Of a stretch of 64,000 nt of DNA, positions 1-64,000 are shown in pieces. Source of the stretch: Thermoflexus sp. (GTDB lineage: Bacteria; Chloroflexota; Anaerolineae; Aggregatilineales; Aggregatilineaceae); NCBI GenBank assembly GCA_020724465.1, contig DYGX01000012.1, forward strand, positions 62,001 through 126,000, given 5' to 3'. Each line of letters begins with the position of its first letter. Position 1 is the first letter of the stretch. A program made the translations under genes and the position numbers. A model generated the notes under the pieces. The model was not told the DNA's origin, searched no databases, and saw nothing but the letters and a program-made list of their open reading frames with translations.

Positions 1-1
1 G

Positions 2-334
2 GGGACGGTCCAGCCGCGCGCCGTGATCGGGGACCGGATCGCCGCCGGCTCGGTCATCGCGACTGTATCCGGCAAGCCGGTGGTAGCGCCCTTCGACGGC
101 GTGCTGCGGGGGTTGATTCATCCATCGGTTTCTGTTACAACCAACATGAAAATCGGCGATCTGGACCCTCGCGGCGAGCCAGCCTACTGCTTCGAGATTT
201 CGGAGAAGTCGCTGGCGATTGGCGGGGGTGTGGTTGAGGCCGTTCTGAGCGCCCCTTCGCTGGCGCCGATCCTGGCATCGGCGCGGGGCCTGGGGACGGC
301 GAGCGCGCCGCACTTGCCAGCGGTGCCGGAATAG
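2..334 (+). CDS. yqeB: YqeB-like selenium-dependent molybdenum hydroxylase maturation protein (5' truncated)
   Basis: This is the C-terminal part of a protein whose reading frame runs open into the left edge of the window, so the start is missing. About 110 residues remain. They contain a biotinyl/lipoyl-like stretch (KPVVAPFDGVLRGLI) and a MKIGDLDPRG segment, which I recognise from the EF2563/YqeB family linked to selenium-dependent molybdenum hydroxylases such as xanthine dehydrogenase. The family's exact chemistry is not settled. The assignment is supported by the next gene, a YqeC-MocA fusion starting 9 bases downstream, since yqeB, yqeC and mocA commonly cluster. A GTG at 23 could be mistaken for a start, but the frame continues upstream of it without a stop. 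Confidence 0.75.
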   Translation, partial: GTVQPRAVIGDRIAAGSVIATVSGKPVVAPFDGVLRGLIHPSVSVTTNMKIGDLDPRGEPAYCFEISEKSLAIGGGVVEAVLSAPSLAPILASARGLGTASAPHLPAVPE

Positions 335-343
335 GATGGGATC

Positions 344-1705
344 ATGCGTCTGGCAGACGCGCTGCGCGTGCAGCGTGGCGACATGGTGGCGTTTGTGGGA
401 GCTGGCGGGAAGACGTCAGCTCTCTTTCGGCTTGCCCACGAGCTGCGCCAGGACGGATGGCGGGTGATCGCGACGACGACGACACGCCTGGCCCGCCACG
501 AGATCGAGCACGTTCCGCACGCGATCGCTGTGGCATCCGGCACCAGCCCGACCATCATCCGCCAGCGCCTTGACGAGCACGGCTTCATTTTCCTCTACAG
601 CTACGATGACCTCAACCACGGCAAGGTAATCGGCCTCGCACCGGAATCGCTGTCGCGGCTGGTCGATGCGGTCAATTCGGATGTGCTGCTGATCGAGGCG
701 GATGGCGCGCGCCGCCTGCCGCTTAAGGCCCCGCGCGCCAACGAACCGGTTCTTCCCGAGGATGTCACGCTGGTTGTGCCGGTCGCCGGAATCGACGCGC
801 TCGGCCAGCCGCTCGACGAGGCCCACGTGTTCAACGTCGAGCGGATCATCGAGCGGTACGGGTTCCCGGAAGGCGAGCCGCTGCTTCCGCCGTGGATGGC
901 CGTCGTTCTGCGCGATCCGGAGTTGGGGCTGCGCCGCGTGCCGGATTCGGCGCGGGTGGTGCCGCTGCTGAACAAGGTTCCGCTGAACGGGTACGGGCGG
1001 GCGCGGGCGCGTCTGGTGGCGCAGCTTGTGCTGCGTTCGACGCGGGTCGAGGCGGTCGCGATGGGCGCGGTGCGCTCCCCGATCGATCCGATCCACGAAC
1101 TTCAGCAGCGGGTGGGCGCGATCGTCCTGGCAGCGGGTCAGTCGACGCGGATGGGCCAGTCGAAGCCGCTGCTACCCTGGAGCGACGGGCAGACGGTGAT
1201 TGAAACGATTGTCCGGCGGTTGCTGATGTTCCGCCTCTCAGAGATCGTGGTCGTGACCGGATTCGAGGGCGAGCGGGTCCGGCAGGCACTGGCGCATCTG
1301 CCCGTTGAGTTCGCCGACAACCCCGCTTACGCCGCTGGTGAGATGATTTCGTCAGTGCGCGCTGGCCTGGCGGCGCTGCCTGACACGACGGCGGGCGCGC
1401 TGGTGGTGCTGGGCGACCAGCCCATGCTCAACGGCCGGGTGGTGGGTCAGGTGCTGGCCGCGTATGCGGAAGGGCGCGGGACGATCGTGGCGCCGGTCTA
1501 TCGTGGTCAGCGCGGACACCCGGTGCTGTTCGACCGCCGCTACTGGCCGGAGCTGCTGGCGCTAGAGCACGGCGCCCCGCGTGACGTGATTCGCCGCTAC
1601 CCCCAGGCGCTGGCCCTGGTCGAGGTGAATACGGACAGCATTCTGGCCGACATCGACACGCCTGAGCAGTATCGCCGCGCCCGGTTGATGGCAGGGCTGC
1701 GCTGA
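344..1705 (+). CDS. yqeC: Fused YqeC - MocA (molybdenum cofactor cytidylyltransferase-like) protein
   Basis: A two-domain protein of 453 residues. Residues 1 to about 250 match the YqeC family (putative selenium-dependent hydroxylase accessory protein), with a P-loop-like GAGGKTS at 19-25 and LLIEADGARRLPLKAP near 115-130. Residues from about 257 form a MocA/NTP-transferase domain with LAAGQSTRMGQSK at 262-274 and a later LGDQPML metal-binding motif. MocA enzymes join CTP to molybdopterin to give the cytosine dinucleotide cofactor used by xanthine-dehydrogenase-type hydroxylases. YqeC and MocA are usually separate proteins, so this is a fusion. A GGATGGGATC stretch before ATG 344 can act as ribosome binding site. 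It is probably co-transcribed with yqeB, 9 bases upstream. Confidence 0.88.
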   Translation: MRLADALRVQRGDMVAFVGAGGKTSALFRLAHELRQDGWRVIATTTTRLARHEIEHVPHAIAVASGTSPTIIRQRLDEHGFIFLYSYDDLNHGKVIGLAPESLSRLVDAVNSDVLLIEADGARRLPLKAPRANEPVLPEDVTLVVPVAGIDALGQPLDEAHVFNVERIIERYGFPEGEPLLPPWMAVVLRDPELGLRRVPDSARVVPLLNKVPLNGYGRARARLVAQLVLRSTRVEAVAMGAVRSPIDPIHELQQRVGAIVLAAGQSTRMGQSKPLLPWSDGQTVIETIVRRLLMFRLSEIVVVTGFEGERVRQALAHLPVEFADNPAYAAGEMISSVRAGLAALPDTTAGALVVLGDQPMLNGRVVGQVLAAYAEGRGTIVAPVYRGQRGHPVLFDRRYWPELLALEHGAPRDVIRRYPQALALVEVNTDSILADIDTPEQYRRARLMAGLR

Positions 1706-1727
1706 TCGGCCGCCCCCTGAGCGCACC

Positions 1728-2540
1728 CTAGCCCGTGCCGGGGGTCGGGGTGGTGGTGGCGCCCGCCGGAGCCAGCGGCGTTGGGGTGGGGGGCGGGTCG
1801 CTGATGCGGATCGAGATCTCGCACAGCGCCACGAGCGTGTGCGTGTTGTCGAAGACGGTCAGCCGAAAACGGTAGTCTCCTCGTGCGAAGTTGATCGGCA
1901 GCAGGTCGCCCAGCGGACCGTCCACTACCGGCTCGGTGTATTCCCCAATCGGAGCGAACTCGGCCCCCGGCTGCGCCGGCTTGATCTCGAAGCGGTAAAA
2001 CGAGAAATTGCTGACGTTGGCCGTGCCCCAGACGGTCGTCGCTTCGAAGATCAACTGGCCGTTGCCGGGGATAAAGATCCAGGCCGAGTCCTGCGCACAG
2101 CCGACTGCTTCGGGCATATCCGGAATGATCGTTCCGACGGGCGTCGCGGTCGGCGGCGGCGTCGAGAAGATGATCTCGCCGCTCTGCTGCAGGGGGTTCA
2201 CGTTCAGATTGACCTGCGGGTTGGCCACGGGCGTGCTGGTGATGAACGCGACCGGCGTGCTGGCTCCTGAAGCGTGATCTCCGACGCGGATATCGCGCAG
2301 CGTCGGAGCGACCATCGTCGCGATCGCCCACACGCCGACGAGGAACTCGATCAGCAATCCGCCCCAGGTGATGGCGCTGGCCCGGCGGACGAGCGCATGC
2401 TCCCGCTCGAGCTTGAACTGCGCGACGGCCAGATCGCGCTGCGCCCGCAGCAGCCGGTAAGCCATCCACAAAATGCCCCCGGCGCCGAGGATATACAGGC
2501 CGGTCGAAATGCTCTCGATAAAGAAAACCAGACTGGTCAT
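1728..2540 (-). CDS. Hypothetical membrane-anchored protein
   Basis: I do not recognise this 270-residue protein. It has two predicted membrane helices in the first 90 residues (about 8-26 and 58-78), then an external-looking domain of about 170 residues rich in Thr, Pro and Val, and a low-complexity tail of TPTP repeats ending in GTG. Two Cys occur in the outer domain (near GCAQDSAW and VALCEIS) and might pair. Its start codon overlaps the stop of the purine nucleoside phosphorylase gene by four bases (ATGA), so the two are translationally coupled in one operon. No function can be inferred from this. It converges with the yqeC-mocA fusion with 22 bases between them. Confidence 0.7.
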   Translation of the reverse strand: MTSLVFFIESISTGLYILGAGGILWMAYRLLRAQRDLAVAQFKLEREHALVRRASAITWGGLLIEFLVGVWAIATMVAPTLRDIRVGDHASGASTPVAFITSTPVANPQVNLNVNPLQQSGEIIFSTPPPTATPVGTIIPDMPEAVGCAQDSAWIFIPGNGQLIFEATTVWGTANVSNFSFYRFEIKPAQPGAEFAPIGEYTEPVVDGPLGDLLPINFARGDYRFRLTVFDNTHTLVALCEISIRISDPPPTPTPLAPAGATTTPTPGTG

Positions 2541-3427
2541 GCCTCGGGTTGGTTTTCCACTTCTGCCGGATCGAACGGGGGTAGTTCGGCCAGCACGCCA
2601 CGCAGCACCTGCGCCAGCCGCGGGACGATCTCGCGCCCCAGCCGCAATACTTCTTCGTGGCTGACTTCCTCGTGCGCTTCGGTGCTGTCGAGCGACAGAT
2701 TCGTGATGCTCGAAAAGCCCAGGACGCGCATTCCGGCGTGGTAGGCGACAAGGACTTCGTGCGCGGTGCTCATGCCGACCGAATCGCCGCCCCAGCTACG
2801 CAACATCCGCACTTCGGCGGGGGTTTCAAACGCAGGCCCGGCCAGCGCCACATAGACGCCTTCGCGCAGGGTGATCCCGTGCTCCCGCGCGACTTTGTGC
2901 GCCAGCTGGCGCAGGCGTGGATTGTAGATGTGTGTGTTGATCGAGAAGCGCGGGCCAAAAACGCCCAGGTTGGGGCCGAGCAGTGGCCCGTTGCCCGCCA
3001 TGGCTACCAGGTTGATGTGGTCTTCGATAACCATGATGTCGCCGGCGCGGAAGTTCGGGTTCAGCCCGCCTGCCGCGTTGGTTACGATGAGCGTGTCAAT
3101 CCCCAGCAGGCGCATGACCCGCACCGGCAACGTGACGACCGCCATCGGATAGCCTTCGTAGAAGTGCGAGCGGCCCTGCATCGCCAATACGGTTTTGCCT
3201 TCCAGCTCGCCGATAACCAGCCGCCCGGCGTGTCCCTGCACGGTCGAGCGGGGCCAGTGCGGGATCTCGGTGTAGGGGATGATATCGGGATTGGCGATTT
3301 CCTCGACCAGCGTGCCCAGGCCCGAACCGAGGATCAGGCCGACGGTCGGCTGCCGTGTCGTGCGTTGGCGAATGGCATCGGCGGCTTCCTGATAGTGCTC
3401 CAGTGGAACGGTCAAAGCTTGAAGCAT
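2537..3427 (-). CDS. punA: Purine nucleoside phosphorylase (trimeric, family 2)
   Basis: Cleaves purine nucleosides with phosphate to the free base and (deoxy)ribose 1-phosphate in the purine salvage pathway; cytoplasmic. The protein (296 residues) shows the family signature in order: LILGSGLG near the N-terminus (phosphate binding), HAGRLVIGE, QGRSHFYEGY, TNAAGGLN, and AGPAFETPAEVRML with GMSTAHE and a later SSITNLS (base binding). Length is normal for trimeric PNP. I chose ATG 3427 because GGAG lies 7 bases upstream; an in-frame ATG at 3439 lacks a Shine-Dalgarno sequence. The gene has its own candidate promoter at 3472-3500 and is coupled to the membrane protein gene downstream. Confidence 0.93.
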   Translation of the reverse strand: MLQALTVPLEHYQEAADAIRQRTTRQPTVGLILGSGLGTLVEEIANPDIIPYTEIPHWPRSTVQGHAGRLVIGELEGKTVLAMQGRSHFYEGYPMAVVTLPVRVMRLLGIDTLIVTNAAGGLNPNFRAGDIMVIEDHINLVAMAGNGPLLGPNLGVFGPRFSINTHIYNPRLRQLAHKVAREHGITLREGVYVALAGPAFETPAEVRMLRSWGGDSVGMSTAHEVLVAYHAGMRVLGFSSITNLSLDSTEAHEEVSHEEVLRLGREIVPRLAQVLRGVLAELPPFDPAEVENQPEA

Positions 3428-3471
3428 ACAAAACTCCATGATGATACACGCTGGCGCAGGCTCGCGGGATC

Positions 3472-3500
3472 ATTGTAACACTTCTTCCTGCGGCTGTGTA
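3472..3500 (-). promoter_or_regulatory. Candidate sigma-70 promoter of punA
   Basis: Read on the minus strand, TACACA (3495-3500), a 17-base spacer and TACAAT (3472-3477) lie about 45 bases before the punA start. The -10 box is one base from consensus and the -35 box two. Position between queA and punA fits an independent transcript. Confidence 0.55.
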
Positions 3501-3556
3501 TGCGCATCCGGTCTGGCGGGCGGCGCGGGGTGACAGACGGCAGCCTGGAAAGCGTG

Positions 3557-4663
3557 CTAGAGCAGCAGGCACGCGTCGCCGAAGCTGTAGAAACGGTATT
3601 CTCGCTCGATGGCTTCGCGATAGGCGGCGAGGATTCTCTCGCGCCCGGCGAAGGCGCTGACCAACATCAGCAGCGTGGAGCGGGGTAGGTGAAAGTTAGT
3701 CAGCATGATGTCGACGGCGCGGAAGCGATAGCCGGGCGTGATGAACAGATCGGCGTCTTCGTCGATGGCAATCACCGGGCGCCACGGGCACACGCCATCC
3801 GGCAGATGTTGAAGCGTGCGCTGTACGCTGTGGGGATCGTTGATCGGCAGCCCATACGCAGCCGAGCGGATCGCGGCAGTCTCCAGCGTGCGCACCGCCG
3901 TAGTGCCGACTGCGACAATCCGGTGCCCTTGCAGCCGGGCGTTGTTGATAATCTCGGCGTCCTCGGGCTTGAGCACGGCCCGCTCGGTGTGCATGCGGTG
4001 CTCGGTGATGATCTCCTCGCGTACCGGAGCGAACGTATCCAGCCCGATGTGCAGTGTGCAGTAGGCGAACTGTATGCCGGCGCGCTGAAGCTCCAGCAGA
4101 AATTCGCCGGTGAAGTGCAGCCCCGCCGTTGGCGCGGCAGCCGATCCCTCGACGCGAGCATAAACAGTCTGGTAGCGTTCCGGATCGTCCAGCGGCTCGG
4201 TGATGTAGGGTGGCAGTGGCGTCTTGCCGAGTTCCTGCAAGTGCGCGTTGATCGGCTGGTCGAATTCGACCACGCGCTGATTCTCATCGCGCTCTTCGAT
4301 CACCGTCGCGATGTGGGTGGGGCCACCTGGCCTGCCTATCTCAAGCCGCGTACCGCGCCGGATGCGCTTGCCGCCCACGACGACCAACCAGCGCCGCTCG
4401 TCCAACTGGCGCAGCAACAGAATCTCGGCGGCGCCGCCAGATGGCAGCTTGCGGGCCGGCAGGCGTGCCGGGATGACTCTCGTCTGGTTGAGGACGAGAA
4501 CGTCACCCGGCTCCAGATAGTCGATCAGATCGCGGAAGCGGCGGTGCTCGATCTGGCCCGTGTCGCGATGAAGCACCAGCAGACGCGAGGCGTCGCGCGG
4601 CTCTACCGGGTGCTGCGCAATGCGCTCCGGCGGCAGGTCGTAGTCGAAATCGGAAAGAAGCAT
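3557..4663 (-). CDS. queA: S-adenosylmethionine:tRNA ribosyltransferase-isomerase QueA
   Basis: Transfers and isomerises the ribosyl moiety of SAM onto preQ1 in tRNA to make epoxyqueuosine, the penultimate step of queuosine synthesis. The 368-residue sequence is full length and has family landmarks: the N-terminal LPPERIAQHPVEPRDASRLL, LNQTRVIPARL, GGAAEILLL, and PTAGLHFT followed by HIGLDTFAPV, then VGTTAVRTLE and the C-terminal NFHLPRSTLLMLVSAF. It follows the DUF2905 gene by 10 bases, and ruvB is just before that. ruvB-queA neighbourhoods are widespread in bacteria, so this is probably one operon with ruvB as first gene. Confidence 0.96.
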   Translation of the reverse strand: MLLSDFDYDLPPERIAQHPVEPRDASRLLVLHRDTGQIEHRRFRDLIDYLEPGDVLVLNQTRVIPARLPARKLPSGGAAEILLLRQLDERRWLVVVGGKRIRRGTRLEIGRPGGPTHIATVIEERDENQRVVEFDQPINAHLQELGKTPLPPYITEPLDDPERYQTVYARVEGSAAAPTAGLHFTGEFLLELQRAGIQFAYCTLHIGLDTFAPVREEIITEHRMHTERAVLKPEDAEIINNARLQGHRIVAVGTTAVRTLETAAIRSAAYGLPINDPHSVQRTLQHLPDGVCPWRPVIAIDEDADLFITPGYRFRAVDIMLTNFHLPRSTLLMLVSAFAGRERILAAYREAIEREYRFYSFGDACLLL

Positions 4664-4673
4664 GGCGGTGTGA

Positions 4674-4910
4674 TTAGCGGTTGATCAGGCGGATCACGAT
4701 GTTGAGCACCAGGGTTAGCAACAGGCTGAGAATAAGCATGGTCGCCAGCGGAAAGAAGCACGAGAAGCCGCGCCCCTCGATGCGGATGTCACCCGGCAGG
4801 CTGCCGAAGCGCAGGCCGGGGATGCGCCCCAGAATGACGAACAGCGCCCCAAGCACGATCAGGAGCACGCCGGTGAACAGAAGCAGCCGGCCGGCAGAAC
4901 TCAAATCCAT
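4674..4910 (-). CDS. DUF2905 family small membrane protein
   Basis: A 78-residue protein with two hydrophobic segments (about 8-27 and 52-73) separated by a short polar loop, GLRFGSLPGDIRIEGRGFSC, which is the characteristic part of DUF2905. No function is known for the family. It is commonly found beside ruvB and queA, exactly the context here: 6 bases after ruvB and 10 bases before queA on the same strand. The tight spacing makes co-transcription nearly certain. Confidence 0.85.
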   Translation of the reverse strand: MDLSSAGRLLLFTGVLLIVLGALFVILGRIPGLRFGSLPGDIRIEGRGFSCFFPLATMLILSLLLTLVLNIVIRLINR

Positions 4911-4916
4911 AGGCGT

Positions 4917-5963
4917 TTACTCGTCGTCTCCCAACTGGAACAGGGGTTCCTGGTACCCCGGCTGGTCGGGGTACGCTATGTTGAGATGCTGGTAGGCCAG
5001 GGGCGTCGCGACCCGTCCGCGCGGCGTGCGCGCGATGAAGCCAAGCTGGAGCAGATACGGCTCGTAGACGTCCATAATCGTGTCGGCTTCTTCGCTGATC
5101 GATGCGGCGATAGTATCCAGCCCGACTGGCCCGCCGCCGAACTTCTCGATGATCGCGCGCAGAACGCGTTTATCAATGTCATCCAGGCCCAAAGAATCGA
5201 TATCGAGCAGGTTCAGCGCGTCGGTGGCTACCTGGGCCGTAATGATACCATTCGCACGCACCTCGGCATAGTCTCGCACGCGCTTGAGCAGCCGCAGCGC
5301 GATGCGCGGCGTGCCGCGCGCCCGGCTGGCGATCTCCTTCACGCCGCCCGGCTCGACTTGCACCTGGAGCAGCTCGGCCGCACGCTCGATGATCTGGGCG
5401 ATAGCTTTCATATCGTAGAAGCCAAGACGATACACCGCGCCGAAGCGCGAGCGCAGCGGCGAGGTGAGCAGCGCCAGGCGCGTTGTGGCCCCGATCACCG
5501 TGAAGCGCGGCAGGTTGAGCCGCACGTTCTTGGCCGACGGCCCTTTGCCGATCACGATGTCGAGCGCGAAGTCTTCCATCGCCGGGTACAGCACCTCTTC
5601 CACCGCGCGGCCCAGGCGGTGGATCTCGTCGATGAACAGCACGTCGCCTTTGTGCAGGTGGGTCAGGATCGCCGCCAGGTCGCCGGCCCGCTCGATGGAC
5701 GGACCGGCGGTAATGCGCAGGTTCACCCCCAGCTCGTTGGCGATCACATGGGCGAAGGTGGTCTTGCCCAGGCCGGGCGGGCCATAGAACAAGACGTGAT
5801 CGAGTGCCTCGCCGCGCGCTTTGGCCGCCTCGATGAGGATGCGCAGGTTCTCAACGACCCGCGCCTGACCGGTCATCTCGTCGAGCCGGGTGGGGCGCAT
5901 GGCGCTATCGAGGCGGTCCTCGGCGCGTTTCCCCCCACTGACCAGGCGATCTGGTTGTGCCAT
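4917..5963 (-). CDS. ruvB: Holliday junction branch migration helicase subunit RuvB
   Basis: AAA+ motor that, with RuvA, drives branch migration at Holliday junctions. The protein has 348 residues, the usual length. Walker A is GPPGLGKTT at 61-69, Walker B LFIDEIHR at 109-116, sensor 1 in TVIGATTR, and the arginine-finger region and C-terminal winged-helix ([28 protein letters not shown]) are present. The open frame extends 60 codons further upstream, but ATG 5963 is preferred because GGAG sits 8 bases before it and family proteins start with this MAQPDRL-type sequence. A TATACT -10 hexamer lies just upstream on the minus strand. ruvA and ruvC are not in the window. Confidence 0.97.
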
Positions 5964-6060
5964 CGAACACTCCAGTTCGTCGAACAAGTGTGTGAGAGTA
6001 TACCGGGAGCAGGGCGGAAATGAAAGGGGGTGATGGGGTTGAATCGTGTCTGGCGCGGCG

Positions 6061-6088
6061 TTGACAGTATGCCTGCTCACGCTACAAT
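6061..6088 (+). promoter_or_regulatory. Sigma-70 promoter of upp
   Basis: TTGACA (6061-6066), 16-base spacer, TACAAT (6083-6088). Transcription would begin near 6095, giving a leader of about 27 bases that contains the AAGGAG ribosome binding site of upp. Confidence 0.75.
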
Positions 6089-6121
6089 CGGGCCAGCGCG
6101 GTGTCCTCAAGGAGAAATCTG

Positions 6122-6748
6122 ATGTCCCCGGTTTATGTCTCACAGCACCCGCTGGTCAAACACAAGCTGACCCTGCTGCGCAATGTCGAGACCGAGCATA
6201 AGAAGTTCCGTGAGCTGATTCGCGAGCTGGCGATGCTGCTGGGCTATGAGGCAACGGCCGATCTCAAGCTGCGCGAGTGCAGCGTGCAGACGCCGCTGGC
6301 GACCGCGCCCGGCTACCACCTTCAGGAAGCGGTCGGCCTGGTGCCAATTCTGCGTGCCGGTCTGGGCATGGTTGAGGGGATCCACGAGATGATCCCAGGG
6401 GCGCAGGTGTGGCATCTGGGGATATACCGGGACGAAAAGACGCTGCGCCCAGTCTCGTACTACAACAAACTGCCGGTTGAACCGACCGTCCAGGTTTGCC
6501 TGGTGCTCGATCCCATGCTGGCGACGGGCGGCTCGGCGGCAGCGGCGGTGCAGGTGCTGAAGGAATGGGGCGTTTCGCGCATCAAGTTTGTGGGCCTGAT
6601 CGCCGCGCCGGAAGGGATCGAGACGCTGTCGTCAGCGCACCCGGACCTGCCGATACACCTGGCCGCGGTCGACGATCACCTCAACGAGCGTGGCTTCATT
6701 GTGCCCGGCCTGGGCGATGCGGGCGACCGGCAGTTTGGCACGGGATAG
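6122..6748 (+). CDS. upp: Uracil phosphoribosyltransferase
   Basis: Converts uracil and PRPP to UMP (pyrimidine salvage). The 208-residue protein has the N-terminal [24 protein letters not shown] near 75-86, the PRPP-binding loop [10 protein letters not shown] at 130-139, and the C-terminal GLGDAGDR uracil-binding region. Length is standard. ATG 6122 is chosen over the upstream in-frame GTG at 6101 because AAGGAG lies 7 bases before it and the family begins at this point. It is divergent from ruvB. Confidence 0.97.
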
Positions 6749-6770
6749 GCAGGCAGCGCAGAGTGAGAAC

Positions 6771-6818
6771 ATGAGCGAGCTGCCTGAAGGCGTGGAGCAT
6801 CGGGGGAGAGTCGTCTGA
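6771..6818 (+). CDS. Possible 15-codon upstream peptide coupled to the WecA-like gene
   Basis: A tiny frame (MSELPEGVEHRGRVV) ends with TGA at 6816-6818, overlapping the ATG of the next gene by one base (TGATG). Its last codons contain GGGGGAGAG, the ribosome binding site of the downstream gene. It could be a translation-coupling leader or chance; no homology can be claimed. Confidence 0.25.
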   Translation: MSELPEGVEHRGRVV

Positions 6819-7933
6819 TGCCTGACATACCGGCCGGGCACGCGCTGTCGTTTGCCGTCGTCTTCGGGCTGTCGTTCGGGCTGTCGCTGCTGGTCACACC
6901 ACTGGCCGCCCGGCTCGGCATTCGTCGTGGGATTGTCGATGTCCCACGCGGGCGCCACCAACACCCGCACCCAACCTCGAAGCTCGGCGGTCTGGCGATG
7001 TACGCCGCGTTCATGATCGCCGTGATCGTCGCGCAGTTCTTACCGGTGGAGCGCACCGACGACAAGGAGATTATCCGGCTCACCGGCCTGATCCTGGGCG
7101 GGACGTTCATCTGGCTGTTCGGGGTTCTGGATGACAGGCGCGACTTTGGCCCCCTGCCGCAGTACATCGCCCAACTGCTCGCCGCCGCGATCGCGGTCGC
7201 CTTTCTGATCTTCATCGAGCAGTTTAACAACCCGCTCACCGGCGAGCGGACACCGGAATGGCCGTTTGTGGTCACTGTGACCATCAGCCTGTTCTGGCTG
7301 GGATTGATGATGAACACCGTCAACTGGCTCGACGGGCTGGACGGCCTGGCAGCGGGTGTCTGCGCGGTCGCGTCCCTGATGATCTTTCTGCACGCGGCCT
7401 TTCAGCTCAACCAGACCAGTGTCAGCCTGCTGCCGCTGGCACTGCTGGGCGCGACGCTCGGCTTTTTGCCGTACAACTTTCACCCGGCCCGCATATTCAT
7501 GGGCACGAACGGGGCGCTGTTCCTCGGCTTTACCGTGGGGGTGCTGAGCATCATCGGTGGGGCGAAGATGGCAACTGTGCTGCTGGTCATGGGGCTGCCG
7601 CTGGTTGACGTGGCGTGGCAGATCGTGCGGCGGATCAGCGCCGGGGGCAATCCGGTTTTCGGCGACCGGGGGCATGTGCACTATCGCCTGCTCGATGCCG
7701 GGCTGTCGCAGCGGCAGATCGTGCTCGGCTACTACGTCTTCTGCGCGCTGTTTGGCGCGATCGCGCTGGTCACCGCCAGCCGCGTGTTCAAGCTGATCGC
7801 GCTGGTGGTGATGGTGGGCATTGTCGCGCTGGGGATTTACCTGCTCGGCTACCGCTCGCGCCGCGACGACGCGGATGTCCCCGCTGCCTCGCCGGCCGAC
7901 CGCCCGCCACCCCGCCGCGCGAACGATCGCTAG
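6818..7933 (+). CDS. WecA/TagO-like undecaprenyl-phosphate sugar-1-phosphate transferase (MraY superfamily)
   Basis: Integral membrane enzyme expected to move a HexNAc-1-phosphate from UDP-sugar to undecaprenyl phosphate, starting surface-glycan synthesis. The 371 residues carry about ten membrane helices. Seen motifs: RGRHQHPHPTSKLGG, the Asp pair in GVLDDRRDFG, NWLDGLDGLAAG, and the carbohydrate-recognition loop GDRGHVHYRLLDAGLSQRQ. Where most relatives have FMGD, this protein reads FMGTNGA (Thr230), replacing an Asp that is conserved in MraY/WecA. The tail is polar and Pro/Arg-rich. The gene converges on the M50-like gene, sharing the bases CTAG as both stop codons. The glycosyltransferase operon at 21-25 kb could use its product. 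Confidence 0.85.
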   Translation: MPDIPAGHALSFAVVFGLSFGLSLLVTPLAARLGIRRGIVDVPRGRHQHPHPTSKLGGLAMYAAFMIAVIVAQFLPVERTDDKEIIRLTGLILGGTFIWLFGVLDDRRDFGPLPQYIAQLLAAAIAVAFLIFIEQFNNPLTGERTPEWPFVVTVTISLFWLGLMMNTVNWLDGLDGLAAGVCAVASLMIFLHAAFQLNQTSVSLLPLALLGATLGFLPYNFHPARIFMGTNGALFLGFTVGVLSIIGGAKMATVLLVMGLPLVDVAWQIVRRISAGGNPVFGDRGHVHYRLLDAGLSQRQIVLGYYVFCALFGAIALVTASRVFKLIALVVMVGIVALGIYLLGYRSRRDDADVPAASPADRPPPRRANDR

Positions 7934-9447
7934 AGGTCGTCGAAATCCACATACTCCACGTCATCGCCCTCGTCGTCCGGGACCTCGTCTGGCGCGCGGT
8001 CCTCGTCGTCGGACTCATCAAACGAAAATGGCCGGCGCGCGCTGCTGCGCTGGAAGGGCTTCTCCGGGACGCTCCCCGCCTGCGGGCTGCGCGGCGCTGG
8101 GCTGGCGGGTCTGCGGGCAAAGTCGCTGCCGAAGACCGACGCGCGCTCGCCGCTTTCTGGGTCCGGTGGCCCGGCGGCAGGCCGGGCGGTTAGCGGGCGG
8201 CTGGTGGGGATTCGCGGTGCGGTTGTAGGCTCTGGCTCCGGCTCGGCGGGAGCGGGGCGGGCGTTGCGCGCGCGATCATCGGCGGCTGGACGGGGCTGGC
8301 CCGCCGGCCCTTCGCGGCGCGAGAGACTTTGCGCGGCGGGCAGCGCTGGACGGCCCGGCTCGCGTGCTGGCGCCGGGTGCTCCCTGGCCGGGAACGGCTG
8401 GCGGTCGGGCGGCTGTCCGGGAACGGCAGGCGCCGTCTGCGGTGCGGATGGGCGGTTGGGCACCCGCTGGGCTTCGGGCGGTGACGCGAGGCGCTCAGGT
8501 GCCGCCGGGCGTGTACCGGGCAGGCCCGTTGCGGGTTGGCGCCGCCTGGCTTCCAGCTCAGCCAGGATACCCGGCTCGGGCAGCGGCAGCGGCAGGTTAT
8601 AGATGGATGGGGGCGGCTCGCCTGGGGCAAGCGGTAGATTTGACCCCGGCTCGCGCACGAACGGCTCCGGTTCGGGAGTCGAATAGTCGAACTTGCGCTT
8701 GGTGATCCGCTCGAGGATCTCCTCGAAGAAGCCGATGATGAGGATCGCGCCAAGCTGCAACGCGAGGATGGTGCCGAAGGCTGTGGTCAACAGATTGACT
8801 CCGTGCGCGACCGGGCCGGTGAAGGTCTCGATCAGCACATCGCCCACGCCGATGATCACCAGAAACGCCAGCACACCGGCGAACAGACCCAGCACGATGA
8901 TCCAGCCGCTGCGCTCTTCCGGGGTGGGCAGCATGGCGTTGGCCAGCGCGAACATGAGGTAGAGCCACAGATAGAAATCCGGCTTGCTGGCAAGCTCGCG
9001 CGCCGCCGGGCCGATCACCGTGATATCGCCGGTTTGAAGGGCAACCAGGAATGCGTCGAAATCGAGAATGCGGTTGCTGATGAACAGGATGAGGCCAAGG
9101 CCGACGATCAGCGGGGCGGCTCCGATGATCGCCATGGTGAAGCGTCCGGCATTTTTGACCTGCACAAAGTCGAGCCGCAGCGTGCCGTCTTCCTGCGCCT
9201 CGGGCCAGACCATGACCCGCTGCGTCTCGACGTTGAGGGCACCAGCCACCAGCCATTGGACGAACTCGTGGACAAACACGCCCGGAAAGAGGATGACATA
9301 GTAGAGAACCGTCGCGCTGCGCGGCTCGTTGGTCAGCAGCCAGCCCACACCGTAAAGGTGGCTGTGGATCCACCTCTCCGCGTAAGCGAGCGGGATAAGC
9401 ACCGCTGCCAGCGCGATCCATGGGGTGAGCAGGCTGCTGAGGTCCAT
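7930..9447 (-). CDS. M50-like multi-pass membrane protein with HEFVQ motif and long disordered tail
   Basis: 505 residues. The first about 280 contain several membrane helices and a site-2-protease-like segment, GVFVHEFVQWLVAGALN; His60 and Glu61 are in place but the second zinc His of HExxH is Gln64. LTNEPRSATVLYYVILFPG precedes it. A conserved membrane stretch around 215-260 (VAHGVNLLTTAFGTILALQLGAI) follows. From about residue 300 the protein becomes a Pro/Arg/Ala-rich disordered region ending in a very acidic tail (DDEGDDVEYVDFDDL). It starts 10 bases after tpiA and is probably the last gene of the glycolytic operon. Function unknown; protease activity is doubtful given the Gln. Confidence 0.65.
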   Translation of the reverse strand: MDLSSLLTPWIALAAVLIPLAYAERWIHSHLYGVGWLLTNEPRSATVLYYVILFPGVFVHEFVQWLVAGALNVETQRVMVWPEAQEDGTLRLDFVQVKNAGRFTMAIIGAAPLIVGLGLILFISNRILDFDAFLVALQTGDITVIGPAARELASKPDFYLWLYLMFALANAMLPTPEERSGWIIVLGLFAGVLAFLVIIGVGDVLIETFTGPVAHGVNLLTTAFGTILALQLGAILIIGFFEEILERITKRKFDYSTPEPEPFVREPGSNLPLAPGEPPPSIYNLPLPLPEPGILAELEARRRQPATGLPGTRPAAPERLASPPEAQRVPNRPSAPQTAPAVPGQPPDRQPFPAREHPAPAREPGRPALPAAQSLSRREGPAGQPRPAADDRARNARPAPAEPEPEPTTAPRIPTSRPLTARPAAGPPDPESGERASVFGSDFARRPASPAPRSPQAGSVPEKPFQRSSARRPFSFDESDDEDRAPDEVPDDEGDDVEYVDFDDL

Positions 9448-9457
9448 ATCTGCCCGG

Positions 9458-10228
9458 CTAGTGCAGGCCTTTCGCCTCGATGGCGATCCGCACCAGCGCC
9501 ACGAACGAATCGACTTTGAGCGACGCGCCGCCCACCAGGGCGCCGTCGATGTGCGGCTGGCTCATAAACTCGGCCATGTTGTCCGGCTTGACGCTGCCAC
9601 CGTACTGGATGCGCATGGCTTCGGCGTGCGCTTCCCCATACAGTTCGGCCAGCGTCTCGCGGATGGCGCCGATGATGGTGTTCGCCTGCTCGCCGCTGGC
9701 GCTCTTGCCTGTGCCAATAGCCCAGATCGGCTCGTAGGCGATCACAATCCGCTCCAGATCGGACGCAGACACGCCGTCGAACGCCGCGCGGATCTGGCGG
9801 TCGACGAACTCGCGCGTCTGCCCTGCCTCGTTGATTTCCAGGCTCTCGCCAACGGCGACAATGGGGCGCAGCCCGTGCCGCAGCGCGGCCTTGATCTTCC
9901 GGTTGACCATCTCGTCGGTCACGCCCTGATACTGGCGCGTTTCGGAATGGCCGACGATGACGTACGTCACCAACCCGGCGAGCATCCCTGGCGCGACCTG
10001 GCCGGTGTACGCCCCTTCGTCTTCCCAGTGCACATCCTGCGCGCCAACGGCGATGTCCGTGCCTTTGAGTGCCTCGGCCACAGCCGGCAGCGCGACGAAC
10101 GCCGGGCACACCACACGCTCGGCGGCGGTCAGAGTGCTCAGCGGTTCCTTCAGTGCCTGGACGAACTCTACAGCTTCCTGGGGGGTCTTATACATCTTCC
10201 AGTTGCCGGCGATAATCGGCGTGCGCAT
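9458..10228 (-). CDS. tpiA: Triosephosphate isomerase
   Basis: Interconverts dihydroxyacetone phosphate and glyceraldehyde 3-phosphate. The 256-residue TIM barrel has the substrate Lys in GNWKMYK (Asn9, Lys11), catalytic His94 in VGHSETRQY, catalytic Glu166 in AYEPIWAIGTGK and the phosphate loop YGGSVKPDN. Length and all catalytic residues are normal. It lies third in the minus-strand run gap-pgk-tpiA, 187 bases after pgk, with a terminator between them and a TATAAT-like -10 (10316-10321, minus strand), so it may have its own promoter. Confidence 0.98.
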   Translation of the reverse strand: MRTPIIAGNWKMYKTPQEAVEFVQALKEPLSTLTAAERVVCPAFVALPAVAEALKGTDIAVGAQDVHWEDEGAYTGQVAPGMLAGLVTYVIVGHSETRQYQGVTDEMVNRKIKAALRHGLRPIVAVGESLEINEAGQTREFVDRQIRAAFDGVSASDLERIVIAYEPIWAIGTGKSASGEQANTIIGAIRETLAELYGEAHAEAMRIQYGGSVKPDNMAEFMSQPHIDGALVGGASLKVDSFVALVRIAIEAKGLH

Positions 10229-10361
10229 TGCAGCAGCTCCCTTGTGAACGGGTTCGGATAAGGAAACAGGCGCCCGTCGGGTGCGATAGGCGAGCGCCTG
10301 AACCGGGTCACCTTCATTATAAACGACGCTTCCGGGCGCGTGCAGCGCCGGAAGGAGCTGG

Positions 10362-10390
10362 AAAAGGCGGCGGGCAGTTCCCCGCCCGCC
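10362..10390 (-). terminator. Rho-independent terminator after pgk
   Basis: On the minus strand, a 7-base-pair stem GGCGGGC / GCCCGCC with an 8-base loop is followed by GCCTTTTCC. It lies about 25 bases after the pgk stop. The T tract is short, so read-through into tpiA is possible. Confidence 0.55.
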
Positions 10391-10414
10391 GCGCGTGTGA
10401 GCCGATAGCGTTCG

Positions 10415-11596
10415 CTATTTGTCGTTGAGCGCGACCACGCCGGGCAGTTCCTTGCCTTCGAGCAGCTCCAGGCTGGCGCCGCCGCCGGTCGAGATATGCG
10501 ACATGCGATCGGCCAGGCCCGCCTGCTGCACCGCCGCAGCGGAATCGCCACCTCCGATAATGGTCGTGGCGCTCGACTCGGCCAGAATCTCGGCGATCTG
10601 GAAGGTGCCTTTGGCAAAGTTCGGCATTTCGAAGACGCCCATCGGGCCGTTCCAGACGACGGTGCGCGCCTCCTTGAGGATCGCGCGGTACTGCTCGACC
10701 GCGCCCGGTCCGATATCCAGGACGCGCCAGCCGGCAGGCACGCCGTCGGCGGGCTTGATGACGCGCGTGTTCGCGTTGTTGTCGAACGCATCCGCGATCA
10801 CGACTTCGTTGGGCAGCACCAGCTTGTTGCCGCTCTGCGCCAGCAAGTTCCGGGCCGTGTCAAGCGCTTCTTCTTCAACCAGCGAATCGCCCATGTCGTA
10901 GCCCTGGGCCTTGAAGAAGGTGTTCGCCATGCCGCCGCCAATCAGCAGACGGTCGCATTTGCCGAGCAAGGCTTCGATCACGCCGATCTTGTCCGACACC
11001 TTGGCGCCGCCGAGGATTGCGACAAACGGGCGCTCCGGGTTGGCGATCGCGTTGGCCAGGTAGTTCAATTCCTTTTCCATCAGGAAGCCGGCCACGGCGG
11101 GCAGATAGCGGGCTACCCCCTCGGTCGAGGCGTGGGCGCGATGGGCCGAGCCGAAGGCGTCGTTGACGTACACGTCGCCCAGCTCGGCGAGCTGCCGGGC
11201 ATAGGTCTCGTCGTTCTTCTTTTCTTCTTTGTGGAAGCGCGTATTCTCCAGCAGCAGCACGCCCCCGTCCGGCAGGGCGGCAGCGGCCCGCTGCGCCACC
11301 TCGCCGACGCTGTCCTCGGCAAAGGCGACCTCGACCCCGAGCAACTCGGCCAGGACCGGCACGACCGGACGCAGCGAGTATTTCGGGTCCGGTTCGTCTT
11401 TGGGGCGGCCCAGGTGGGACATCAGGGCGACGTAGCGCGGCTTCTGATCCAGGATGTATTTCAGCGTGGGAATCGCTGCGCGGATGCGCGTGTCATCGGT
11501 GACCCGACCGTTCTCGTCGATGGGCACGTTGAAGTCGACGCGCACCAGCACGCGCTTGCCAGTTAGATCGATATCGCGGATCGTTTTCTTGTTCAT
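10415..11596 (-). CDS. pgk: Phosphoglycerate kinase
   Basis: Makes ATP from 1,3-bisphosphoglycerate in glycolysis. The 393-residue protein has the N-terminal substrate site [30 protein letters not shown], then the nucleotide half with [19 protein letters not shown] and the C-terminal GGGDSAAA and [18 protein letters not shown] hinge region. All standard. It follows gap by 89 bases and a consensus-like AGGAG lies before ATG 11596. Confidence 0.98.
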
Positions 11597-11685
11597 ACGA
11601 CAGGCTCCTTATTCAGCAAGCGAGGGCAGGGCTGTCACCGGCCCATGCCCCCGCGCGAATAGCCAATTCTGGGGAACGCTCCGTT

Positions 11686-12699
11686 CTAGAGCGCGTCGGC
11701 CATCATCTTCGCCAGGTCGGCAGTGCGGGCGGAGTAGCCCCACTCGTTGTCGTACCAGGCCATGACCTTGACCATCGTGCCCTGGAAGACCGTCGTGAAC
11801 TCGGCGTCGATGATGCTGGAGCGCTCGTCGCCCTTGAAGTCCATCGACACCAGCGGCTCGTCGGCCACGCCCAGGATGCCTTTCATCGGGCCATTGGCGG
11901 CCTCGCGGAACTTCTCCAGCAGTTCTTCGCGGGTGGTTTCCTTCTCGATCTCGGCCACGAAGTCGACCAGGGACACCGTCGGGGTGGGGACGCGCACGGA
12001 AATGCCGTCGAACTTGCCCTTCAGGTCCGGGATGACCAGGGCCACCGCCTTGGCCGCGCCGGTCGTGGTCGGGATCATGCTGAGGGCGGCTGCACGCGCG
12101 CGGCGGAGGTCGCTGTGCGGCAGGTCGAGGATGCGCTGGTCGTTGGTGTACGAATGGATGGTGGTCATCAGGCCGCGCTTGATGGTGAACGCGTCATGCA
12201 CGACCTTGGCGGCGGGCGCCAGGCAGTTGGTCGTGCACGAGGCGTTGGAGATGATGTGGTGCTTGGCCGAGTCGTACATGTTGTCGTTCACGCCCAGCAC
12301 GATCGTCAGATCGACCTCGCCCTTGGCCGGGGCCGAAATGATGACCTTCTTGGCGCCGGCGTCGATGTGCGGCTGCACCTTCTCACGGCTGCGGAAGACA
12401 CCCGTGCTCTCGATGACGATGTCCACGCCCAGATCGCCCCACGGCAGGTTGGCCGGCTCGCGCTCCTTGAGCGCCTTAACGTGCTTGCCGTTGATTATCA
12501 GCACGCCATCGCCCACCTCGACGGTATCATCGGTGATCCCGTACGAGGAGTCATATTTGTACAGGTGCGCCATCGTGGGGAGATCCCCCAGGTCGTTAAA
12601 CGCAACGACCTCGAGATCGTTGGGGTACTTGTCCATGATGATCTTCATGACCTGACGGCCAATGCGACCGAACCCGTTGATGCCTACGCGTGTTGCCAT
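11686..12699 (-). CDS. gap: Glyceraldehyde-3-phosphate dehydrogenase, type I
   Basis: Oxidises glyceraldehyde 3-phosphate to 1,3-bisphosphoglycerate with NAD. The 337 residues include the Rossmann signature [10 protein letters not shown] at 8-17, the NAD-type acidic residue region FNDLGD near 34-39, catalytic Cys155 in [23 protein letters not shown] with the base His, and [18 protein letters not shown]. Length normal. It is the first gene of the gap-pgk-tpiA run and lies 103 bases after yvcK on the same strand. Confidence 0.98.
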
Positions 12700-12802
12700 G
12701 GTCTGTACTCCTTACTAGTTTGTCGGATATCCCAAGAGTCTGGGCGGACCGCGCGCGTGGCGCGATCTGCCCGGCCGTGCTCGCTTGCTGGTGGGCGGCC
12801 TG

Positions 12803-14128
12803 CTAGCCGGCTGCGAGCGATTCGCGCTGAGCCGGCGGGCCAGCCTGGGCGCGCCCGTAGACCGCGAACAGCGCCTGAGCCAGCTTTTGCGGATCATGGC
12901 GCCAGGGCTGTTCGGCGCTGGTCAGGTCCGCCCAGTGGATCTGGTATTGCTCAAGGATCGGGTCATCGGTTCCGGGCTGGACGTAGTGCGTGTGTTGGCC
13001 GGCGTTCTTCGTCGGATAGTTGTTGTTGGCAATCACCGTCTGAAAAACACCGGGGCCGACGTGCGCTTCAATGGCCCGCACATGGTCCGCTACAGTGTAG
13101 CCGTCTGTCTCGCCAGCCTGCGTCGCCACATTGCAGACGTAGACGCAACAGGCGCCGCTGGCTCGCACAGCCTCGACGATCCCCGGAACGAGCAGGTTTG
13201 GCAGAATACTGGTGTAGAGACTGCCTGGCCCGATCACGATCAGATCTGCGCCGAGAATCGCCCGAATTGCCTCAGGATAGGCGCGGATCCGGTCCGGGTG
13301 CAGAAAAACGCGCTCGATCTTACCACCTGACCCTGGAATCTGCGATTCACCTGTCACGCGGCGCAGCCGGGTTTCGCCGGGAATGCGAACCTCGGCCATC
13401 AGGACGACGTCATCCTGCAAGGTCGAAGGCAGCACCCGGCCCTCAATCGCTAGAACTTGCCCGGTTTCGGCCAGCGCGCGGTCCATGCTTCCGGTGATGT
13501 CGGCCATTGCGGTGAGGAACAGGTTGCCGAACGTGTGCCCGCCCAAACCCCCTGCGGCGAAGCGATATTGGAAGAGATGCGTCATCAGGTCTTCGTCGTT
13601 GGCCAGCGCGGCGATATTGTTGCGCAGGTCGCCGGGGGGCAGCACGCCCAGCTCGCGCCGCAGCCGCCCGGAGCTGCCTCCGTCATCGGCTGCGGTGACA
13701 ATAGCGGTGATGTTGCTGGTATAGTGCTTCAACCCGCGCAGGACGCCCGGCAGGCCGGTTCCCCCGCCGATGGCGACGACCTTCAGGCCCCGCTGGCGCC
13801 GGCTGTGTGCATACATCACGTCGATCAGCGATTCGTGACGGCGCAGCGCAAAGGGAGCCATGATCGAGCGGTTGAGCTGGTAGAAGGCTATGGTCACCGC
13901 AGCCACACCCAGCACGATCGAGATGGCGATGCGCGCCCAGGGCGTCAGAAAGCGCAGGGTGACCAGAGTCAGCAGGGGGGGATAGTCCGACGAGCGCGCA
14001 AGGGTTAGGATGATCTGGGCCACACCCAGGCCAAGCAAGGTGATTCCGATCATAAGCAGCACCAGCCAGCGCTTGAGGTGCAGGCCCGGTGTCAGCCATT
14101 TGCGCATCGTGTGACGTTGGTGCTGCAT
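12803..14128 (-). CDS. yvcK: YvcK/CofD-like gluconeogenesis factor with N-terminal membrane helices
   Basis: YvcK proteins bind UDP-sugars and set the balance between glycolysis/gluconeogenesis and cell-wall precursor supply. This 441-residue form has two N-terminal membrane helices (about 13-38 and 55-75), then the CofD-like domain with AIGGGTGLPGVLRGLK, TAADDGGSSGRLR and LPPGDLRN, and later GPGSLYTSILPNLLVPG. The membrane-anchored version is common in Actinobacteria/Chloroflexi-type proteins. ATG 14128 is preferred (GAGGGA about 10 bases upstream); the open frame continues 68 codons further. Position beside gap, pgk, tpiA and opposite apgM supports a role in central carbon flow. A weak minus-strand promoter may use TACAAT at 14216-14221. 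Confidence 0.9.
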   Translation of the reverse strand: MQHQRHTMRKWLTPGLHLKRWLVLLMIGITLLGLGVAQIILTLARSSDYPPLLTLVTLRFLTPWARIAISIVLGVAAVTIAFYQLNRSIMAPFALRRHESLIDVMYAHSRRQRGLKVVAIGGGTGLPGVLRGLKHYTSNITAIVTAADDGGSSGRLRRELGVLPPGDLRNNIAALANDEDLMTHLFQYRFAAGGLGGHTFGNLFLTAMADITGSMDRALAETGQVLAIEGRVLPSTLQDDVVLMAEVRIPGETRLRRVTGESQIPGSGGKIERVFLHPDRIRAYPEAIRAILGADLIVIGPGSLYTSILPNLLVPGIVEAVRASGACCVYVCNVATQAGETDGYTVADHVRAIEAHVGPGVFQTVIANNNYPTKNAGQHTHYVQPGTDDPILEQYQIHWADLTSAEQPWRHDPQKLAQALFAVYGRAQAGPPAQRESLAAG

Positions 14129-14280
14129 TGAACGGAAATCCCTCGCACCGTGCGACCGCGAGCCGTCGGAACAACTCGCCGATCCGGCAGCTATCGGTCC
14201 CGATCCCGCTGTGGAATTGTAGCGTGAGCAGGCGATTTTTCCATACTCTAAATGGCAGTGAAATCGGCGCCGAGAATCAC

Positions 14281-14308
14281 TTGACGCCTGGGGCCGGCGT
14301 GTTACAAC
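14281..14308 (+). promoter_or_regulatory. Candidate promoter of apgM
   Basis: TTGACG (14281-14286), 16-base spacer, TACAAC (14303-14308), in the 227-base divergent region between yvcK and apgM. It ends about 47 bases before the apgM ATG. Each hexamer differs from consensus at one (-35) or two (-10) positions. Confidence 0.55.
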
Positions 14309-14355
14309 TATGCCGATGCCCATATTTGGCATGCTATGGAGAGGACGGTGACTCG

Positions 14356-15570
14356 ATGGCGAACTTCGATTTGACGCGGCAGATCGCGACGGAGCAGGGG
14401 GGGAAGATTCTGCTGCTGGTCATGGATGGCCTGGGCGGCCTGCCGATGACACAGGGTGGCCTGACTGAGCTGGAAGCGGCTCGCACGCCGAACCTCGACC
14501 GGCTCGCGCGGGAGGGAAGCTGCGGGCTGAGCATCCCGGTGGCGCGCGGTATCGCGCCGGGCAGCGGCCCCGCTCATCTGGCTCTGTTCGGCTACGATCC
14601 GCTGGTGTACGAGATTGGCCGTGGGGTGTTGGAAGCAACGGGGATCGGGCTGGAAGTCAACCCCGGCGACGTCGCCATTCGCGGCAATTTCTGCACGGTG
14701 GACGAGCAGGGCCTGATCACCGATCGGCGTGCGGGGCGCATCTCGACCGAGGAAGGTGCCAGGCGTGTCGCGCTGCTGCGCCAGATCGAGATTCCAGGGG
14801 TTACAATCGACATTGAGATCGCTAAAGAATATCGCTTTGCGATGGTTCTGCGCGGCGAGGGATTGAACGCCGCGATCGCGGACACGGATCCGCAGCGCAC
14901 CGGCGTCGCGCCGCTGCCTGCCCGGGCGCTCGATCCGGCGGCGGAGTACACGGCCAGCCTGGTGAATCAGTGGCTCGCAAAGGCGCGCGAGGTGCTGCGT
15001 GGTCAGGAACCGGCCAACATGGCGACGCTGCGCGGCTTCGCTATGGAGCCAGGGCTGCCGAAATACCGCGACGTGTATAAGCTCAAGGCGGCGTGCGTGG
15101 CGGTCTATCCGATGTACAAGGGCGTTGCCAAGCTGGTGGGCATGGACGTCATCCCGACGACGGCGCACGACACCACGCGCGACGAATTCGAGCATGTCGC
15201 GCGCATCTGGAACGATTACGATTTCGTCTTCTGCCACATCAAGTACACGGACAGCCGGGGCGAAGACGGCGACTTCGACGCCAAGGTGAAGGTGATCGAG
15301 GAAGTGGACGAGGCGCTGCCGGTTTTGCTGGACCTGAAACCGGACGTGCTGATCGTCACCGGCGATCACTCAACCCCGGCGAAGTACCGCGCGCATAGCT
15401 GGCACCCGGTCCCCACGCTGCTCTGGGCGCCGGAGACGCACATGCCGGATCGCGCGCAGTCTTTCGGCGAGCGCGAGTGTATGGGCGGGGCACTGGGCCA
15501 GTTCCCGGCGGTCGATCTGATGATGTTGGCGCTGGCGCACGCCAAGCGGTTTGGCAAGGTCGGCGCCTAG
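14356..15570 (+). CDS. apgM: 2,3-bisphosphoglycerate-independent phosphoglycerate mutase, archaeal-type
   Basis: Interconverts 3- and 2-phosphoglycerate using two metal ions and a phosphoserine intermediate. The 404-residue length matches the short ApgM family rather than the ~510-residue GpmI. Seen: metal Asp in LLLVMDGLGGLP, nucleophile Ser region GIAPGSGPAHLALFGYDP, and C-terminal metal ligands in DFVFCHIKYTDSRGEDGDFDAK and VTGDHSTPAKYRAHSWHPVP. ATG 14356 is chosen because homologues start here and GAGAGG lies upstream; the frame itself stays open to 14089. A gpmA-like gene follows 76 bases later. Confidence 0.95.
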   Translation: MANFDLTRQIATEQGGKILLLVMDGLGGLPMTQGGLTELEAARTPNLDRLAREGSCGLSIPVARGIAPGSGPAHLALFGYDPLVYEIGRGVLEATGIGLEVNPGDVAIRGNFCTVDEQGLITDRRAGRISTEEGARRVALLRQIEIPGVTIDIEIAKEYRFAMVLRGEGLNAAIADTDPQRTGVAPLPARALDPAAEYTASLVNQWLAKAREVLRGQEPANMATLRGFAMEPGLPKYRDVYKLKAACVAVYPMYKGVAKLVGMDVIPTTAHDTTRDEFEHVARIWNDYDFVFCHIKYTDSRGEDGDFDAKVKVIEEVDEALPVLLDLKPDVLIVTGDHSTPAKYRAHSWHPVPTLLWAPETHMPDRAQSFGERECMGGALGQFPAVDLMMLALAHAKRFGKVGA

Positions 15571-15646
15571 CGCGCGCAGTTGCGCAGGCTGATGCGGGGT
15601 CCCCTGGGGCCCCGTTTTCGTCCGCTGAAGTGGTCGAAGAGGGCGT

Positions 15647-16258
15647 ATGGCATCCGGAACGCTGGTATTGCTTCGTCACGGGGAGTCGGTCTGGAACCTG
15701 GAGAATCGCTTTACCGGCTGGACTGATGTCCCGCTCACCGCGAAGGGACGGGCCGAGGCGCGGGCTGCTGCGGAAAAGCTGGCCGGCTTTCGCTTCGATT
15801 ACGCGTTCTCGTCGGCGCTGGTGCGCGCCCAGGAAACGCTTGAGATTATTCTGGATGTTCTGGGCCAGCGAGACGTGACGGTGGTTTACACCGAGGCGCT
15901 CAACGAGCGGCATTACGGTCTCTTGCAGGGGTTGAACAAGGCGAGGACCGCCGAAAAGCTGGGCCTGGAGATCGTGACGCTTTGGCGGCGCAGCTATCAA
16001 TTTCGCCCGCCGCGCGGCGAGAGCCTGGCCGACACGCGTCAGCGCGTCGTCGTCTACTACCGGCAACGGATCGAGCCGCACGTCCTGGCCGGGGCAACCG
16101 TGCTAGTCGTGGCGCACGCCAACAGCCTGCGGGCGCTGGTGATGGAGCTGGACGACATCAAGGCGGAAGCCGTGCCCGCCCTGCGCATCCCAACCGGGGT
16201 TCCCCGGCTGTACCGGATCGATAGTGACGGGCGGATCATCGAGTGCCGTTATCTGTGA
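15647..16258 (+). CDS. gpmA: 2,3-bisphosphoglycerate-dependent phosphoglycerate mutase (short form)
   Basis: Histidine-phosphatase-superfamily protein of 203 residues. It carries the phosphorylated His in LLRHGESVWN, the FTGWTDVPLTAKG segment, LNERHYGLLQGLNK with the acid/base Glu, LWRRSYQFRPP, and the second His in VVAHANSLRALVMELDDI followed by IPTGVPRLYRID. These are GpmA rather than general phosphatase features. It is about 40 residues shorter than E. coli GpmA, mostly by loss of the insert between RPP and ESL, and AHGN reads AHAN. It probably shares an operon with the unrelated mutase apgM just upstream. Confidence 0.88.
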   Translation: MASGTLVLLRHGESVWNLENRFTGWTDVPLTAKGRAEARAAAEKLAGFRFDYAFSSALVRAQETLEIILDVLGQRDVTVVYTEALNERHYGLLQGLNKARTAEKLGLEIVTLWRRSYQFRPPRGESLADTRQRVVVYYRQRIEPHVLAGATVLVVAHANSLRALVMELDDIKAEAVPALRIPTGVPRLYRIDSDGRIIECRYL

Positions 16259-16273
16259 TGGCCTGCCGGATTG

Positions 16274-17014
16274 TCAGCTATTCCCTGGCCGGCCTATCCG
16301 GCTGGCGAGAATCGCCGCGCCCGATCCGATCAGGGTCAACCCGCCGATGGCGATCGCCGCGTCGAACCAGAAACGCTCAGGGAACAAGCGGATCAGGGTG
16401 GAGCGCGTGCTGAATAGCCACGAATCGCCTTCGAAAAACAGGCGGTGGAAGCCGGTGAAGAAGAAATCCCAGTTCGCCAGGACGACAACGACGGCCGCCA
16501 GCATCAGCAGCACCGTCAAGCTTCCCCCTTCGAAAAGCCCCTGCCGCAAGGCGCGCCGTGTCGCCGGGCGCCACGCCAGCGCAAGCACGCTCGCCGCCAG
16601 CATGGCGCTCACAACGAGGTGGACGCGGAAGGCGGAGCGGGTCACGCGCTGGACATCGTCCATGTGACGCAGCTCCTTCGTGGTGAACATCGGTTCGCCG
16701 TCGATCTCAAGCTCCGCCAGATACGTGATCGGCTCGTTGTTGAGCAGGTAGCGCACGGCGTACGGCGCGTAGCGCAGGCGATCCGCCTGAGTGAACCCGT
16801 AGCGATCGGCCGGAAAGCCGGGCCGGCTGTATTCAAGCTTCAGGAATAACTCGCTCATGACCAGACGCACGCTGGTGAGCAACAGAAACGGGGGAAGCGC
16901 CAGGACAATCGCGGCGCGCAGCGCAGGAATCAGCCAGCGGGGGATTGCCGTCGCGAGCGGTGTAACCGCTGTGCTCGTCTCGCGGGCTTTGGGGGGGACG
17001 CGCTCGCCCGACAT
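16274..17014 (-). CDS. DUF1461 / TIGR01906 family integral membrane protein
   Basis: 246 residues with four likely membrane helices (about 30-50, 130-150, 160-182 and 218-240). The loop after the first helix, with GFPADRYGFTQADRL and YLLNNEPITYLAELEIDGEPMFTTKELRHMDDV, is the characteristic part of the TIGR01906/DUF1461 family (Leu-Arg-Tyr-..., then a Glu/His-rich helix). Function is unknown. It follows the fused MFS/spermidine-synthase-like gene by 8 bases on the same strand. Confidence 0.72.
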   Translation of the reverse strand: MSGERVPPKARETSTAVTPLATAIPRWLIPALRAAIVLALPPFLLLTSVRLVMSELFLKLEYSRPGFPADRYGFTQADRLRYAPYAVRYLLNNEPITYLAELEIDGEPMFTTKELRHMDDVQRVTRSAFRVHLVVSAMLAASVLALAWRPATRRALRQGLFEGGSLTVLLMLAAVVVVLANWDFFFTGFHRLFFEGDSWLFSTRSTLIRLFPERFWFDAAIAIGGLTLIGSGAAILASRIGRPGNS

Positions 17015-17022
17015 CGGCCCGC

Positions 17023-18612
17023 CTACTGCGCCAGCTCGGCGATTCCCCCGCCGAGCAGGAACTCGATCACCATCCGGTCGACGATCGACTCGACCGGCGC
17101 ACGATCATCCGTCAGGATCAGGTTCGCTGTCACCGTGGGCCGGATTGAGGCGGCGGCGTCGGCCAATGCTTCGCGCAGAATCGGGTGGGCGTCGGCGGGC
17201 AAGGCCGCGAGATTGGCGGCCAGGTTCCCGGCCTGGGTGGGCTGGACGGTGGCGACCAGAATCGTGTTGTACGAGTTGGGCACGTCGAGCGTGTGGACAC
17301 TCGGATACACTTCGAGCAGGGTGCGCGCCAGCACTTCAACCAGACGCCGGTCCGAGCTGGTGCGGCCCACATTGATGATCAGCACGCCGTCATCAACCAG
17401 ATGGTCGCGCACCTCTTGAAAGAATTCGACGGTGGTCAGGTGCCAGGGGACGTAGGGGACTCGATAAGCATCGACGCCGATCATCGTGTAGCGGTAGTCG
17501 AGTTGATTCAGCCCAAAGCGGCCGTCCTCGACGATTACGTTCAAGCCCGGTTGGGTCATGCCCATGTAGCGCCGCCCGGCCTCGACGATTCCCGGATCGA
17601 TCTCGATGCCGTCCATCGGCAAGCCGGGATAGACGGCGTCGTGCTGTCGGGCGATCGTCCCAGCGGCAAGGCCGATGATCGCGATGCGCTCGACGCGGTC
17701 AGGGGTATAGGGTGGGGCATTGAAGTACGGCCCGGCCAGGAAGAAGCCCCAGGTTCGCCGGTAATAGAGGTCATCGGGATGCCACTGCGAATGGACACCC
17801 TGGCCCTCGTTCAACAGCAGGTAACGGTAGCCGTTGCGGTCTTCGACGACCTGAACCAGGTTGTAGGCCGTCTCGTCTTCGTAGAGGAGGGTCATACCGT
17901 TGGGTGCCGGGCGCAGCGGCTGGCGCAGCACCAACGCCGCCCCGATTGCCAGCACGACCGGCATCCAGGCCAGCTTGAGCGCGGCACGGCGATCCTGAAG
18001 CGCCAGCCCACCCAACCCCACGGCCAGCAGTATTCCGGCGAAGAACAGAAACGTGCGCGCCGTGCCAAGCTGAGGGATGAGCAGCAGGACGGGCGCGAAG
18101 GTTCCGATGATGGAGCCGAGGGTGGAAAGGGCGTACATGCGCCCGCTGACGCCGCCCGCCTTGCTCACGTCGGAGATCGCCAGCCGGATCGAAAACGGGG
18201 AGACGCAGCCGAGCAGCGTAATCGGCGCGGCGAACAACACCAGCACGCTGACGAACGACCCGACGGTGAGTGCGGCGTCGAAATCCTGCACTGCGCGCGC
18301 AGCGGCGGTCAGAATCGGCTGGGCGACGAGCGGGATCACGCCGCTGAGAAACGCGGCCCACGCGATGAGCCGGTAGAACGTCGTGTAATACGGCGAGCGG
18401 TCAGCCCAGCGCCCCCCCAGAAAGTAGCCGGCTGTTAGATAAATCAGGATGAGGCCGATGATGTTCGCCCAGACGATGTTTGAGGTGCCATAGATGCTGC
18501 CAAGCAAGCGAGACGCGGCGAACTCGATGCCCAAAGTCGCCATCCCGCCCGTGAAGACGGCCAGATAGAGCAGGCGAGATTGCGTCGTGGGAGAGGGAGA
18601 AGGCTGGGTCAC
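17023..18612 (-). CDS. Fused MFS-type membrane / spermidine synthase-like methyltransferase-fold protein
   Basis: 529 residues. The N-terminal half has about eight membrane helices beginning LLYLAVFTGGMATLGIEFAASRLL, typical of the fused MFS/spermidine synthase family. The C-terminal half has a SpeE-like Rossmann fold: IAIIGLAAGTIA, GIEIDPGIVEAGRRYM, VEDGRFGL and VDAYRVPYVPWHLTTVEFF. The usual GGGDG of true spermidine synthase is replaced, so the substrate is uncertain. GTG 18612 is chosen as start because AGAGGA lies 8 bases upstream and homologous sequence begins here; the open frame runs a further 205 codons antisense-like upstream into the DUF58 gene. It starts 32 bases after that gene. 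Confidence 0.82.
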   Translation of the reverse strand: MTQPSPSPTTQSRLLYLAVFTGGMATLGIEFAASRLLGSIYGTSNIVWANIIGLILIYLTAGYFLGGRWADRSPYYTTFYRLIAWAAFLSGVIPLVAQPILTAAARAVQDFDAALTVGSFVSVLVLFAAPITLLGCVSPFSIRLAISDVSKAGGVSGRMYALSTLGSIIGTFAPVLLLIPQLGTARTFLFFAGILLAVGLGGLALQDRRAALKLAWMPVVLAIGAALVLRQPLRPAPNGMTLLYEDETAYNLVQVVEDRNGYRYLLLNEGQGVHSQWHPDDLYYRRTWGFFLAGPYFNAPPYTPDRVERIAIIGLAAGTIARQHDAVYPGLPMDGIEIDPGIVEAGRRYMGMTQPGLNVIVEDGRFGLNQLDYRYTMIGVDAYRVPYVPWHLTTVEFFQEVRDHLVDDGVLIINVGRTSSDRRLVEVLARTLLEVYPSVHTLDVPNSYNTILVATVQPTQAGNLAANLAALPADAHPILREALADAAASIRPTVTANLILTDDRAPVESIVDRMVIEFLLGGGIAELAQ

Positions 18613-18644
18613 GGATGCAGTCCTCTGCGGTGGGCGCAGCGTGC

Positions 18645-19913
18645 TCAGAGAATGCGTGCCTTGAAGCCGGTCTTGTAACTCAGCGCGGCGGTCAGGTCGT
18701 CGTCTTGGCGAATGGTGTATACTGCTGCGCCCGTGTTTTCGATCAACTCGCTGAGGTGGCGCGCAGAAACCCCCGGCGCGCCGAAGCTGACCGCGTCGAT
18801 CAGAACCGGAATGACGCGGATGCCGCGCCGCTGAAGCGTGTCCACTTCGGTGATCCAGTCGTCGCGCTGGGTGGCGCTGATCACCACCAGCGTTGTTCCG
18901 CGCGCCAGATGGCTGGACTCCAGCGACAGCACTTGCTTGAGTGTCAGGTCGCTTGTGCTGTGCGCGATCGCCAGGATTTCCAGGATGCGAGTGAGTTGGC
19001 GCGGCCCGCGATCGGGCTGGACGATCTCGCGGTGCGGCATGTATGTGATGAACCCGAGCGCGCGCCCTTTCTCGACGAAGTAAGCCGAGAGGGATGCCGC
19101 GATCGTCACGCCGTATTCTTCGGTCGAGGGGGGCAGATTGGGCGGCGGCGCGTAGACGTTGAGTCCGTTGCCGCGCGCGTGAGGCCGCTCGACCAGCGTC
19201 TCCCGGCCCAGATCCAGAATGATCCACACATCGGCCAGCGGATCCAGCTCGAACTCCTTGACCAGCAGCCGATCCTTGCGCGCCGTGCTGCGCCAGTGGA
19301 TGCGGTTGAAACTGTCGCCCGGCTCATAATCGCGCACTCCGGCGGCGTTGGTGGTAATGAAGTGCGTGCGCCGCCGGACCGCCTCGCCGCCGGAGAGCGT
19401 GCCCATCGGCGTGGCGAAGCGGTGCACGGGAACGGTCGGTGGGTAGACAATGATTGTGGATGCGGCCGCGATCTTGCGCGGAAACTGGAACAGGCCGAAG
19501 GGATCGCCGCTGAGAACGGTCAGCGGACCGAGCGTGAATTGCCCGCGCTGCGTGCAGAGCGTGTGGACTTCCCAGCCGTACCGCTGGCGCGGCAGCAGGG
19601 CTGGGACCACGTGGCTGGCGTTGTGGTTTGGCAGGTCCGAATGATCGCGCACCTCAAGCCAGAGCTTGGGCAGGATACCCGTGTTGTGCACCACAAAAGA
19701 CTCATCCAGCGTCCGCCCGACCTGAGCGCGCCGGGCGTGAGTGAAACGCCCGATCCGCAGGAAGTTAACCGCGGTCCACGACCAGAGGAATGACCCGGCC
19801 AGCAGCGCGACAAGAACATAGGCCAGGTGGAAGAAGAAAGAGCGCTCGGTGAGCGCGCCCGCCACCAGGAACACGATTAGCAGGGCGTAAAACATGTTGC
19901 GCCGGTTGGTCAT
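18645..19913 (-). CDS. DUF58 domain-containing membrane protein
   Basis: 422 residues with two adjacent N-terminal membrane helices (about 7-45), a beta-sandwich-like segment, then the DUF58 hallmark DYEPGDSFNRIHWRSTARKDRLLVKEFE split around residue 200, followed by a von Willebrand A-like fold (VWIILDLGRETL). DUF58 proteins are almost always encoded with MoxR ATPases, and here a moxR gene lies 18 bases upstream on the same strand. The pair is thought to act as a chaperone system for other proteins, but the client is not known. Confidence 0.9.
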   Translation of the reverse strand: MTNRRNMFYALLIVFLVAGALTERSFFFHLAYVLVALLAGSFLWSWTAVNFLRIGRFTHARRAQVGRTLDESFVVHNTGILPKLWLEVRDHSDLPNHNASHVVPALLPRQRYGWEVHTLCTQRGQFTLGPLTVLSGDPFGLFQFPRKIAAASTIIVYPPTVPVHRFATPMGTLSGGEAVRRRTHFITTNAAGVRDYEPGDSFNRIHWRSTARKDRLLVKEFELDPLADVWIILDLGRETLVERPHARGNGLNVYAPPPNLPPSTEEYGVTIAASLSAYFVEKGRALGFITYMPHREIVQPDRGPRQLTRILEILAIAHSTSDLTLKQVLSLESSHLARGTTLVVISATQRDDWITEVDTLQRRGIRVIPVLIDAVSFGAPGVSARHLSELIENTGAAVYTIRQDDDLTAALSYKTGFKARIL

Positions 19914-19931
19914 GACTGCGCACTGCGGCCT

Positions 19932-20888
19932 TTAATAGCGCGCCCCGACCGTCGCGCCGGGCACAGGCACCGTGTTGAGAATGCTGTGGATAATGCTGGT
20001 GGCGGAAATGTCCTTGATGCGCGCATTCGGTCCCACGATGATCCGGTGTGCCAGCGTGGCTTCGGCCAGCGCCTTGATGTCGTCCGGGATGACGTAGTCG
20101 CGCCCGACCAGCGCTGCACGCGCCTGGGCCGCCCGGTAGAGGGCCAGCGCGCCGCGCGGGCTGGCGCCCAGATACACATCCGGGTGCTGACGTGTGGTGG
20201 TGACCAGGTTGACGATGTAGTTCTTGATGTCGTGGTTCAGATAGACCTCGCGCACAGCGCGCTGCGCCGCCAGTAGATCGTCGACGCTGACCACTTGCTT
20301 GAGGTTGTGCAGCGGATGCTCGTACTGCTGCGAGTCGAGCATGGCGATCTCTTCCTGCGGGTTAGGATAGCCCAGGCGAATGCGCAGCATGAAGCGGTCA
20401 AGCTGGGCTTCGGGGAGCGGGAACGTCCCTTCATATTCGATGGGGTTCTGGGTGGCGATCACCAGAAACGGCTCTTCGAGCATATAGGTATTCCCGTCCA
20501 CCGTGACCTGGCGCTCTTCCATCGCCTCCAACAGGGCGGCCTGAGTCTTCGGTGTGGCGCGGTTGATCTCATCGGTCAGGACGATCTGCGACATGATCGG
20601 CCCTGGGCGGAACTCGAATTCGCGCGTGAGCTGGTTGAAAACCGAAACCCCGGTGACATCCGAGGGGAGCATATCGGGCGTGAACTGGATGCGGCTAAAC
20701 GATGCGCCGATCGAGCGCGCCAGCGCCCGCGCCATCATGGTTTTGCCGACTCCCGGTACGTCTTCGATCAGGATGTGGCCCTGGCACAGCAAACCCAAGA
20801 CGGTCAGGCGGATCTCGTTGCGCTTGCCGATGATGACCTGGGCGACGTTCTCGACGATTCGCTCGCCGACGGTTTGAACAATGTTCAT
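19932..20888 (-). CDS. moxR: MoxR-family AAA+ ATPase
   Basis: 318-residue AAA+ ATPase. Walker A is in [16 protein letters not shown], Walker B in [22 protein letters not shown], with sensor 1 [24 protein letters not shown] and the C-terminal lid containing [19 protein letters not shown] and [14 protein letters not shown]. These are characteristic of MoxR. It probably remodels proteins together with the DUF58 protein encoded directly downstream. It is the first gene of a four-gene minus-strand unit that ends with the DUF1461 gene. Confidence 0.94.
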
Positions 20889-20991
20889 GAGGTGTGCGGC
20901 CTTCTCGCTTTCCGTGGGGTCCTGTGTCCGGAGATTATAACGCAGCGTGGGAGTCGGTGGTAAGAACCGTTATCCTACGCCTGGACGCCGA

Positions 20992-22104
20992 TCAGCGGGC
21001 GGGATGCGGCGTGCGCCGGCTCTGCCGCGCCTGCTCGACAGCCGCCCGGATCTCGCGGATAAAGACGGATCGGTCGAAGCGCATGGCGTGCGCGCGCAGT
21101 ACGACAGGGTCGTAGTCGCGCGCGTCGAACGCGCGCAGCGCCGCGGCAAGCGACTCGACGGTCGGCTCGTCGAAAAACGCGCCTGTTTTGCCGGGGATGA
21201 CGGTGTCCAGCGCGCCGCCGCCCCGGAATGCGATTACGGGGCGCCCGGCAGCCTGCGCCTGGACGGGGACGATCCCGAAGTCTTCGAGTCCCGGAAAGAT
21301 CAACGCCCGGCAGCGAGCCATGAGATCGGGCAGGTCGTCGTCGGGCACATAGCCGAGGAACTGCACGGTCGGTCCGGCCAGGGCCTCGAGCCGCTGGCGA
21401 TCGCGTCCGCTTCCGGCCACCAGCAGCGGCAGCCCCAGGCGTGTGCAGGCCTCGACGGCGAGATCAATGCGCTTGTACGGGATCAGGCGCGAGACCACCA
21501 GGAAGTAATCGTCGTGAGCGGGCGCGGGGGTGAAACGCTCGGCAACTTCGACCGGTGGGAAGATGAGCGACGAATTGCGCCGGTAGAAGCGCCGGATGCG
21601 CGCCTGGACTTCCGTGCTGATGGCGATGAAATGATCCACGCGCTGGGCGGCGGCGAAGTCCCAGCGCCGGTAGAGCCGGGCGACCAGGCGGGCCAGCACC
21701 TGCACCGGGGGGCTGAAGCGCTCGCGTGCCAGGTAGCTGTCGAGGTCCCAGATGTAGCGTGTCGGGGTGAGGCAATAGCAGATGTGAGTGGTATCCGGCC
21801 CGGTGCGCACGCCGTGGCAGAAGCCGCTTTTGTTGCTGAGCACGACTTCATAGCCGGACAGATCGAGCCGGTCGAATGCCAGCGGGTAGAGCGGCAGGTA
21901 GCGCTGATGGTGGCGATGGATTCCGGGCAGCCGATCGAGCCAGCTTGTGCGAATGTCCCACGCGCGGTAGCTCTCCGGCAGCAGATCAGGCGCGTAGATG
22001 CTGGTGTAGATCGGCGCGTTAGGGTAGATCGCGACCAGGGTCTCCAGCACATCTTCGGCCCCGCCGTTCTGGTTCAGCCAGTCGTGGACCAGTGCGAGCG
22101 TCAT
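20992..22104 (-). CDS. Glycosyltransferase family 4 protein
   Basis: 370 residues of GT-B fold. The N-terminal domain begins LALVHDWLNQNGGAEDVLETL; the C-terminal nucleotide-sugar domain has VSRLIPYKRIDLAVEACTRL, VAGSGRDRQRLEAL, FLGYVPDDDLPDLMARCRALIFPGLEDFGIVPVQAQAAGRPVIAFRGGG (here quoted in parts: LGYVPDDDLPDL, FPGLEDFGIVPVQA), including the E-x7-E region. It probably adds mannose or a related sugar to a lipid-linked or surface glycan. ATG 22104 overlaps the rnhB stop (ATGA), so translation is coupled; an upstream in-frame start at 22173 would bury it in rnhB. Last gene of the glycan operon. Confidence 0.88.
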   Translation of the reverse strand: MTLALVHDWLNQNGGAEDVLETLVAIYPNAPIYTSIYAPDLLPESYRAWDIRTSWLDRLPGIHRHHQRYLPLYPLAFDRLDLSGYEVVLSNKSGFCHGVRTGPDTTHICYCLTPTRYIWDLDSYLARERFSPPVQVLARLVARLYRRWDFAAAQRVDHFIAISTEVQARIRRFYRRNSSLIFPPVEVAERFTPAPAHDDYFLVVSRLIPYKRIDLAVEACTRLGLPLLVAGSGRDRQRLEALAGPTVQFLGYVPDDDLPDLMARCRALIFPGLEDFGIVPVQAQAAGRPVIAFRGGGALDTVIPGKTGAFFDEPTVESLAAALRAFDARDYDPVVLRAHAMRFDRSVFIREIRAAVEQARQSRRTPHPAR

Positions 22105-22751
22105 GATGACTCGGCCCCCCGCTGAGAACTCAGGGTGTGCAGTGGGGCGAACGAACGGCGGTGAACTGTGCACGGCCCGAACTGGCGCAGCGCGCTGCGG
22201 TGGAGCGCCGTGCCGTAGCCTTTGTGCTCGCGAAAGCCGTAGTGTGGGAAGCGGTCGTCCAGATCGTCCATAAACTGGTCGCGGACGACTTTGGCAAGGA
22301 TGCTGGCCGCCGCGATGCTTACCGAGCGCTGGTCACCCCGGATAAGGGACAGGCAGGGCAGGCCCGCCTCGCTGAGGTCCAGCGCGTCGGTCAGCAGGGC
22401 ATCCGGCGGCACGCTCAGCGCGTCCAGAGCGCGGCGCATGGCGAGGCGAGTGGCGGGGACAATGCCCAGGGTGTCGATCTCCGCGTGGCTGGCAAAGCCC
22501 ACGCCGGTTGCCAGGGCGTGCTCCAGTATCTGCGGCAAAAGTGCTTCGCGCTCGGCGGGCGTCAGGCGTTTCGAGTCGTCGACGCCGGTAAGTGTGCGCG
22601 CCAGATCGAAACGGTCGGCAGGCAGGATTACCGCACCTGCCACAACCGGCCCGGCCCACGCGCCGCGCCCGGCTTCGTCAAGCCCGGCGATGTGGCGAAA
22701 GCCCTGTGCGCGGAGCTGGTACTCGAAGCGGAGATCGGGGCGGATGTTCAT
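22101..22751 (-). CDS. rnhB: Ribonuclease HII
   Basis: Removes ribonucleotides from DNA and RNA-DNA hybrids. The 216-residue protein has the catalytic Asp25-Glu26 in GLDEAGRGAWAGPVVAGAV, DDSKRLTPAEREAL, IRGDQRSVSIAAASILAKVVRD and the C-terminal HYGFREHKGYGTALH. Length is normal. It overlaps by ATGA both the upstream GT2 gene (22748-22751) and the downstream GT4 gene (22101-22104), so it is translated within a glycosyltransferase operon with no evident functional link. Confidence 0.96.
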   Translation of the reverse strand: MNIRPDLRFEYQLRAQGFRHIAGLDEAGRGAWAGPVVAGAVILPADRFDLARTLTGVDDSKRLTPAEREALLPQILEHALATGVGFASHAEIDTLGIVPATRLAMRRALDALSVPPDALLTDALDLSEAGLPCLSLIRGDQRSVSIAAASILAKVVRDQFMDDLDDRFPHYGFREHKGYGTALHRSALRQFGPCTVHRRSFAPLHTLSSQRGAESS

Positions 22752-23500
22752 GATCGATAGCGCCCACGCAGCGCATTCCAGCGGATGCGCAGAACATCCA
22801 CGAACATATCAATCGAATCGCGCACGGGCCGGATGCGCGTGTTCGCCTTGTAGTACCAGTGAATCGGCACCTCGACGATGCGCAAACCCCGCTGCTGCGC
22901 AATGAACAACACTTCCACATCGAAACTCCATCCGTTCAATGTCTGGAGCGGAAAGAGTTCTTCGGCGACGTCGTCCCGAAACATCTTAAAGCCGGCCTGC
23001 GTGTCCTGGAAACCGTGGACGGCGAACAGCCGCACGATGGTGTTGAACACACGGCCCATGACGTGGCGATGCCACGGCTCATCGTAGCGTACGGCGCCGG
23101 GTGCCTCGCGCGAGCCGATCGCGATGTCGAAATCCGTCAGGCGGGGCGGGAGAAACCGGGTGATGTCCTCAATGGGCATCGACAGGTCGGCATCGCAGAT
23201 GAAACGGTATTGGCCGCGCGCGGCAAGCATCCCGGTGCGGACGGCGGCGCCTTTGCCCTGTGTCCCTTCAAACAGGGGGCGCACAAACGGTTTTTGGGCG
23301 GCGAAGTCCTCAACAATCGCGTGTGTCCGGTCCGACGAGTTGTTGTCCACAACAATGACTTCGACCGGATAGTCCTGCGACTCCGCGAAGCGCGCGATGC
23401 GCTCCAGGCTTTCGGGCAGGCGGGCCTCTTCGTTGTAAGCTGGGATGACGATCGACACGAACGGCCGGCTGGGATCGGTGGTCGAAGGATGGGTTCCCAC
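22748..23500 (-). CDS. Glycosyltransferase family 2, dolichyl-phosphate glucosyl/mannosyltransferase-like
   Basis: 250-residue GT-A enzyme. It shows VSIVIPAYNEEARLPESL, VVDNNSSDRTHAIVEDF, KGAAVRTGMLAARG, the DXD-like ICDADLSMPIED, and FNTIVRLFAVHGFQDTQAGFKMF, which resembles ALG5/DPM1-type polyprenyl-phosphate glycosyltransferases. No C-terminal membrane helices are evident. Expected role: loading a hexose onto undecaprenyl phosphate for later transfer. Starts 15 bases after the next GT2 gene and overlaps rnhB by four bases. Confidence 0.88.
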   Translation of the reverse strand: MGTHPSTTDPSRPFVSIVIPAYNEEARLPESLERIARFAESQDYPVEVIVVDNNSSDRTHAIVEDFAAQKPFVRPLFEGTQGKGAAVRTGMLAARGQYRFICDADLSMPIEDITRFLPPRLTDFDIAIGSREAPGAVRYDEPWHRHVMGRVFNTIVRLFAVHGFQDTQAGFKMFRDDVAEELFPLQTLNGWSFDVEVLFIAQQRGLRIVEVPIHWYYKANTRIRPVRDSIDMFVDVLRIRWNALRGRYRS

Positions 23501-23515
23501 AAGGGTCTCCTGGTG

Positions 23516-24502
23516 TTAGGCCGCGTCCGGCGGGCTGGCCGGGACCGGGGTCAGGATCGACTCAAGGTATGCAATAGATACACGGCGACTGCGCTGGATG
23601 GCGCGCCGCTTGCGCAGCATTCTGGGCAGGCCGAACAGGCTGGCTGCCATGCCGCGTAGCCGTGCCCGTGCGGCTGCGCCGCGCCAGGCGCGGAGCGCGT
23701 CCGCCGCGAGCGCCACCTGCGCGCGTACGATCTTTGGCCAGTGCTTGCGCCACAACGGCGTCGGATAGTCTTTGACCAGAATCCAGATCATGTTACGCCC
23801 GTCGTAGTAGCTGGCGGTGATACCCCCGCCGGTGGCGGCAAGACGGTGATAGACGACTGCACGCGGCGCGTAGACACAACGGTAACCGGCCAGTTGTGCC
23901 CGCCAGGCGAGGTCCATGTCCTCTGCCGAAAAGAAGAAATCGTCGTCAAGCAGCCCGATCTCGTCCAGCATCGCACGCCGGTACGCGGCTGAGCCGCCGC
24001 AGGCGCTGAACACGTATTCCTCGCGATCATACTGGCCGGTGTCTGTCTCCCACACGCCGCGATTGACAAGCCGCCCATCGACGCGATACAGGTCGCCGGC
24101 GGTGTGAAAGCGCGTCCGGTCGTCGAACAGCAGCATCTTCGAGGCGACGATCCCGGCTTCGGGATGCCGCTCAAAGGCGGCGACGACTTCGCTCAGCCAA
24201 TCCGGATCGGCTTCGGTGTCGTTGTTCAGCAGAACGATGATCGAGCCGCCCGCGGCGCGCATTCCGGCGTTGCAGGCGCCGGTGAATCCGCGGTTGTCCG
24301 GCAGGGCGACAAGGCGCACTTCGGGATAGCGCTCTGCCAGCAGGGCGCGCGAGCCGTCGCTCGATGCGTTGTCGGCGACGATGATCTCGAGGCGCGGGTA
24401 GGTCTGCGCGCGCAGTGCATCCAGGCATGTGGGCAGGTGGTGCGCCCCGTTCCAGTTCGGGATGACGACCGACACCAGCGGAGTCTCAGCACTGCCTGGC
24501 AT
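23516..24502 (-). CDS. Glycosyltransferase family 2, rhamnosyltransferase-like
   Basis: 328 residues. The GT-A domain includes VSVVIPNWNGAHHLPTCLDAL, IIVADNASSDGSRALL, NRGFTGACNAGMRAAGG, the DXD-like LLNNDTEADPDWL and FFFSAEDMDLAWRAQLAG. This pattern is typical of bacterial rhamnosyl/other deoxyhexose transferases; the neighbouring rfbD gene (3 bases upstream) supplies dTDP-rhamnose and supports that guess. The last about 60 residues are basic and Ala/Arg-rich. Confidence 0.87.
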   Translation of the reverse strand: MPGSAETPLVSVVIPNWNGAHHLPTCLDALRAQTYPRLEIIVADNASSDGSRALLAERYPEVRLVALPDNRGFTGACNAGMRAAGGSIIVLLNNDTEADPDWLSEVVAAFERHPEAGIVASKMLLFDDRTRFHTAGDLYRVDGRLVNRGVWETDTGQYDREEYVFSACGGSAAYRRAMLDEIGLLDDDFFFSAEDMDLAWRAQLAGYRCVYAPRAVVYHRLAATGGGITASYYDGRNMIWILVKDYPTPLWRKHWPKIVRAQVALAADALRAWRGAAARARLRGMAASLFGLPRMLRKRRAIQRSRRVSIAYLESILTPVPASPPDAA

Positions 24503-24505
24503 CGC

Positions 24506-25360
24506 TTACTCCTGCAAGAGGCCCTCGGCGCGCAGAAACGCCGCCAGCGCGTCCGGCCACGGGCGCAGCCGGATGCCCATTTGGGCCGCGGCGAAATTGC
24601 GCAGCGCGCTGTACTCGGGCGGGCGGGACGCGCGCCGGTATTCGGCGAGCGCGATGGGTTCGACGGGCGTTTCGCGGTATCCGGCCAGGTCAAGGGCGCA
24701 GCGCGCCAGCCCATAGCGCGAAACGTGTCCTTCGTTGACCAGGTGATACGTGCCACTCCGTCCGGTCTCGATCAACTGGACCAGCGCGTCGGCCAGGTCG
24801 TTGGTGTAGGTGGGCGAGCCGATCTCGTTGGTAACCACGCGCAGCGGCTGTCCCTCGCGCGCGGCCCGCAGGATGGCATGGACGAAGTTGTTGCCCCCGT
24901 GTGCATAGAGCCATGCCGTGCGCACGATCATGTGTCGCGACACCAGCTGGCGCACGAACTGCTCGCCGACCCACTTGCTGTACCCGTATGGATTGATCGG
25001 GTTGGGTGTGTCGTACTCCAGGTACGGGCGCGTCGCACGGCCATCGAAGACTTCGTTGGTGCTGATGTACACCAGCCGTGCGTCGTGATCCTGGCACGCC
25101 TGCGCGACCGTCTGCGTGCCAAGCCCGTTCACCAGCAGCGCGCGATCCGGGTCTTCTGCACAATGATCGACGGCAGTCAGCGCGGCGCAGTGTACCACCA
25201 GTTCCGGCTCGGTTTCGTCAAATGCAGCCCGGACCGCATCCCAGTCCGTGACATCCATCCTCGTCACATCGTAGCCGGACACCGCGTGGCCGTGCGCGAT
25301 GAGGCGAGCCTGAAGCGCGCTGCCCAGCCGGCCATCGGCCCCCGTCAGCAGAACTCGCAT
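24506..25360 (-). CDS. rfbD: dTDP-4-dehydrorhamnose reductase
   Basis: Last step of dTDP-L-rhamnose synthesis, NADPH-dependent. The 284-residue SDR has the glycine motif LLTGADGRLGSALQ, VVHCAALTAVDHCAEDP, STNEVFDG, the catalytic Tyr-Lys in YGYSKWVGEQFV, and TAWLYAHGGNNFVHAIL. rfbA, rfbB and rfbC are not in the window. It is the first gene of the minus-strand glycan operon that runs to 20992. Confidence 0.93.
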   Translation of the reverse strand: MRVLLTGADGRLGSALQARLIAHGHAVSGYDVTRMDVTDWDAVRAAFDETEPELVVHCAALTAVDHCAEDPDRALLVNGLGTQTVAQACQDHDARLVYISTNEVFDGRATRPYLEYDTPNPINPYGYSKWVGEQFVRQLVSRHMIVRTAWLYAHGGNNFVHAILRAAREGQPLRVVTNEIGSPTYTNDLADALVQLIETGRSGTYHLVNEGHVSRYGLARCALDLAGYRETPVEPIALAEYRRASRPPEYSALRNFAAAQMGIRLRPWPDALAAFLRAEGLLQE

Positions 25361-25584
25361 GGAACACCGTCCATCCAGATAGCACGGCGCCAGACTGCGC
25401 CGTTGCGAAGCGGGGGTGCCCCCTGATAACCGCGGTCATTATACCGGAACTGCGGCCAGGCGAAAATAACGCCGACTGCCCGCCTGCCCAATGCCCAGGT
25501 GACGCCGCAGGCGCCAGCCCGCCCTGCAGCCCCGGTAATAGCGCAGGTTTAGGGAAGTGTTGAATTGACGAATCCTTAAAGTTC
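25361..25584. other. Divergent intergenic region between rfbD and yceD
   Basis: No gene is visible here. Together with the yceD leader it makes the longest gene-free stretch of the window (25361-25719). It should contain the minus-strand rfbD promoter; an AT-richer patch at about 25436-25475 is a plausible site, but I see no convincing hexamer pair. Confidence 0.6.
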
Positions 25585-25613
25585 TTGACAGAAAATGTAG
25601 GAATCGTTATAAT
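25585..25613 (+). promoter_or_regulatory. Perfect-consensus sigma-70 promoter of yceD-rpoD
   Basis: TTGACA (25585-25590), exactly 17 bases, TATAAT (25608-25613). Both hexamers match consensus. Transcription should start near 25620, leaving a leader of about 100 bases before the yceD start. Confidence 0.88.
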
Positions 25614-25638
25614 CATGTCATCCAAATCGAAAGATGTT

Positions 25639-25690
25639 AAGCTTCAGCCGCTTTGTTCCGCTGCACGGGAAGCTCGCGGCTTGCTTTTTT
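25639..25690 (+). promoter_or_regulatory. Terminator-like hairpin in the yceD-rpoD leader (possible attenuator)
   Basis: Within the leader, AAGC (25639-25642) and AGCCGC (25646-25651) can pair with GCGGCT (25676-25681) and GCTT (25683-25686), with an inner TTCC/GGAA pairing (25656-25659 with 25668-25671), followed directly by a run of T to 25690. This has the layout of an intrinsic terminator placed between the promoter and the first gene. Whether it terminates, and what would relieve it, cannot be told from sequence. Confidence 0.5.
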
Positions 25691-25719
25691 AGTTATCGGT
25701 ATCGTTGAGGTTTGTTACT

Positions 25720-26259
25720 GTGGCTGCGTCTCAGCTTCCCGAATTCGTCAACCCCCGTGTTCTAAAAATCAACGTCGGCTTCATCCTCGCCGAAAGCGCC
25801 GGCTATCAGCGCGTGATGCAGCTTGATTTGCCGCGGGTACGCCTTGGGGGAGACCTGGATCTGGATTATCTGCGGGGCAGCGTCCGCCTCAGCCGCAACT
25901 CGCGGGGAATCTTCGTGCAGAGCAGTCTTGAGGCCGCGGTGATCGGCGAATGCGTGCGCTGTCTGGAACTGACGCACGTTCCGGTTCGCTTTGAGCTTGA
26001 AGAGTTGTTTGCCTACCCGCCCAACGCCGAAGAACCGTACTCGGTCGAGGAAACGGGTATTCTCGATCTTGGACCGCTGGTCCGGGAAGAGGCGATCCTG
26101 GCCGTGCCGATGGTGGTTCTCTGCCGCCCCGACTGCGCCGGGCTGTGCCCTGAGTGCGGGCAGAATCTGAATGACGGGGTCTGCGACTGCGCGCAGAATA
26201 CGATCGATCCCCGGCTGGCTGTGCTGCGTTCCATGCTGGGCGAGGATGACAGCGGCTGA
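25720..26259 (+). CDS. yceD: YceD / DUF177 family protein
   Basis: 179 residues. The DUF177 core is seen in CVRCLELTHVPVRFELEELF, and a C-terminal Cys cluster (CRPDCAGLCPECGQNLNDG, then CDC) could bind metal. YceD proteins are linked to 23S rRNA/ribosome production in bacteria and plants, and are usually encoded next to rpmF. Here the next gene is the sigma factor, 63 bases downstream, while rpmF is at 49.2 kb. GTG 25720 is preferred over TTG 25705 because GAGG lies 9 bases before it. Confidence 0.87.
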   Translation: MAASQLPEFVNPRVLKINVGFILAESAGYQRVMQLDLPRVRLGGDLDLDYLRGSVRLSRNSRGIFVQSSLEAAVIGECVRCLELTHVPVRFELEELFAYPPNAEEPYSVEETGILDLGPLVREEAILAVPMVVLCRPDCAGLCPECGQNLNDGVCDCAQNTIDPRLAVLRSMLGEDDSG

Positions 26260-26322
26260 AATTAATGGTTCGTTGGTCTTCCAGCATGCTGTATCTTTAG
26301 ATGATGAAATGGGGGATTCACG

Positions 26323-27507
26323 TTGAAAGACTACAGCGACACCGAAAACCAACAAACGACCGGCCTGATGGCGCTGCTGCTCGAAAGAGCGGATAGCCAG
26401 GGTTTCCTCACCACAGACGATATTCTCGAAGCGATACCTGACACAGATGACACGGTTGAGCGGCTGAAAGATATTTTTCGATGGCTCCAGCGGCTCGGCG
26501 TTGAGGTCTATGGGGACCGGCCGGGGGACGAAGAGGCGATCCGCACCGACGAGGACGATCTTGATGAGGACGATGAGTTCGATCTCAGCGGCGTATCGTC
26601 GGACGACACGGTAGGGCTATATCTCAAAGAGATGGCCCGTGTCCCGCTGCTCTCGACCGAGGAAGAGGTCGAGTTGGCCCGCCGGCTGGAAGCGGGGAAC
26701 GCTGCGCGCGCCGAACTGATGCGCATGGGGGATGGCGCCGACCCCGATCTCGTCGCTGAGCTGAACGCGCTGATCGAAGATGGCAAGGCAGCGCGCGACC
26801 ACCTGATCAAGGCCAACACCCGCCTGGTGGTGAGTATCGCGAAGAAGTATATGGGGCGTGGGGTGCATTTTCTGGACTTGATTCAAGAAGGCAACCTTGG
26901 GTTGATGAAAGCGGTCGAGAAATTCGATTACACGCGCGGCTATCGTTTCAGCACCTACGCCACCTGGTGGATCCGCCAGACCATCACGCGGGCGATCGCC
27001 GATCAGGGACGCACCATCCGCGTGCCGGTTCATATGAGCGACCGCATCCGGCGGCTGTATAAGACGGCGCGCCAGCTTGAGCAGGAGATGGGCCGCAAGC
27101 CCACGCCGGAGGAGATCGCGGCGGCGATGGATCTGGAGCCGCGCAAAGTCCAGTGGATGCTGAAGGTGAGCTGGCGCCCGATGAGCCTTGAGCGCCCGGT
27201 GGGTGAGGAAGAAGATAGCGAGCTGGGCAGCTTCATCGAGGACCTGACAACGCCGACGCCCACACAGAGCGCCTACCAGAACCTGCTGCGCGAGAAGGTC
27301 GAGGAAGTGCTCAGTACGCTCACGGCGCGGGAAGCGCGCATCCTGCGGCTACGCTTTGGTCTTCAAAACGGGCGCAGTTATACGCTCGAGGAAGTGGGCC
27401 AGAAATTCGGCCTGACGCGCGAGCGCATCCGCCAGATCGAAGGCAAGGCTTTGCGCCGCCTGCGTCATCCCCGCCGCTCGCGGCAACTGCGCGACTTCAC
27501 GCAGTGA
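26323..27507 (+). CDS. rpoD: RNA polymerase primary sigma factor (RpoD/SigA family)
   Basis: 394-residue sigma-70. Region 1.1-like fold at about 10-65 ([21 protein letters not shown]), an acidic linker, region 1.2 at [21 protein letters not shown], region 2 with [20 protein letters not shown] and [13 protein letters not shown], region 3, and region 4 with [20 protein letters not shown] and [19 protein letters not shown]. All core parts of a group 1 sigma are present. Start is TTG 26323 preceded by GGGGGA; the next ATG would remove the start of region 1.1. It probably shares the consensus promoter upstream of yceD and ends at a strong terminator. Confidence 0.95.
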
Positions 27508-27539
27508 CCCGGTTTTGCGCCCGTATAGTGATCTGTAAG

Positions 27540-27563
27540 CGCCGGCTCTGCCCGGCGTTTTTT
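27540..27563 (+). terminator. Rho-independent terminator of yceD-rpoD
   Basis: CGCCGG (27540-27545), 6-base loop, CCGGCG (27552-27557), then six T. It lies 33 bases after the rpoD stop. Confidence 0.88.
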
Positions 27564-27591
27564 GCTGGCTTCGCCCCGCTGTCTGCCCGTG

Positions 27592-27620
27592 TTGACATCC
27601 TATTCCATTGACCGTATACT
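27592..27620 (+). promoter_or_regulatory. Sigma-70 promoter of the FHA gene
   Basis: TTGACA (27592-27597), 17 bases, TATACT (27615-27620). It ends 53 bases before the FHA gene ATG and directly follows the rpoD terminator. Confidence 0.82.
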
Positions 27621-27673
27621 CCCATCCGAGGTGAGGTTATCCCGCACTCTCTTCGCGCGAGGAGGCATCTTTC

Positions 27674-28363
27674 ATGCAAGGCAGCAGCAGCTTCCGGCTG
27701 GTTGTCCGACGCGGTCCGCAGCCTAACCAGGTCTACGAGCTGAACAAAGGGATTGTGACCCTTGGGCGCGACATCACCAATGACATTGTCATCAACGATC
27801 CCGAAGTCAGCCGCCATCACTGCCGCCTCACCCAAGGCGGTGCCGGATACACGATCGAGGACCTGGGTTCGACGAATGGGACGTTCGTCAATGGCCAGCG
27901 CCTGACCGGACCGCGCCTCCTCTCGCACAATGACATGGTCGGGCTGGGCGAAACGGTGACGCTCGCCTATGAAGGATTGCCCGCGGGCGCCGAGATCGGG
28001 CAGGCGGCTACAGTGGTCGGGCCGTCGGCCCCTTACGAAGCCCCGTACGCCCCGCCTGGCCGCTACGAGCGCCCGGTCGAAGAGTATCAGCCCCCAGCCC
28101 CTGGCTATGTTGCGCCCGAACCCTACCCGCAGCCCGGCGCGCCGCAGCCGATGGATTACGAGTATGACTATCAAGAGGAGCCTTACCAGGAAGGTACCAG
28201 CCGCTGGCTGGTGCTGGGGTGTGGGTGTTTCCTCGTGCTGTGCATCGTCAGCTCGGTTATCGGGGGAATCATTATCGACGGCGCGTGCCTGTGGGATGAT
28301 TTGCCGATCATCTCGGATATGTTCGATTTGCACGTCAAACCTGATGCCAACTGCTGGTGGTAG
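27674..28363 (+). CDS. FHA domain protein with C-terminal membrane helix
   Basis: 229 residues. An FHA domain at about 8-100 shows VTLGRDITNDIVINDPEVSRHH and STNGTFVNGQRL, the phosphothreonine-binding Gly-Arg, Ser-x-x-His and Asn-Gly motifs. A Pro/Tyr-rich linker (about 105-170) leads to a membrane helix around 178-200 and a short outer tail with several Cys. It probably docks to a Ser/Thr-phosphorylated partner at the membrane. A kinase-like gene occurs 16 kb away but looks inactive. The gene stands alone between its own promoter and terminator. Confidence 0.88.
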   Translation: MQGSSSFRLVVRRGPQPNQVYELNKGIVTLGRDITNDIVINDPEVSRHHCRLTQGGAGYTIEDLGSTNGTFVNGQRLTGPRLLSHNDMVGLGETVTLAYEGLPAGAEIGQAATVVGPSAPYEAPYAPPGRYERPVEEYQPPAPGYVAPEPYPQPGAPQPMDYEYDYQEEPYQEGTSRWLVLGCGCFLVLCIVSSVIGGIIIDGACLWDDLPIISDMFDLHVKPDANCWW

Positions 28364-28390
28364 CGACGAACTGCGCAGACAACGGGACGG

Positions 28391-28421
28391 GGCCGTTCAT
28401 GGGCACATGAGCGGCCTTTTT
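28391..28421 (+). terminator. Rho-independent terminator of the FHA gene
   Basis: An 11-base-pair stem (28391-28401 with 28406-28416, one G-U pair), loop GGCA, then five T. A TATAAT-like -10 for the following moeA gene lies near 28447. Confidence 0.88.
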
Positions 28422-28487
28422 ATGTCAGGACCTTCCCGCGAGCCGTTATAATCTCAAATTATCGCGGGTTGAAGCGCGAGGGATGCT

Positions 28488-29747
28488 ATGGCTGAGCTTC
28501 TCAACGTCGATGACGTTGTGGCGCGGATCGTTCGGGCGATGCAGCCGCTGTCGGGCGAAACAGTGCCGCTGATCGACGCTCTGCAGCGCGTTCTGGCGCA
28601 GGACGTAGTCGCGCCGGCGGATGTACCCTCATTCGCGAGTTCGAGCATGGATGGTTATGCGGTCCGGGCGGGCGACACGTCCGGCGCGTCGCTTGAAACG
28701 CCGGTACGGCTGCGTGTGGTGGCGGACATCCCTGCCGGCGTGGCACCCCGCATGACGTTGGGCGTGGGTGAGGCAGCGCGTATCATGACCGGGGCGCCGG
28801 TCCCTGAAGGGGCGGACGCCATTGTGCCGGTCGAGGATACGGGCGATACGTGGCGGTCGGACGGGTCGAGCAGGCTGTCCGAGACGGTCGAGGTGTTTCG
28901 GGCTGTCAAACCGGGCGACTACATTCGACCGCCGGGCGAAAATCTGCGCGCCGGCGAAAAGGTGTTGGAGCAGGGGACGGTGCTGCGCCCGCAGGACATC
29001 GGGATTATCGCCTCATTGGGGCTGGCCGAGGTGCCGGTCTACCGCCGCCCGCGTGTTGCGATCATCTCCACCGGCAGCGAGCTGGTCGAAGCGGGACAGC
29101 CTCTGGCTCCGGGCCAAATCTACAACAGCAACGGCCCGATGCTTGCCGCTCTGGTCCGCAGCGCGGGTGGCGAGGCGATCGTGCTGCCGACCGCGCCGGA
29201 CACGCTCGACGCGGTGCGCGGTTGCTTCGAGGCCGCGCTGCAACGCGCGCCTGATCTGATTATCAGTTCGGCCGGGGTTTCGGTTGGCACACACGATGTG
29301 GTGCGGGCGGTGGTCGAGGAACTGGGCGAGATCGACCTGTGGCGGGTGAATGTGCGGCCGGGCAAGCCGCTGGTATACGGCCATGTGCGGGGCATCCCCT
29401 ACTTCGGACTGCCCGGCAACCCGGTCTCGGCGATGGTTACGTTCGATCTCTTTGTGCGGCCAGCGCTGAACCGCTTACAGGGCGCGCGCCAGGCCGCGCC
29501 GCCTGAGATCGTCGCCGTGCTGGGCGAAGCGTTCGAGTCCGACGGGCGGCGCAGCTATCTGCGCGTGCGTCTGGAACGCAGCGCGGGCCGCTGGGTGGCC
29601 TATTCCACGGGAACGCAAAGTTCGGCGGCTCTGCTGTCGATGGTGCAGGCGGACGGGTTGCTGATTCTGCCCGAAGGCGTGCGCCACGCTCCGGCAGGCA
29701 GCGAGTTCCCCGTGCGGCTGCTGCGCCCGCTCGCGCTGCCCGGCTAG
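28488..29747 (+). CDS. moeA: Molybdopterin molybdenumtransferase MoeA
   Basis: Inserts molybdate into adenylylated molybdopterin, the last step of molybdenum cofactor synthesis. The 419-residue protein has SSMDGYAVRAGD, IMTGAPVPEGADAIVPVEDT, RPPGENLRAGEKVL, STGSELVEAGQPL and IYNSNGPML, SSAGVSVGTHDVV, then GKPLVYGHVRGIPYFGLPGNPVSAMVTF and the C-terminal beta domain. Complete and normal length. The stop TAG shares bases with the stop of the convergent ferredoxin reductase gene (CTAG 29744-29747). Confidence 0.96.
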   Translation: MAELLNVDDVVARIVRAMQPLSGETVPLIDALQRVLAQDVVAPADVPSFASSSMDGYAVRAGDTSGASLETPVRLRVVADIPAGVAPRMTLGVGEAARIMTGAPVPEGADAIVPVEDTGDTWRSDGSSRLSETVEVFRAVKPGDYIRPPGENLRAGEKVLEQGTVLRPQDIGIIASLGLAEVPVYRRPRVAIISTGSELVEAGQPLAPGQIYNSNGPMLAALVRSAGGEAIVLPTAPDTLDAVRGCFEAALQRAPDLIISSAGVSVGTHDVVRAVVEELGEIDLWRVNVRPGKPLVYGHVRGIPYFGLPGNPVSAMVTFDLFVRPALNRLQGARQAAPPEIVAVLGEAFESDGRRSYLRVRLERSAGRWVAYSTGTQSSAALLSMVQADGLLILPEGVRHAPAGSEFPVRLLRPLALPG

Positions 29748-31183
29748 CCGGGCGTAGGCTCGCGACGGAAGTCAGCCAGGGCTGCGAGCATATCTTCCAC
29801 CCGTGTGAACTTTACCCGCTCGCGTCCGATGGCACGCCCGCGTTCTTGCTCGATCTGATCGATGATGCGCCAGTCGTCGAAGGTCACATAGTGGATGTGG
29901 CGCCGCTCAAGCAGGCACTCCATCTCAGTCCGCTCGGGGTGGGGCGGTTCCAGCAGGCGCCCGGCTGCAGCGTCTTCGAGCAGCCGCTCGACGGTTTCGA
30001 GCGCATCCGGCTTGTTAGACCCGATGATGCCGGTTGGCCCGCGCTTGATCCAGCCCACTGCGTACTCCCCGCGGCGGAACGTGCCATCCGGTTCGATCAC
30101 ACGCCCTTCCACGTTGGGGATGGTGCCGGACGCGCTGTCGAACGGCACGTCGGGCAGCGCCAGGCCGTGATAGCCGATCGAGCGAAAGACCAAGCCGGCG
30201 GGAATCACCTCTGTCTCGCCGGTCGGGCGCGGGCGCAGGCTGCCATCGGCGGCCTGGTACAGCTCGTTCTTGACGATCCGTACGGCCTCGACCCGCTCGG
30301 AACCGAGGATCTCAACCGGCGAAACCAGGAAGCGCATGACGATCTGGCGCGGCTTGCCCGACGGCGGCCGGTTGGCGTATTCGGTCAGGATCTCGACATT
30401 GCGCGCGGCGGTGCGATCTTTTTGGGATTCGATGTACGCCTGGCTGAGCGGATCGAGCTTGACGTCCTCCGGCGCAACGATCACATCCGCCTCGGCCAGC
30501 TCATCCAGCTCTTTAATCTCCGGATTCGTGAACGCGGCTTGCGCCGGGCCGCGGCGGCCCAGCACGTAGATGGTACGCACCCGGCTTTCGCGCAGAGCTT
30601 CGAGCGCGTGCGGGGCGATATCGGTGGGCACCAGTTCGGCGTAGGAGCGCGCCAGAATGCGCGCCACATCCATTGCGACGTTGCCGTTGCCGACCACCAC
30701 CGCGGCTTCCTGGGTGAGATCGAAAGTCAGATCGCAGTAATCCGGATGGCCGTTGTACCATCCGACAAATTCTGTCGCGGCATGGCTCCCTGGCAGGTCC
30801 TCACCCGGAATACCCAGCCGCCGGTCGGTCTGCGCGCCGACTGCGTAGATGATGGCGTGGTAATGCCGCACCAGGTCCTGGTGGGTGAGATCGCGCCCGA
30901 ACTCTACGTTGCCGTAGAAGCGAAACGTCGGGTGACGCGCGATCCGCTCGTACGCCCGCGTGACGGCCTTGATCTTCGGATGGTCGGGGGCGACGCCCCC
31001 GCGAACCAGCCCGAACGGCGTCGGCAGCCGCTCGAACATATCGATTTCGACCGCCACAGGAGACTGGCGCTGGAGAAAATCGGCGGCATAGAACGCGGAT
31101 GGGCCAGAGCCGATCACCGCGATGCGCAGGGGAGTCGGAAAGTTCTGCTTGACTTCAGCCATAGCTGGTTGTGTAAACTCCAT
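29744..31183 (-). CDS. fprA: Ferredoxin-NADP+ reductase, adrenodoxin reductase-like (FprA type)
   Basis: FAD enzyme exchanging electrons between NADP(H) and ferredoxin. The 479 residues show the FAD-binding AVIGSGPSAFYAADFL, RLPTPFGLVRGGVAPDHPKIK, AVGAQTDRRLGIPGEDLPGS, the NADP-binding VVVGNGNVAMDVARIL, GRRGPAQAAFT and the C-terminal GWIKRGPTGIIGSNKPDA. These match the adrenodoxin-reductase/FprA family closely. An in-frame ATG at 31162 is an alternative start. It is divergent from proB across 263 bases, a region that holds three decamer repeats, and a minus-strand GTGACA-16-TACGAT pair there could be its promoter. Confidence 0.93.
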   Translation of the reverse strand: MEFTQPAMAEVKQNFPTPLRIAVIGSGPSAFYAADFLQRQSPVAVEIDMFERLPTPFGLVRGGVAPDHPKIKAVTRAYERIARHPTFRFYGNVEFGRDLTHQDLVRHYHAIIYAVGAQTDRRLGIPGEDLPGSHAATEFVGWYNGHPDYCDLTFDLTQEAAVVVGNGNVAMDVARILARSYAELVPTDIAPHALEALRESRVRTIYVLGRRGPAQAAFTNPEIKELDELAEADVIVAPEDVKLDPLSQAYIESQKDRTAARNVEILTEYANRPPSGKPRQIVMRFLVSPVEILGSERVEAVRIVKNELYQAADGSLRPRPTGETEVIPAGLVFRSIGYHGLALPDVPFDSASGTIPNVEGRVIEPDGTFRRGEYAVGWIKRGPTGIIGSNKPDALETVERLLEDAAAGRLLEPPHPERTEMECLLERRHIHYVTFDDWRIIDQIEQERGRAIGRERVKFTRVEDMLAALADFRREPTPG

Positions 31184-31310
31184 TTGTTGACTCTGGCCGG
31201 GAACTGTCTGTCCGGCTGCTTTTGTGTGTAGATGCGAGCAGGTCTTCCAGCGTTACACCTGCCCGGCCGTAATGCAGCTTCTGCCCACCAGGATCGTACC
31301 ACAATTGATC

Positions 31311-31340
31311 CATTTGTCACCATTTGTCGGCATTTGTTCA
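31311..31340 (+). repeat. Three tandem 10-base repeats in the fprA-proB intergenic region
   Basis: CATTTGTCAC, CATTTGTCGG and CATTTGTTCA follow each other without gaps, so the shared CATTTGT recurs every helical turn on one face of the DNA. An AATTGA/TCAATT flank lies on both sides. The array sits between the divergent fprA and proB genes and could bind a regulator of either. Confidence 0.7.
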
Positions 31341-31446
31341 ATTGACATGATGTTATTGTGCGTATTTCGCTGTATAAAGAGCACAGCGCGGGCAGTGCTG
31401 CCGGCCTGACCGTGCCCGCGCCCCATCTAGCTGCGCGAGGGAGACC

Positions 31447-32568
31447 ATGCAGTCTGTGGCGGGGCACACGCCGACGCTTGTTGTCAAGCTGGGGACCAGC
31501 ACGCTGACCGGTGGGGGACGCCGGTTGTCGCGCCCGCATATGGTCGAGCTTGTGCGGCAGATCGCCGCTCTGCGCGCCGAGGGGTGGCGCGTGGTGGTGG
31601 TGTCGTCTGGCGCGATCGCCGCGGGGCGCGAGGTGCTTGGCGACCCGGCGGTGCCCAACCATCTACCCGCCAAGCAGATGCTCAGCGCGGTAGGGCAGGG
31701 CTACTTGATGCAGGTCTACCGCGTGCTGTTCGATCTCTACAGCCTTTCGATCGGTCAGGTGTTGCTGACACACGACGATCTGTCGCACCGGACGCGCTAT
31801 CTCAATGCCCGCGAGACACTTCAGACCTTGCTGGACTATGGCATTGTGCCAATTGTGAACGAGAACGACACCGTCGCCGTGGACGAGATCAAAGTGGGCG
31901 ACAACGACACCCTCTCGGCCCTGATCGCCGTGCTGCTGAGCGCGTCCTTACTGATTCTGCTGACCGATCAGGATGGGCTGTACGACCGGGACCCGCGCCT
32001 GCACCCGGATGCTCGCCTGCTGGAAGAGGTCCCCGCCATTGATGAGGCGGTCGAGGCGGCAGCCGGGGCGACGCTGTCCGATTTGGGGGTTGGAGGGATG
32101 CACACCAAGGTGCAAGCGGCGCGCCTGGCAACCCGCAGCGGGACGCGCACCTGCATCGCGCGCGGGACGGTGCCGGACGTTCTGCTGCGGCTGGCGCGCG
32201 GCGAGCGCGTTGGGACGGTGTTTTCTCCGGCGGTCGGGCACATCGAAAGCCGCAAACGCTGGCTGCTGGCCGAGCGACCGCAGGGCAGCCTGTACGTCGA
32301 CCGGGGCGCGGCGCGCGTTCTGCGCGAGCAAGGGGCCAGCCTGCTCCCGATCGGGATCACCCGCCTCGACGGGCAGTTCGAGCGGGGCGCTGTGGTCCGC
32401 GTGCTTGACGAGGGCCGCCGCACGATCGCGCAGGGGCTGGTCAACTACAGCCGTGGCGAGCTGGAACGCCTCTGCGGCCGGCACTCGGCCCAAATCGCTC
32501 AGATTTTGGGGTACACCTACGGCGACGAAGCGATACACCGGGATAACCTGGTCATGATGGCGGTGTAG
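31447..32568 (+). CDS. proB: Glutamate 5-kinase
   Basis: First step of proline synthesis, phosphorylating glutamate. The 373-residue protein has the amino-acid-kinase domain (VVKLGTSTLTGGGRRLS, VVVVSSGAIAAGREVLG, QVLLTHDDLSHRTRYLNARETL, PIVNENDTVAVDEIKVGDNDTLSALIA, LLTDQDGLYDRDPR, GVGGMHTKVQAA) and a C-terminal PUA domain from about 285 (GSLYVDRGAARVL onward), as in E. coli. Start ATG 31447 has GGGAG 6-7 bases upstream. proA follows by 17 bases. Confidence 0.97.
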   Translation: MQSVAGHTPTLVVKLGTSTLTGGGRRLSRPHMVELVRQIAALRAEGWRVVVVSSGAIAAGREVLGDPAVPNHLPAKQMLSAVGQGYLMQVYRVLFDLYSLSIGQVLLTHDDLSHRTRYLNARETLQTLLDYGIVPIVNENDTVAVDEIKVGDNDTLSALIAVLLSASLLILLTDQDGLYDRDPRLHPDARLLEEVPAIDEAVEAAAGATLSDLGVGGMHTKVQAARLATRSGTRTCIARGTVPDVLLRLARGERVGTVFSPAVGHIESRKRWLLAERPQGSLYVDRGAARVLREQGASLLPIGITRLDGQFERGAVVRVLDEGRRTIAQGLVNYSRGELERLCGRHSAQIAQILGYTYGDEAIHRDNLVMMAV

Positions 32569-32585
32569 ACAGGAGCGAGATTGCG

Positions 32586-33839
32586 ATGATCGATATGCAG
32601 GCGCTGGGGCAGCGTGCCAAAGGCGCGTCGCGAACGCTGCGCCAGCTGGACACGAACGCCAAGAACGAGCTTCTGCGGGCCGTGGCGGATGCCATTGACC
32701 GGCACAGCGAGGCGATCCTGGCGGCGAACGCAGCCGACCTGGCAGACGGCCGCGCCGCGGGCTTGAGCGAGGCGCTTTTGGACCGCCTGAACCTGGCGGG
32801 CCGGCTGGAGAGCATTGCGGCGGATGTGCGCCGGGTGGCTGAGCTGCCCGATCCGGTGGGGCAGGAATTCGACCAGCAGGTGCTGCCGAACGGCCTGAAG
32901 GTGCGCAAGCGGCGCGTGCCGATCGGCGTGCTGGGCGTCATCTACGAATCGCGCCCGAACGTCACGGTCGATGTGGCATCGCTCGCGCTGAAGACCAGCA
33001 ACGCTGTGATTCTGCGCGGCGGCTCGGAGACGCTGCGCAGCAACCGCGCGCTCGTCGAGGCGATCCAGTCTGCCCTGGACGCCTGCGGAGCGCCCCGCGA
33101 CGCCGTCCAGCTTATCACGGACGGCGACCGGCGCTATGTGCGCGAGCTGCTGCGCTTAAGCGAATACGTGGACATGATCATCCCGCGCGGCGGTAACGCG
33201 CTGCACACCTTCTGCCGCGAGAACAGCACCATCCCGGTTATCACGGGCGGCATCGGGATCTGCCACCTCTACGTGGACGAGACGGCTGACCTGGATATGG
33301 CACTGGCGATTGTGCACAACGCGAAAGTTCAGCGCCCGTCCGTCTGTAACGCGCTGGACACGCTGCTGGTTCACCATGCGGTTGCCGGCCAATTTGTCCC
33401 GCTGGTGGTCGAACGCCTGGCGCGGGACGGTGTGAGCTTCCGCGTGGATGACAAGGCGCGCGCAGCAGCGCCGCCCGGCGAGCATGTTCAGCCGGCCGGG
33501 CCTGGGGATTGGGACACAGAGTGGTTAAGCCTGGTGTTGGGGATTCGGGTGGTGCCCGACCTGGACGCTGCGCTTGATCATATCTACCAGCACAGCACCG
33601 CGCACTCGGATGGCATCATCACGTCGAATCCGGCGGCGATGCAGCGTTTTCTGGATGAGGTTGATTCGGCAGCGGTCTACGTCAATGCGTCCACGCGCTT
33701 TACCGATGGCGGGCAGCTTGGGCTGGGCGCCGAGATCGCCGTGAGCACGCAGAAGCTGCACGCTCGTGGCCCGATGGGATTGGAAGCGCTGACCACCTAC
33801 AAGTGGATCATCGAGGGCGAGGGGCACGTCCGGCCCTAG
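32586..33839 (+). CDS. proA: Gamma-glutamyl phosphate reductase
   Basis: Second step of proline synthesis, NADPH-dependent. The 417 residues show PIGVLGVIYESRPNVTVDVASLALKT in parts, ILRGGSET, DMIIPRGGNALHTF, the catalytic Cys in VQRPSVCNALDTLLVH, and C-terminal NASTRFTDGGQLGLGAEIAVSTQKLHARGPMGLEALTTYK region. Complete. AGGAG lies about 10 bases before ATG 32586. It forms an operon with proB and converges on the YuiH-like gene. Confidence 0.97.
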   Translation: MIDMQALGQRAKGASRTLRQLDTNAKNELLRAVADAIDRHSEAILAANAADLADGRAAGLSEALLDRLNLAGRLESIAADVRRVAELPDPVGQEFDQQVLPNGLKVRKRRVPIGVLGVIYESRPNVTVDVASLALKTSNAVILRGGSETLRSNRALVEAIQSALDACGAPRDAVQLITDGDRRYVRELLRLSEYVDMIIPRGGNALHTFCRENSTIPVITGGIGICHLYVDETADLDMALAIVHNAKVQRPSVCNALDTLLVHHAVAGQFVPLVVERLARDGVSFRVDDKARAAAPPGEHVQPAGPGDWDTEWLSLVLGIRVVPDLDAALDHIYQHSTAHSDGIITSNPAAMQRFLDEVDSAAVYVNASTRFTDGGQLGLGAEIAVSTQKLHARGPMGLEALTTYKWIIEGEGHVRP

Positions 33840-33859
33840 CGGCGGCGCCTGAACCGGCA

Positions 33860-34483
33860 CTAGAAGAAGCTGCGGTGCTGGTGCCGCTGTTCTTTCCAGG
33901 GATCGCCTTCGTTGTGGTAGCCCGCCTGCTCCCAGAATCCCGGTTTGTCGACGGGGCTGAATTCGAGCTTGCGGACCCACTTGGCGCTCTTCCAGAAATA
34001 GCGCTGCGGGACGACCAGCCGCAAGGGAAAACCGTGTTCCGGTTCCAGATAGGCGCCGTTGTATTTGTAGGCGAGCAGGACGTTGTCCTCGAGCATGACC
34101 TCGAGTGGCAGGTTGGTCGTGAATCCGTGCTCGGCGTGGGTGATGACAAAGCGCGCTGCGGGGGTCAGCCCGAACAGCTCGATAAAATCGCGGAAACGCA
34201 CGCCTTCCCAGGCGGTGTCGAACTTGCTCCAGCCGGTCACGCAGTGGATGTCTGCCGTCACGGTGACGGTGGGCAGCGCCTGGAACTCATCCCAGGTCCA
34301 GCGCATCTCCCGCTTCACCTCGCCGAAGACACGCAAATCCCAGGTCGCGGGGTCGAATTTCGGCACAGGACCGTAGTGCAGCACCGGGAATTTCTGCGTC
34401 AGCGACTGGCCGGGTGGCATCCGGCCGGCGGCCTTCATCGCCTGTTCTTCCTCGCGTCGACTCTGAAACTCGCTCACCATCAC
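33860..34483 (-). CDS. Sulfite oxidase-like molybdopterin oxidoreductase (YuiH-type)
   Basis: 207 residues covering a single oxidoreductase molybdopterin-binding domain. The molybdenum-ligand Cys81 is in TADIHCVTGWSKFDTAW; other family marks are HYGPVPKFDPATWDLRVFG, LPLEVMLEDNVLLAYKYNG, EHGFPLRLVVPQRYFWKSAKWV and the C-terminal PGFWEQAGYHNEGDPWKEQ. No signal peptide or dimerisation domain is present, so a cytoplasmic enzyme is expected. Substrate unknown. It needs molybdopterin cofactor, for which moeA and moaB lie in the same window. Confidence 0.9.
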   Translation of the reverse strand: MMVSEFQSRREEEQAMKAAGRMPPGQSLTQKFPVLHYGPVPKFDPATWDLRVFGEVKREMRWTWDEFQALPTVTVTADIHCVTGWSKFDTAWEGVRFRDFIELFGLTPAARFVITHAEHGFTTNLPLEVMLEDNVLLAYKYNGAYLEPEHGFPLRLVVPQRYFWKSAKWVRKLEFSPVDKPGFWEQAGYHNEGDPWKEQRHQHRSFF

Positions 34484-34555
34484 GCCCTCGCTTGCTCACT
34501 GTCCTGTGGGGACGATCTATAACACAGCGATCGACGTCTGCCAAGCGGCCGCGCC

Positions 34556-35665
34556 TCAGACATCCAGGTCCAGGGCGAGCTGACCGCCCCCGTCGCGAAG
34601 CTGGGCGATAATCTTCTGATCGGTCACCGGAAAGGCAAAGCGGTCCAGCTCGTCGAGCGTCGCCCAGGTCCACGTCGCGCAACCGAGGGCTTGCGGCTCG
34701 CCGGAGATGATGGCGCAGTGGAACGCGTAGAGCGTGATGCGGAAATGCGTATAGGTGTGACGCACGGTGCCGAGTTGCGCGCCGACCGCGATCTCGATTC
34801 CCAGTTCCTCGCGGATCTCGCGTGCCAGACATGCCTGGAGAGTCTCGCCCGGCTCGCGCTTGCCGCCGGGGAACTCCCACAGCCCGCCGAGCATACCGTC
34901 CAGGGGGCGTTGCGCGATGAGCAGACGCCCGTCGTCGCGCCGGATGACGGCTGCGGTGACGTCGTAGTGGGGCGTGAGCGCGCGCGGCGGTTTGACCGGG
35001 CGCTGTTCCTGCACGCCCAACCGGGCGGCCTCGCACCGGGGCGCGATGGGGCAGGCCGAACACGCCGGAGCGCGCGGGGTGCAGACGCGGCGCCCAAGCT
35101 CCATTACCCCCTCATTCCAGGCGGCGGCCCGGCCGGGTGGGAGCAACTGCCCGGCCAGCGCCCACAGTGCCTCGCGGGTGGATGTTGCAGTGATGTCGTC
35201 TGCGACGTTGAACACCCGGCTCAGGACGCGGATCACGTTGCCGTCGAGGGCCGGGGCATCCTGCCCGAATGCCAGGCTGGCGATCGCGCCGGCGGTGTAG
35301 CGGCCAATGCCGGGCAGCTTTTGAAGCTCGGCGGCGGTCTCCGGGAAGCGCCCGTTCAGCTCCCTGGCGATGATCTGCGCGGCGCGATGAAGCTGGCGTG
35401 CCCGGCTGTAATATCCCAGCCCCTGCCATGCTTTCAAGACGTCATCGAGCGGCGCTTCGGCGAGGGCCAGAACCGTCGGGAATTGTTCCAAAAAACGCTC
35501 GAAGTAGGGGATGACCGTGCTGACTTGCGTCTGCTGAAGCATCACTTCAGAGACCCATACCCGATATGGCGAACGCTCGCGCCGCCAGGGCAGGTCTTCG
35601 CGCTCGCGCTCGAACCAGGCGATCAGGTGATGCTGCAACCAGGCGGCTTTCTCGTTGGGCGGCAC
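34556..35665 (-). CDS. mutY: A/G-specific adenine glycosylase MutY
   Basis: Removes adenine mispaired with 8-oxoguanine. The 369-residue protein has catalytic Glu40 in EVMLQQTQVSTV, the helix-hairpin-helix LPGIGRYTAGAIASLAFG with the Asp of ALDGNVIRVLSRV, the iron-sulphur ligands C-x6-C-x2-C-x5-C near VCTPRAPACSACPIAPRC, and a C-terminal NUDIX-like 8-oxoG recognition domain with GLWEFPGGKREPGE. Full length. It follows the methyltransferase gene in the same direction with only 3 bases between them. Confidence 0.96.
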   Translation of the reverse strand: MPPNEKAAWLQHHLIAWFEREREDLPWRRERSPYRVWVSEVMLQQTQVSTVIPYFERFLEQFPTVLALAEAPLDDVLKAWQGLGYYSRARQLHRAAQIIARELNGRFPETAAELQKLPGIGRYTAGAIASLAFGQDAPALDGNVIRVLSRVFNVADDITATSTREALWALAGQLLPPGRAAAWNEGVMELGRRVCTPRAPACSACPIAPRCEAARLGVQEQRPVKPPRALTPHYDVTAAVIRRDDGRLLIAQRPLDGMLGGLWEFPGGKREPGETLQACLAREIREELGIEIAVGAQLGTVRHTYTHFRITLYAFHCAIISGEPQALGCATWTWATLDELDRFAFPVTDQKIIAQLRDGGGQLALDLDV

Positions 35666-35668
35666 GGC

Positions 35669-36370
35669 TTAGCGCTCCCGCCGGAGCAGGGTGTAGCGGT
35701 TGCTCTGGCCGCTCTCGCCGTCCGCGCAGAAGGTCATCTGCTCGCTCAGGCCGGTGGCGCGCACCAGCGCGGCCCGCTCGCCCTCGTCGACGTGATGGCA
35801 ATAGCGCAGGGCATGCGCGCCGCGCCGCCAGTCGAGCAAGTAGTCGCCCGGCTCGGCATCGAGATCGGCGGGCCACGGGACGATCCGGCGGCGGAAACGC
35901 TCGAACTCGTAGAAGCGCCAAACGGAGAAGAACAGCATTCCCCCCGGCGCGAGCCGTGCCGCCAGTTCGACCAGCAGCCGCTCGCGCTGCGCGTATCCGG
36001 GGATGTGGTGCAGCACGCCGAACAGGCCGATCAGATCGTAGGGGCCGTCCGGCAGCGGATCGCGCAGCAGATCGCGCGCGAAGAACTGCGCGCCGATCTC
36101 TGCCAGCGCGGTGCGGGCGCGTCGCAGCAGCGCGAGATTGGTGTCGACGCCGGTGTAGTGCACGCGTGCCGCGCTTTCCTGCAGCAGAAACCGGCCAAAG
36201 CGGCCGTTGCCGCAGCCGGCATCGAGCACGCGCACCTCGGCTGGCAAAAGCGGCAGGATCGCACGCCATCCAGGCCAGGGTTTGCCGCGGGTCCGATCGA
36301 ACTCGCCGGCGGTTTGTTCGTAGAATGCGCGGTTCAGCGCGAGCAAATGGTCGACTGTGGTGTCATTCAT
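35669..36370 (-). CDS. Class I SAM-dependent methyltransferase
   Basis: 233 residues with motif I EVRVLDAGCGNGRFGRFLL, an acidic motif II region (YTGVDTNLALLRRAR), a motif IV-like GPYDLIGLFGVLHHIP and RLAPGGMLFFSVWRF. The N-terminal LNRAFYEQTAGEFDRTRGKPW and the region YLLDWRRGAHALRYCHHVDEGE resemble tRNA (uridine/wybutosine-type, TRM9/ALKBH8-like) methyltransferases, which act on the same wobble uridine that Elp3 modifies. elp3 starts 41 bases away in the other direction. The tRNA role is an inference from similarity and context only. Start has no clear ribosome binding site. Confidence 0.82.
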   Translation of the reverse strand: MNDTTVDHLLALNRAFYEQTAGEFDRTRGKPWPGWRAILPLLPAEVRVLDAGCGNGRFGRFLLQESAARVHYTGVDTNLALLRRARTALAEIGAQFFARDLLRDPLPDGPYDLIGLFGVLHHIPGYAQRERLLVELAARLAPGGMLFFSVWRFYEFERFRRRIVPWPADLDAEPGDYLLDWRRGAHALRYCHHVDEGERAALVRATGLSEQMTFCADGESGQSNRYTLLRRER

Positions 36371-36411
36371 GCTAGACTTGTGTACGGTTGTTGGCAGATG
36401 GCAGAAGGCCT

Positions 36412-38250
36412 ATGACGAAACGATTTCGACCGGCGCTCGATCTGGAGCGCTATCGCGATCCGCTGTCGCAGATTCTAGCGGCTGTGGCGGCAGAACCCAA
36501 CCTGTCGCGGCAGGGGCTGGCGCGCATCCTGAAGCGCCACCCGAAAGATGGGCGCGGCCTGTTCAGCAAGGATGAGCTGATCGCCGCGTATCGTGCCCTG
36601 GCCGGGACGGGTGGTGTGCCGCCGTATGACGAAGCCGTGATTGAGCGGCTGCGGATGAAGCCGATCCGCACCCTGTCCGGCGTGACGCCGGTCACCGTGC
36701 TGACCAAGCCGTATCCGTGTCCGGGCGAGTGCATTTTCTGCCCGAACGACATCCGCATGCCGAAAAGCTACCTCAGCAGCGAGCCGGGCGCCCAACGCGC
36801 TGAACAGAACGCGTTTGACCCGTATCTGCAGACTTATTCGCGGCTGATGGCGCTGCGCAATACAGGCCATCCCACCAACAAGGTCGAGGTGATCGTTTTG
36901 GGCGGGACGTGGTCGTTCTACCCTGAGACGTACCAGATCTGGTTTGTCAAGCGCGTTTTCGATGCGCTGCGCGACTTTGGGCAGGGGGTCGATGGCCGGG
37001 AGCAGGTGTGGGACGCGCTGCGCGCCGGATCGCAACTGCACCCGGAACGCCGCGTAGCCGCGCAGATCGATCCAGGCGCGACCGAGGGGCAGAGCTACAA
37101 CCGGCTGGTGCAGATGATGTACCGGGACGAGATGCGGCGCTCGCGCGAGCAGGCCCAGGCGATTGCGCGCGGCCAGCGCCCGCGAACCCTGCTTGACGAG
37201 TACGCGACCTGGGACGAACTCGAGGCGGTGCAGCGCGAGAACGAGCACGCAGCGTGCCGCTGCGTTGGGCTGGTGCTGGAGACGCGGCCCGATAACATCA
37301 CGCCCGAGGAAGTCATCCGCATGCGGCGCCTGGGAGCCACGAAGGTTCAGATCGGGATCCAGAGCCTGGATGACGATGTGTTGCGGCTCAACCGGCGCGG
37401 GCACACGGTCGAGCAGACGCGGCGCGCCGTCCGGCTGCTGCGGCAGGCGGGCTTCAAGATCTTCGCGCATTGGATGCCGAACCTGTACGGGTCGTCTCCG
37501 GAGGCCGATATCGCCGACTATCATCGTCTGTTCGCGGATCCTGATTTTCGCCCGGACGAGCTGAAAATCTACCCGTGCTCGCTGATCGAGAGCGCTGAGT
37601 TGATGGAGTACTATCGGGCGAGGCGGTGGCGGCCTTACACCCGCGACGAGTTGCTGCATGTGCTGACCGCGTGTTTCCTGGCGACACCGGAATATTGCCG
37701 GCTGACGCGCGTCGTGCGCGATATTCCGTCGACCGATATCGTGGCGGGTGAGCTGACGACCAATTTCCGGCAGGTGGTCGAGCGCGAGCTGGCGCGGCGT
37801 GGGCTGCGCGGCGCCGACATCCGTTCGCGTGAGATCCGGCATCGCCCGGTCGATCCGGACGCGTTGACGCTCGACGAGCTGGCCTACACGAGCAGCGTCG
37901 GCGACGAGCTTTTCCTTCAGTTTATCACTCCTGAACGCCGCATCGCGGCTTTCCTGCGCCTGTCGCTGCCTGCCGAGCCGCTTCTGGTGCCGGAGCTGGA
38001 CGGCGCGGGGATGATCCGCGAGGTGCATGTCTACGGCCAATCGCTGGCGGTGGGTAACGAAGGGCCTGGACACGCGCAGCATCGTGGCCTGGGGGCGCGT
38101 TTGATCGAGCGGGCGGCAACGATCGCCGCGGAGCGCGGCTATCGCCGCCTGGCTGTGATCTCGGCGGTGGGCACGCGCGCCTACTACCGCCAGCGCGGGT
38201 TCCGGGACGGGGCGCTCTACCAGCTGCGCGACCTGGGCGAGGACCGATGA
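36412..38250 (+). CDS. elp3: Elp3-type tRNA uridine-34 carboxymethyl synthase (radical SAM / GNAT)
   Basis: 612 residues. The radical SAM core carries CX3CX2C (Cys103, Cys107, Cys110 in CPGECIFC), preceded by GVTPVTVLTKPYP and followed by LSSEPGAQRA, VIVLGGTWSFYP, LETRPDNITPEE, LGATKVQIGIQSLDDDVL and FKIFAHWMPNLYGSSPE. The C-terminal GNAT acetyltransferase domain has HVYGQSLAVG, AQHRGLGARLIERA and VGTRAYYRQRGF. Elp3 forms cm5U at the wobble position of tRNA from acetyl-CoA. It is general in eukaryotes and archaea and found in some bacteria, including Chloroflexota. ATG 36412 is chosen for its AGAAGG; other Elongator subunits are absent. Confidence 0.95.
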   Translation: MTKRFRPALDLERYRDPLSQILAAVAAEPNLSRQGLARILKRHPKDGRGLFSKDELIAAYRALAGTGGVPPYDEAVIERLRMKPIRTLSGVTPVTVLTKPYPCPGECIFCPNDIRMPKSYLSSEPGAQRAEQNAFDPYLQTYSRLMALRNTGHPTNKVEVIVLGGTWSFYPETYQIWFVKRVFDALRDFGQGVDGREQVWDALRAGSQLHPERRVAAQIDPGATEGQSYNRLVQMMYRDEMRRSREQAQAIARGQRPRTLLDEYATWDELEAVQRENEHAACRCVGLVLETRPDNITPEEVIRMRRLGATKVQIGIQSLDDDVLRLNRRGHTVEQTRRAVRLLRQAGFKIFAHWMPNLYGSSPEADIADYHRLFADPDFRPDELKIYPCSLIESAELMEYYRARRWRPYTRDELLHVLTACFLATPEYCRLTRVVRDIPSTDIVAGELTTNFRQVVERELARRGLRGADIRSREIRHRPVDPDALTLDELAYTSSVGDELFLQFITPERRIAAFLRLSLPAEPLLVPELDGAGMIREVHVYGQSLAVGNEGPGHAQHRGLGARLIERAATIAAERGYRRLAVISAVGTRAYYRQRGFRDGALYQLRDLGEDR

Positions 38251-38345
38251 CACGCGCCCAGAAGATGCGCCAATTGCGGATTCGCGCTATAAGTGACCCT
38301 GAGCGCGGGTCAGATTGAGCCGCGCGGGAAAAGGTTGGACAAACG

Positions 38346-39236
38346 ATGGCAAACGAGCAGGACGGACTGCAACCGGCCGATGATGCGCCGGGTGGCGCCG
38401 AACCGGAGCCGGCGCGCGGGTTGAGCGTCCCGGAGCCGGCCGGTGTGCGCGCATTGTCGGGCGGAGAAGAAGCTCCCGCGCCGCGCAAGCGACGACCGCG
38501 CCCACCCCTGCCGCCTCAGACGGTTGTCGTGCAGCAACCGCGCAGCGCGCTGAGCACCTGCGCGCTATACGGCGGGCTGGCGCTTTTGGTGATAGTGGTG
38601 GTGGGCGCGTTGGTCACGCTGATGTTTGCCGACTCGGTGACCGACTTCGCCGACAACATGATCAGCGATGTCCGGACCTTTCTGGGACTGGAGGCGGTGA
38701 CGCCAGAGGTTGCCAACACCCAGATCATCGTGCTGGGAATCCGCAATATGGCGCTGCTGCAGACGACGAGCGGCGATCTGCTGATCGAAAAAGAGGTGGT
38801 CGAAGACCAGCCGCTGCGCAAGGATCCGTTCGTTAAAATGCGCTACGTTGGCCGGGTCACGGCAGGGATCGATCTGAGCGCCATCAGCACGGGCGATATC
38901 GTGATCGGGCCGGGGCGCAGTGTGACCGTCACCCTGCCACCCGCGCAGCTCACAGGCTGCTACCTCGAAAACGCGGCGCAGCTTGATGCGAGCTGCGGGA
39001 CGACCTTCCTGGGGCTGACGAGTTGCACGGACAAGCTCAACGAACTGCAACAGGTCGCCCAGCGCCGCGCCAAGGACGATCTGATTGATATGGCGAGCGA
39101 GCTGGACGTCGTCGAGCAGGCGTACGCTGCAGCGGAGACGGCCGTGCGCGCCCTGCTCACCGATCTCGGTTTTGAAAGCGTCCGTTTCGAGCGCAGCGAC
39201 GCAGAAGCGCCGGTCGATCCAAGTTGCCAGCCTTAG
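38346..39236 (+). CDS. DUF4230 domain-containing membrane protein
   Basis: 296 residues. A disordered Pro/Arg-rich N-terminus (1-70), one membrane helix at about 73-97 (YGGLALLVIVVVGALVTLMF), then a DUF4230-type domain: IIVLGIRNMALLQTTSGDLLI, VGRVTAGIDLSAISTGDIVIG and PPAQLTGCYLENAAQLDASCG followed by a long helix (about 225-275). The family is of unknown function and its outer domain is probably periplasmic or external. It ends sharing bases TTAG (39233-39236) with the stop of the convergent lipM gene. Confidence 0.8.
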   Translation: MANEQDGLQPADDAPGGAEPEPARGLSVPEPAGVRALSGGEEAPAPRKRRPRPPLPPQTVVVQQPRSALSTCALYGGLALLVIVVVGALVTLMFADSVTDFADNMISDVRTFLGLEAVTPEVANTQIIVLGIRNMALLQTTSGDLLIEKEVVEDQPLRKDPFVKMRYVGRVTAGIDLSAISTGDIVIGPGRSVTVTLPPAQLTGCYLENAAQLDASCGTTFLGLTSCTDKLNELQQVAQRRAKDDLIDMASELDVVEQAYAAAETAVRALLTDLGFESVRFERSDAEAPVDPSCQP

Positions 39237-40054
39237 AAGCGGCCGTTCCAGTCTTCCGTTGCGTACTGTTCGGCGCAGAGCACATCGGCGCGTGCCGCTT
39301 CGTCGGGCGTCAGAGTAGCTGCCGGCTCAAGGCGCAGGCCAAAGGTGTCTGCGAACGCAGCGCTGATGACGGCGGCGGCCTCGTCCCAGGTGACCGTGCG
39401 GCCCAATGCCGCTTCGAGCGTGGTTGCCCGCTGGTACACTCGCGCGCGGGCCTCAGCCCGCTGTGTGTCGTCTGCGAAGGCCAGCGCGTCGCAGATGCGC
39501 GCCAGATCGCCTGTCAGTGGGAGGGTGCCATGCTGCAATACCGCGCCGAATTTGCGGACCTGGGCGCTGCCGATCAGCTTCTTTCCGTCGAGGGTGATCT
39601 CGTAATGGCTGGGCACTTCAAAGCAGACCGGGCCTTTCACCCCGCCGGCTCCATCGGCGCGTTTGTCGGCTTCCGGCTCGGCGCCCAGGCGGCGCAATCC
39701 CTCGACGAACGGGCTGCTGAGGCGGCGGTAGCTCGAAACGATATCACCCGCGACGATCGGCTCGTCCGCACGCACCGCGACGCTGTATGTCAGCTCGTCT
39801 GTGTGAAGGATGGCCCGCCCGCCGGTCATGCGCCGGACGAGATGCCAGCCACACGCACGCAGCCGCTCCAGGTCGATGTCGGCGATGGGCTGGGTGTAGC
39901 CGAGCGAAAGACACGGCGGATCCCAGGCATAAAAGCGGAGCGTTGGTGGCACGCGCCCGTCGGCGACTGCTTCCATGATCGCCTGGTCAATTGCCATATT
40001 CATCGCGCCTGTGGCGCTGCCAGTCACCAGAAGTCGCCAGGTTTGCGCACTCAT
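39233..40054 (-). CDS. lipM: LipM-like octanoyltransferase (biotin/lipoate A/B ligase family)
   Basis: 273 residues. Expected to move octanoate from acyl carrier protein to lipoyl domains (GcvH in the LipM route). Seen: NMAIDQAIMEAVADG, LSLGYTQPIADID, VRRMTGGRAILHTDELTYSV, and VCFEVPSHYEITLDGKKLIGSAQVRK, where the Cys is at the position of the LipM nucleophile and the Lys is the conserved ligase Lys. QHGTLPL follows. These favour LipM over LplA. ATG 40054 is chosen because GGAGGTG lies about 11 bases upstream; the frame stays open to 40195. It is divergent from the LCP gene. Confidence 0.83.
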   Translation of the reverse strand: MSAQTWRLLVTGSATGAMNMAIDQAIMEAVADGRVPPTLRFYAWDPPCLSLGYTQPIADIDLERLRACGWHLVRRMTGGRAILHTDELTYSVAVRADEPIVAGDIVSSYRRLSSPFVEGLRRLGAEPEADKRADGAGGVKGPVCFEVPSHYEITLDGKKLIGSAQVRKFGAVLQHGTLPLTGDLARICDALAFADDTQRAEARARVYQRATTLEAALGRTVTWDEAAAVISAAFADTFGLRLEPAATLTPDEAARADVLCAEQYATEDWNGRF

Positions 40055-40170
40055 TCTCGCGTGAACACCTCCGTAGGGTGATCGGTGGCAAACAGCAAGA
40101 GTGTAACACATTGAAGCGGCATTGATTATCGTCAGAATAGGGTTGTATCGACACGGGGTGGAGTGAACGG

Positions 40171-41469
40171 ATGCCGGAGCGCCGCGTTCCCACACAGCCG
40201 CACAACGAGCCGGGCCGGCGGTCGTACGACGACGGGTCGCCCGACCCGCGCGAAGCGTTTACGTCGGGGCACTGGTACAGCTATCCGGGGCAGGCGCCCC
40301 GCCGGCGCCGGCCGGAAGCGCCCGCGCCCGACGAGAACGGGTGGCGCGGCCCTGGTAGCTCGGCTCGCGAGCGGGTCCAGCGGCGTAAGGTTCGCAGGCA
40401 GCTCGGCGCACCCGACGACTGGGCCTGGGTTGTGATCGCGGTAGCGCTGCTGGGCGTCACAGCCGTGATGAGTATCGCCATCTTTCTGGTGCTGGACACG
40501 GCGCGGCCGGGCAGCAACAGCGCCGTCTCGACGAGTGTCCCGGTCGAGCCGACGTCTGTTCTGTACGGGCCGGGTGGGATCCTTGAAGCCAGCTCAGCCG
40601 GGAGCGGAGCGGGGCTGTTGGGTGACGGCGAGAGCATGATCATCCGCCCGTGGGACGGCAAAGAACGCTTCAACATCCTGGTTATGGGGATGGACCGGCG
40701 CCCAGGCGAAGCCGGGGGCGGCTACCGCACCGATACGATGATCCTGATCAGCCTGGACCCGAACACCAAGCGCGTCGGTATGCTGAGCATCCCGCGCGAT
40801 CTTTACGTCGACATTCCGGGCTACGGGCTCGACCGCATCAACACAGCCTTCGCAGCGGGCGAGCTGGAATCGCCCGGCGGGGGGCCGCGACTGGCGATGC
40901 AGACGGTTCAATACAACTTCGGCATTCCGGTGAACGACTATGCCATCATCGATTTCACCGCATTCATCAAAGTGATTGATCTGATCGGTGGGATCGACGT
41001 CTACGTTCGCGAGCCGATCAACGACCCGACCTATCCGGACATGAATTACGGCTACGATCCGTTTTACATCGGGGCCGGATGGCAGCATATGGACGGGGCG
41101 ACCGCGCTGAAGTACGCGCGCAGCCGGCACAACTCCGATGATATCGACCGGCAGCGCCGCCAGCAAGAAGTGATCTACGCGGTGCGCGACCGCGTCCTGG
41201 CCTACGATATGATCGCCCGGCTGGCGCCGCAGGCGTTTACCCTGTGGGCCGATCTGCGCGAAGGGATCCAGACCGGGCTGTCGCTCGATCAGATGCTGCA
41301 GCTCGCGTGGTATGTCAAAGACATCCCGGCTGAGAATTTCAGCCGGGGGGTGGTGGGCTGGGAGCACGTCATCCCGACCAACTGGCAGGGCATGGATATT
41401 CTGGTGCCCAACCGGGAGCGGCTCGGCCAGCTCATGGTTCAGGTTTTCGGTCCGGATTATAATCAGTGA
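40171..41469 (+). CDS. LytR-CpsA-Psr (LCP) family protein
   Basis: 432 residues. A long Pro/Arg-rich cytoplasmic tail, a membrane helix at about 87-110 (WVVIAVALLGVTAVMSIAIF), then the LCP domain with FNILVMGMDRRPGE, YRTDTMILISLDPNTKRVGMLSIPRDLYVDIPGYG in parts, RINTAFAAG, YAIIDFTAFIKVIDLIGGIDVYV and LKYARSRHNSDDIDRQRRQQEVI. The Arg/Asp set for polyprenyl-pyrophosphate binding is present. LCP enzymes attach wall glycopolymers to peptidoglycan; here it may act with the WecA-like transferase and the glycan operon. GGAG lies 7 bases before ATG 40171. Confidence 0.92.
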   Translation: MPERRVPTQPHNEPGRRSYDDGSPDPREAFTSGHWYSYPGQAPRRRRPEAPAPDENGWRGPGSSARERVQRRKVRRQLGAPDDWAWVVIAVALLGVTAVMSIAIFLVLDTARPGSNSAVSTSVPVEPTSVLYGPGGILEASSAGSGAGLLGDGESMIIRPWDGKERFNILVMGMDRRPGEAGGGYRTDTMILISLDPNTKRVGMLSIPRDLYVDIPGYGLDRINTAFAAGELESPGGGPRLAMQTVQYNFGIPVNDYAIIDFTAFIKVIDLIGGIDVYVREPINDPTYPDMNYGYDPFYIGAGWQHMDGATALKYARSRHNSDDIDRQRRQQEVIYAVRDRVLAYDMIARLAPQAFTLWADLREGIQTGLSLDQMLQLAWYVKDIPAENFSRGVVGWEHVIPTNWQGMDILVPNRERLGQLMVQVFGPDYNQ

Positions 41470-41588
41470 TCTGTCGTCCTGACCTGCGTATCGAGAGCTA
41501 GCGCGCGGGGTTATCCCTCATGGAATCGAGCGGCGGCGTGCGCGCAGCCGGCCCGATTCGATCACCGTCCGAGGAGTCTGGTTCGTTC

Positions 41589-43547
41589 ATGTCTGCCATC
41601 GAAGAAATCATCGCTGCCCTGCATCGTTACCGGCGTCGCAAGCTGACCGTTCCGTATTATCTTCCCGGTTTGTGGATTGACGCGCAGAGCACGGCTGCCC
41701 AGGCTGTGAATCCCTATGCCTTCTATGCCGGGCGCCTGAAGGCGATCCTGCGCGAGGATCCTGTCCCACTGGTTCAGGGTGCAGGCGGGGGCGATTGGTC
41801 ACGCCATGCCCGCGTGTACAATCTGTTCCCGCGCGTGACGACGGCCTTCGATCATGATCAGGACGGCGTGTTGTCGATCGAGCCGGGCGCGGACGGCTGG
41901 CGCGAGACCGGGTCGCTGTTGAAGTGCATCGCGCTTCTGCCGTACCTGCGCAGTATGGAAATCAATACCGTGCACCTGCTGCCGGTTAATGCCGTGGGCC
42001 GCGACGGGCGCAAGGGGACGCTCGGCTCCCCATACGCGGTCCGCGATCCATACCGCATTGACGAAAACCTGGACGAGCCGGCGCTGGGGCTGGATGTCGA
42101 CGTGTTGTTCGCCGGGTTTGTCGAGGCGGCGCACCGGCTCGGGATCCGGGTGGTGATGGAGTTTGTGCCGCGCACCGGCGCGAAAGATTCCGCGTGGATC
42201 GCGCAGCATCCCGAGTGGTTCTACTGGATTCGCGCAGAGATTCCGGACCGCCAGGCAGGGGTGCCGGATATGGCTGCCTTTGGCGCGCCGGCCTTTCCCT
42301 TCGACGAGTTGCAGCGCGCGAAGGACAAAGTGATGCGCCAGGACTTCACCGCGCTGCCCGCTCCGCCCAAAGCCTATCGCGCGATGTTCACCGCTCCGCC
42401 GCCGCCGGACCGCGTGTTTCTGGAGCACGGGCGCTGGATCGGCGTGCTGCCAGACGGTACGCGGGTTCGCGTTCCCGGCGCGTTCTCCGATTGGCCGCCG
42501 GACGACCCGCAGCCCCCGTGGAGCGATGTCACCTACCTGCGGTTGTACGACCATCCGGATTTCAACTACGTCGCCTATAACACGATCCGCATGTACGACC
42601 GGCGGCTGGCCAGACCCGAAAACGCCGTCGCGGACTTGTGGAACGCGATTGTGGGGATCATCCCGTCCTACCAGGAGCGGTTCGGTATCGACGGGGTGAT
42701 GATCGATATGGGGCACGCGCTACCGTCAGCGCTGAAACAACGCATGGTCGCCGCGGCCCGGCAGATCAATCCGGACTTCGCTTTCTGGGACGAGAACTTC
42801 GCTATCGACGCGCAGAGCGTCGCGGAAGGCTACAACGCGGTGGTCGGATATTTCCTGTTCGACCTGCACCAACCCGACCGGCTGCGCGAGTTCTTACGGC
42901 GGCTGACACGAGAGCAGGTGCCCGTGCCGTTCTTTGCCACGCCCGAGAACCACAACACTCCGCGCGCCTATACCCGCCCGTATCCGCTGGAGTTCGTGCA
43001 TTACGCGCTGGCGATGAGCGTCGTCGTGCCGGGTATTCCGACCATCCACAGCGGGTTTGAGCTGATGGAAACCAAGCCGATCAACACCGGCCTGAACTTC
43101 ACGCCTGAGATGCTCCGCGCGCACCCGACCGAATCGCTGCCGCTGTTCAGCGAATGGGCGTACAACTGGACTCGGCCGCACAATCTGGTCGGCTCGATTC
43201 GCTACGCGTTCGGGCTGCGCCGGCGCTACGATGCGCTGCTATCCAATCCGGATCCGGCGACGTGCGCCATGGGCTACGGCGATAACCCGAACCTGATCGT
43301 CTTCGTCCGGCGCGATCACGAGCGCGCTCTGGTGGTGGTGGCCAGTTCCAGCATGGGGACGGTCGAGAGCGGGCGGGCACACGTGCCGATCGCGGATTAC
43401 GCGCTCACGCCGCTGTGGGGAACAGACGGCTCGCTGCGTAGCACCGAAACGCTGTCGTTCGATGTCCGGCTGGATAACGGGCACGTCCTGATCGTTGAGG
43501 ATGGAAACACACTCGCACGGGCGAGCAACCGGCGCAACCCGGCCTAG
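41589..43547 (+). CDS. GH13 (alpha-amylase family)-like protein with altered conserved motifs
   Basis: 652 residues with an N-terminal domain, a (beta/alpha)8 barrel of GH13 type and a C-terminal beta domain; overall closest in look to maltosyltransferase/GlgE-like enzymes. The nucleophile Asp373 (IDGVMIDMGHALP) and acid Glu402 (FWDENF) are present. However the nearly invariant Arg two residues before the nucleophile is Met, region I reads VVMEFVPRTG instead of the DxVxNH pattern, and region IV reads ENHNTPR with Asn456 where the third catalytic Asp is expected. Activity may therefore differ or be lost. ATG 41589 follows GAGGAG by 12 bases; ATG 41520 is an alternative. The stop shares CTAG with the convergent kinase-like gene. 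Confidence 0.78.
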   Translation: MSAIEEIIAALHRYRRRKLTVPYYLPGLWIDAQSTAAQAVNPYAFYAGRLKAILREDPVPLVQGAGGGDWSRHARVYNLFPRVTTAFDHDQDGVLSIEPGADGWRETGSLLKCIALLPYLRSMEINTVHLLPVNAVGRDGRKGTLGSPYAVRDPYRIDENLDEPALGLDVDVLFAGFVEAAHRLGIRVVMEFVPRTGAKDSAWIAQHPEWFYWIRAEIPDRQAGVPDMAAFGAPAFPFDELQRAKDKVMRQDFTALPAPPKAYRAMFTAPPPPDRVFLEHGRWIGVLPDGTRVRVPGAFSDWPPDDPQPPWSDVTYLRLYDHPDFNYVAYNTIRMYDRRLARPENAVADLWNAIVGIIPSYQERFGIDGVMIDMGHALPSALKQRMVAAARQINPDFAFWDENFAIDAQSVAEGYNAVVGYFLFDLHQPDRLREFLRRLTREQVPVPFFATPENHNTPRAYTRPYPLEFVHYALAMSVVVPGIPTIHSGFELMETKPINTGLNFTPEMLRAHPTESLPLFSEWAYNWTRPHNLVGSIRYAFGLRRRYDALLSNPDPATCAMGYGDNPNLIVFVRRDHERALVVVASSSMGTVESGRAHVPIADYALTPLWGTDGSLRSTETLSFDVRLDNGHVLIVEDGNTLARASNRRNPA

Positions 43548-44596
43548 ATCAGGAGCAGCGCCAGCGCGGCCAACCCCAGCCCGATCCCGGCGCCGATGAT
43601 CAGCCAGGGTTTTTTCGAGGAGGGCTTCGGCGGCAATGTATCGTCCTGTGGGGTGGGGGCGGCGCGTGTCTTCCGAAACGCGTTCTCTTCCGAACGGCGC
43701 CGGACGTCACGGGTCAGGCGCCTGTCGAGGTTCAGCGTCGCGTAGTCATCGCCGCTGGCGCTGTTGAGCAGCGCGACCATTTCCCTGACGGATACGAATC
43801 GGTCCTTCGGATTCTTCTGCAACGCGATCTGGATCACACGCTCGATGCGCGGATCCAGCCCGGCTTTGCGCTGGCTGGGTGGAACAGGCGCCTCGTACAG
43901 ATGTTGGGCGACGATCTCATCGCGCGTGCTGCCCTTGAAGGGCACGTCCCCCACCGCCAGCTCATGCAGCAGCACCCCAAGCGCGTACACGTCTACCGCC
44001 GGGGTTGGCTGAAGCTGCGCCGCCTGTTCGGGTGCCCAATAGGCGATCGCGCTGAGCCGGAAGGGCTGAGCCGGCGGCGTGGCCGGATCCAGGCACGACG
44101 TGGCGAAATCGGTCAGGACCGGCCTGCCGTCCGCCCCCAGGAGAATCTGCTCCGGGCGCAGGTTGGCATGCACAATGCCCTGATCGTGAGCGGCGGCCAC
44201 GGCGTCCACAATCGGTGTGAAGAGGCGCAGCACATCGTCGCGCGGGTAGCCGCTTGGATGGGCGGCGATGCTATCGCGCAGCGTCCCGCCCGGCAGAAAT
44301 TCCATGGCGATGAAGTACAGCTCGCGCTCGTGCTCGGCGCCAAAGTCGTAGACGCGGGCGATGTGCGGGTGAACCAGCGACGCGAGGCGCGCGGCTTCTT
44401 CGAGGAAGCAGGTGGCGTGGGATGGCCCTCGGATGACGCCGGGCAGAAACACTTTGACGGCCACATCGCTGCGCGACCCGGTGCGCGACGCGCGATACAC
44501 CTCCGCCTGACGCCCCCGGCCAATGAGATGCTGAATTGTGTACGGTCCGACGCGCTGGCCTGGACTCAATTGCGACAGCGGTTTTGTGATGCTCAT
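43544..44596 (-). CDS. Protein kinase-like protein, probable pseudokinase, with C-terminal membrane helix
   Basis: 350 residues: a PknB-type kinase fold (about 17-285), a polar linker, and one membrane helix at the very C-terminus. The glycine loop (GRGRQAEVY), the ATP Lys (VAVKVF, Lys48) and APE-like YWAPEQAAQ are present. The catalytic loop HRDLKPxN reads HANLRPEQ (His143-Ala-Asn145 ... Gln150) and DFG reads DFA, so the catalytic Asp and metal-binding Asn are replaced. The helix is at the C-terminus with no outer domain. It may bind ATP and act as a scaffold. ATG 44596 is chosen for AGGTGA 6 bases upstream; GTG 44605 is the alternative. Confidence 0.85.
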   Translation of the reverse strand: MSITKPLSQLSPGQRVGPYTIQHLIGRGRQAEVYRASRTGSRSDVAVKVFLPGVIRGPSHATCFLEEAARLASLVHPHIARVYDFGAEHERELYFIAMEFLPGGTLRDSIAAHPSGYPRDDVLRLFTPIVDAVAAAHDQGIVHANLRPEQILLGADGRPVLTDFATSCLDPATPPAQPFRLSAIAYWAPEQAAQLQPTPAVDVYALGVLLHELAVGDVPFKGSTRDEIVAQHLYEAPVPPSQRKAGLDPRIERVIQIALQKNPKDRFVSVREMVALLNSASGDDYATLNLDRRLTRDVRRRSEENAFRKTRAAPTPQDDTLPPKPSSKKPWLIIGAGIGLGLAALALLLI

Positions 44597-44705
44597 GCCC
44601 GTCACCTACGCCCCGCGTTCAGGCCGCCGCGGGCCGTGTCGGGTTGGCAACTCGGCTGGCGGCGGCCAGGTGAGTTTGCTTTGCTAACTGCGGCGTTCGC
44701 CGGTT

Positions 44706-45284
44706 CTATTCCAGGCAGCTTCGTGCGAGCGCCAGAACATCCGCGAAGATCGCTTCGATTGGGCGATCGGCGTTGACCGTCTTCACCAGACCGGGTTTGG
44801 CGCGATAGTGGGGCATGACGCTGGCTTCGACCTGCGCGTGATCCGAAAGCCGTTTTTCGATCACTTCGGGCCGGTCGTCGACGCGCCCTTCCTGGCGGCC
44901 AAGCAGCCGGGCGCGCGAGACTTCGAGCGGCAGGGTGAAATCGACCACCATGCATAACTCGGCGCCGAGTTCCGCCAGAAGCTCATCAAGCGCCGCGGCC
45001 TGCTGGCCAGTGCGCGGAAAGCCATCGAAGATGGCGCCGGTGGCGCAGTCCGGCTGCTGAAGCCGCTGGCGCACCATGCCAATCGTGATCGCATCGGGAA
45101 CAAGCGCCCCGCGTGAAATGTATTCCTGCGCCTGATGGCCGAGCGGCGTCTGCTCGGCGAGATGCTGGCGGAACAACTCTCCGGTGGAGATCTGCACCAG
45201 CCCCAGTTCTTCTGCGACCATCTTTGCCTGCGTTCCCTTGCCGGAGCCGGGCGGGCCGAAGAAGACGATGAACGCGCGTTTCAT
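44706..45284 (-). CDS. adk: Adenylate kinase, short-lid form
   Basis: Balances ATP, ADP and AMP. 192 residues with the P-loop FFGPPGSGKGTQAK at 8-21, STGELFR, GALVPDAITIGMVRQRL, the GFPRTGQQA AMP-binding motif and GRQEGRVDDRPEVIEKRL. The lid is short and lacks the zinc Cys set of long bacterial Adk, giving a protein about 20-25 residues shorter than the typical ribosomal-operon copy. A second adk elsewhere in the genome is possible but cannot be judged here. It lies 109 bases before the kinase-like gene, same strand. Confidence 0.93.
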   Translation of the reverse strand: MKRAFIVFFGPPGSGKGTQAKMVAEELGLVQISTGELFRQHLAEQTPLGHQAQEYISRGALVPDAITIGMVRQRLQQPDCATGAIFDGFPRTGQQAAALDELLAELGAELCMVVDFTLPLEVSRARLLGRQEGRVDDRPEVIEKRLSDHAQVEASVMPHYRAKPGLVKTVNADRPIEAIFADVLALARSCLE

Positions 45285-45375
45285 GCAACCACCTCACAAC
45301 TTTCGTGCGAAGCCTATCCACAGTATCGGGGGATTGTACCCGCTCTCGCGCTGCCGGCAACCTGACCCTCGCCGC

Positions 45376-45711
45376 TCAGAGCAGGCGTGGCTGGACCTCG
45401 CGCCCGACCGCGCGAGGCGGGTTGCCGTCCGTGCCTCGCCGCGCTTTGTACAGCTCGATTTCGCGCTCGGCCCAGGCAACGAGATACTTCGTGCTCGAGC
45501 GCCAGGCCGACTTCTGCTCGCCCAAACCCAGCTCGGCATGTGCCGCATAGAGCAGATCGAACACGCGCTCTTCGCCCAATTGAGCGAAGAGCAGCGGCAC
45601 GAACAGGCGGAAGTTGCTGACGGCGGTGGAGATAAACGACTCGGGACAGCCCTGCTGGCGCAAGATCTCCTCGAGATTGGCCTGGTTGAAAAGGTCCGGG
45701 CGCTTGGTCAT
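45376..45711 (-). CDS. Hypothetical protein
   Basis: 111 residues, not recognised. It is mainly alpha-helical by composition, with LFNQANLEEILRQQGCPESF near the start and a Trp/Lys-containing helix (SSTKYLVAWAEREIELYKARR) before a polar tail. ATG 45711 is chosen because GGGAG lies 7 bases upstream; the open frame extends 37 codons further without support. It sits between adk and the tRNA gene on the same strand, separated from adk by 91 bases. Confidence 0.6.
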   Translation of the reverse strand: MTKRPDLFNQANLEEILRQQGCPESFISTAVSNFRLFVPLLFAQLGEERVFDLLYAAHAELGLGEQKSAWRSSTKYLVAWAEREIELYKARRGTDGNPPRAVGREVQPRLL

Positions 45712-45800
45712 CGGCCTACTCCCATTCACCGGAGCGCACTTTGACCTAAGTGTACGCCACTTTGCCGGGCGGGGAAACCGGCAGCGCGCCGAGCTGCAAC

Positions 45801-45827
45801 AAAAAGACCTCTTGCCAGGCAAGAGGC
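45801..45827 (-). terminator. Rho-independent terminator after the tRNA gene
   Basis: On the minus strand CCTCTTG, a CCTGG loop and CAAGAGG are followed by TCTTTTT, beginning 5 bases after the encoded CCA end of the tRNA. Confidence 0.88.
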
Positions 45828-45831
45828 CGGA

Positions 45832-45906
45832 TGGTGGCGACGGTGTGATTTGAACACACGACCCAGGGCTTATGAGTCCCCTGCTCTACCGCTGAGCTAC
45901 GTCGCC
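45832..45906 (-). tRNA. tRNA with CAU anticodon (elongator Met, or Ile2)
   Basis: Full cloverleaf on the minus strand: acceptor GGCGACG / CGTCGCC, D arm GCTC-AGCGGTA-GAGC, anticodon loop CTCATAA, five-base variable region, T arm GTGTG-TTCAAAT-CACAC, discriminator A and an encoded CCA (45834-45832). The acceptor resembles elongator Met (GGCUACG type), but the AGGGGACTCATAA context also resembles lysidine-modified tRNA-Ile2, so identity is not settled. Initiator features are absent. The top anticodon pair 31-39 is A-G. A strong promoter and terminator flank it, so it is a single-gene transcript. Confidence 0.95.
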
Positions 45907-45920
45907 GCAGAACGCTTGGT

Positions 45921-45948
45921 ATTATACCAGGGCGCGCCCGTGCGTCAA
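45921..45948 (-). promoter_or_regulatory. Sigma-70 promoter of the tRNA gene
   Basis: Minus strand TTGACG (45943-45948), 16-base spacer, TATAAT (45921-45926), 15 bases before the tRNA 5' end. Confidence 0.82.
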
Positions 45949-45988
45949 TGCCGATTTCCGCTAATTAGCGCCTGTTCCGGGCAGCGAT

Positions 45989-46501
45989 TCATCGCGTAAG
46001 TTCCCACGCCAGATGCGCGAGCTCGGGCAGAATGAGCTTCTCCCAGGCCAGCCGGACGGCCGCTGGCGAGCCGGGGACCGAAATGATGACCGCACCGCGA
46101 TAGGTTCCGGCGACCGCGCGCGAGAGCATGGCTGCCGGCCCGACCTGCTCGTAGCTCAACATGCGGAAAAGCTCGCCGAACCCCGGCAAGGTTTTCTCCA
46201 GCTTGCGGCTGAGCACATCGAAGGTACGGTCGCGGGCGGAGATACCGGTTCCGCCATTGAACAGGACAATCCGCGCACCGCTGTCGACCATCTCATCGAG
46301 CGCGGCCTCAACCTGGGCGGCCTCATCTTTGACCACACGGTAGGCGGCGAGGGAGTGCCCGGCTTCCGCGATGGCCGACCGGAGATATGCGTAATTGGTG
46401 TCTGTTTCAGGCGTCCGCGAGTCGCTGACGGTGACCACGGCGAGTGCAACGGGACCCTGCTGGGCCGCAAGCGATTTGTGATGCTGGCTGCTCGACGACA
46501 T
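45989..46501 (-). CDS. moaB: Molybdenum cofactor biosynthesis protein MoaB/MogA family
   Basis: 170 residues. MoaB/MogA proteins adenylylate molybdopterin before molybdenum insertion by MoeA. Seen: [60 protein letters not shown] with the Asp of the active site, [25 protein letters not shown] and [23 protein letters not shown]. Complete. ATG 46501 is preferred over ATG 46531 because GGAAG lies about 10 bases upstream and homologous sequence begins shortly after. It lies downstream of the glnA terminator, so it needs its own promoter. Confidence 0.93.
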
Positions 46502-46578
46502 GCTGCGTGGCTTCCAACCGGCTGCGTACATCCAGAAGCGACAGATACGTCAAGCGTACCACGCCCCGCCCCCGGCGC

Positions 46579-46611
46579 AAAAAAGAGGCAGCCAGACCCG
46601 GTGGCTGCCTC
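46579..46611 (-). terminator. Rho-independent terminator of glnA
   Basis: Minus strand GAGGCAGCCA, short loop, TGGCTGCCTC (10 base pairs), then six T, 24 bases after the glnA stop. Confidence 0.9.
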
Positions 46612-46634
46612 GCACCGATGGACGGCGCAGAAAG

Positions 46635-47984
46635 CTAGAGCGTATAGAGATAGCGCTCGGTTTCCCAACTGGTGACGTGGATCCGGTATTCTTCCCACTC
46701 GGCACGCCGTGCCCGGTCGTAGACCCCGTAGATGTGCTCGCCCAGCGCGTTGCGCATGACCTGATCTTTGGCCAGTTCATCGAGCGCCTCTTCGAGCGTG
46801 CCCGGCAGCGTGGCGACGCCGTTCGCTGCACGCTCTTCCTTCGACCAGTGGAAGACGTCATCCGTGACCGCGTCGGGCGGTTCCAGCTCGCGTTCGATGC
46901 CGTCGAGGCCGGCCTCGAGCATCACCGCAAAGGCAAGATAGGGGTTGCAGCTTGGGTCCGGGAAGCGCAACTCGACACGCGTGCTCTGCTCGCGGCCGGG
47001 GGAGTAGCGCGGCACCCGGATCATGGCCGAGCGGTTGCGCTGCGCCCAGCAGACGTAGACGGGTGCTTCATAGCCGGGCGTCAGGCGTTTGTAGCTGTTG
47101 ACCGTGGGAGCGACCACGGCTGCCATGCCGCGCGCGTGCTCCAACTGCCCGGCGATGAAATGGCGCGCGAGCGTTGAGAGCTTGTATTCGCCATCGGGAT
47201 CGTAGAAGAGGTTGGTGCCAGTCTTGATGTCGGTCAGGCTCTGGTGCACGTGCATCCCACTGCCGTTGATCCCGAAGATAGGCTTGGGCATGAAGGTGGC
47301 GAACAGGCCGTGCTTGGCGGCGATGCCTTTCACCGTGTACTTGAACGTGATGGCGTTATCGGCCGAGTGCAGGGCCGGCTCGTACTTAAAGTCGATTTCA
47401 TGCTGACCGATGGCAACCTCGTGATGGCTCATCTCGACATGGATGCGCAGCGCCTGCAACGCCTTGACGATGTCGCTGCGCACGCGCTGCGCTTCGTCTC
47501 CCGGCGAGAAATCGAAATAGCCGCCCACGTCGTGCGGCACAGCCTGCTGTTCGCCATCGCGCTCGCGGAACAGGAAGAACTCCAGCTCTGGACCGGTGTT
47601 GTACACGAACCCCAGTTCTTCGGCGTGTTTCATGGCGCGCTTCAAGGCATAGCGCGGGTCGCCCTCGAACGGGGTTCCGTCCGGCGAGTATACGTCGCAC
47701 AGAATCCGCGCCCGCAGGTCCTCGGTGCCATTGTTGCGCGTCCACGGCAGGATGCGGAACGTCACCGGGTCGAGCTGCAGGAACATGTCCGATTCCTGGA
47801 TGCGCGCGAATCCCTGGATCGACGACCCGTCGAACCAGACCCCGCGCTCGAGCGCTTCCTCCAGGCGATCGGTCGGCAGCGTGACGCTTTTCGTCACACC
47901 GAAGATGTCGGTGAACTGCAAGTCGATGAACTTGACTTCTTCCTTCTTGCTGAGTTCGACGATCTCGCGGGCTTTGTCGTTCAT
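46635..47984 (-). CDS. glnA: Glutamine synthetase type I
   Basis: Makes glutamine from glutamate, ammonia and ATP. The 449-residue protein shows FDGSSIQGFARIQESDM, the metal-binding GPELEFFLF, NGSGMHVHQSL, KRLTPGYEAPVYVCWA and RNRSAMIRVP with the Arg ligands, and RFPDPSCNPYLAFAVML. It lacks the C-terminal NLYDLPP adenylylation site of GSI-beta, so it should not be controlled by adenylylation. ATG 47984 is chosen for AGGAGA about 10 bases upstream. Its promoter and terminator are both visible, so it is a single-gene unit. Confidence 0.97.
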   Translation of the reverse strand: MNDKAREIVELSKKEEVKFIDLQFTDIFGVTKSVTLPTDRLEEALERGVWFDGSSIQGFARIQESDMFLQLDPVTFRILPWTRNNGTEDLRARILCDVYSPDGTPFEGDPRYALKRAMKHAEELGFVYNTGPELEFFLFRERDGEQQAVPHDVGGYFDFSPGDEAQRVRSDIVKALQALRIHVEMSHHEVAIGQHEIDFKYEPALHSADNAITFKYTVKGIAAKHGLFATFMPKPIFGINGSGMHVHQSLTDIKTGTNLFYDPDGEYKLSTLARHFIAGQLEHARGMAAVVAPTVNSYKRLTPGYEAPVYVCWAQRNRSAMIRVPRYSPGREQSTRVELRFPDPSCNPYLAFAVMLEAGLDGIERELEPPDAVTDDVFHWSKEERAANGVATLPGTLEEALDELAKDQVMRNALGEHIYGVYDRARRAEWEEYRIHVTSWETERYLYTL

Positions 47985-48034
47985 GCGGCTGTGTTCTCCT
48001 GCTTGTCTGAGCGCCCGGACTATACACATGGGTC

Positions 48035-48062
48035 ATTATAGAGCAGGGTGGGGCCGCTTCAA
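48035..48062 (-). promoter_or_regulatory. Sigma-70 promoter of glnA
   Basis: Minus strand TTGAAG (48057-48062), 16-base spacer, TATAAT (48035-48040). The leader is about 45 bases. A second TATAGT lies at 48020-48025 within it. Confidence 0.68.
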
Positions 48063-48091
48063 GGGTTTGTGTTGTGCGATCAATCCAAAAG

Positions 48092-48133
48092 AAAAAGCGC
48101 CCGAAACACCAAATTGTGATCCGTGCTCGGGCG
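48092..48133 (-). terminator. Second, distal terminator after fabD
   Basis: Minus strand CGCCCGA ... TCGGGCG with a 22-base inner region, then CTTTTTCTTTT. It backs up the first hairpin at 48140-48162. Confidence 0.6.
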
Positions 48134-48139
48134 ACGAGC

Positions 48140-48162
48140 AAAAAACTGTGCAATATGCACAG
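48140..48162 (-). terminator. Rho-independent terminator of rpmF-fabD
   Basis: Perfect inverted repeat CTGTGCA-TAT-TGCACAG followed by six T on the minus strand, beginning 3 bases after the fabD stop. Confidence 0.88.
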
Positions 48163-48165
48163 CGA

Positions 48166-49119
<954 letters not shown>

Positions 49120-49216
49120 GATGTGCTGTCCTCTCCAGGCAAACCGGCGGCAGAATAGAAAGAGCCGTGCGGCGCGGTGCGCACGGCCCTGACAGCGTCG
49201 GCCAAAAGATGATCGC

Positions 49217-49405
49217 CTATTCTTCTTCTGTCTGTGCGATCACTTGACGGCCCTTGTACGTGCCGCAATGCGGGCAGACGCGGTGGGCCGGTTTGTACTC
49301 GCCACATTCGGGGCAGACGACCAGGTGGCTCAGCGTCAGATGGTCGTGCGAACGCCGCTTGTTACGACGCGTTTTCGAAACCTTACGCTTGGGCAGCGGA
49401 CCCAT
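49217..49405 (-). CDS. rpmF: 50S ribosomal protein L32
   Basis: 62 residues with the basic N-terminus GPLPKRKVSKTRRNKRRSHD and a zinc ribbon: CPECGEYKPAHRVCPHCGTYKG has two CxxC pairs, so it is a zinc-containing (C+) L32. AAGGAGA lies about 7 bases before ATG 49405. It is transcribed from a perfect-consensus promoter 55 bases upstream, ahead of fabD. Confidence 0.97.
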   Translation of the reverse strand: MGPLPKRKVSKTRRNKRRSHDHLTLSHLVVCPECGEYKPAHRVCPHCGTYKGRQVIAQTEEE

Positions 49406-49460
49406 GACACGATCTCCTTAAACGTCCCTGTGCTGGCGCCGACGCCAGACAACGCGGCGA

Positions 49461-49489
49461 ATTATAGGCAGCCCGCACGGGCCTGTCAA
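49461..49489 (-). promoter_or_regulatory. Perfect-consensus sigma-70 promoter of rpmF-fabD
   Basis: Minus strand TTGACA (49484-49489), 17 bases, TATAAT (49461-49466). Both hexamers match consensus exactly. The spacer contains GCCCGTGCGGGC, a small palindrome. Confidence 0.88.
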
Positions 49490-49523
49490 GGCCGGGATGG
49501 CGCGATGCCCGGTTCGCCAGCCG

Positions 49524-50075
49524 TCAGGAAGACGCCGTCGGATGATCGCCCGTCTGAATGTCGGCCAGTGTCTCAGCCGGCTCTGGCTGGCTGGCGGGCG
49601 AGCCGGCAAGCTGGCGGGCGCGCGCCGCCTCGCGCTCTTCCAGCACCCGTGCGATCCCGTTGCGCGCCACGGTCAGATTCTGAATGAGCTGCGCCTCCAG
49701 CTCGCGCAGCACATCCAGCACATACTGATCGGCGTCGGCGCGGATGGCGTCCGCCTCGCGGCGGGCCTGCTCGATGATGTTCTTGGCGCGCAGGTTCGCC
49801 GTCTGTGTGATCGAGTCGCGACGGACCAGTTCCTCGCTCTTCTCGCGCGCCAGCTCGAGCATACGGGTAGCTTCCTCGTTGGCCTGGGCCAGCAGCCTAT
49901 CCCGCTGATTGATCAGGCGCGAGGCTTTCTCGATCTGCTCCGGCACGGAGATCCGCATCTGGTCGATGATCTCCAGTGCGCGCTCCTCATCGATCAGCGT
50001 GAACTTACTGAAGGGAACATGTCGGCCCTCGTCGATCAGGTCTTCAAGGCGATCTACCAGGTGCTGTATGTCCAT
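49524..50075 (-). CDS. Coiled-coil protein (ATP synthase b-subunit / DivIVA-like helix protein)
   Basis: 183 residues, almost entirely helical between 25 and 150, with heptad-like runs (EQIEKASRLINQRDRLLAQA, ATRMLELAREKSEELVRR, AKNIIEQARREADAIRADAD). No membrane helix. Proteins of this kind, often annotated simply as ATPase or DivIVA-like, occur next to coaD and rpmF in Gram-positive and Chloroflexi genomes; the role is not known. It starts 27 bases after coaD on the same strand. Confidence 0.78.
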   Translation of the reverse strand: MDIQHLVDRLEDLIDEGRHVPFSKFTLIDEERALEIIDQMRISVPEQIEKASRLINQRDRLLAQANEEATRMLELAREKSEELVRRDSITQTANLRAKNIIEQARREADAIRADADQYVLDVLRELEAQLIQNLTVARNGIARVLEEREAARARQLAGSPASQPEPAETLADIQTGDHPTASS

Positions 50076-50102
50076 CTCAGGCCTCCCCTCCCAGCGCGTG
50101 CG

Positions 50103-50642
50103 CTAGTCTTTCCCCAGGCTAGTCATATACGATGACGACATGCCCTGCGATTTCAGCTCGGCAAAGCGTCTCTCAAGTGCGGCGACGATATGCGGCGGAG
50201 TCATCCACGAGACGTCTCCCCCCAACGAAGCGATCTCGCGCACTGTGCTGGAGCTGATATGGATATGCTCTTCTGCCGCGATGAAATTCACGATCTCGAT
50301 CTCGGGTGCCAGACGCCGGTTCGCCAGCGCCATGCGGAACTCCAGCTCGAAATCGGAAAAGACGCGGAGTCCTCGAACAATGGCCATCGCTCCAACTTCT
50401 CTAGCATAGTCTACTGTCAGTTTGTTATATGACGCAACTCGGACGCGTGGGTCATCGCCAATTGCTTCCCGGATCTGCGCGATGCGTTCTTCGGCGGTAA
50501 ACAAGTCGGGCTTGTCAGGGTGGACGTAAACGCCGATCACCAGCTCATCGAATACGCCCAGCGCCCGCCGAGCGATGTCCAGATGACCATAGTGAATCGG
50601 ATTGAAGGTGCCGGGGTATAGGGCACGGCGTAGTTCGGACAT
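50103..50642 (-). CDS. coaD: Pantetheine-phosphate adenylyltransferase
   Basis: Makes dephospho-CoA from 4'-phosphopantetheine and ATP. 179 residues with the T/HxGH nucleotidyltransferase motif in YPGTFNPIHYGHLDIARRA, FTAEERIAQIREA, AIVRGLRVFSDFELEFRMALANRRL and HISSSTVREIASLGGDVS (ISSS motif). About 20 residues longer than E. coli CoaD, at the C-terminus. It begins 24 bases after recG. Confidence 0.96.
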   Translation of the reverse strand: MSELRRALYPGTFNPIHYGHLDIARRALGVFDELVIGVYVHPDKPDLFTAEERIAQIREAIGDDPRVRVASYNKLTVDYAREVGAMAIVRGLRVFSDFELEFRMALANRRLAPEIEIVNFIAAEEHIHISSSTVREIASLGGDVSWMTPPHIVAALERRFAELKSQGMSSSYMTSLGKD

Positions 50643-50666
50643 GGTGTTCGATCCTTGTGGGTGTGC

Positions 50667-53348
50667 TCAACTCACATCGGCGCGCCGGTTGAGCAGGCGG
50701 GATACACGCCAGGCCAGAGACTGGTGTTCGGGCGCGCTCAGATCCGGGTCTTCGGCGTAGATCGTGCGCGCCTCGCGCTGGGCCAGCTCAACCAGGCGCG
50801 GGTCAACGGCGGCGCTCAGGCGAAACTCGCCCGCGCCGCTCTGGCGCAGGCCGAGCATATCACCGGCACCGCGCAGCTTCCAGTCGATTTCGGCCAGCTT
50901 GAAGCCATCGTTCGTCTCTTCCAGCGCGCGCAGACGCTCACTCGCTTCCGGCGTTGTGGCGGTGGAGACCAGGATGCAGTATGACTTGTGTTCCCCTCGC
51001 CCGACACGCCCACGGAACTGGTGAAGCTGGGCCAGGCCAAAGCGCTCGGCGTTCTCGACCAGGATCACGCTGGCGTTGGGGACGTCGATTCCTACCTCGA
51101 CCACAGACGTTGACACCAGAATATCGATCTCACCCCGCTGGAAGGCGCCCATCACCGCGTCCTTTTCGGCAGGTGTCATCCGGCCGTGCAGCAGCCCGAC
51201 ACGCTGCCTGCTAAAGACGATCTGGCTCAGGCGCTCGTACTCGTCCGTCGCCGCGCCGACATCGTCCAGCGCTTCGGACGCCTCGACCAGGGGATAGACG
51301 ATGAACGCCTGTCTGCCGCGCGCGATCTGGGATTCGATGAAACGATAGGCGCGCTCGCGCTCGGTCAGGCTGATGACCCGGGTTTCAACCGGGGTCCGGC
51401 CGGGGGGCATCTCATCCAGAACGGTCAGATCCAGGTCGGCGTACAGCGTCAGCGCCAGTGTGCGCGGGATGGGCGTGGCCGTCATGACGAGCAGGTGGGG
51501 GTTGGTGCCCTTGCTGCGCAGCATGCCGCGCTGCTCAACGCCGAAGCGGTGCTGTTCATCGATGATCGCCAGTCCCAGCGCGTTGAACTCCACCCCTTCC
51601 TGGATCAGGGCGTGTGTGCCGATGACGACGTGAACGGATCCGTCCGCCAGACCCGCATAGATGGCCTGGCGCTCGGCCTCAGGTGTGCTGCCGGTCAGCA
51701 GGCGAATCTGGATGTTCTCGCCATCGGGAGCGGCGCGTAGCAGTTGTGTGACGCTGCGGGCGTGCTGCTCGGCCAGGATGCTGGTCGGCGCCATCAGCGC
51801 CGCCTGCTTGCCGGCCCTGACTGCCGCGCCGATCGCAACCGCGGCGACGGCCGTCTTGCCGGAGCCGACGTCCCCCTGCAGCAGGCGGTTCATCGGCACG
51901 TCTTTCGCCATGTCACCTAGGATCTCTTGCAGCGCGCGGCGCTGGGCCGTGGTGAGATCGAACGGCAGGTTGTTTTTGAATGCCTCGAGCCAGGCATCGT
52001 CTGTGTAAATGGGTTGGGCGGGCGCGGACTGCCAGGCGCGCCGCTGGCGCATCATGGCAAGCTGGAAGAGGAACAACTCTTCGAAGGTCAGGCGGGTGCG
52101 CGCCTCGTCCAGCGTCTCGTGCGAGTCTGGATAGTGGATTTGCTCCAACGACCAGCTCAGGTCGGCCAGCCCGGTGCGATCCAGGACGCTGTGCGGCAGA
52201 TAGTCGGGAACCTGTGCGACCCACTCATCCAGCGCCTGGCGAGTCAGACGGCGCATGGTCCGGGCTGACAACCCCTTGGTGAGGGCATACACAGGGACGA
52301 TCCGGCCCGTGTGCAGATTGTCGCGCTCGACCATCTCCCACTCGGGGTTGGTCATCATCAGCTCGCCCCGGAACAGTTCGACCTTGCCGCTGAGCACGAC
52401 CTGGCTGCCTGGCCGGAACTGCCGCTGGAGCCACAGTTGCCCGAAGAAAACCACCCGCATCACCGCCGTGTCGTCGTCCACCGTCATCAGCAAGTAGGGG
52501 CGCCCGCCGCGCGCCTGCCGCTTGACCATCGACTGGACGGCCACAACCACAGTCGCGACCTCACCGGGGCGCAGGCGGTTAAGGGTGCGCATCCGCGTGT
52601 AGTCGTCGTAGCGGAACGGGTAGTTGAACAGCATATCCTTGACAGAGACGATGCCCAACCGCTCGAGCTTTTCGGCCATCTTCCCGCCGACCTTGTGCAG
52701 CACGGTGACGGGTGTTTCTTCCAGGCGGCGAAACTGCGCGATGGCTTCTTCACCGGAAAGCGCGGGCGCTGGCTGCCGCCGCGGCTTTGACACGCGCGGC
52801 GGTGCAGCCGGCTGCGGAACGAGCCGGGCTTCGGCTTCTTCGACGTCTTCTTCGTCTGGCCCGCTCTCAAGAGTGTCATCGTACATCCAATCGCCGCCGC
52901 TTTCTTCGACGCGGTCCGCTTCCTCTTGCTCGTCCTCACCGCGCTCATCACCCAGGGAAGGCGCGTAGGTTTCCTCTGCGGCGGGCTGGGCCGGCTCGGC
53001 TGGAGTCTCGGATGGATGCGGCGCCGGCGGTTGGGCAGCCGGTTCCGGAACTTCGGCGGGCGGGGGCGCGAGGTCCGGGGGCGGGGGGATGCGGCCCATG
53101 ATGCGCCCCAGCATATAGCGCACGGCTTCGTAGCGCGCTTCAGCCGATGGCAGGCTCTCGTAGGTCTGCAATTTGGCGGCCATCTCATCGACCAACTGGT
53201 GATGTTCCGGACGGCGCGCCTGTTGGTGGGCCTCCCTGGCCCAGTTTGCCGCGAAGGACTGCAGGCCGCCGATGACTGCCGTGTTGCGGCAGCCGGTGTC
53301 CTGCTCCAGTTTCAAGATCTTGACAAGCGTTTCGAGTGCCGAAGGCAT
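50667..53348 (-). CDS. recG: ATP-dependent DNA helicase RecG with N-terminal extension
   Basis: Remodels stalled replication forks. 893 residues against about 690 in E. coli. The first about 205 residues are an extra region: a helical N-terminus (LETLVKILKLEQDTGCRN...) then a Pro-rich and very acidic stretch. The wedge domain follows (LHKVGGKMAEKLERLGI, PFRYDDYTRM), then helicase motifs: QGDVGSGKTAVAA (Walker A), IIDEQHRFGVEQR (Walker B, DEQH), MTATPIPRTLAL, STSVVEVGIDVPNASV, QFRGRVGRG and the C-terminal GSGxF-like GAGDMLGLRQSG. Complete. It starts 7 bases after the fakB gene. Confidence 0.96.
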   Translation of the reverse strand: MPSALETLVKILKLEQDTGCRNTAVIGGLQSFAANWAREAHQQARRPEHHQLVDEMAAKLQTYESLPSAEARYEAVRYMLGRIMGRIPPPPDLAPPPAEVPEPAAQPPAPHPSETPAEPAQPAAEETYAPSLGDERGEDEQEEADRVEESGGDWMYDDTLESGPDEEDVEEAEARLVPQPAAPPRVSKPRRQPAPALSGEEAIAQFRRLEETPVTVLHKVGGKMAEKLERLGIVSVKDMLFNYPFRYDDYTRMRTLNRLRPGEVATVVVAVQSMVKRQARGGRPYLLMTVDDDTAVMRVVFFGQLWLQRQFRPGSQVVLSGKVELFRGELMMTNPEWEMVERDNLHTGRIVPVYALTKGLSARTMRRLTRQALDEWVAQVPDYLPHSVLDRTGLADLSWSLEQIHYPDSHETLDEARTRLTFEELFLFQLAMMRQRRAWQSAPAQPIYTDDAWLEAFKNNLPFDLTTAQRRALQEILGDMAKDVPMNRLLQGDVGSGKTAVAAVAIGAAVRAGKQAALMAPTSILAEQHARSVTQLLRAAPDGENIQIRLLTGSTPEAERQAIYAGLADGSVHVVIGTHALIQEGVEFNALGLAIIDEQHRFGVEQRGMLRSKGTNPHLLVMTATPIPRTLALTLYADLDLTVLDEMPPGRTPVETRVISLTERERAYRFIESQIARGRQAFIVYPLVEASEALDDVGAATDEYERLSQIVFSRQRVGLLHGRMTPAEKDAVMGAFQRGEIDILVSTSVVEVGIDVPNASVILVENAERFGLAQLHQFRGRVGRGEHKSYCILVSTATTPEASERLRALEETNDGFKLAEIDWKLRGAGDMLGLRQSGAGEFRLSAAVDPRLVELAQREARTIYAEDPDLSAPEHQSLAWRVSRLLNRRADVS

Positions 53349-53355
53349 AGGATGT

Positions 53356-54222
53356 CTAGTCCGCTGTGGAATTGGGCTGTTCTGCCCGTACTATACCGAA
53401 CCCGAGCGCATTTGGCCCAACATGCACGCCGATCACTGGCGTGACCTCGACGATGGGAACCGGGCTGTCGGGCGGGTAGATGTCCTCGATGGCCTGGGCG
53501 AGGCGCTGCGCCGCCTGTGGATTGGCCGTGTGCAGCACTGCCAGGCGTGACAAAGGCGCGACCTCGTGAACCAGCGCGACGAGCGCCTCGAAGGCGCGCT
53601 CGCGGGTTCGAACCCGCCCCTGCGAGCTGACGACGCTCATATGCAGGCGGATAAGCGGTTTGACTTGCAGGAAGCCGCCGAGAATCGCCGCGGCCCAGCC
53701 GACGCGCCCGCTGCGCCGCAGGTATTCGAAGGTGTCCAGCGCGGCGTAGACATCGGTTAGCGGCTGCATGGCTACCAGCCGCGCCCGAATATCCTCGGGG
53801 GAAGCACCCTGCTGCGCCATCTGGCATGCTTCCACAACCTGCCAGCCAAGCCCCATGCTGACCATCTGGCTGTCGATGACGGTCACGCGGGCCGGGTCGG
53901 TCTGCTCGGCGGCGAGCTTGAAGATGCTGTGAATGCCACTGAGCAGGGCAGGCGCAGTGATCGCCACGACGTGGTCGGCGTCTTGCAGGGCCTTGGTCAG
54001 CACGTCAACAGCCTGGCCCAGCGGTGGTGCTGCCGTGGTTGGCAGGTGCTGCGACGCGGTGAGGCGCTGGTAAAAGGCCGGGCGTGTAAGCTGAACGCCG
54101 TCGTCGGCCAGGCTCTCTAGCCCGAATTGCACGTAGGTGGGCACGATCCGGACGTCATACTGCCGGACCCAATCCGCGGGGAGATCGCACGTGCTGTCAG
54201 TCATGACCAGGATCTTCGCCAT
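53356..54222 (-). CDS. fakB: DegV family fatty acid-binding protein (FakB-like)
   Basis: 288 residues of the DegV fold, which binds a fatty acid and presents its carboxylate to FakA for phosphorylation. N-terminal ILVMTDSTCDLPADW, QPTTAAPP-like SQHLPTTAAPPLG (fatty-acid carboxylate site), ITAPALLSGIHSIF, VTVIDSQMVSMGLG, and the C-terminal HTANPQAAQRLAQAIED and EVTPVIGVHVGPNALG with the conserved His/Gly of FakB. The last A of its TAA... start/stop joins the second fakB gene at base 54222 (ends touch), so the two are one transcript with fakA upstream. Confidence 0.9.
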   Translation of the reverse strand: MAKILVMTDSTCDLPADWVRQYDVRIVPTYVQFGLESLADDGVQLTRPAFYQRLTASQHLPTTAAPPLGQAVDVLTKALQDADHVVAITAPALLSGIHSIFKLAAEQTDPARVTVIDSQMVSMGLGWQVVEACQMAQQGASPEDIRARLVAMQPLTDVYAALDTFEYLRRSGRVGWAAAILGGFLQVKPLIRLHMSVVSSQGRVRTRERAFEALVALVHEVAPLSRLAVLHTANPQAAQRLAQAIEDIYPPDSPVPIVEVTPVIGVHVGPNALGFGIVRAEQPNSTAD

Positions 54223-55094
54223 TACGTATCCTCCTCGCGGCTGGGCAGCGCCTCGCAGACGATAATGCCCATCGCCTCCGGGCCGATGAGCGCGCCGAGG
54301 CTGGGGTTGTACTGCACGACCGGAAACTCGTGGCGCGGGAATTCCAGCGCCAGCCGTTCCAAGAGCAGGCGGGTTTGCTCTGTAGGATGGGGGGTGTGCT
54401 GGACGATCACCAGGCGCTCGACATCCGAAAACTCGATCACGAACTCCACGAGCCGGTCGATGGCCTGAGCGGGCGTGCGCACTTTTTCGATCGGAATCAG
54501 CTCGCCGTCTTCGATCGTCAGCAGCGGTTTGACGTCTAGCATCGATCCCAAAATGACTTGGGCTTCGGTCAGCAGGGCGTTATAGCGAAGGTACTCGAGC
54601 GACTCGAGATAGAAGACCGAGTAGATGCGCGACACCATGCCGCGCACGGTGTGCACGATTTCGTCGAGGCTTGCGCCGTTGGCTGCCGCGCGGGCGGCTT
54701 CCTCGGCCAGCATGGCCAGCCCAACCGACGTGGTCATCGAGTCGATGACCTCGATCTCGCAGCGGCCCAGCAGCGTGCGTGTGGCTTGTTTGGCGTTTGA
54801 CCACAGATCGCTCAAGCCACGCGACAGGTGAATCGAGACGATCTGGTCGGTCTGCCGGTTGAGACGGGCATACAACTCCGCGAACGTGCTTGGCGAGGGG
54901 GGGACGATTTGAACCGGGCCGCGATCGCGCGCCAGTGTACGAAAGAATGTTTCGGTGTTGATGTCGATACCATCACGGTACGACTGCGCGGACATGCGAA
55001 GCGTTAGCGGGATAATCTCGATTTGGTAGCGATCGATAACGCCCGGATCGAGGAACTGCGCCGAACTGTCCGTAACGATCCGCACTCTCCCCAC
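54222..55094 (-). CDS. fakB: DegV family fatty acid-binding protein (FakB-like), second copy
   Basis: 290 residues. VRIVTDSSAQFLD, then QIVPPSPSTFAELYARL in place of the usual PTTSQPS (Ser/Pro-rich but altered), VSIHLSRGLSDLWSNA, IEVIDSMTTSVGLAMLAEEA, and VIVQHTPHPTEQTRLL with NPSLGALIGPEAMGIIV. The overall fold marks agree with DegV. Differences from its neighbour suggest each FakB prefers different fatty acids, as known for multi-FakB bacteria. It starts 32 bases after fakA. Confidence 0.9.
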   Translation of the reverse strand: MGRVRIVTDSSAQFLDPGVIDRYQIEIIPLTLRMSAQSYRDGIDINTETFFRTLARDRGPVQIVPPSPSTFAELYARLNRQTDQIVSIHLSRGLSDLWSNAKQATRTLLGRCEIEVIDSMTTSVGLAMLAEEAARAAANGASLDEIVHTVRGMVSRIYSVFYLESLEYLRYNALLTEAQVILGSMLDVKPLLTIEDGELIPIEKVRTPAQAIDRLVEFVIEFSDVERLVIVQHTPHPTEQTRLLLERLALEFPRHEFPVVQYNPSLGALIGPEAMGIIVCEALPSREEDT

Positions 55095-55126
55095 GACGGC
55101 CTCCGTGCCGGTCTGGCAGTGCCAGG

Positions 55127-56809
55127 TTATTCTGCGCCGAGAATGAGATGATAATGGGGCTGTCCCCCGAAGACAATCTCGAACTCAAGCGAGTCGTACA
55201 CTTTGCTCAGAGCGCTGACCAGGGCTTCGACTTCGGCGCGGTCCATCCCGTTGCCGTAATACAGTGTGACCAGCTCGTGTTCGTCGGCATGCATATGCTC
55301 GAGCACGGTGCGCACGACTTGCTCCAGATCGTTGCCCGCTGCCGACAGGGCGCCGTCCACCAGGCCGATAAGCTGTCCCTCGCTGACCTCGACGCCGTTT
55401 AACTCGACGCTGCGCGTGGCAGTCGTGATCTCGCCGGTCACGACATCATCCTTGGCCTGCTCCATAGTGCGTGCGGTTACGGTCAGGTCGCCCTGCGGAT
55501 CGTAGGGCAGCAGCGCGCTGATCCCCTGCGGCATGCTGCGCGTCGGCACGACAATGACATCCTGGTCCACCGCCAGCCGGGCGGCTTGCTCGGCAGCCAA
55601 GATGATGTTCTTGTTATTGGGCAACACGATGACTTTGCGGGTCGGCACGCGCTGGATCGCTTCGAGGATTTCCTGTGTGCTGGGGTTGTTGGTCTGCCCA
55701 CCCATGACCAGTTCGGCAGCGCCAAGCTGACGAAATACCCGAGCCAGTCCCTCGCCTGAGGCAACCGCAACAACCCCGATATCATCTTCTCCCAGCTCGA
55801 AGGCCGGGACGATCTCTTCTGACGCGTCGCTGGGGTTTGCGCTGGCAGTCCGCTCGCGCAGATAGTCCTGGTACTGTTCCTGCATATTCTCGACCACAAT
55901 GTCGCTGAGTGTGCCGAGGCTGACCGCGTAGCTGAGCGGGATGCCCGGATCGTGCACGTGAACGTGCACTTTGACCGCCTGGTCGTTGCCGACCACCAGC
56001 GTGGACCACCCCATGGCGTCGATGGCCGAGCGGATCACGCCGACGTTGAGGTTGCGACCTTTGATAATGAACTGCACATCGTAGCCATAGCCCAGTTCAT
56101 CCTCGGGGGCCAGGGCTGCTGCCAGGTCTTCTACCGCGGCGGGGGCAGCCGCGGGGATCTCGATCTGCTTGCCGCGCAGGCTCTGTGCCATCCCCTCAAG
56201 GATGTACACCAGGCCGCTGCCGCCGGAATCGACTACGCCGACTTTCTGGAGGATAGGAAGCATCTCCGGGGTGCGGGCGAGGGCATCTTTGGCGCGCTGG
56301 ACAATACGGTCCATCAGGTCGGCAATGTCGCGGTGGGAGGTGCACGCGGCTTCGGCTTCTTCAGCGGCTTCACGGGCGACGGTCAGAATCGTGCCTTCGA
56401 CCGGCTTGATAACACCGCGATAGGCCGTGTCCGACGCCTCGCGCAAGGCGCGGGCCAGCAGTTCGCTGTCGAATGTCGCGTGGTCGCGCAGGGCATGCGC
56501 GAAGCCCTGCCAGATCTGGGAGAGGATGGTGCCGGAATTGCCACGCGATCCCATCATCGCGCCGTGGGCGATCTTGGCGGCGACCTGCCCGACGTGGTTG
56601 CCATCGTAGGTGCCGGCTTCCTGGAGCGCGTTGCGCATCGTCATCAGCATGTTCGTGCCCGTATCGCCATCCGGCACAGGAAAGACATTAAGCTGATTCA
56701 CCTGCGCGTGGTGCTGATCGAGCCAGTCGCGCCCGGCCTGCACCAGGCGGCGGAGCATCTGCCCGTCAACTGCCAGCGTCTCTTGCGATGGGCTTTCTTC
56801 AACTGTCAT
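55127..56809 (-). CDS. fakA: Fatty acid kinase catalytic subunit FakA (DAK2-domain protein)
   Basis: Phosphorylates FakB-bound fatty acid to acyl phosphate for phospholipid synthesis. 560 residues: the N-terminal DAK phosphatase-like DhaL domain with VFPVPDGDTGTNMLMTM, AHGAMMGSRGNSGTILSQIWQGFA and PVEGTILTVAREAAE, then a middle DegV-like region (VHDPGIPLSYAVSLGTLSDI, VAVASGEGLARVFRQLGA) and a C-terminal DUF1949-like part. ATG 56809 follows AGGTGC by 10 bases; homologues begin near this point. Asp23 is directly upstream, a common arrangement. Confidence 0.94.
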   Translation of the reverse strand: MTVEESPSQETLAVDGQMLRRLVQAGRDWLDQHHAQVNQLNVFPVPDGDTGTNMLMTMRNALQEAGTYDGNHVGQVAAKIAHGAMMGSRGNSGTILSQIWQGFAHALRDHATFDSELLARALREASDTAYRGVIKPVEGTILTVAREAAEEAEAACTSHRDIADLMDRIVQRAKDALARTPEMLPILQKVGVVDSGGSGLVYILEGMAQSLRGKQIEIPAAAPAAVEDLAAALAPEDELGYGYDVQFIIKGRNLNVGVIRSAIDAMGWSTLVVGNDQAVKVHVHVHDPGIPLSYAVSLGTLSDIVVENMQEQYQDYLRERTASANPSDASEEIVPAFELGEDDIGVVAVASGEGLARVFRQLGAAELVMGGQTNNPSTQEILEAIQRVPTRKVIVLPNNKNIILAAEQAARLAVDQDVIVVPTRSMPQGISALLPYDPQGDLTVTARTMEQAKDDVVTGEITTATRSVELNGVEVSEGQLIGLVDGALSAAGNDLEQVVRTVLEHMHADEHELVTLYYGNGMDRAEVEALVSALSKVYDSLEFEIVFGGQPHYHLILGAE

Positions 56810-56825
56810 GAGCGGGATTGCACCT

Positions 56826-57182
56826 TCAACTGTCGCGGCTGACACGCAGCCCTTGCACGTGAACGTTAACCTGGCCGACCGGGACGCCAATGCTCTGCTC
56901 GACGGTATAGCGCACTGCGTTAATCAGGCTGGTGGCAACCGACGCGATGCGCGTGCCGTACTCGATGATGACATACACGTCGATGATCACCTGTCCATCT
57001 TCCTGGCGCACCTGGATGCCCCGGTTGGGGTCCCGCGTGATGCTCGCCGCAATATCCGAGGCGAGATTGGGCGACGCCATGCCAACGACGCCGTATGTTT
57101 GCAGGACAGCGTGACTCGCCAACGTCGCGATTGCGTTGGGCGAAATCTCGATCGTGCCGTGAGGCGTTTCGTTGATCGTCAT
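56826..57182 (-). CDS. Asp23/Gls24 family envelope stress response protein
   Basis: 118 residues. GTIEISPNAIATLASHAVLQTYGVVGM at the start and VRQEDGQVIIDVYVIIEYGTRI, then SLINAVRYTVEQSIGVPVGQVNVHVQGLRV are typical of the Asp23/Gls24 (DUF322) fold. The role is unclear; the family is tied to cell-envelope stress and is often next to fakA, as here (16 bases). ATG 57182 is preferred (GGAAG 5 bases upstream); the open frame starts 28 codons earlier. Divergent from rpmB. Confidence 0.9.
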   Translation of the reverse strand: MTINETPHGTIEISPNAIATLASHAVLQTYGVVGMASPNLASDIAASITRDPNRGIQVRQEDGQVIIDVYVIIEYGTRIASVATSLINAVRYTVEQSIGVPVGQVNVHVQGLRVSRDS

Positions 57183-57406
57183 TGCTTCCGTCTCGCGTGT
57201 GTCCAAACGTGCGGGGACCGCACAGCGGCAACACCCGCCGCGGTGGTCAAACGCAACAAATGCCACATGCCCTGTGTTGGTAACAACACCGGTACGCCCG
57301 CGCAGTCGCGGCTTGGCCGAGCGGACCCTATTCTATCCGCCATCGCGGCTGATTACTAGGGCAGACCCCACGCGCTGCGAACGCGCTGCTTGTGCCAAAT
57401 CTACCC

Positions 57407-57435
57407 TTGCATCTGGCTGCTGTGTATGGTAGCAT
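57407..57435 (+). promoter_or_regulatory. Candidate promoter of rpmB
   Basis: TTGCAT (57407-57412), 17-base spacer, TAGCAT (57430-57435). Leader about 32 bases. The rest of the 291-base divergent region between asp23 and rpmB shows no gene. Confidence 0.6.
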
Positions 57436-57473
57436 GGCCGGGTCTACTTACGCAGGTGTCCGAGGAACCTCTG

Positions 57474-57665
57474 ATGGCCAAGTGCGAGATGTGCGGTAAG
57501 ACACCGCAATTTGGACATAACGTTAGCCACTCGAACCGGCACACCAAGCGCCAGTTTCGGCCAAATATTCAGCGCGTCAAAGTCGTCGAGAACGGCCGTC
57601 TGGTGAGCAAGTACCTGTGTGCCCGCTGTATTCGCACCCTGAGCAAGGATGCGAAGATCGGCTGA
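57474..57665 (+). CDS. rpmB: 50S ribosomal protein L28
   Basis: 63 residues: AKCEMCGKTPQFGHNVSHSNRHTKR at the start (quoted in pieces, with the conserved GNNVSHSN-type core) and NGRLVSKYLCARCIRTLSK. Two CxxC pairs (CEMC, CARC) mark a zinc-binding L28. ATG 57474 is preceded by GAGG 9 bases upstream. It is a single-gene unit ending at a terminator; recG/fakA neighbours of rpmB are common in Gram-positives. Confidence 0.97.
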   Translation: MAKCEMCGKTPQFGHNVSHSNRHTKRQFRPNIQRVKVVENGRLVSKYLCARCIRTLSKDAKIG

Positions 57666-57710
57666 CTTCGTCTAGACCGTCGCTTTACGCAGTTACACGC
57701 TAATCACAGG

Positions 57711-57732
57711 AGCCAGCGCCCGCTGGCTTTTT
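57711..57732 (+). terminator. Rho-independent terminator of rpmB
   Basis: AGCCAGC (57711-57717), loop GCCC, GCTGGCT (57722-57728), then T to 57732. It also faces the convergent rpe gene. Confidence 0.87.
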
Positions 57733-57748
57733 GTGTCCTTGGAGCTGG

Positions 57749-58417
57749 TCAGGCCAGGGCAGCGGTGCGCAGGGCGCGTAGGGCGGCGGCGGACCCTTCC
57801 GGCGCGCCGAAAACAGACGTGCCGGCGACCAGCACGTTGGCCCCATGCGCGATTACCAGAGGGGCAGTGCGCTCGTCGATCCCGCCGTCGACTTCCAGAT
57901 CGATTGTCCGCCCGGTGGTCTGGATGAGATCGCGGATCTCGCGCAGCTTGGGGAGAGTCTCCGGAATGAACGACTGCCCGCCAAAGCCGGGGTTAACCGT
58001 CATCGCCAGCACCATGTCGACGAAGGGCAGAATTTCCTTGATTGCGAGGGCGGGCGTGTGGGGGTTCAGGACGACACTGGGGCGCACGCCGGCCTGGCGA
58101 ATCTGCTGCACGACGCGATGCAGATGCGGAGTGGCCTCGACGTGCACCGAGAGGAAACTGGCGCCTGCGTCGGCAAAGGCCTGAATATGCTTTTCCGGCT
58201 CCACGATCATCAGGTGCACATCCAGCGGCAGGGCCGTCACGCGCCGCACGGCCTCGACGATGAGCGGTCCCATCGTGATGTTCGGGACGAAACGCCCGTC
58301 CATCACGTCGATGTGAATGTAATCGGCACCTGCCGCCTCAACTTCCGCGATTTGCTCACCCAGCCGGGTGAAATCGGCGGCGAGGATGGATGGCGCGAGC
58401 CGAACTCTCGGTGACAT
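57749..58417 (-). CDS. rpe: Ribulose-phosphate 3-epimerase
   Basis: Interconverts ribulose 5- and xylulose 5-phosphate in the pentose-phosphate pathway. 222 residues: APSILAADFTRLGEQ, the metal/catalytic HIDVMDGRFVPNITMG, DVHLMIVEPEKHI, MTVNPGFGGQSFIP, and EVDGGIDERTAP with ANVLVAGTSVFGA. Full length. ATG 58417 follows AAGGAGA; the frame extends 134 codons upstream into ftsK territory without support. It lies 53 bases after ftsK on the same strand and is probably co-transcribed. Confidence 0.96.
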   Translation of the reverse strand: MSPRVRLAPSILAADFTRLGEQIAEVEAAGADYIHIDVMDGRFVPNITMGPLIVEAVRRVTALPLDVHLMIVEPEKHIQAFADAGASFLSVHVEATPHLHRVVQQIRQAGVRPSVVLNPHTPALAIKEILPFVDMVLAMTVNPGFGGQSFIPETLPKLREIRDLIQTTGRTIDLEVDGGIDERTAPLVIAHGANVLVAGTSVFGAPEGSAAALRALRTAALA

Positions 58418-58470
58418 GCAGTCTCCTTGCTGTCCGATGTCCCGGCAGCAGACGCGCCGGGGATGAGGAC

Positions 58471-61305
<2,835 letters not shown>

Positions 61306-61436
61306 AAACGAATCTCGTTACCCTGTGCCGTGAAAGTGCCGTAGATCATAGCACATGTGCGGCCGGTCCGGAAACGGCGGTTCCTCACTCTGCCTGAGGC
61401 GCGCCCGGCCGCGCTTTCTTTTACAGACGTCTATGC

Positions 61437-61442
61437 TACAAT
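61437..61442 (+). promoter_or_regulatory. Candidate -10 element of the receiver gene
   Basis: TACAAT at 61437-61442, 38 bases before the TTG start. The matching -35 region (CTTTCTTTTACAG) is weak. Confidence 0.35.
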
Positions 61443-61480
61443 TCGGGGCAGGATTGCTGTGCTTGCTAGGTGAGCGGATA

Positions 61481-61906
61481 TTGTCTGTCGAGCAGCCACC
61501 CCGAATCTTGATTGTTGAAGATACGGTGGAGTTTGCCAATCTCGTTCGGATTGCCCTGCGTAGCCTGAACGTGGACATCGTGCATGTTACGCAAGGCAGC
61601 GCCGCGTTACAGGCGATTGCCGCTTCTCTCCCCGATCTGATCCTTCTTGATATTGCGCTGCCGGATATGGATGGGTGGCGCCTGCTGGATGTCCTGCGGC
61701 GCGAACCGTTCAACCTGCAAAAAGAACCGCTGGTTATCGTCCTGACCGGCTATGGAGACCCGGCCAACCGCCTGATGGGCAAGCTCCAGGGGGTTCACGG
61801 CTACCTGGTCAAACCCTGCGTGCCCCAGTCGATCCGGGAGGCGGTGGCATCGGCACTGCAACTGCAGTCGGATGAGCCGAGTTCCGGTAACCCCTCTACC
61901 GCGTAA
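61481..61906 (+). CDS. Single-domain response regulator (CheY-like receiver)
   Basis: 141 residues: RILIVEDTVEFANLVR with the acidic pair, the phospho-acceptor Asp in DLILLDIALPDMDGWRLL, Thr in VIVLTGYGDP and Lys in GYLVKPCVPQSI. No output domain, so it signals by protein contact. No histidine kinase is nearby. The start is taken as TTG 61481, with AGGTGAG 6 bases upstream; the frame stays open to 61355. It is divergent from ftsK and overlaps the TPR gene by up to 35 bases. Confidence 0.82.
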   Translation: MSVEQPPRILIVEDTVEFANLVRIALRSLNVDIVHVTQGSAALQAIAASLPDLILLDIALPDMDGWRLLDVLRREPFNLQKEPLVIVLTGYGDPANRLMGKLQGVHGYLVKPCVPQSIREAVASALQLQSDEPSSGNPSTA

Positions 61907-63356
61907 CGTGTCTGCACCGGCCGGATCCCGCTGGCACCGGTTAGGAGTGCCTGGGCGCCTGGCGGTGACCGCGCTGGTGGTGGTTGCCACCGGGCTGTCG
62001 CCGCTCAGCGCGCAGTTCGAGCGGTGGCAGGCGCGCGCCTGCCGCGCAGCAACAGCCGGCGAGTTCGAGACCGCGCGCTCCGCCCTGGGCGCGCTTTTCG
62101 CCCTGGCAGACCAGACGGCTCCCGCGCTGTACGACCGGCTCGCGGCACTGACCCTCGCCGCGGGCGAACCGTTTGATGCCGAGGTCTACCTGCTATCCGC
62201 TGCGCATGCGGCCGGGTGGTCGAGCCAGCGGCGTGAGATGCTGCGCCGGATCGAGCTTGCGTTGGGTCGCGGCGAGCGCGCGCAGGCGCTGGCGGACTCC
62301 GATGTGCCACGCGAATCTGCCGGGTCCACGGGCAGGTTTTCTGTTGAGCAGTTGATCGCACAACGCGACTGGTCCGATGCTGCGGCGGCGGTGCAGCGTG
62401 GCCTGCAGCAGGCACCGGATGATCCCGAACTGAACTTCTGGCAGGGGGTGCTGCTTGGCGCGGGCGATTCGCGGGCGCCCGACCATCTGCGGCGGGCGGC
62501 GGAGTCCGAACAGTATCGCGCGCGGGCGCAAACCGCGTTGGATGCGCTGCAGCGGGATGCGTCGGCTCGCCTGGCCGACCAGTGGACGGCGCTTGGCGTG
62601 GCGCTGGTGGGGGTTGAGGAGTGGGCCCTGGCCTGGTACGCGCTCGATCAGGCATTGGCTGCCGATCCGCTTCACCCGGCGGCGCTGGCGTACCGGGGCT
62701 ATGTCAAGGACCAGCAGGGGCAAGACGGCCTGGCCGATATTCAGGCTGCGCAGACGATCGCCCCGCGCGATCCTACTGCGTATTACTTTGCCGGGCTGCA
62801 CTGGCGCCTGGCTGGCGATCAGGATGCTGCCCGGCAGGCGTTCATGGACGGGTACTGGCTCGCGCCGCAGAATCCCGCGCTGGCCGCCGAGGTCGCCGGA
62901 TCGTTCGAAATGCAGGGCGACTATGCCCAGGCCGAGTCGTGGTACCGGCTGGCACTAGATTTGGCCCCTGCCGATGCGTCCTGGTATGCTCTGGTGGCGA
63001 GGTTTTATGCCGAGACCGGATTTCGCCTGGACGACGGCGGTCTGGCGTTTGTGCAAGAGGCAGCAGAACGCTTTCCCGGCGATCCGGATATCGCGGCAAG
63101 CTACGGCTGGGCGCTGTATCAGGCGGGTGACACGGATGATGCATACGCGGCCATCAGCAAAGCGGTCAGCCGCGCGCCCGAGTCCGTGCGCGCGCGGTAT
63201 TATTTCGGCGTGATCCTCGAAAGCCGGGGCGACCCGGCGGCGGCTGCGGATTCCTACTGGTACGTCGTGGATACCGCAGCACGGGATGACTTCTATCGCG
63301 TTCGCGCGGCGCGGGCGCTGCAGCGGCTGGGGATGCAGCAAGCCGGCGCGCCATGA
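61872..63356 (+). CDS. Tetratricopeptide repeat protein with N-terminal membrane segment
   Basis: 494 residues. A hydrophobic segment (about 29-48, AVTALVVVATGLSPLSA) may be a signal or anchor. The rest is a superhelix of TPR-like pairs; the clearest repeats are around 255-440 (WALAWYALDQALAADPLHPAALAYRGY, DYAQAESWYRLALDLAPADASWY, DTDDAYAAISKAVSRAPESVRARYYFG, each quoted in part). Function unknown; TPRs mediate protein contacts. GTG 61908 is an alternative start that removes the overlap with the receiver gene. Confidence 0.75.
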   Translation: MSRVPVTPLPRNVSAPAGSRWHRLGVPGRLAVTALVVVATGLSPLSAQFERWQARACRAATAGEFETARSALGALFALADQTAPALYDRLAALTLAAGEPFDAEVYLLSAAHAAGWSSQRREMLRRIELALGRGERAQALADSDVPRESAGSTGRFSVEQLIAQRDWSDAAAAVQRGLQQAPDDPELNFWQGVLLGAGDSRAPDHLRRAAESEQYRARAQTALDALQRDASARLADQWTALGVALVGVEEWALAWYALDQALAADPLHPAALAYRGYVKDQQGQDGLADIQAAQTIAPRDPTAYYFAGLHWRLAGDQDAARQAFMDGYWLAPQNPALAAEVAGSFEMQGDYAQAESWYRLALDLAPADASWYALVARFYAETGFRLDDGGLAFVQEAAERFPGDPDIAASYGWALYQAGDTDDAYAAISKAVSRAPESVRARYYFGVILESRGDPAAAADSYWYVVDTAARDDFYRVRAARALQRLGMQQAGAP

Positions 63357-63440
63357 GAGAGAAGCTCACCGCGTGCAGGTTCGACTGGCGCGGGCTAGAG
63401 GGGCGCGGTCCGGATAAACCGGACGTGCAGCAGATCGACT

Positions 63441-64000
63441 ATGAGCGAAACCATCCAACCGTTTCACCGGCCCGCGGAGGCGCGCTCGGTCCGTGACGAC
63501 CGCCCGCGTCTGGTGCCGTTGATGCTGTTCCATTTCGCCCTGGCAGGGCTGGTGTTGCTGCTGGCGGCGGGTGCTGTGGTGGGCTACCTGTATGCCCTGC
63601 ACTTTACGCACGTCGACATCGGCTGGAACTTGCGCCTGTCGGGCGCGGATAAGATTTACGACGCGGAAACGCAGCGTTTGTTTGCGCTGGTGCTGATCCT
63701 GGTGGCGCTGGGGTTGCTTCAGTTCGGCGCGTTCCGGACGTTGTCGGCGGGGACCGCCGGGGCGCTGCGCGCGGCGCGTGCTGCGTCGGTGACGCTGCTG
63801 GCCGGGTTCCCGCTGGCGGTCGTCATCTGGCGCCTGGAGCTTGACCTGCCGGGCGTGCCGCTCTCGGCCACGCAGACGGCGACACGGGTACTCGCGGCGA
63901 TTCTGGCGGCGCAGGCGTTGTTCGCGCTGCTGTACAGCGTGTACCTGTTTCTGCCCGGCGCGCGCCGCGTTATCCATCGTGAGCGCTTCGCGGCCGCGCC
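63441..64000 (+). CDS. Multi-pass membrane protein (3' truncated by the window)
   Basis: The frame opens at ATG 63441 (an in-frame TAA lies at 63414) and runs to the right edge without a stop, about 186 codons. It has a polar N-terminus (SETIQPFHRPAEARSV) and four hydrophobic helices at about 28-54, 84-100, 115-132 and 147-170, with a likely outer loop between the first two (HFTHVDIGWNLRLSGADK). I do not recognise the family. No good ribosome binding site is visible, but the frame shows coding-like third-position GC. Confidence 0.65.
   Translation, partial: MSETIQPFHRPAEARSVRDDRPRLVPLMLFHFALAGLVLLLAAGAVVGYLYALHFTHVDIGWNLRLSGADKIYDAETQRLFALVLILVALGLLQFGAFRTLSAGTAGALRAARAASVTLLAGFPLAVVIWRLELDLPGVPLSATQTATRVLAAILAAQALFALLYSVYLFLPGARRVIHRERFAAA

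Follow-up and report, generated by a model that had tools for sequence, protein, structure and literature searches.

Can a GH13-like protein still be an enzyme when it keeps the catalytic nucleophile and the acid/base but lacks the Arg and the third Asp of its family? The question is raised by an open reading frame in a 64,000-nucleotide stretch of DNA from Thermoflexus sp. (contig DYGX01000012.1), the whole of which we call the window and whose numbering is used throughout. The frame runs on the + strand from an ATG at 41589 to a stop at 43547, is open throughout, and encodes 652 aa. Another in-frame ATG occurs upstream, at 41520, but alignment A1 favors 41589: in all 26 rows the start coincides with M1, which is invariant. 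As a preliminary description of the locus had stated, the gene lies between an LCP gene (upstream, same strand) and a kinase-domain gene (downstream, opposite strand), the latter with a 4-base overlap. The features discussed below are as follows.

41589-43547, + strand: maltosyltransferase (MTase)-like protein of 652 aa with a GH13 fold; no membrane segment seen
42012-42014, + strand: K142 in the KGTLGSP block; unchanged on the tree, opposite K151 of Thermotoga maritima MTase (1gju)
42144-42191, + strand: region I, residues 186-201 (IRVVMEFVPRTGAKDS); the counterpart in 1gju is VILDFIPRTAARDS
42159-42161, + strand: E191, region I; invariant in the family
42171-42173, + strand: R195, region I; invariant in the family
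42186-42188, + strand: D200, region I; invariant in the family
42699-42701, + strand: M371, where GH13 enzymes carry Arg (R383 in 1gju); 117 of 133 relatives have Met and 16 have Leu
42705-42707, + strand: D373, nucleophile position (D385 of 1gju); 133/133
42792-42794, + strand: E402, acid/base position (E414 of 1gju); 133/133
42951-42956, + strand: H455 and N456, region IV; N456 for the third Asp (D468 of 1gju) in 132/133, H455 is Pro in 1gju
40171-41469, + strand: LytR-CpsA-Psr (LCP) gene, upstream of the MTase-like gene; family nearby in 19 of 80 loci
43544-44605, - strand: protein-kinase-domain (Ser/Thr) gene, convergent, with a 4-base overlap with the stop; homologue in 10 of 80 loci

Relationship to Thermotoga Maltosyltransferase

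The best sequence match is the T. maritima MTase (phmmer E-value 1.9e-72, residues 39-532), with which the protein is co-linear over its full length at 27-34% identity. Pfam gave a marginal match to PF14701 (hDGE_amylase, 28.3 against a cut-off of 27) and a sub-threshold match to PF00128 (Alpha-amylase, 15.5 against a cut-off of 22), and NCBIfam returned very weak matches only. An AlphaFold2 model built from the 47-row alignment A2 was confident (pLDDT 91, pTM 0.92) and superposed on 1gju with a Z score of 46.5 at 3.0 Å across 570 residues (2..638 of the model on 1..636 of the chain). The α-amylase-type TIM-barrel fold is present, with many GH13 chains matched at Z 27-46.5; the chains after 1gju scored Z 29.7 and lower. 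Foldseek likewise returned 1gju with an E-value of 2.8e-42 and a runner-up at 8.9e-21. GlgE, the structural reference proposed in the preliminary description, is displaced by the nearer MTase (Z 29.0 versus 46.5).

Since 1gju is matched end to end and far above the other GH13 chains, this is a full-length MTase-type protein, more than a GH13 barrel, with the homology and domain layout of the Thermotoga-type enzyme. At 67 of the 95 family-conserved positions (at least 97% conserved and aligned to MTase), the residue is identical in MTase. The MTase-like family is sister to MTase among the sequences sampled, and the gene probably encodes a starch- or glycogen-handling enzyme related to the Thermotoga maltosyltransferase.

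Composition of the Active Site

Alignment to 1gju pairs E191 with D201, R195 with R205, M371 with R383, D373 with D385, H376 with H388, E402 with E414, H455 with P467, N456 with D468, and R459 with R471. The Asp nucleophile and Glu acid/base required of a GH13 enzyme are thus retained as D373 and E402. The Arg found two residues before the nucleophile in GH13 is Met or Leu in all 133 relatives, and N456 occupies the position of the third catalytic Asp, the transition-state stabilizer. Within the MTase set D201, R383, D385, E414, and D468, only the equivalents of D385 and E414 remain. The T. maritima MTase (1gju/1gjw) shares the co-linear arrangement, the domain layout, a region I of the type DFIPRTA, the KG..SP block, and the positions of nucleophile and acid/base with the window family. 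It differs in having Arg383, Asp468, Asp201, and Pro467, whose counterparts in the window family are Met/Leu, Asn, Glu, and His; across the classical conserved regions, the departures from MTase are E191, M/L371, H455, and N456.

The residues reported in the preliminary description (D373 in GVMIDMGH, Met371, E402, N456 in ENHNTPR, and VVMEFVPRTG at 188-197) read exactly as quoted there, and the alignment of N456 with D468 of 1gju places it on the active site, refuting the off-site alignment that had been allowed for. Its remark that region I is odd needs qualification: the segment does differ from DxVxNH, but most of the difference is MTase inheritance. The absence of DxxxNH is an MTase trait because 1gju has DFIPRTA, and only the exchange of Asp for Glu191 has been added.

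Conservation and Selection across Phyla

Three sources supplied relatives: 101 genomes of the order to which the window genome belongs, with 41 strong matches; named genome contigs, from which the best 80 candidate loci were kept; and phylum-wide samples. They are labelled Chloroflexota, Bacteroidota, Ignavibacteriota, Chlorobiota, Verrucomicrobiota, Lentisphaerota, Elusimicrobiota, and Bipolaricaulota, and the family extends over at least seven bacterial phyla. The distribution is patchy. Across the window's phylum, 3 of 400 genomes carry the gene, the window genome included; sampling 345 genomes from the phylum of the Ignavibacteriae relative L064 yielded 109 strong matches, and two other phyla gave 6 of 100 genomes and 3 strong matches in 199 genomes. 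The family is common in places, yet barely recognized by the Pfam and NCBIfam models described above.

E191, R195, D200, D373, H376, E402, R459, E491, and N499 are invariant in 133 distinct sequences. No Arg occurs at position 371, and position 456 is Asn in all relatives but one, which has Asp. The altered residues noted in the preliminary description are real, but they are family-wide and not private to this genome. On a tree of 95 sequences spanning 44.5 substitutions per site, with the MTase branch left out, the median site changed 25 times; D373, E402, E191, R195, D200, H376, H455, R459, E491, and N499 changed zero times, and position 371 changed five times, on every occasion between Met and Leu. 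The sole relative read with Asp456 (L103, 9986-11647) retains Met371, and its Asp is most simply a reversion because it is nested among Asn members. Among the sequences read, from about 1,150 mostly sampled genomes outside Thermotogota, we saw no Arg-bearing relative nearer than MTase. The suggestion that conserved Met and Asn in orthologues would mark a distinct group is borne out, and orthologues with the standard Arg were not seen. A few members (L168, L172, L174, L176, and L177) are shorter, at about 530 aa, and seemingly without the C-terminal domain.

The dN/dS ratio is 0.06 against the nearest, 96%-identical copy and 0.03 for another close pair within the family; against more distant copies, where dS is high, it is 0.15-0.26. 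Elsewhere in this genome, six ordinary GH13 loci with readable motifs retain both the Arg (GFRVD, GWRLD, GFRLD, GIRFD, and GVRCD) and the third Asp (HD, region IV). Chance, sequencing error, and decay were considered as sources of the changes and rejected on the strength of the 133 relatives, the dN/dS values, and these canonical GH13s; decay of the gene is very unlikely. The MTase-like family is an old group under selection. With two of four residues lost and the rest frozen in at least seven phyla, it is a natural experiment on the necessity of each residue and on possible substitutes. It also carries a warning, as motif-based rules would call its proteins dead.

Proposed Reaction

Although its active site is unusual, the protein is probably functional as an enzyme rather than dead. 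The reading we favor, at a probability of roughly 0.52, is that it may act as an intracellular retaining α-glucan (probably maltosyl) transferase, sister to the Thermotoga-type MTase, with a rebuilt -1 subsite. Such an enzyme would transfer short pieces, probably maltosyl groups, from one maltodextrin or glycogen chain to another. D373 would attack the anomeric carbon of the -1 glucose, and E402 would protonate the leaving chain and then activate the acceptor in an ordinary GH13 double displacement. In the putative rebuilt subsite, the Arg that normally pairs with the nucleophile has given way to Met/Leu, the Asn in place of the third Asp would keep a hydrogen bond without the charge, the region I Asp is replaced by Glu191, one carbon longer, and region IV has a His absent from MTase. 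R195 or R459 are candidates to stand in for the Arg. Since the losses comprise one positive and one negative charge, the net charge is unchanged.

Activity is suggested because the nucleophile and acid/base, on which the covalent chemistry depends, have stayed fixed along with most of the MTase site, and maltosyl-type transfer because MTase is the relative. Against this, canonical GH13 enzymes are usually impaired or inactivated when a catalytic residue is altered (PMC5347038), and conservation by itself would also fit a role in sugar binding. The closest precedent comes from the BmaN1 α-amylase of Bacillus megaterium (GH13_45), in which the third Asp is His across the group and which is reported to be active on starch (PMC5347038). 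Both groups have replaced this Asp throughout, but the window protein has Asn and not the His of the aberrant GH13_45 triad, its family is closest to MTase, and the Arg is lost too. The GH13_48 maltogenic amylases (4gkl, 3dhu) share the GRKGTLGSPYA block and HPEWF; their sequence match is local (residues 117-227), their fold scores are Z 27.1-27.5, and in 4gkl region I contains NH and region IV contains Asp. Members of GH13_48 without catalytic residues have been noted (PMC11239784). Among the papers searched, a limited open-access set, we found no described group with both the Arg and the third-Asp changes.

Alternative Functions

An unlikely but serious alternative is that this is a retaining enzyme of GH13 fold whose donor or reaction differs, the rebuilt -1 subsite taking a ligand that is not a neutral glucan end: a sugar phosphate (as in GlgE), a modified sugar, or phosphate as acceptor. 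The changes at E191, M/L371, H455, and N456 sit in the catalytic pocket and are kept across phyla, and the paired loss of a positive and a negative charge may suit a differently charged ligand. GlgE (GH13_3), which shares the GH13 fold and, as an idea, intracellular maltosyl transfer, is among the next folds after MTase. Region I of GlgE is likewise without DxxxNH. The agreement with MTase at 67 of 95 conserved positions points the other way, as do the scanned neighbors, among which maltokinase, TreS, and GlgB were not seen. GlgE itself gives a much weaker sequence and fold match than MTase, and the glgE gene is described as co-transcribed with glgB (PMC11046441), whereas the window gene has LCP and kinase neighbors. 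Just as doubtful is the broader proposal of a widespread undescribed family that would carry out retaining glycosyl transfer while lacking the Arg and third Asp deemed essential in GH13, through a rebuilt -1 subsite and with a donor or reaction new to the family.

Less probable again is a noncatalytic α-glucan-binding or regulatory protein, comparable in idea to plant isoamylase 2. Two GH13 residues regarded as invariant are gone in essentially all 133 relatives, and nonenzymatic GH13-fold proteins do exist (PMC8537225). Some rBAT orthologues lose parts of the triad, and the rBAT and 4F2hc ectodomains sit behind a membrane segment (PMC8537225). The nucleophile and acid/base of the window family, unlike the rBAT triad, are unchanged in 133 sequences, and many polar pocket residues are likewise invariant. 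Nor do we see the relaxed constraint on catalytic residues expected of a GH13 pseudoenzyme, as D373 and E402 persist over the full 44.5 substitutions per site; together with the dN/dS range of 0.03-0.26, this argues against inactivity of the window protein, the usual outcome of such changes according to the preliminary description. A role as a transporter heavy chain like 4F2hc/rBAT, also raised earlier, has in its favor only that heavy chains of this kind are themselves modified GH13 folds, and it is highly improbable, because the protein has no transmembrane segment before the GH13-like domain or elsewhere (best 19-residue mean hydropathy 1.33), is closest to MTase in sequence and fold, and is without a conserved transporter partner in the window lineage.

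Genomic Context

In the 80 + 20 loci compared, the surroundings of the MTase-like gene mostly have nothing in common from one phylum to the next and consist largely of housekeeping genes, so context does not reveal the substrate. uvrC lies directly upstream in 14 Bacteroidota/Ignavibacteriota loci (L169-L177, L090, L096, L097, L101, and L104), several with a 4-base overlap. A PfkB-family kinase, which matches many kinase families weakly, follows the gene in eight loci, from Chlorobiota and in part from the Bacteroidota phylum (L087, L094, L100, L106, and L178-L181). The only α-glucan hints nearby are a MalE-type ABC transporter, which follows the MTase-like gene in L067 (L074 shows these clusters too), and a GH57 gene that follows it in L064. 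Reading function from neighbors was rejected, as the loci differ between phyla and the hints are partial. Co-occurrence with glycogen genes was set aside as a clue for a different reason: GlgA (98 of 101 relatives) and GH77 (85 of 101) are near universal in the order, which makes it uninformative. Alongside GlgA and GH77, the window genome carries a phosphorylase and six or more GH13 loci, a glycogen setting in keeping with the favored reading. A plasmid search gave no match.

The 19 loci with an LCP-family gene nearby are all labelled Chloroflexota, and the adjacency in the window and in loci L031-L052 could reflect a link to a cell-surface polymer. Farther upstream in the window, the + strand carries a gene at 36388-38250 with Radical_SAM, Radical_SAM_C, and acetyltransferase (GNAT) matches, a layout like that of a bacterial Elp3 homologue, followed at 38346-39236 by a gene for a DUF4230 protein.
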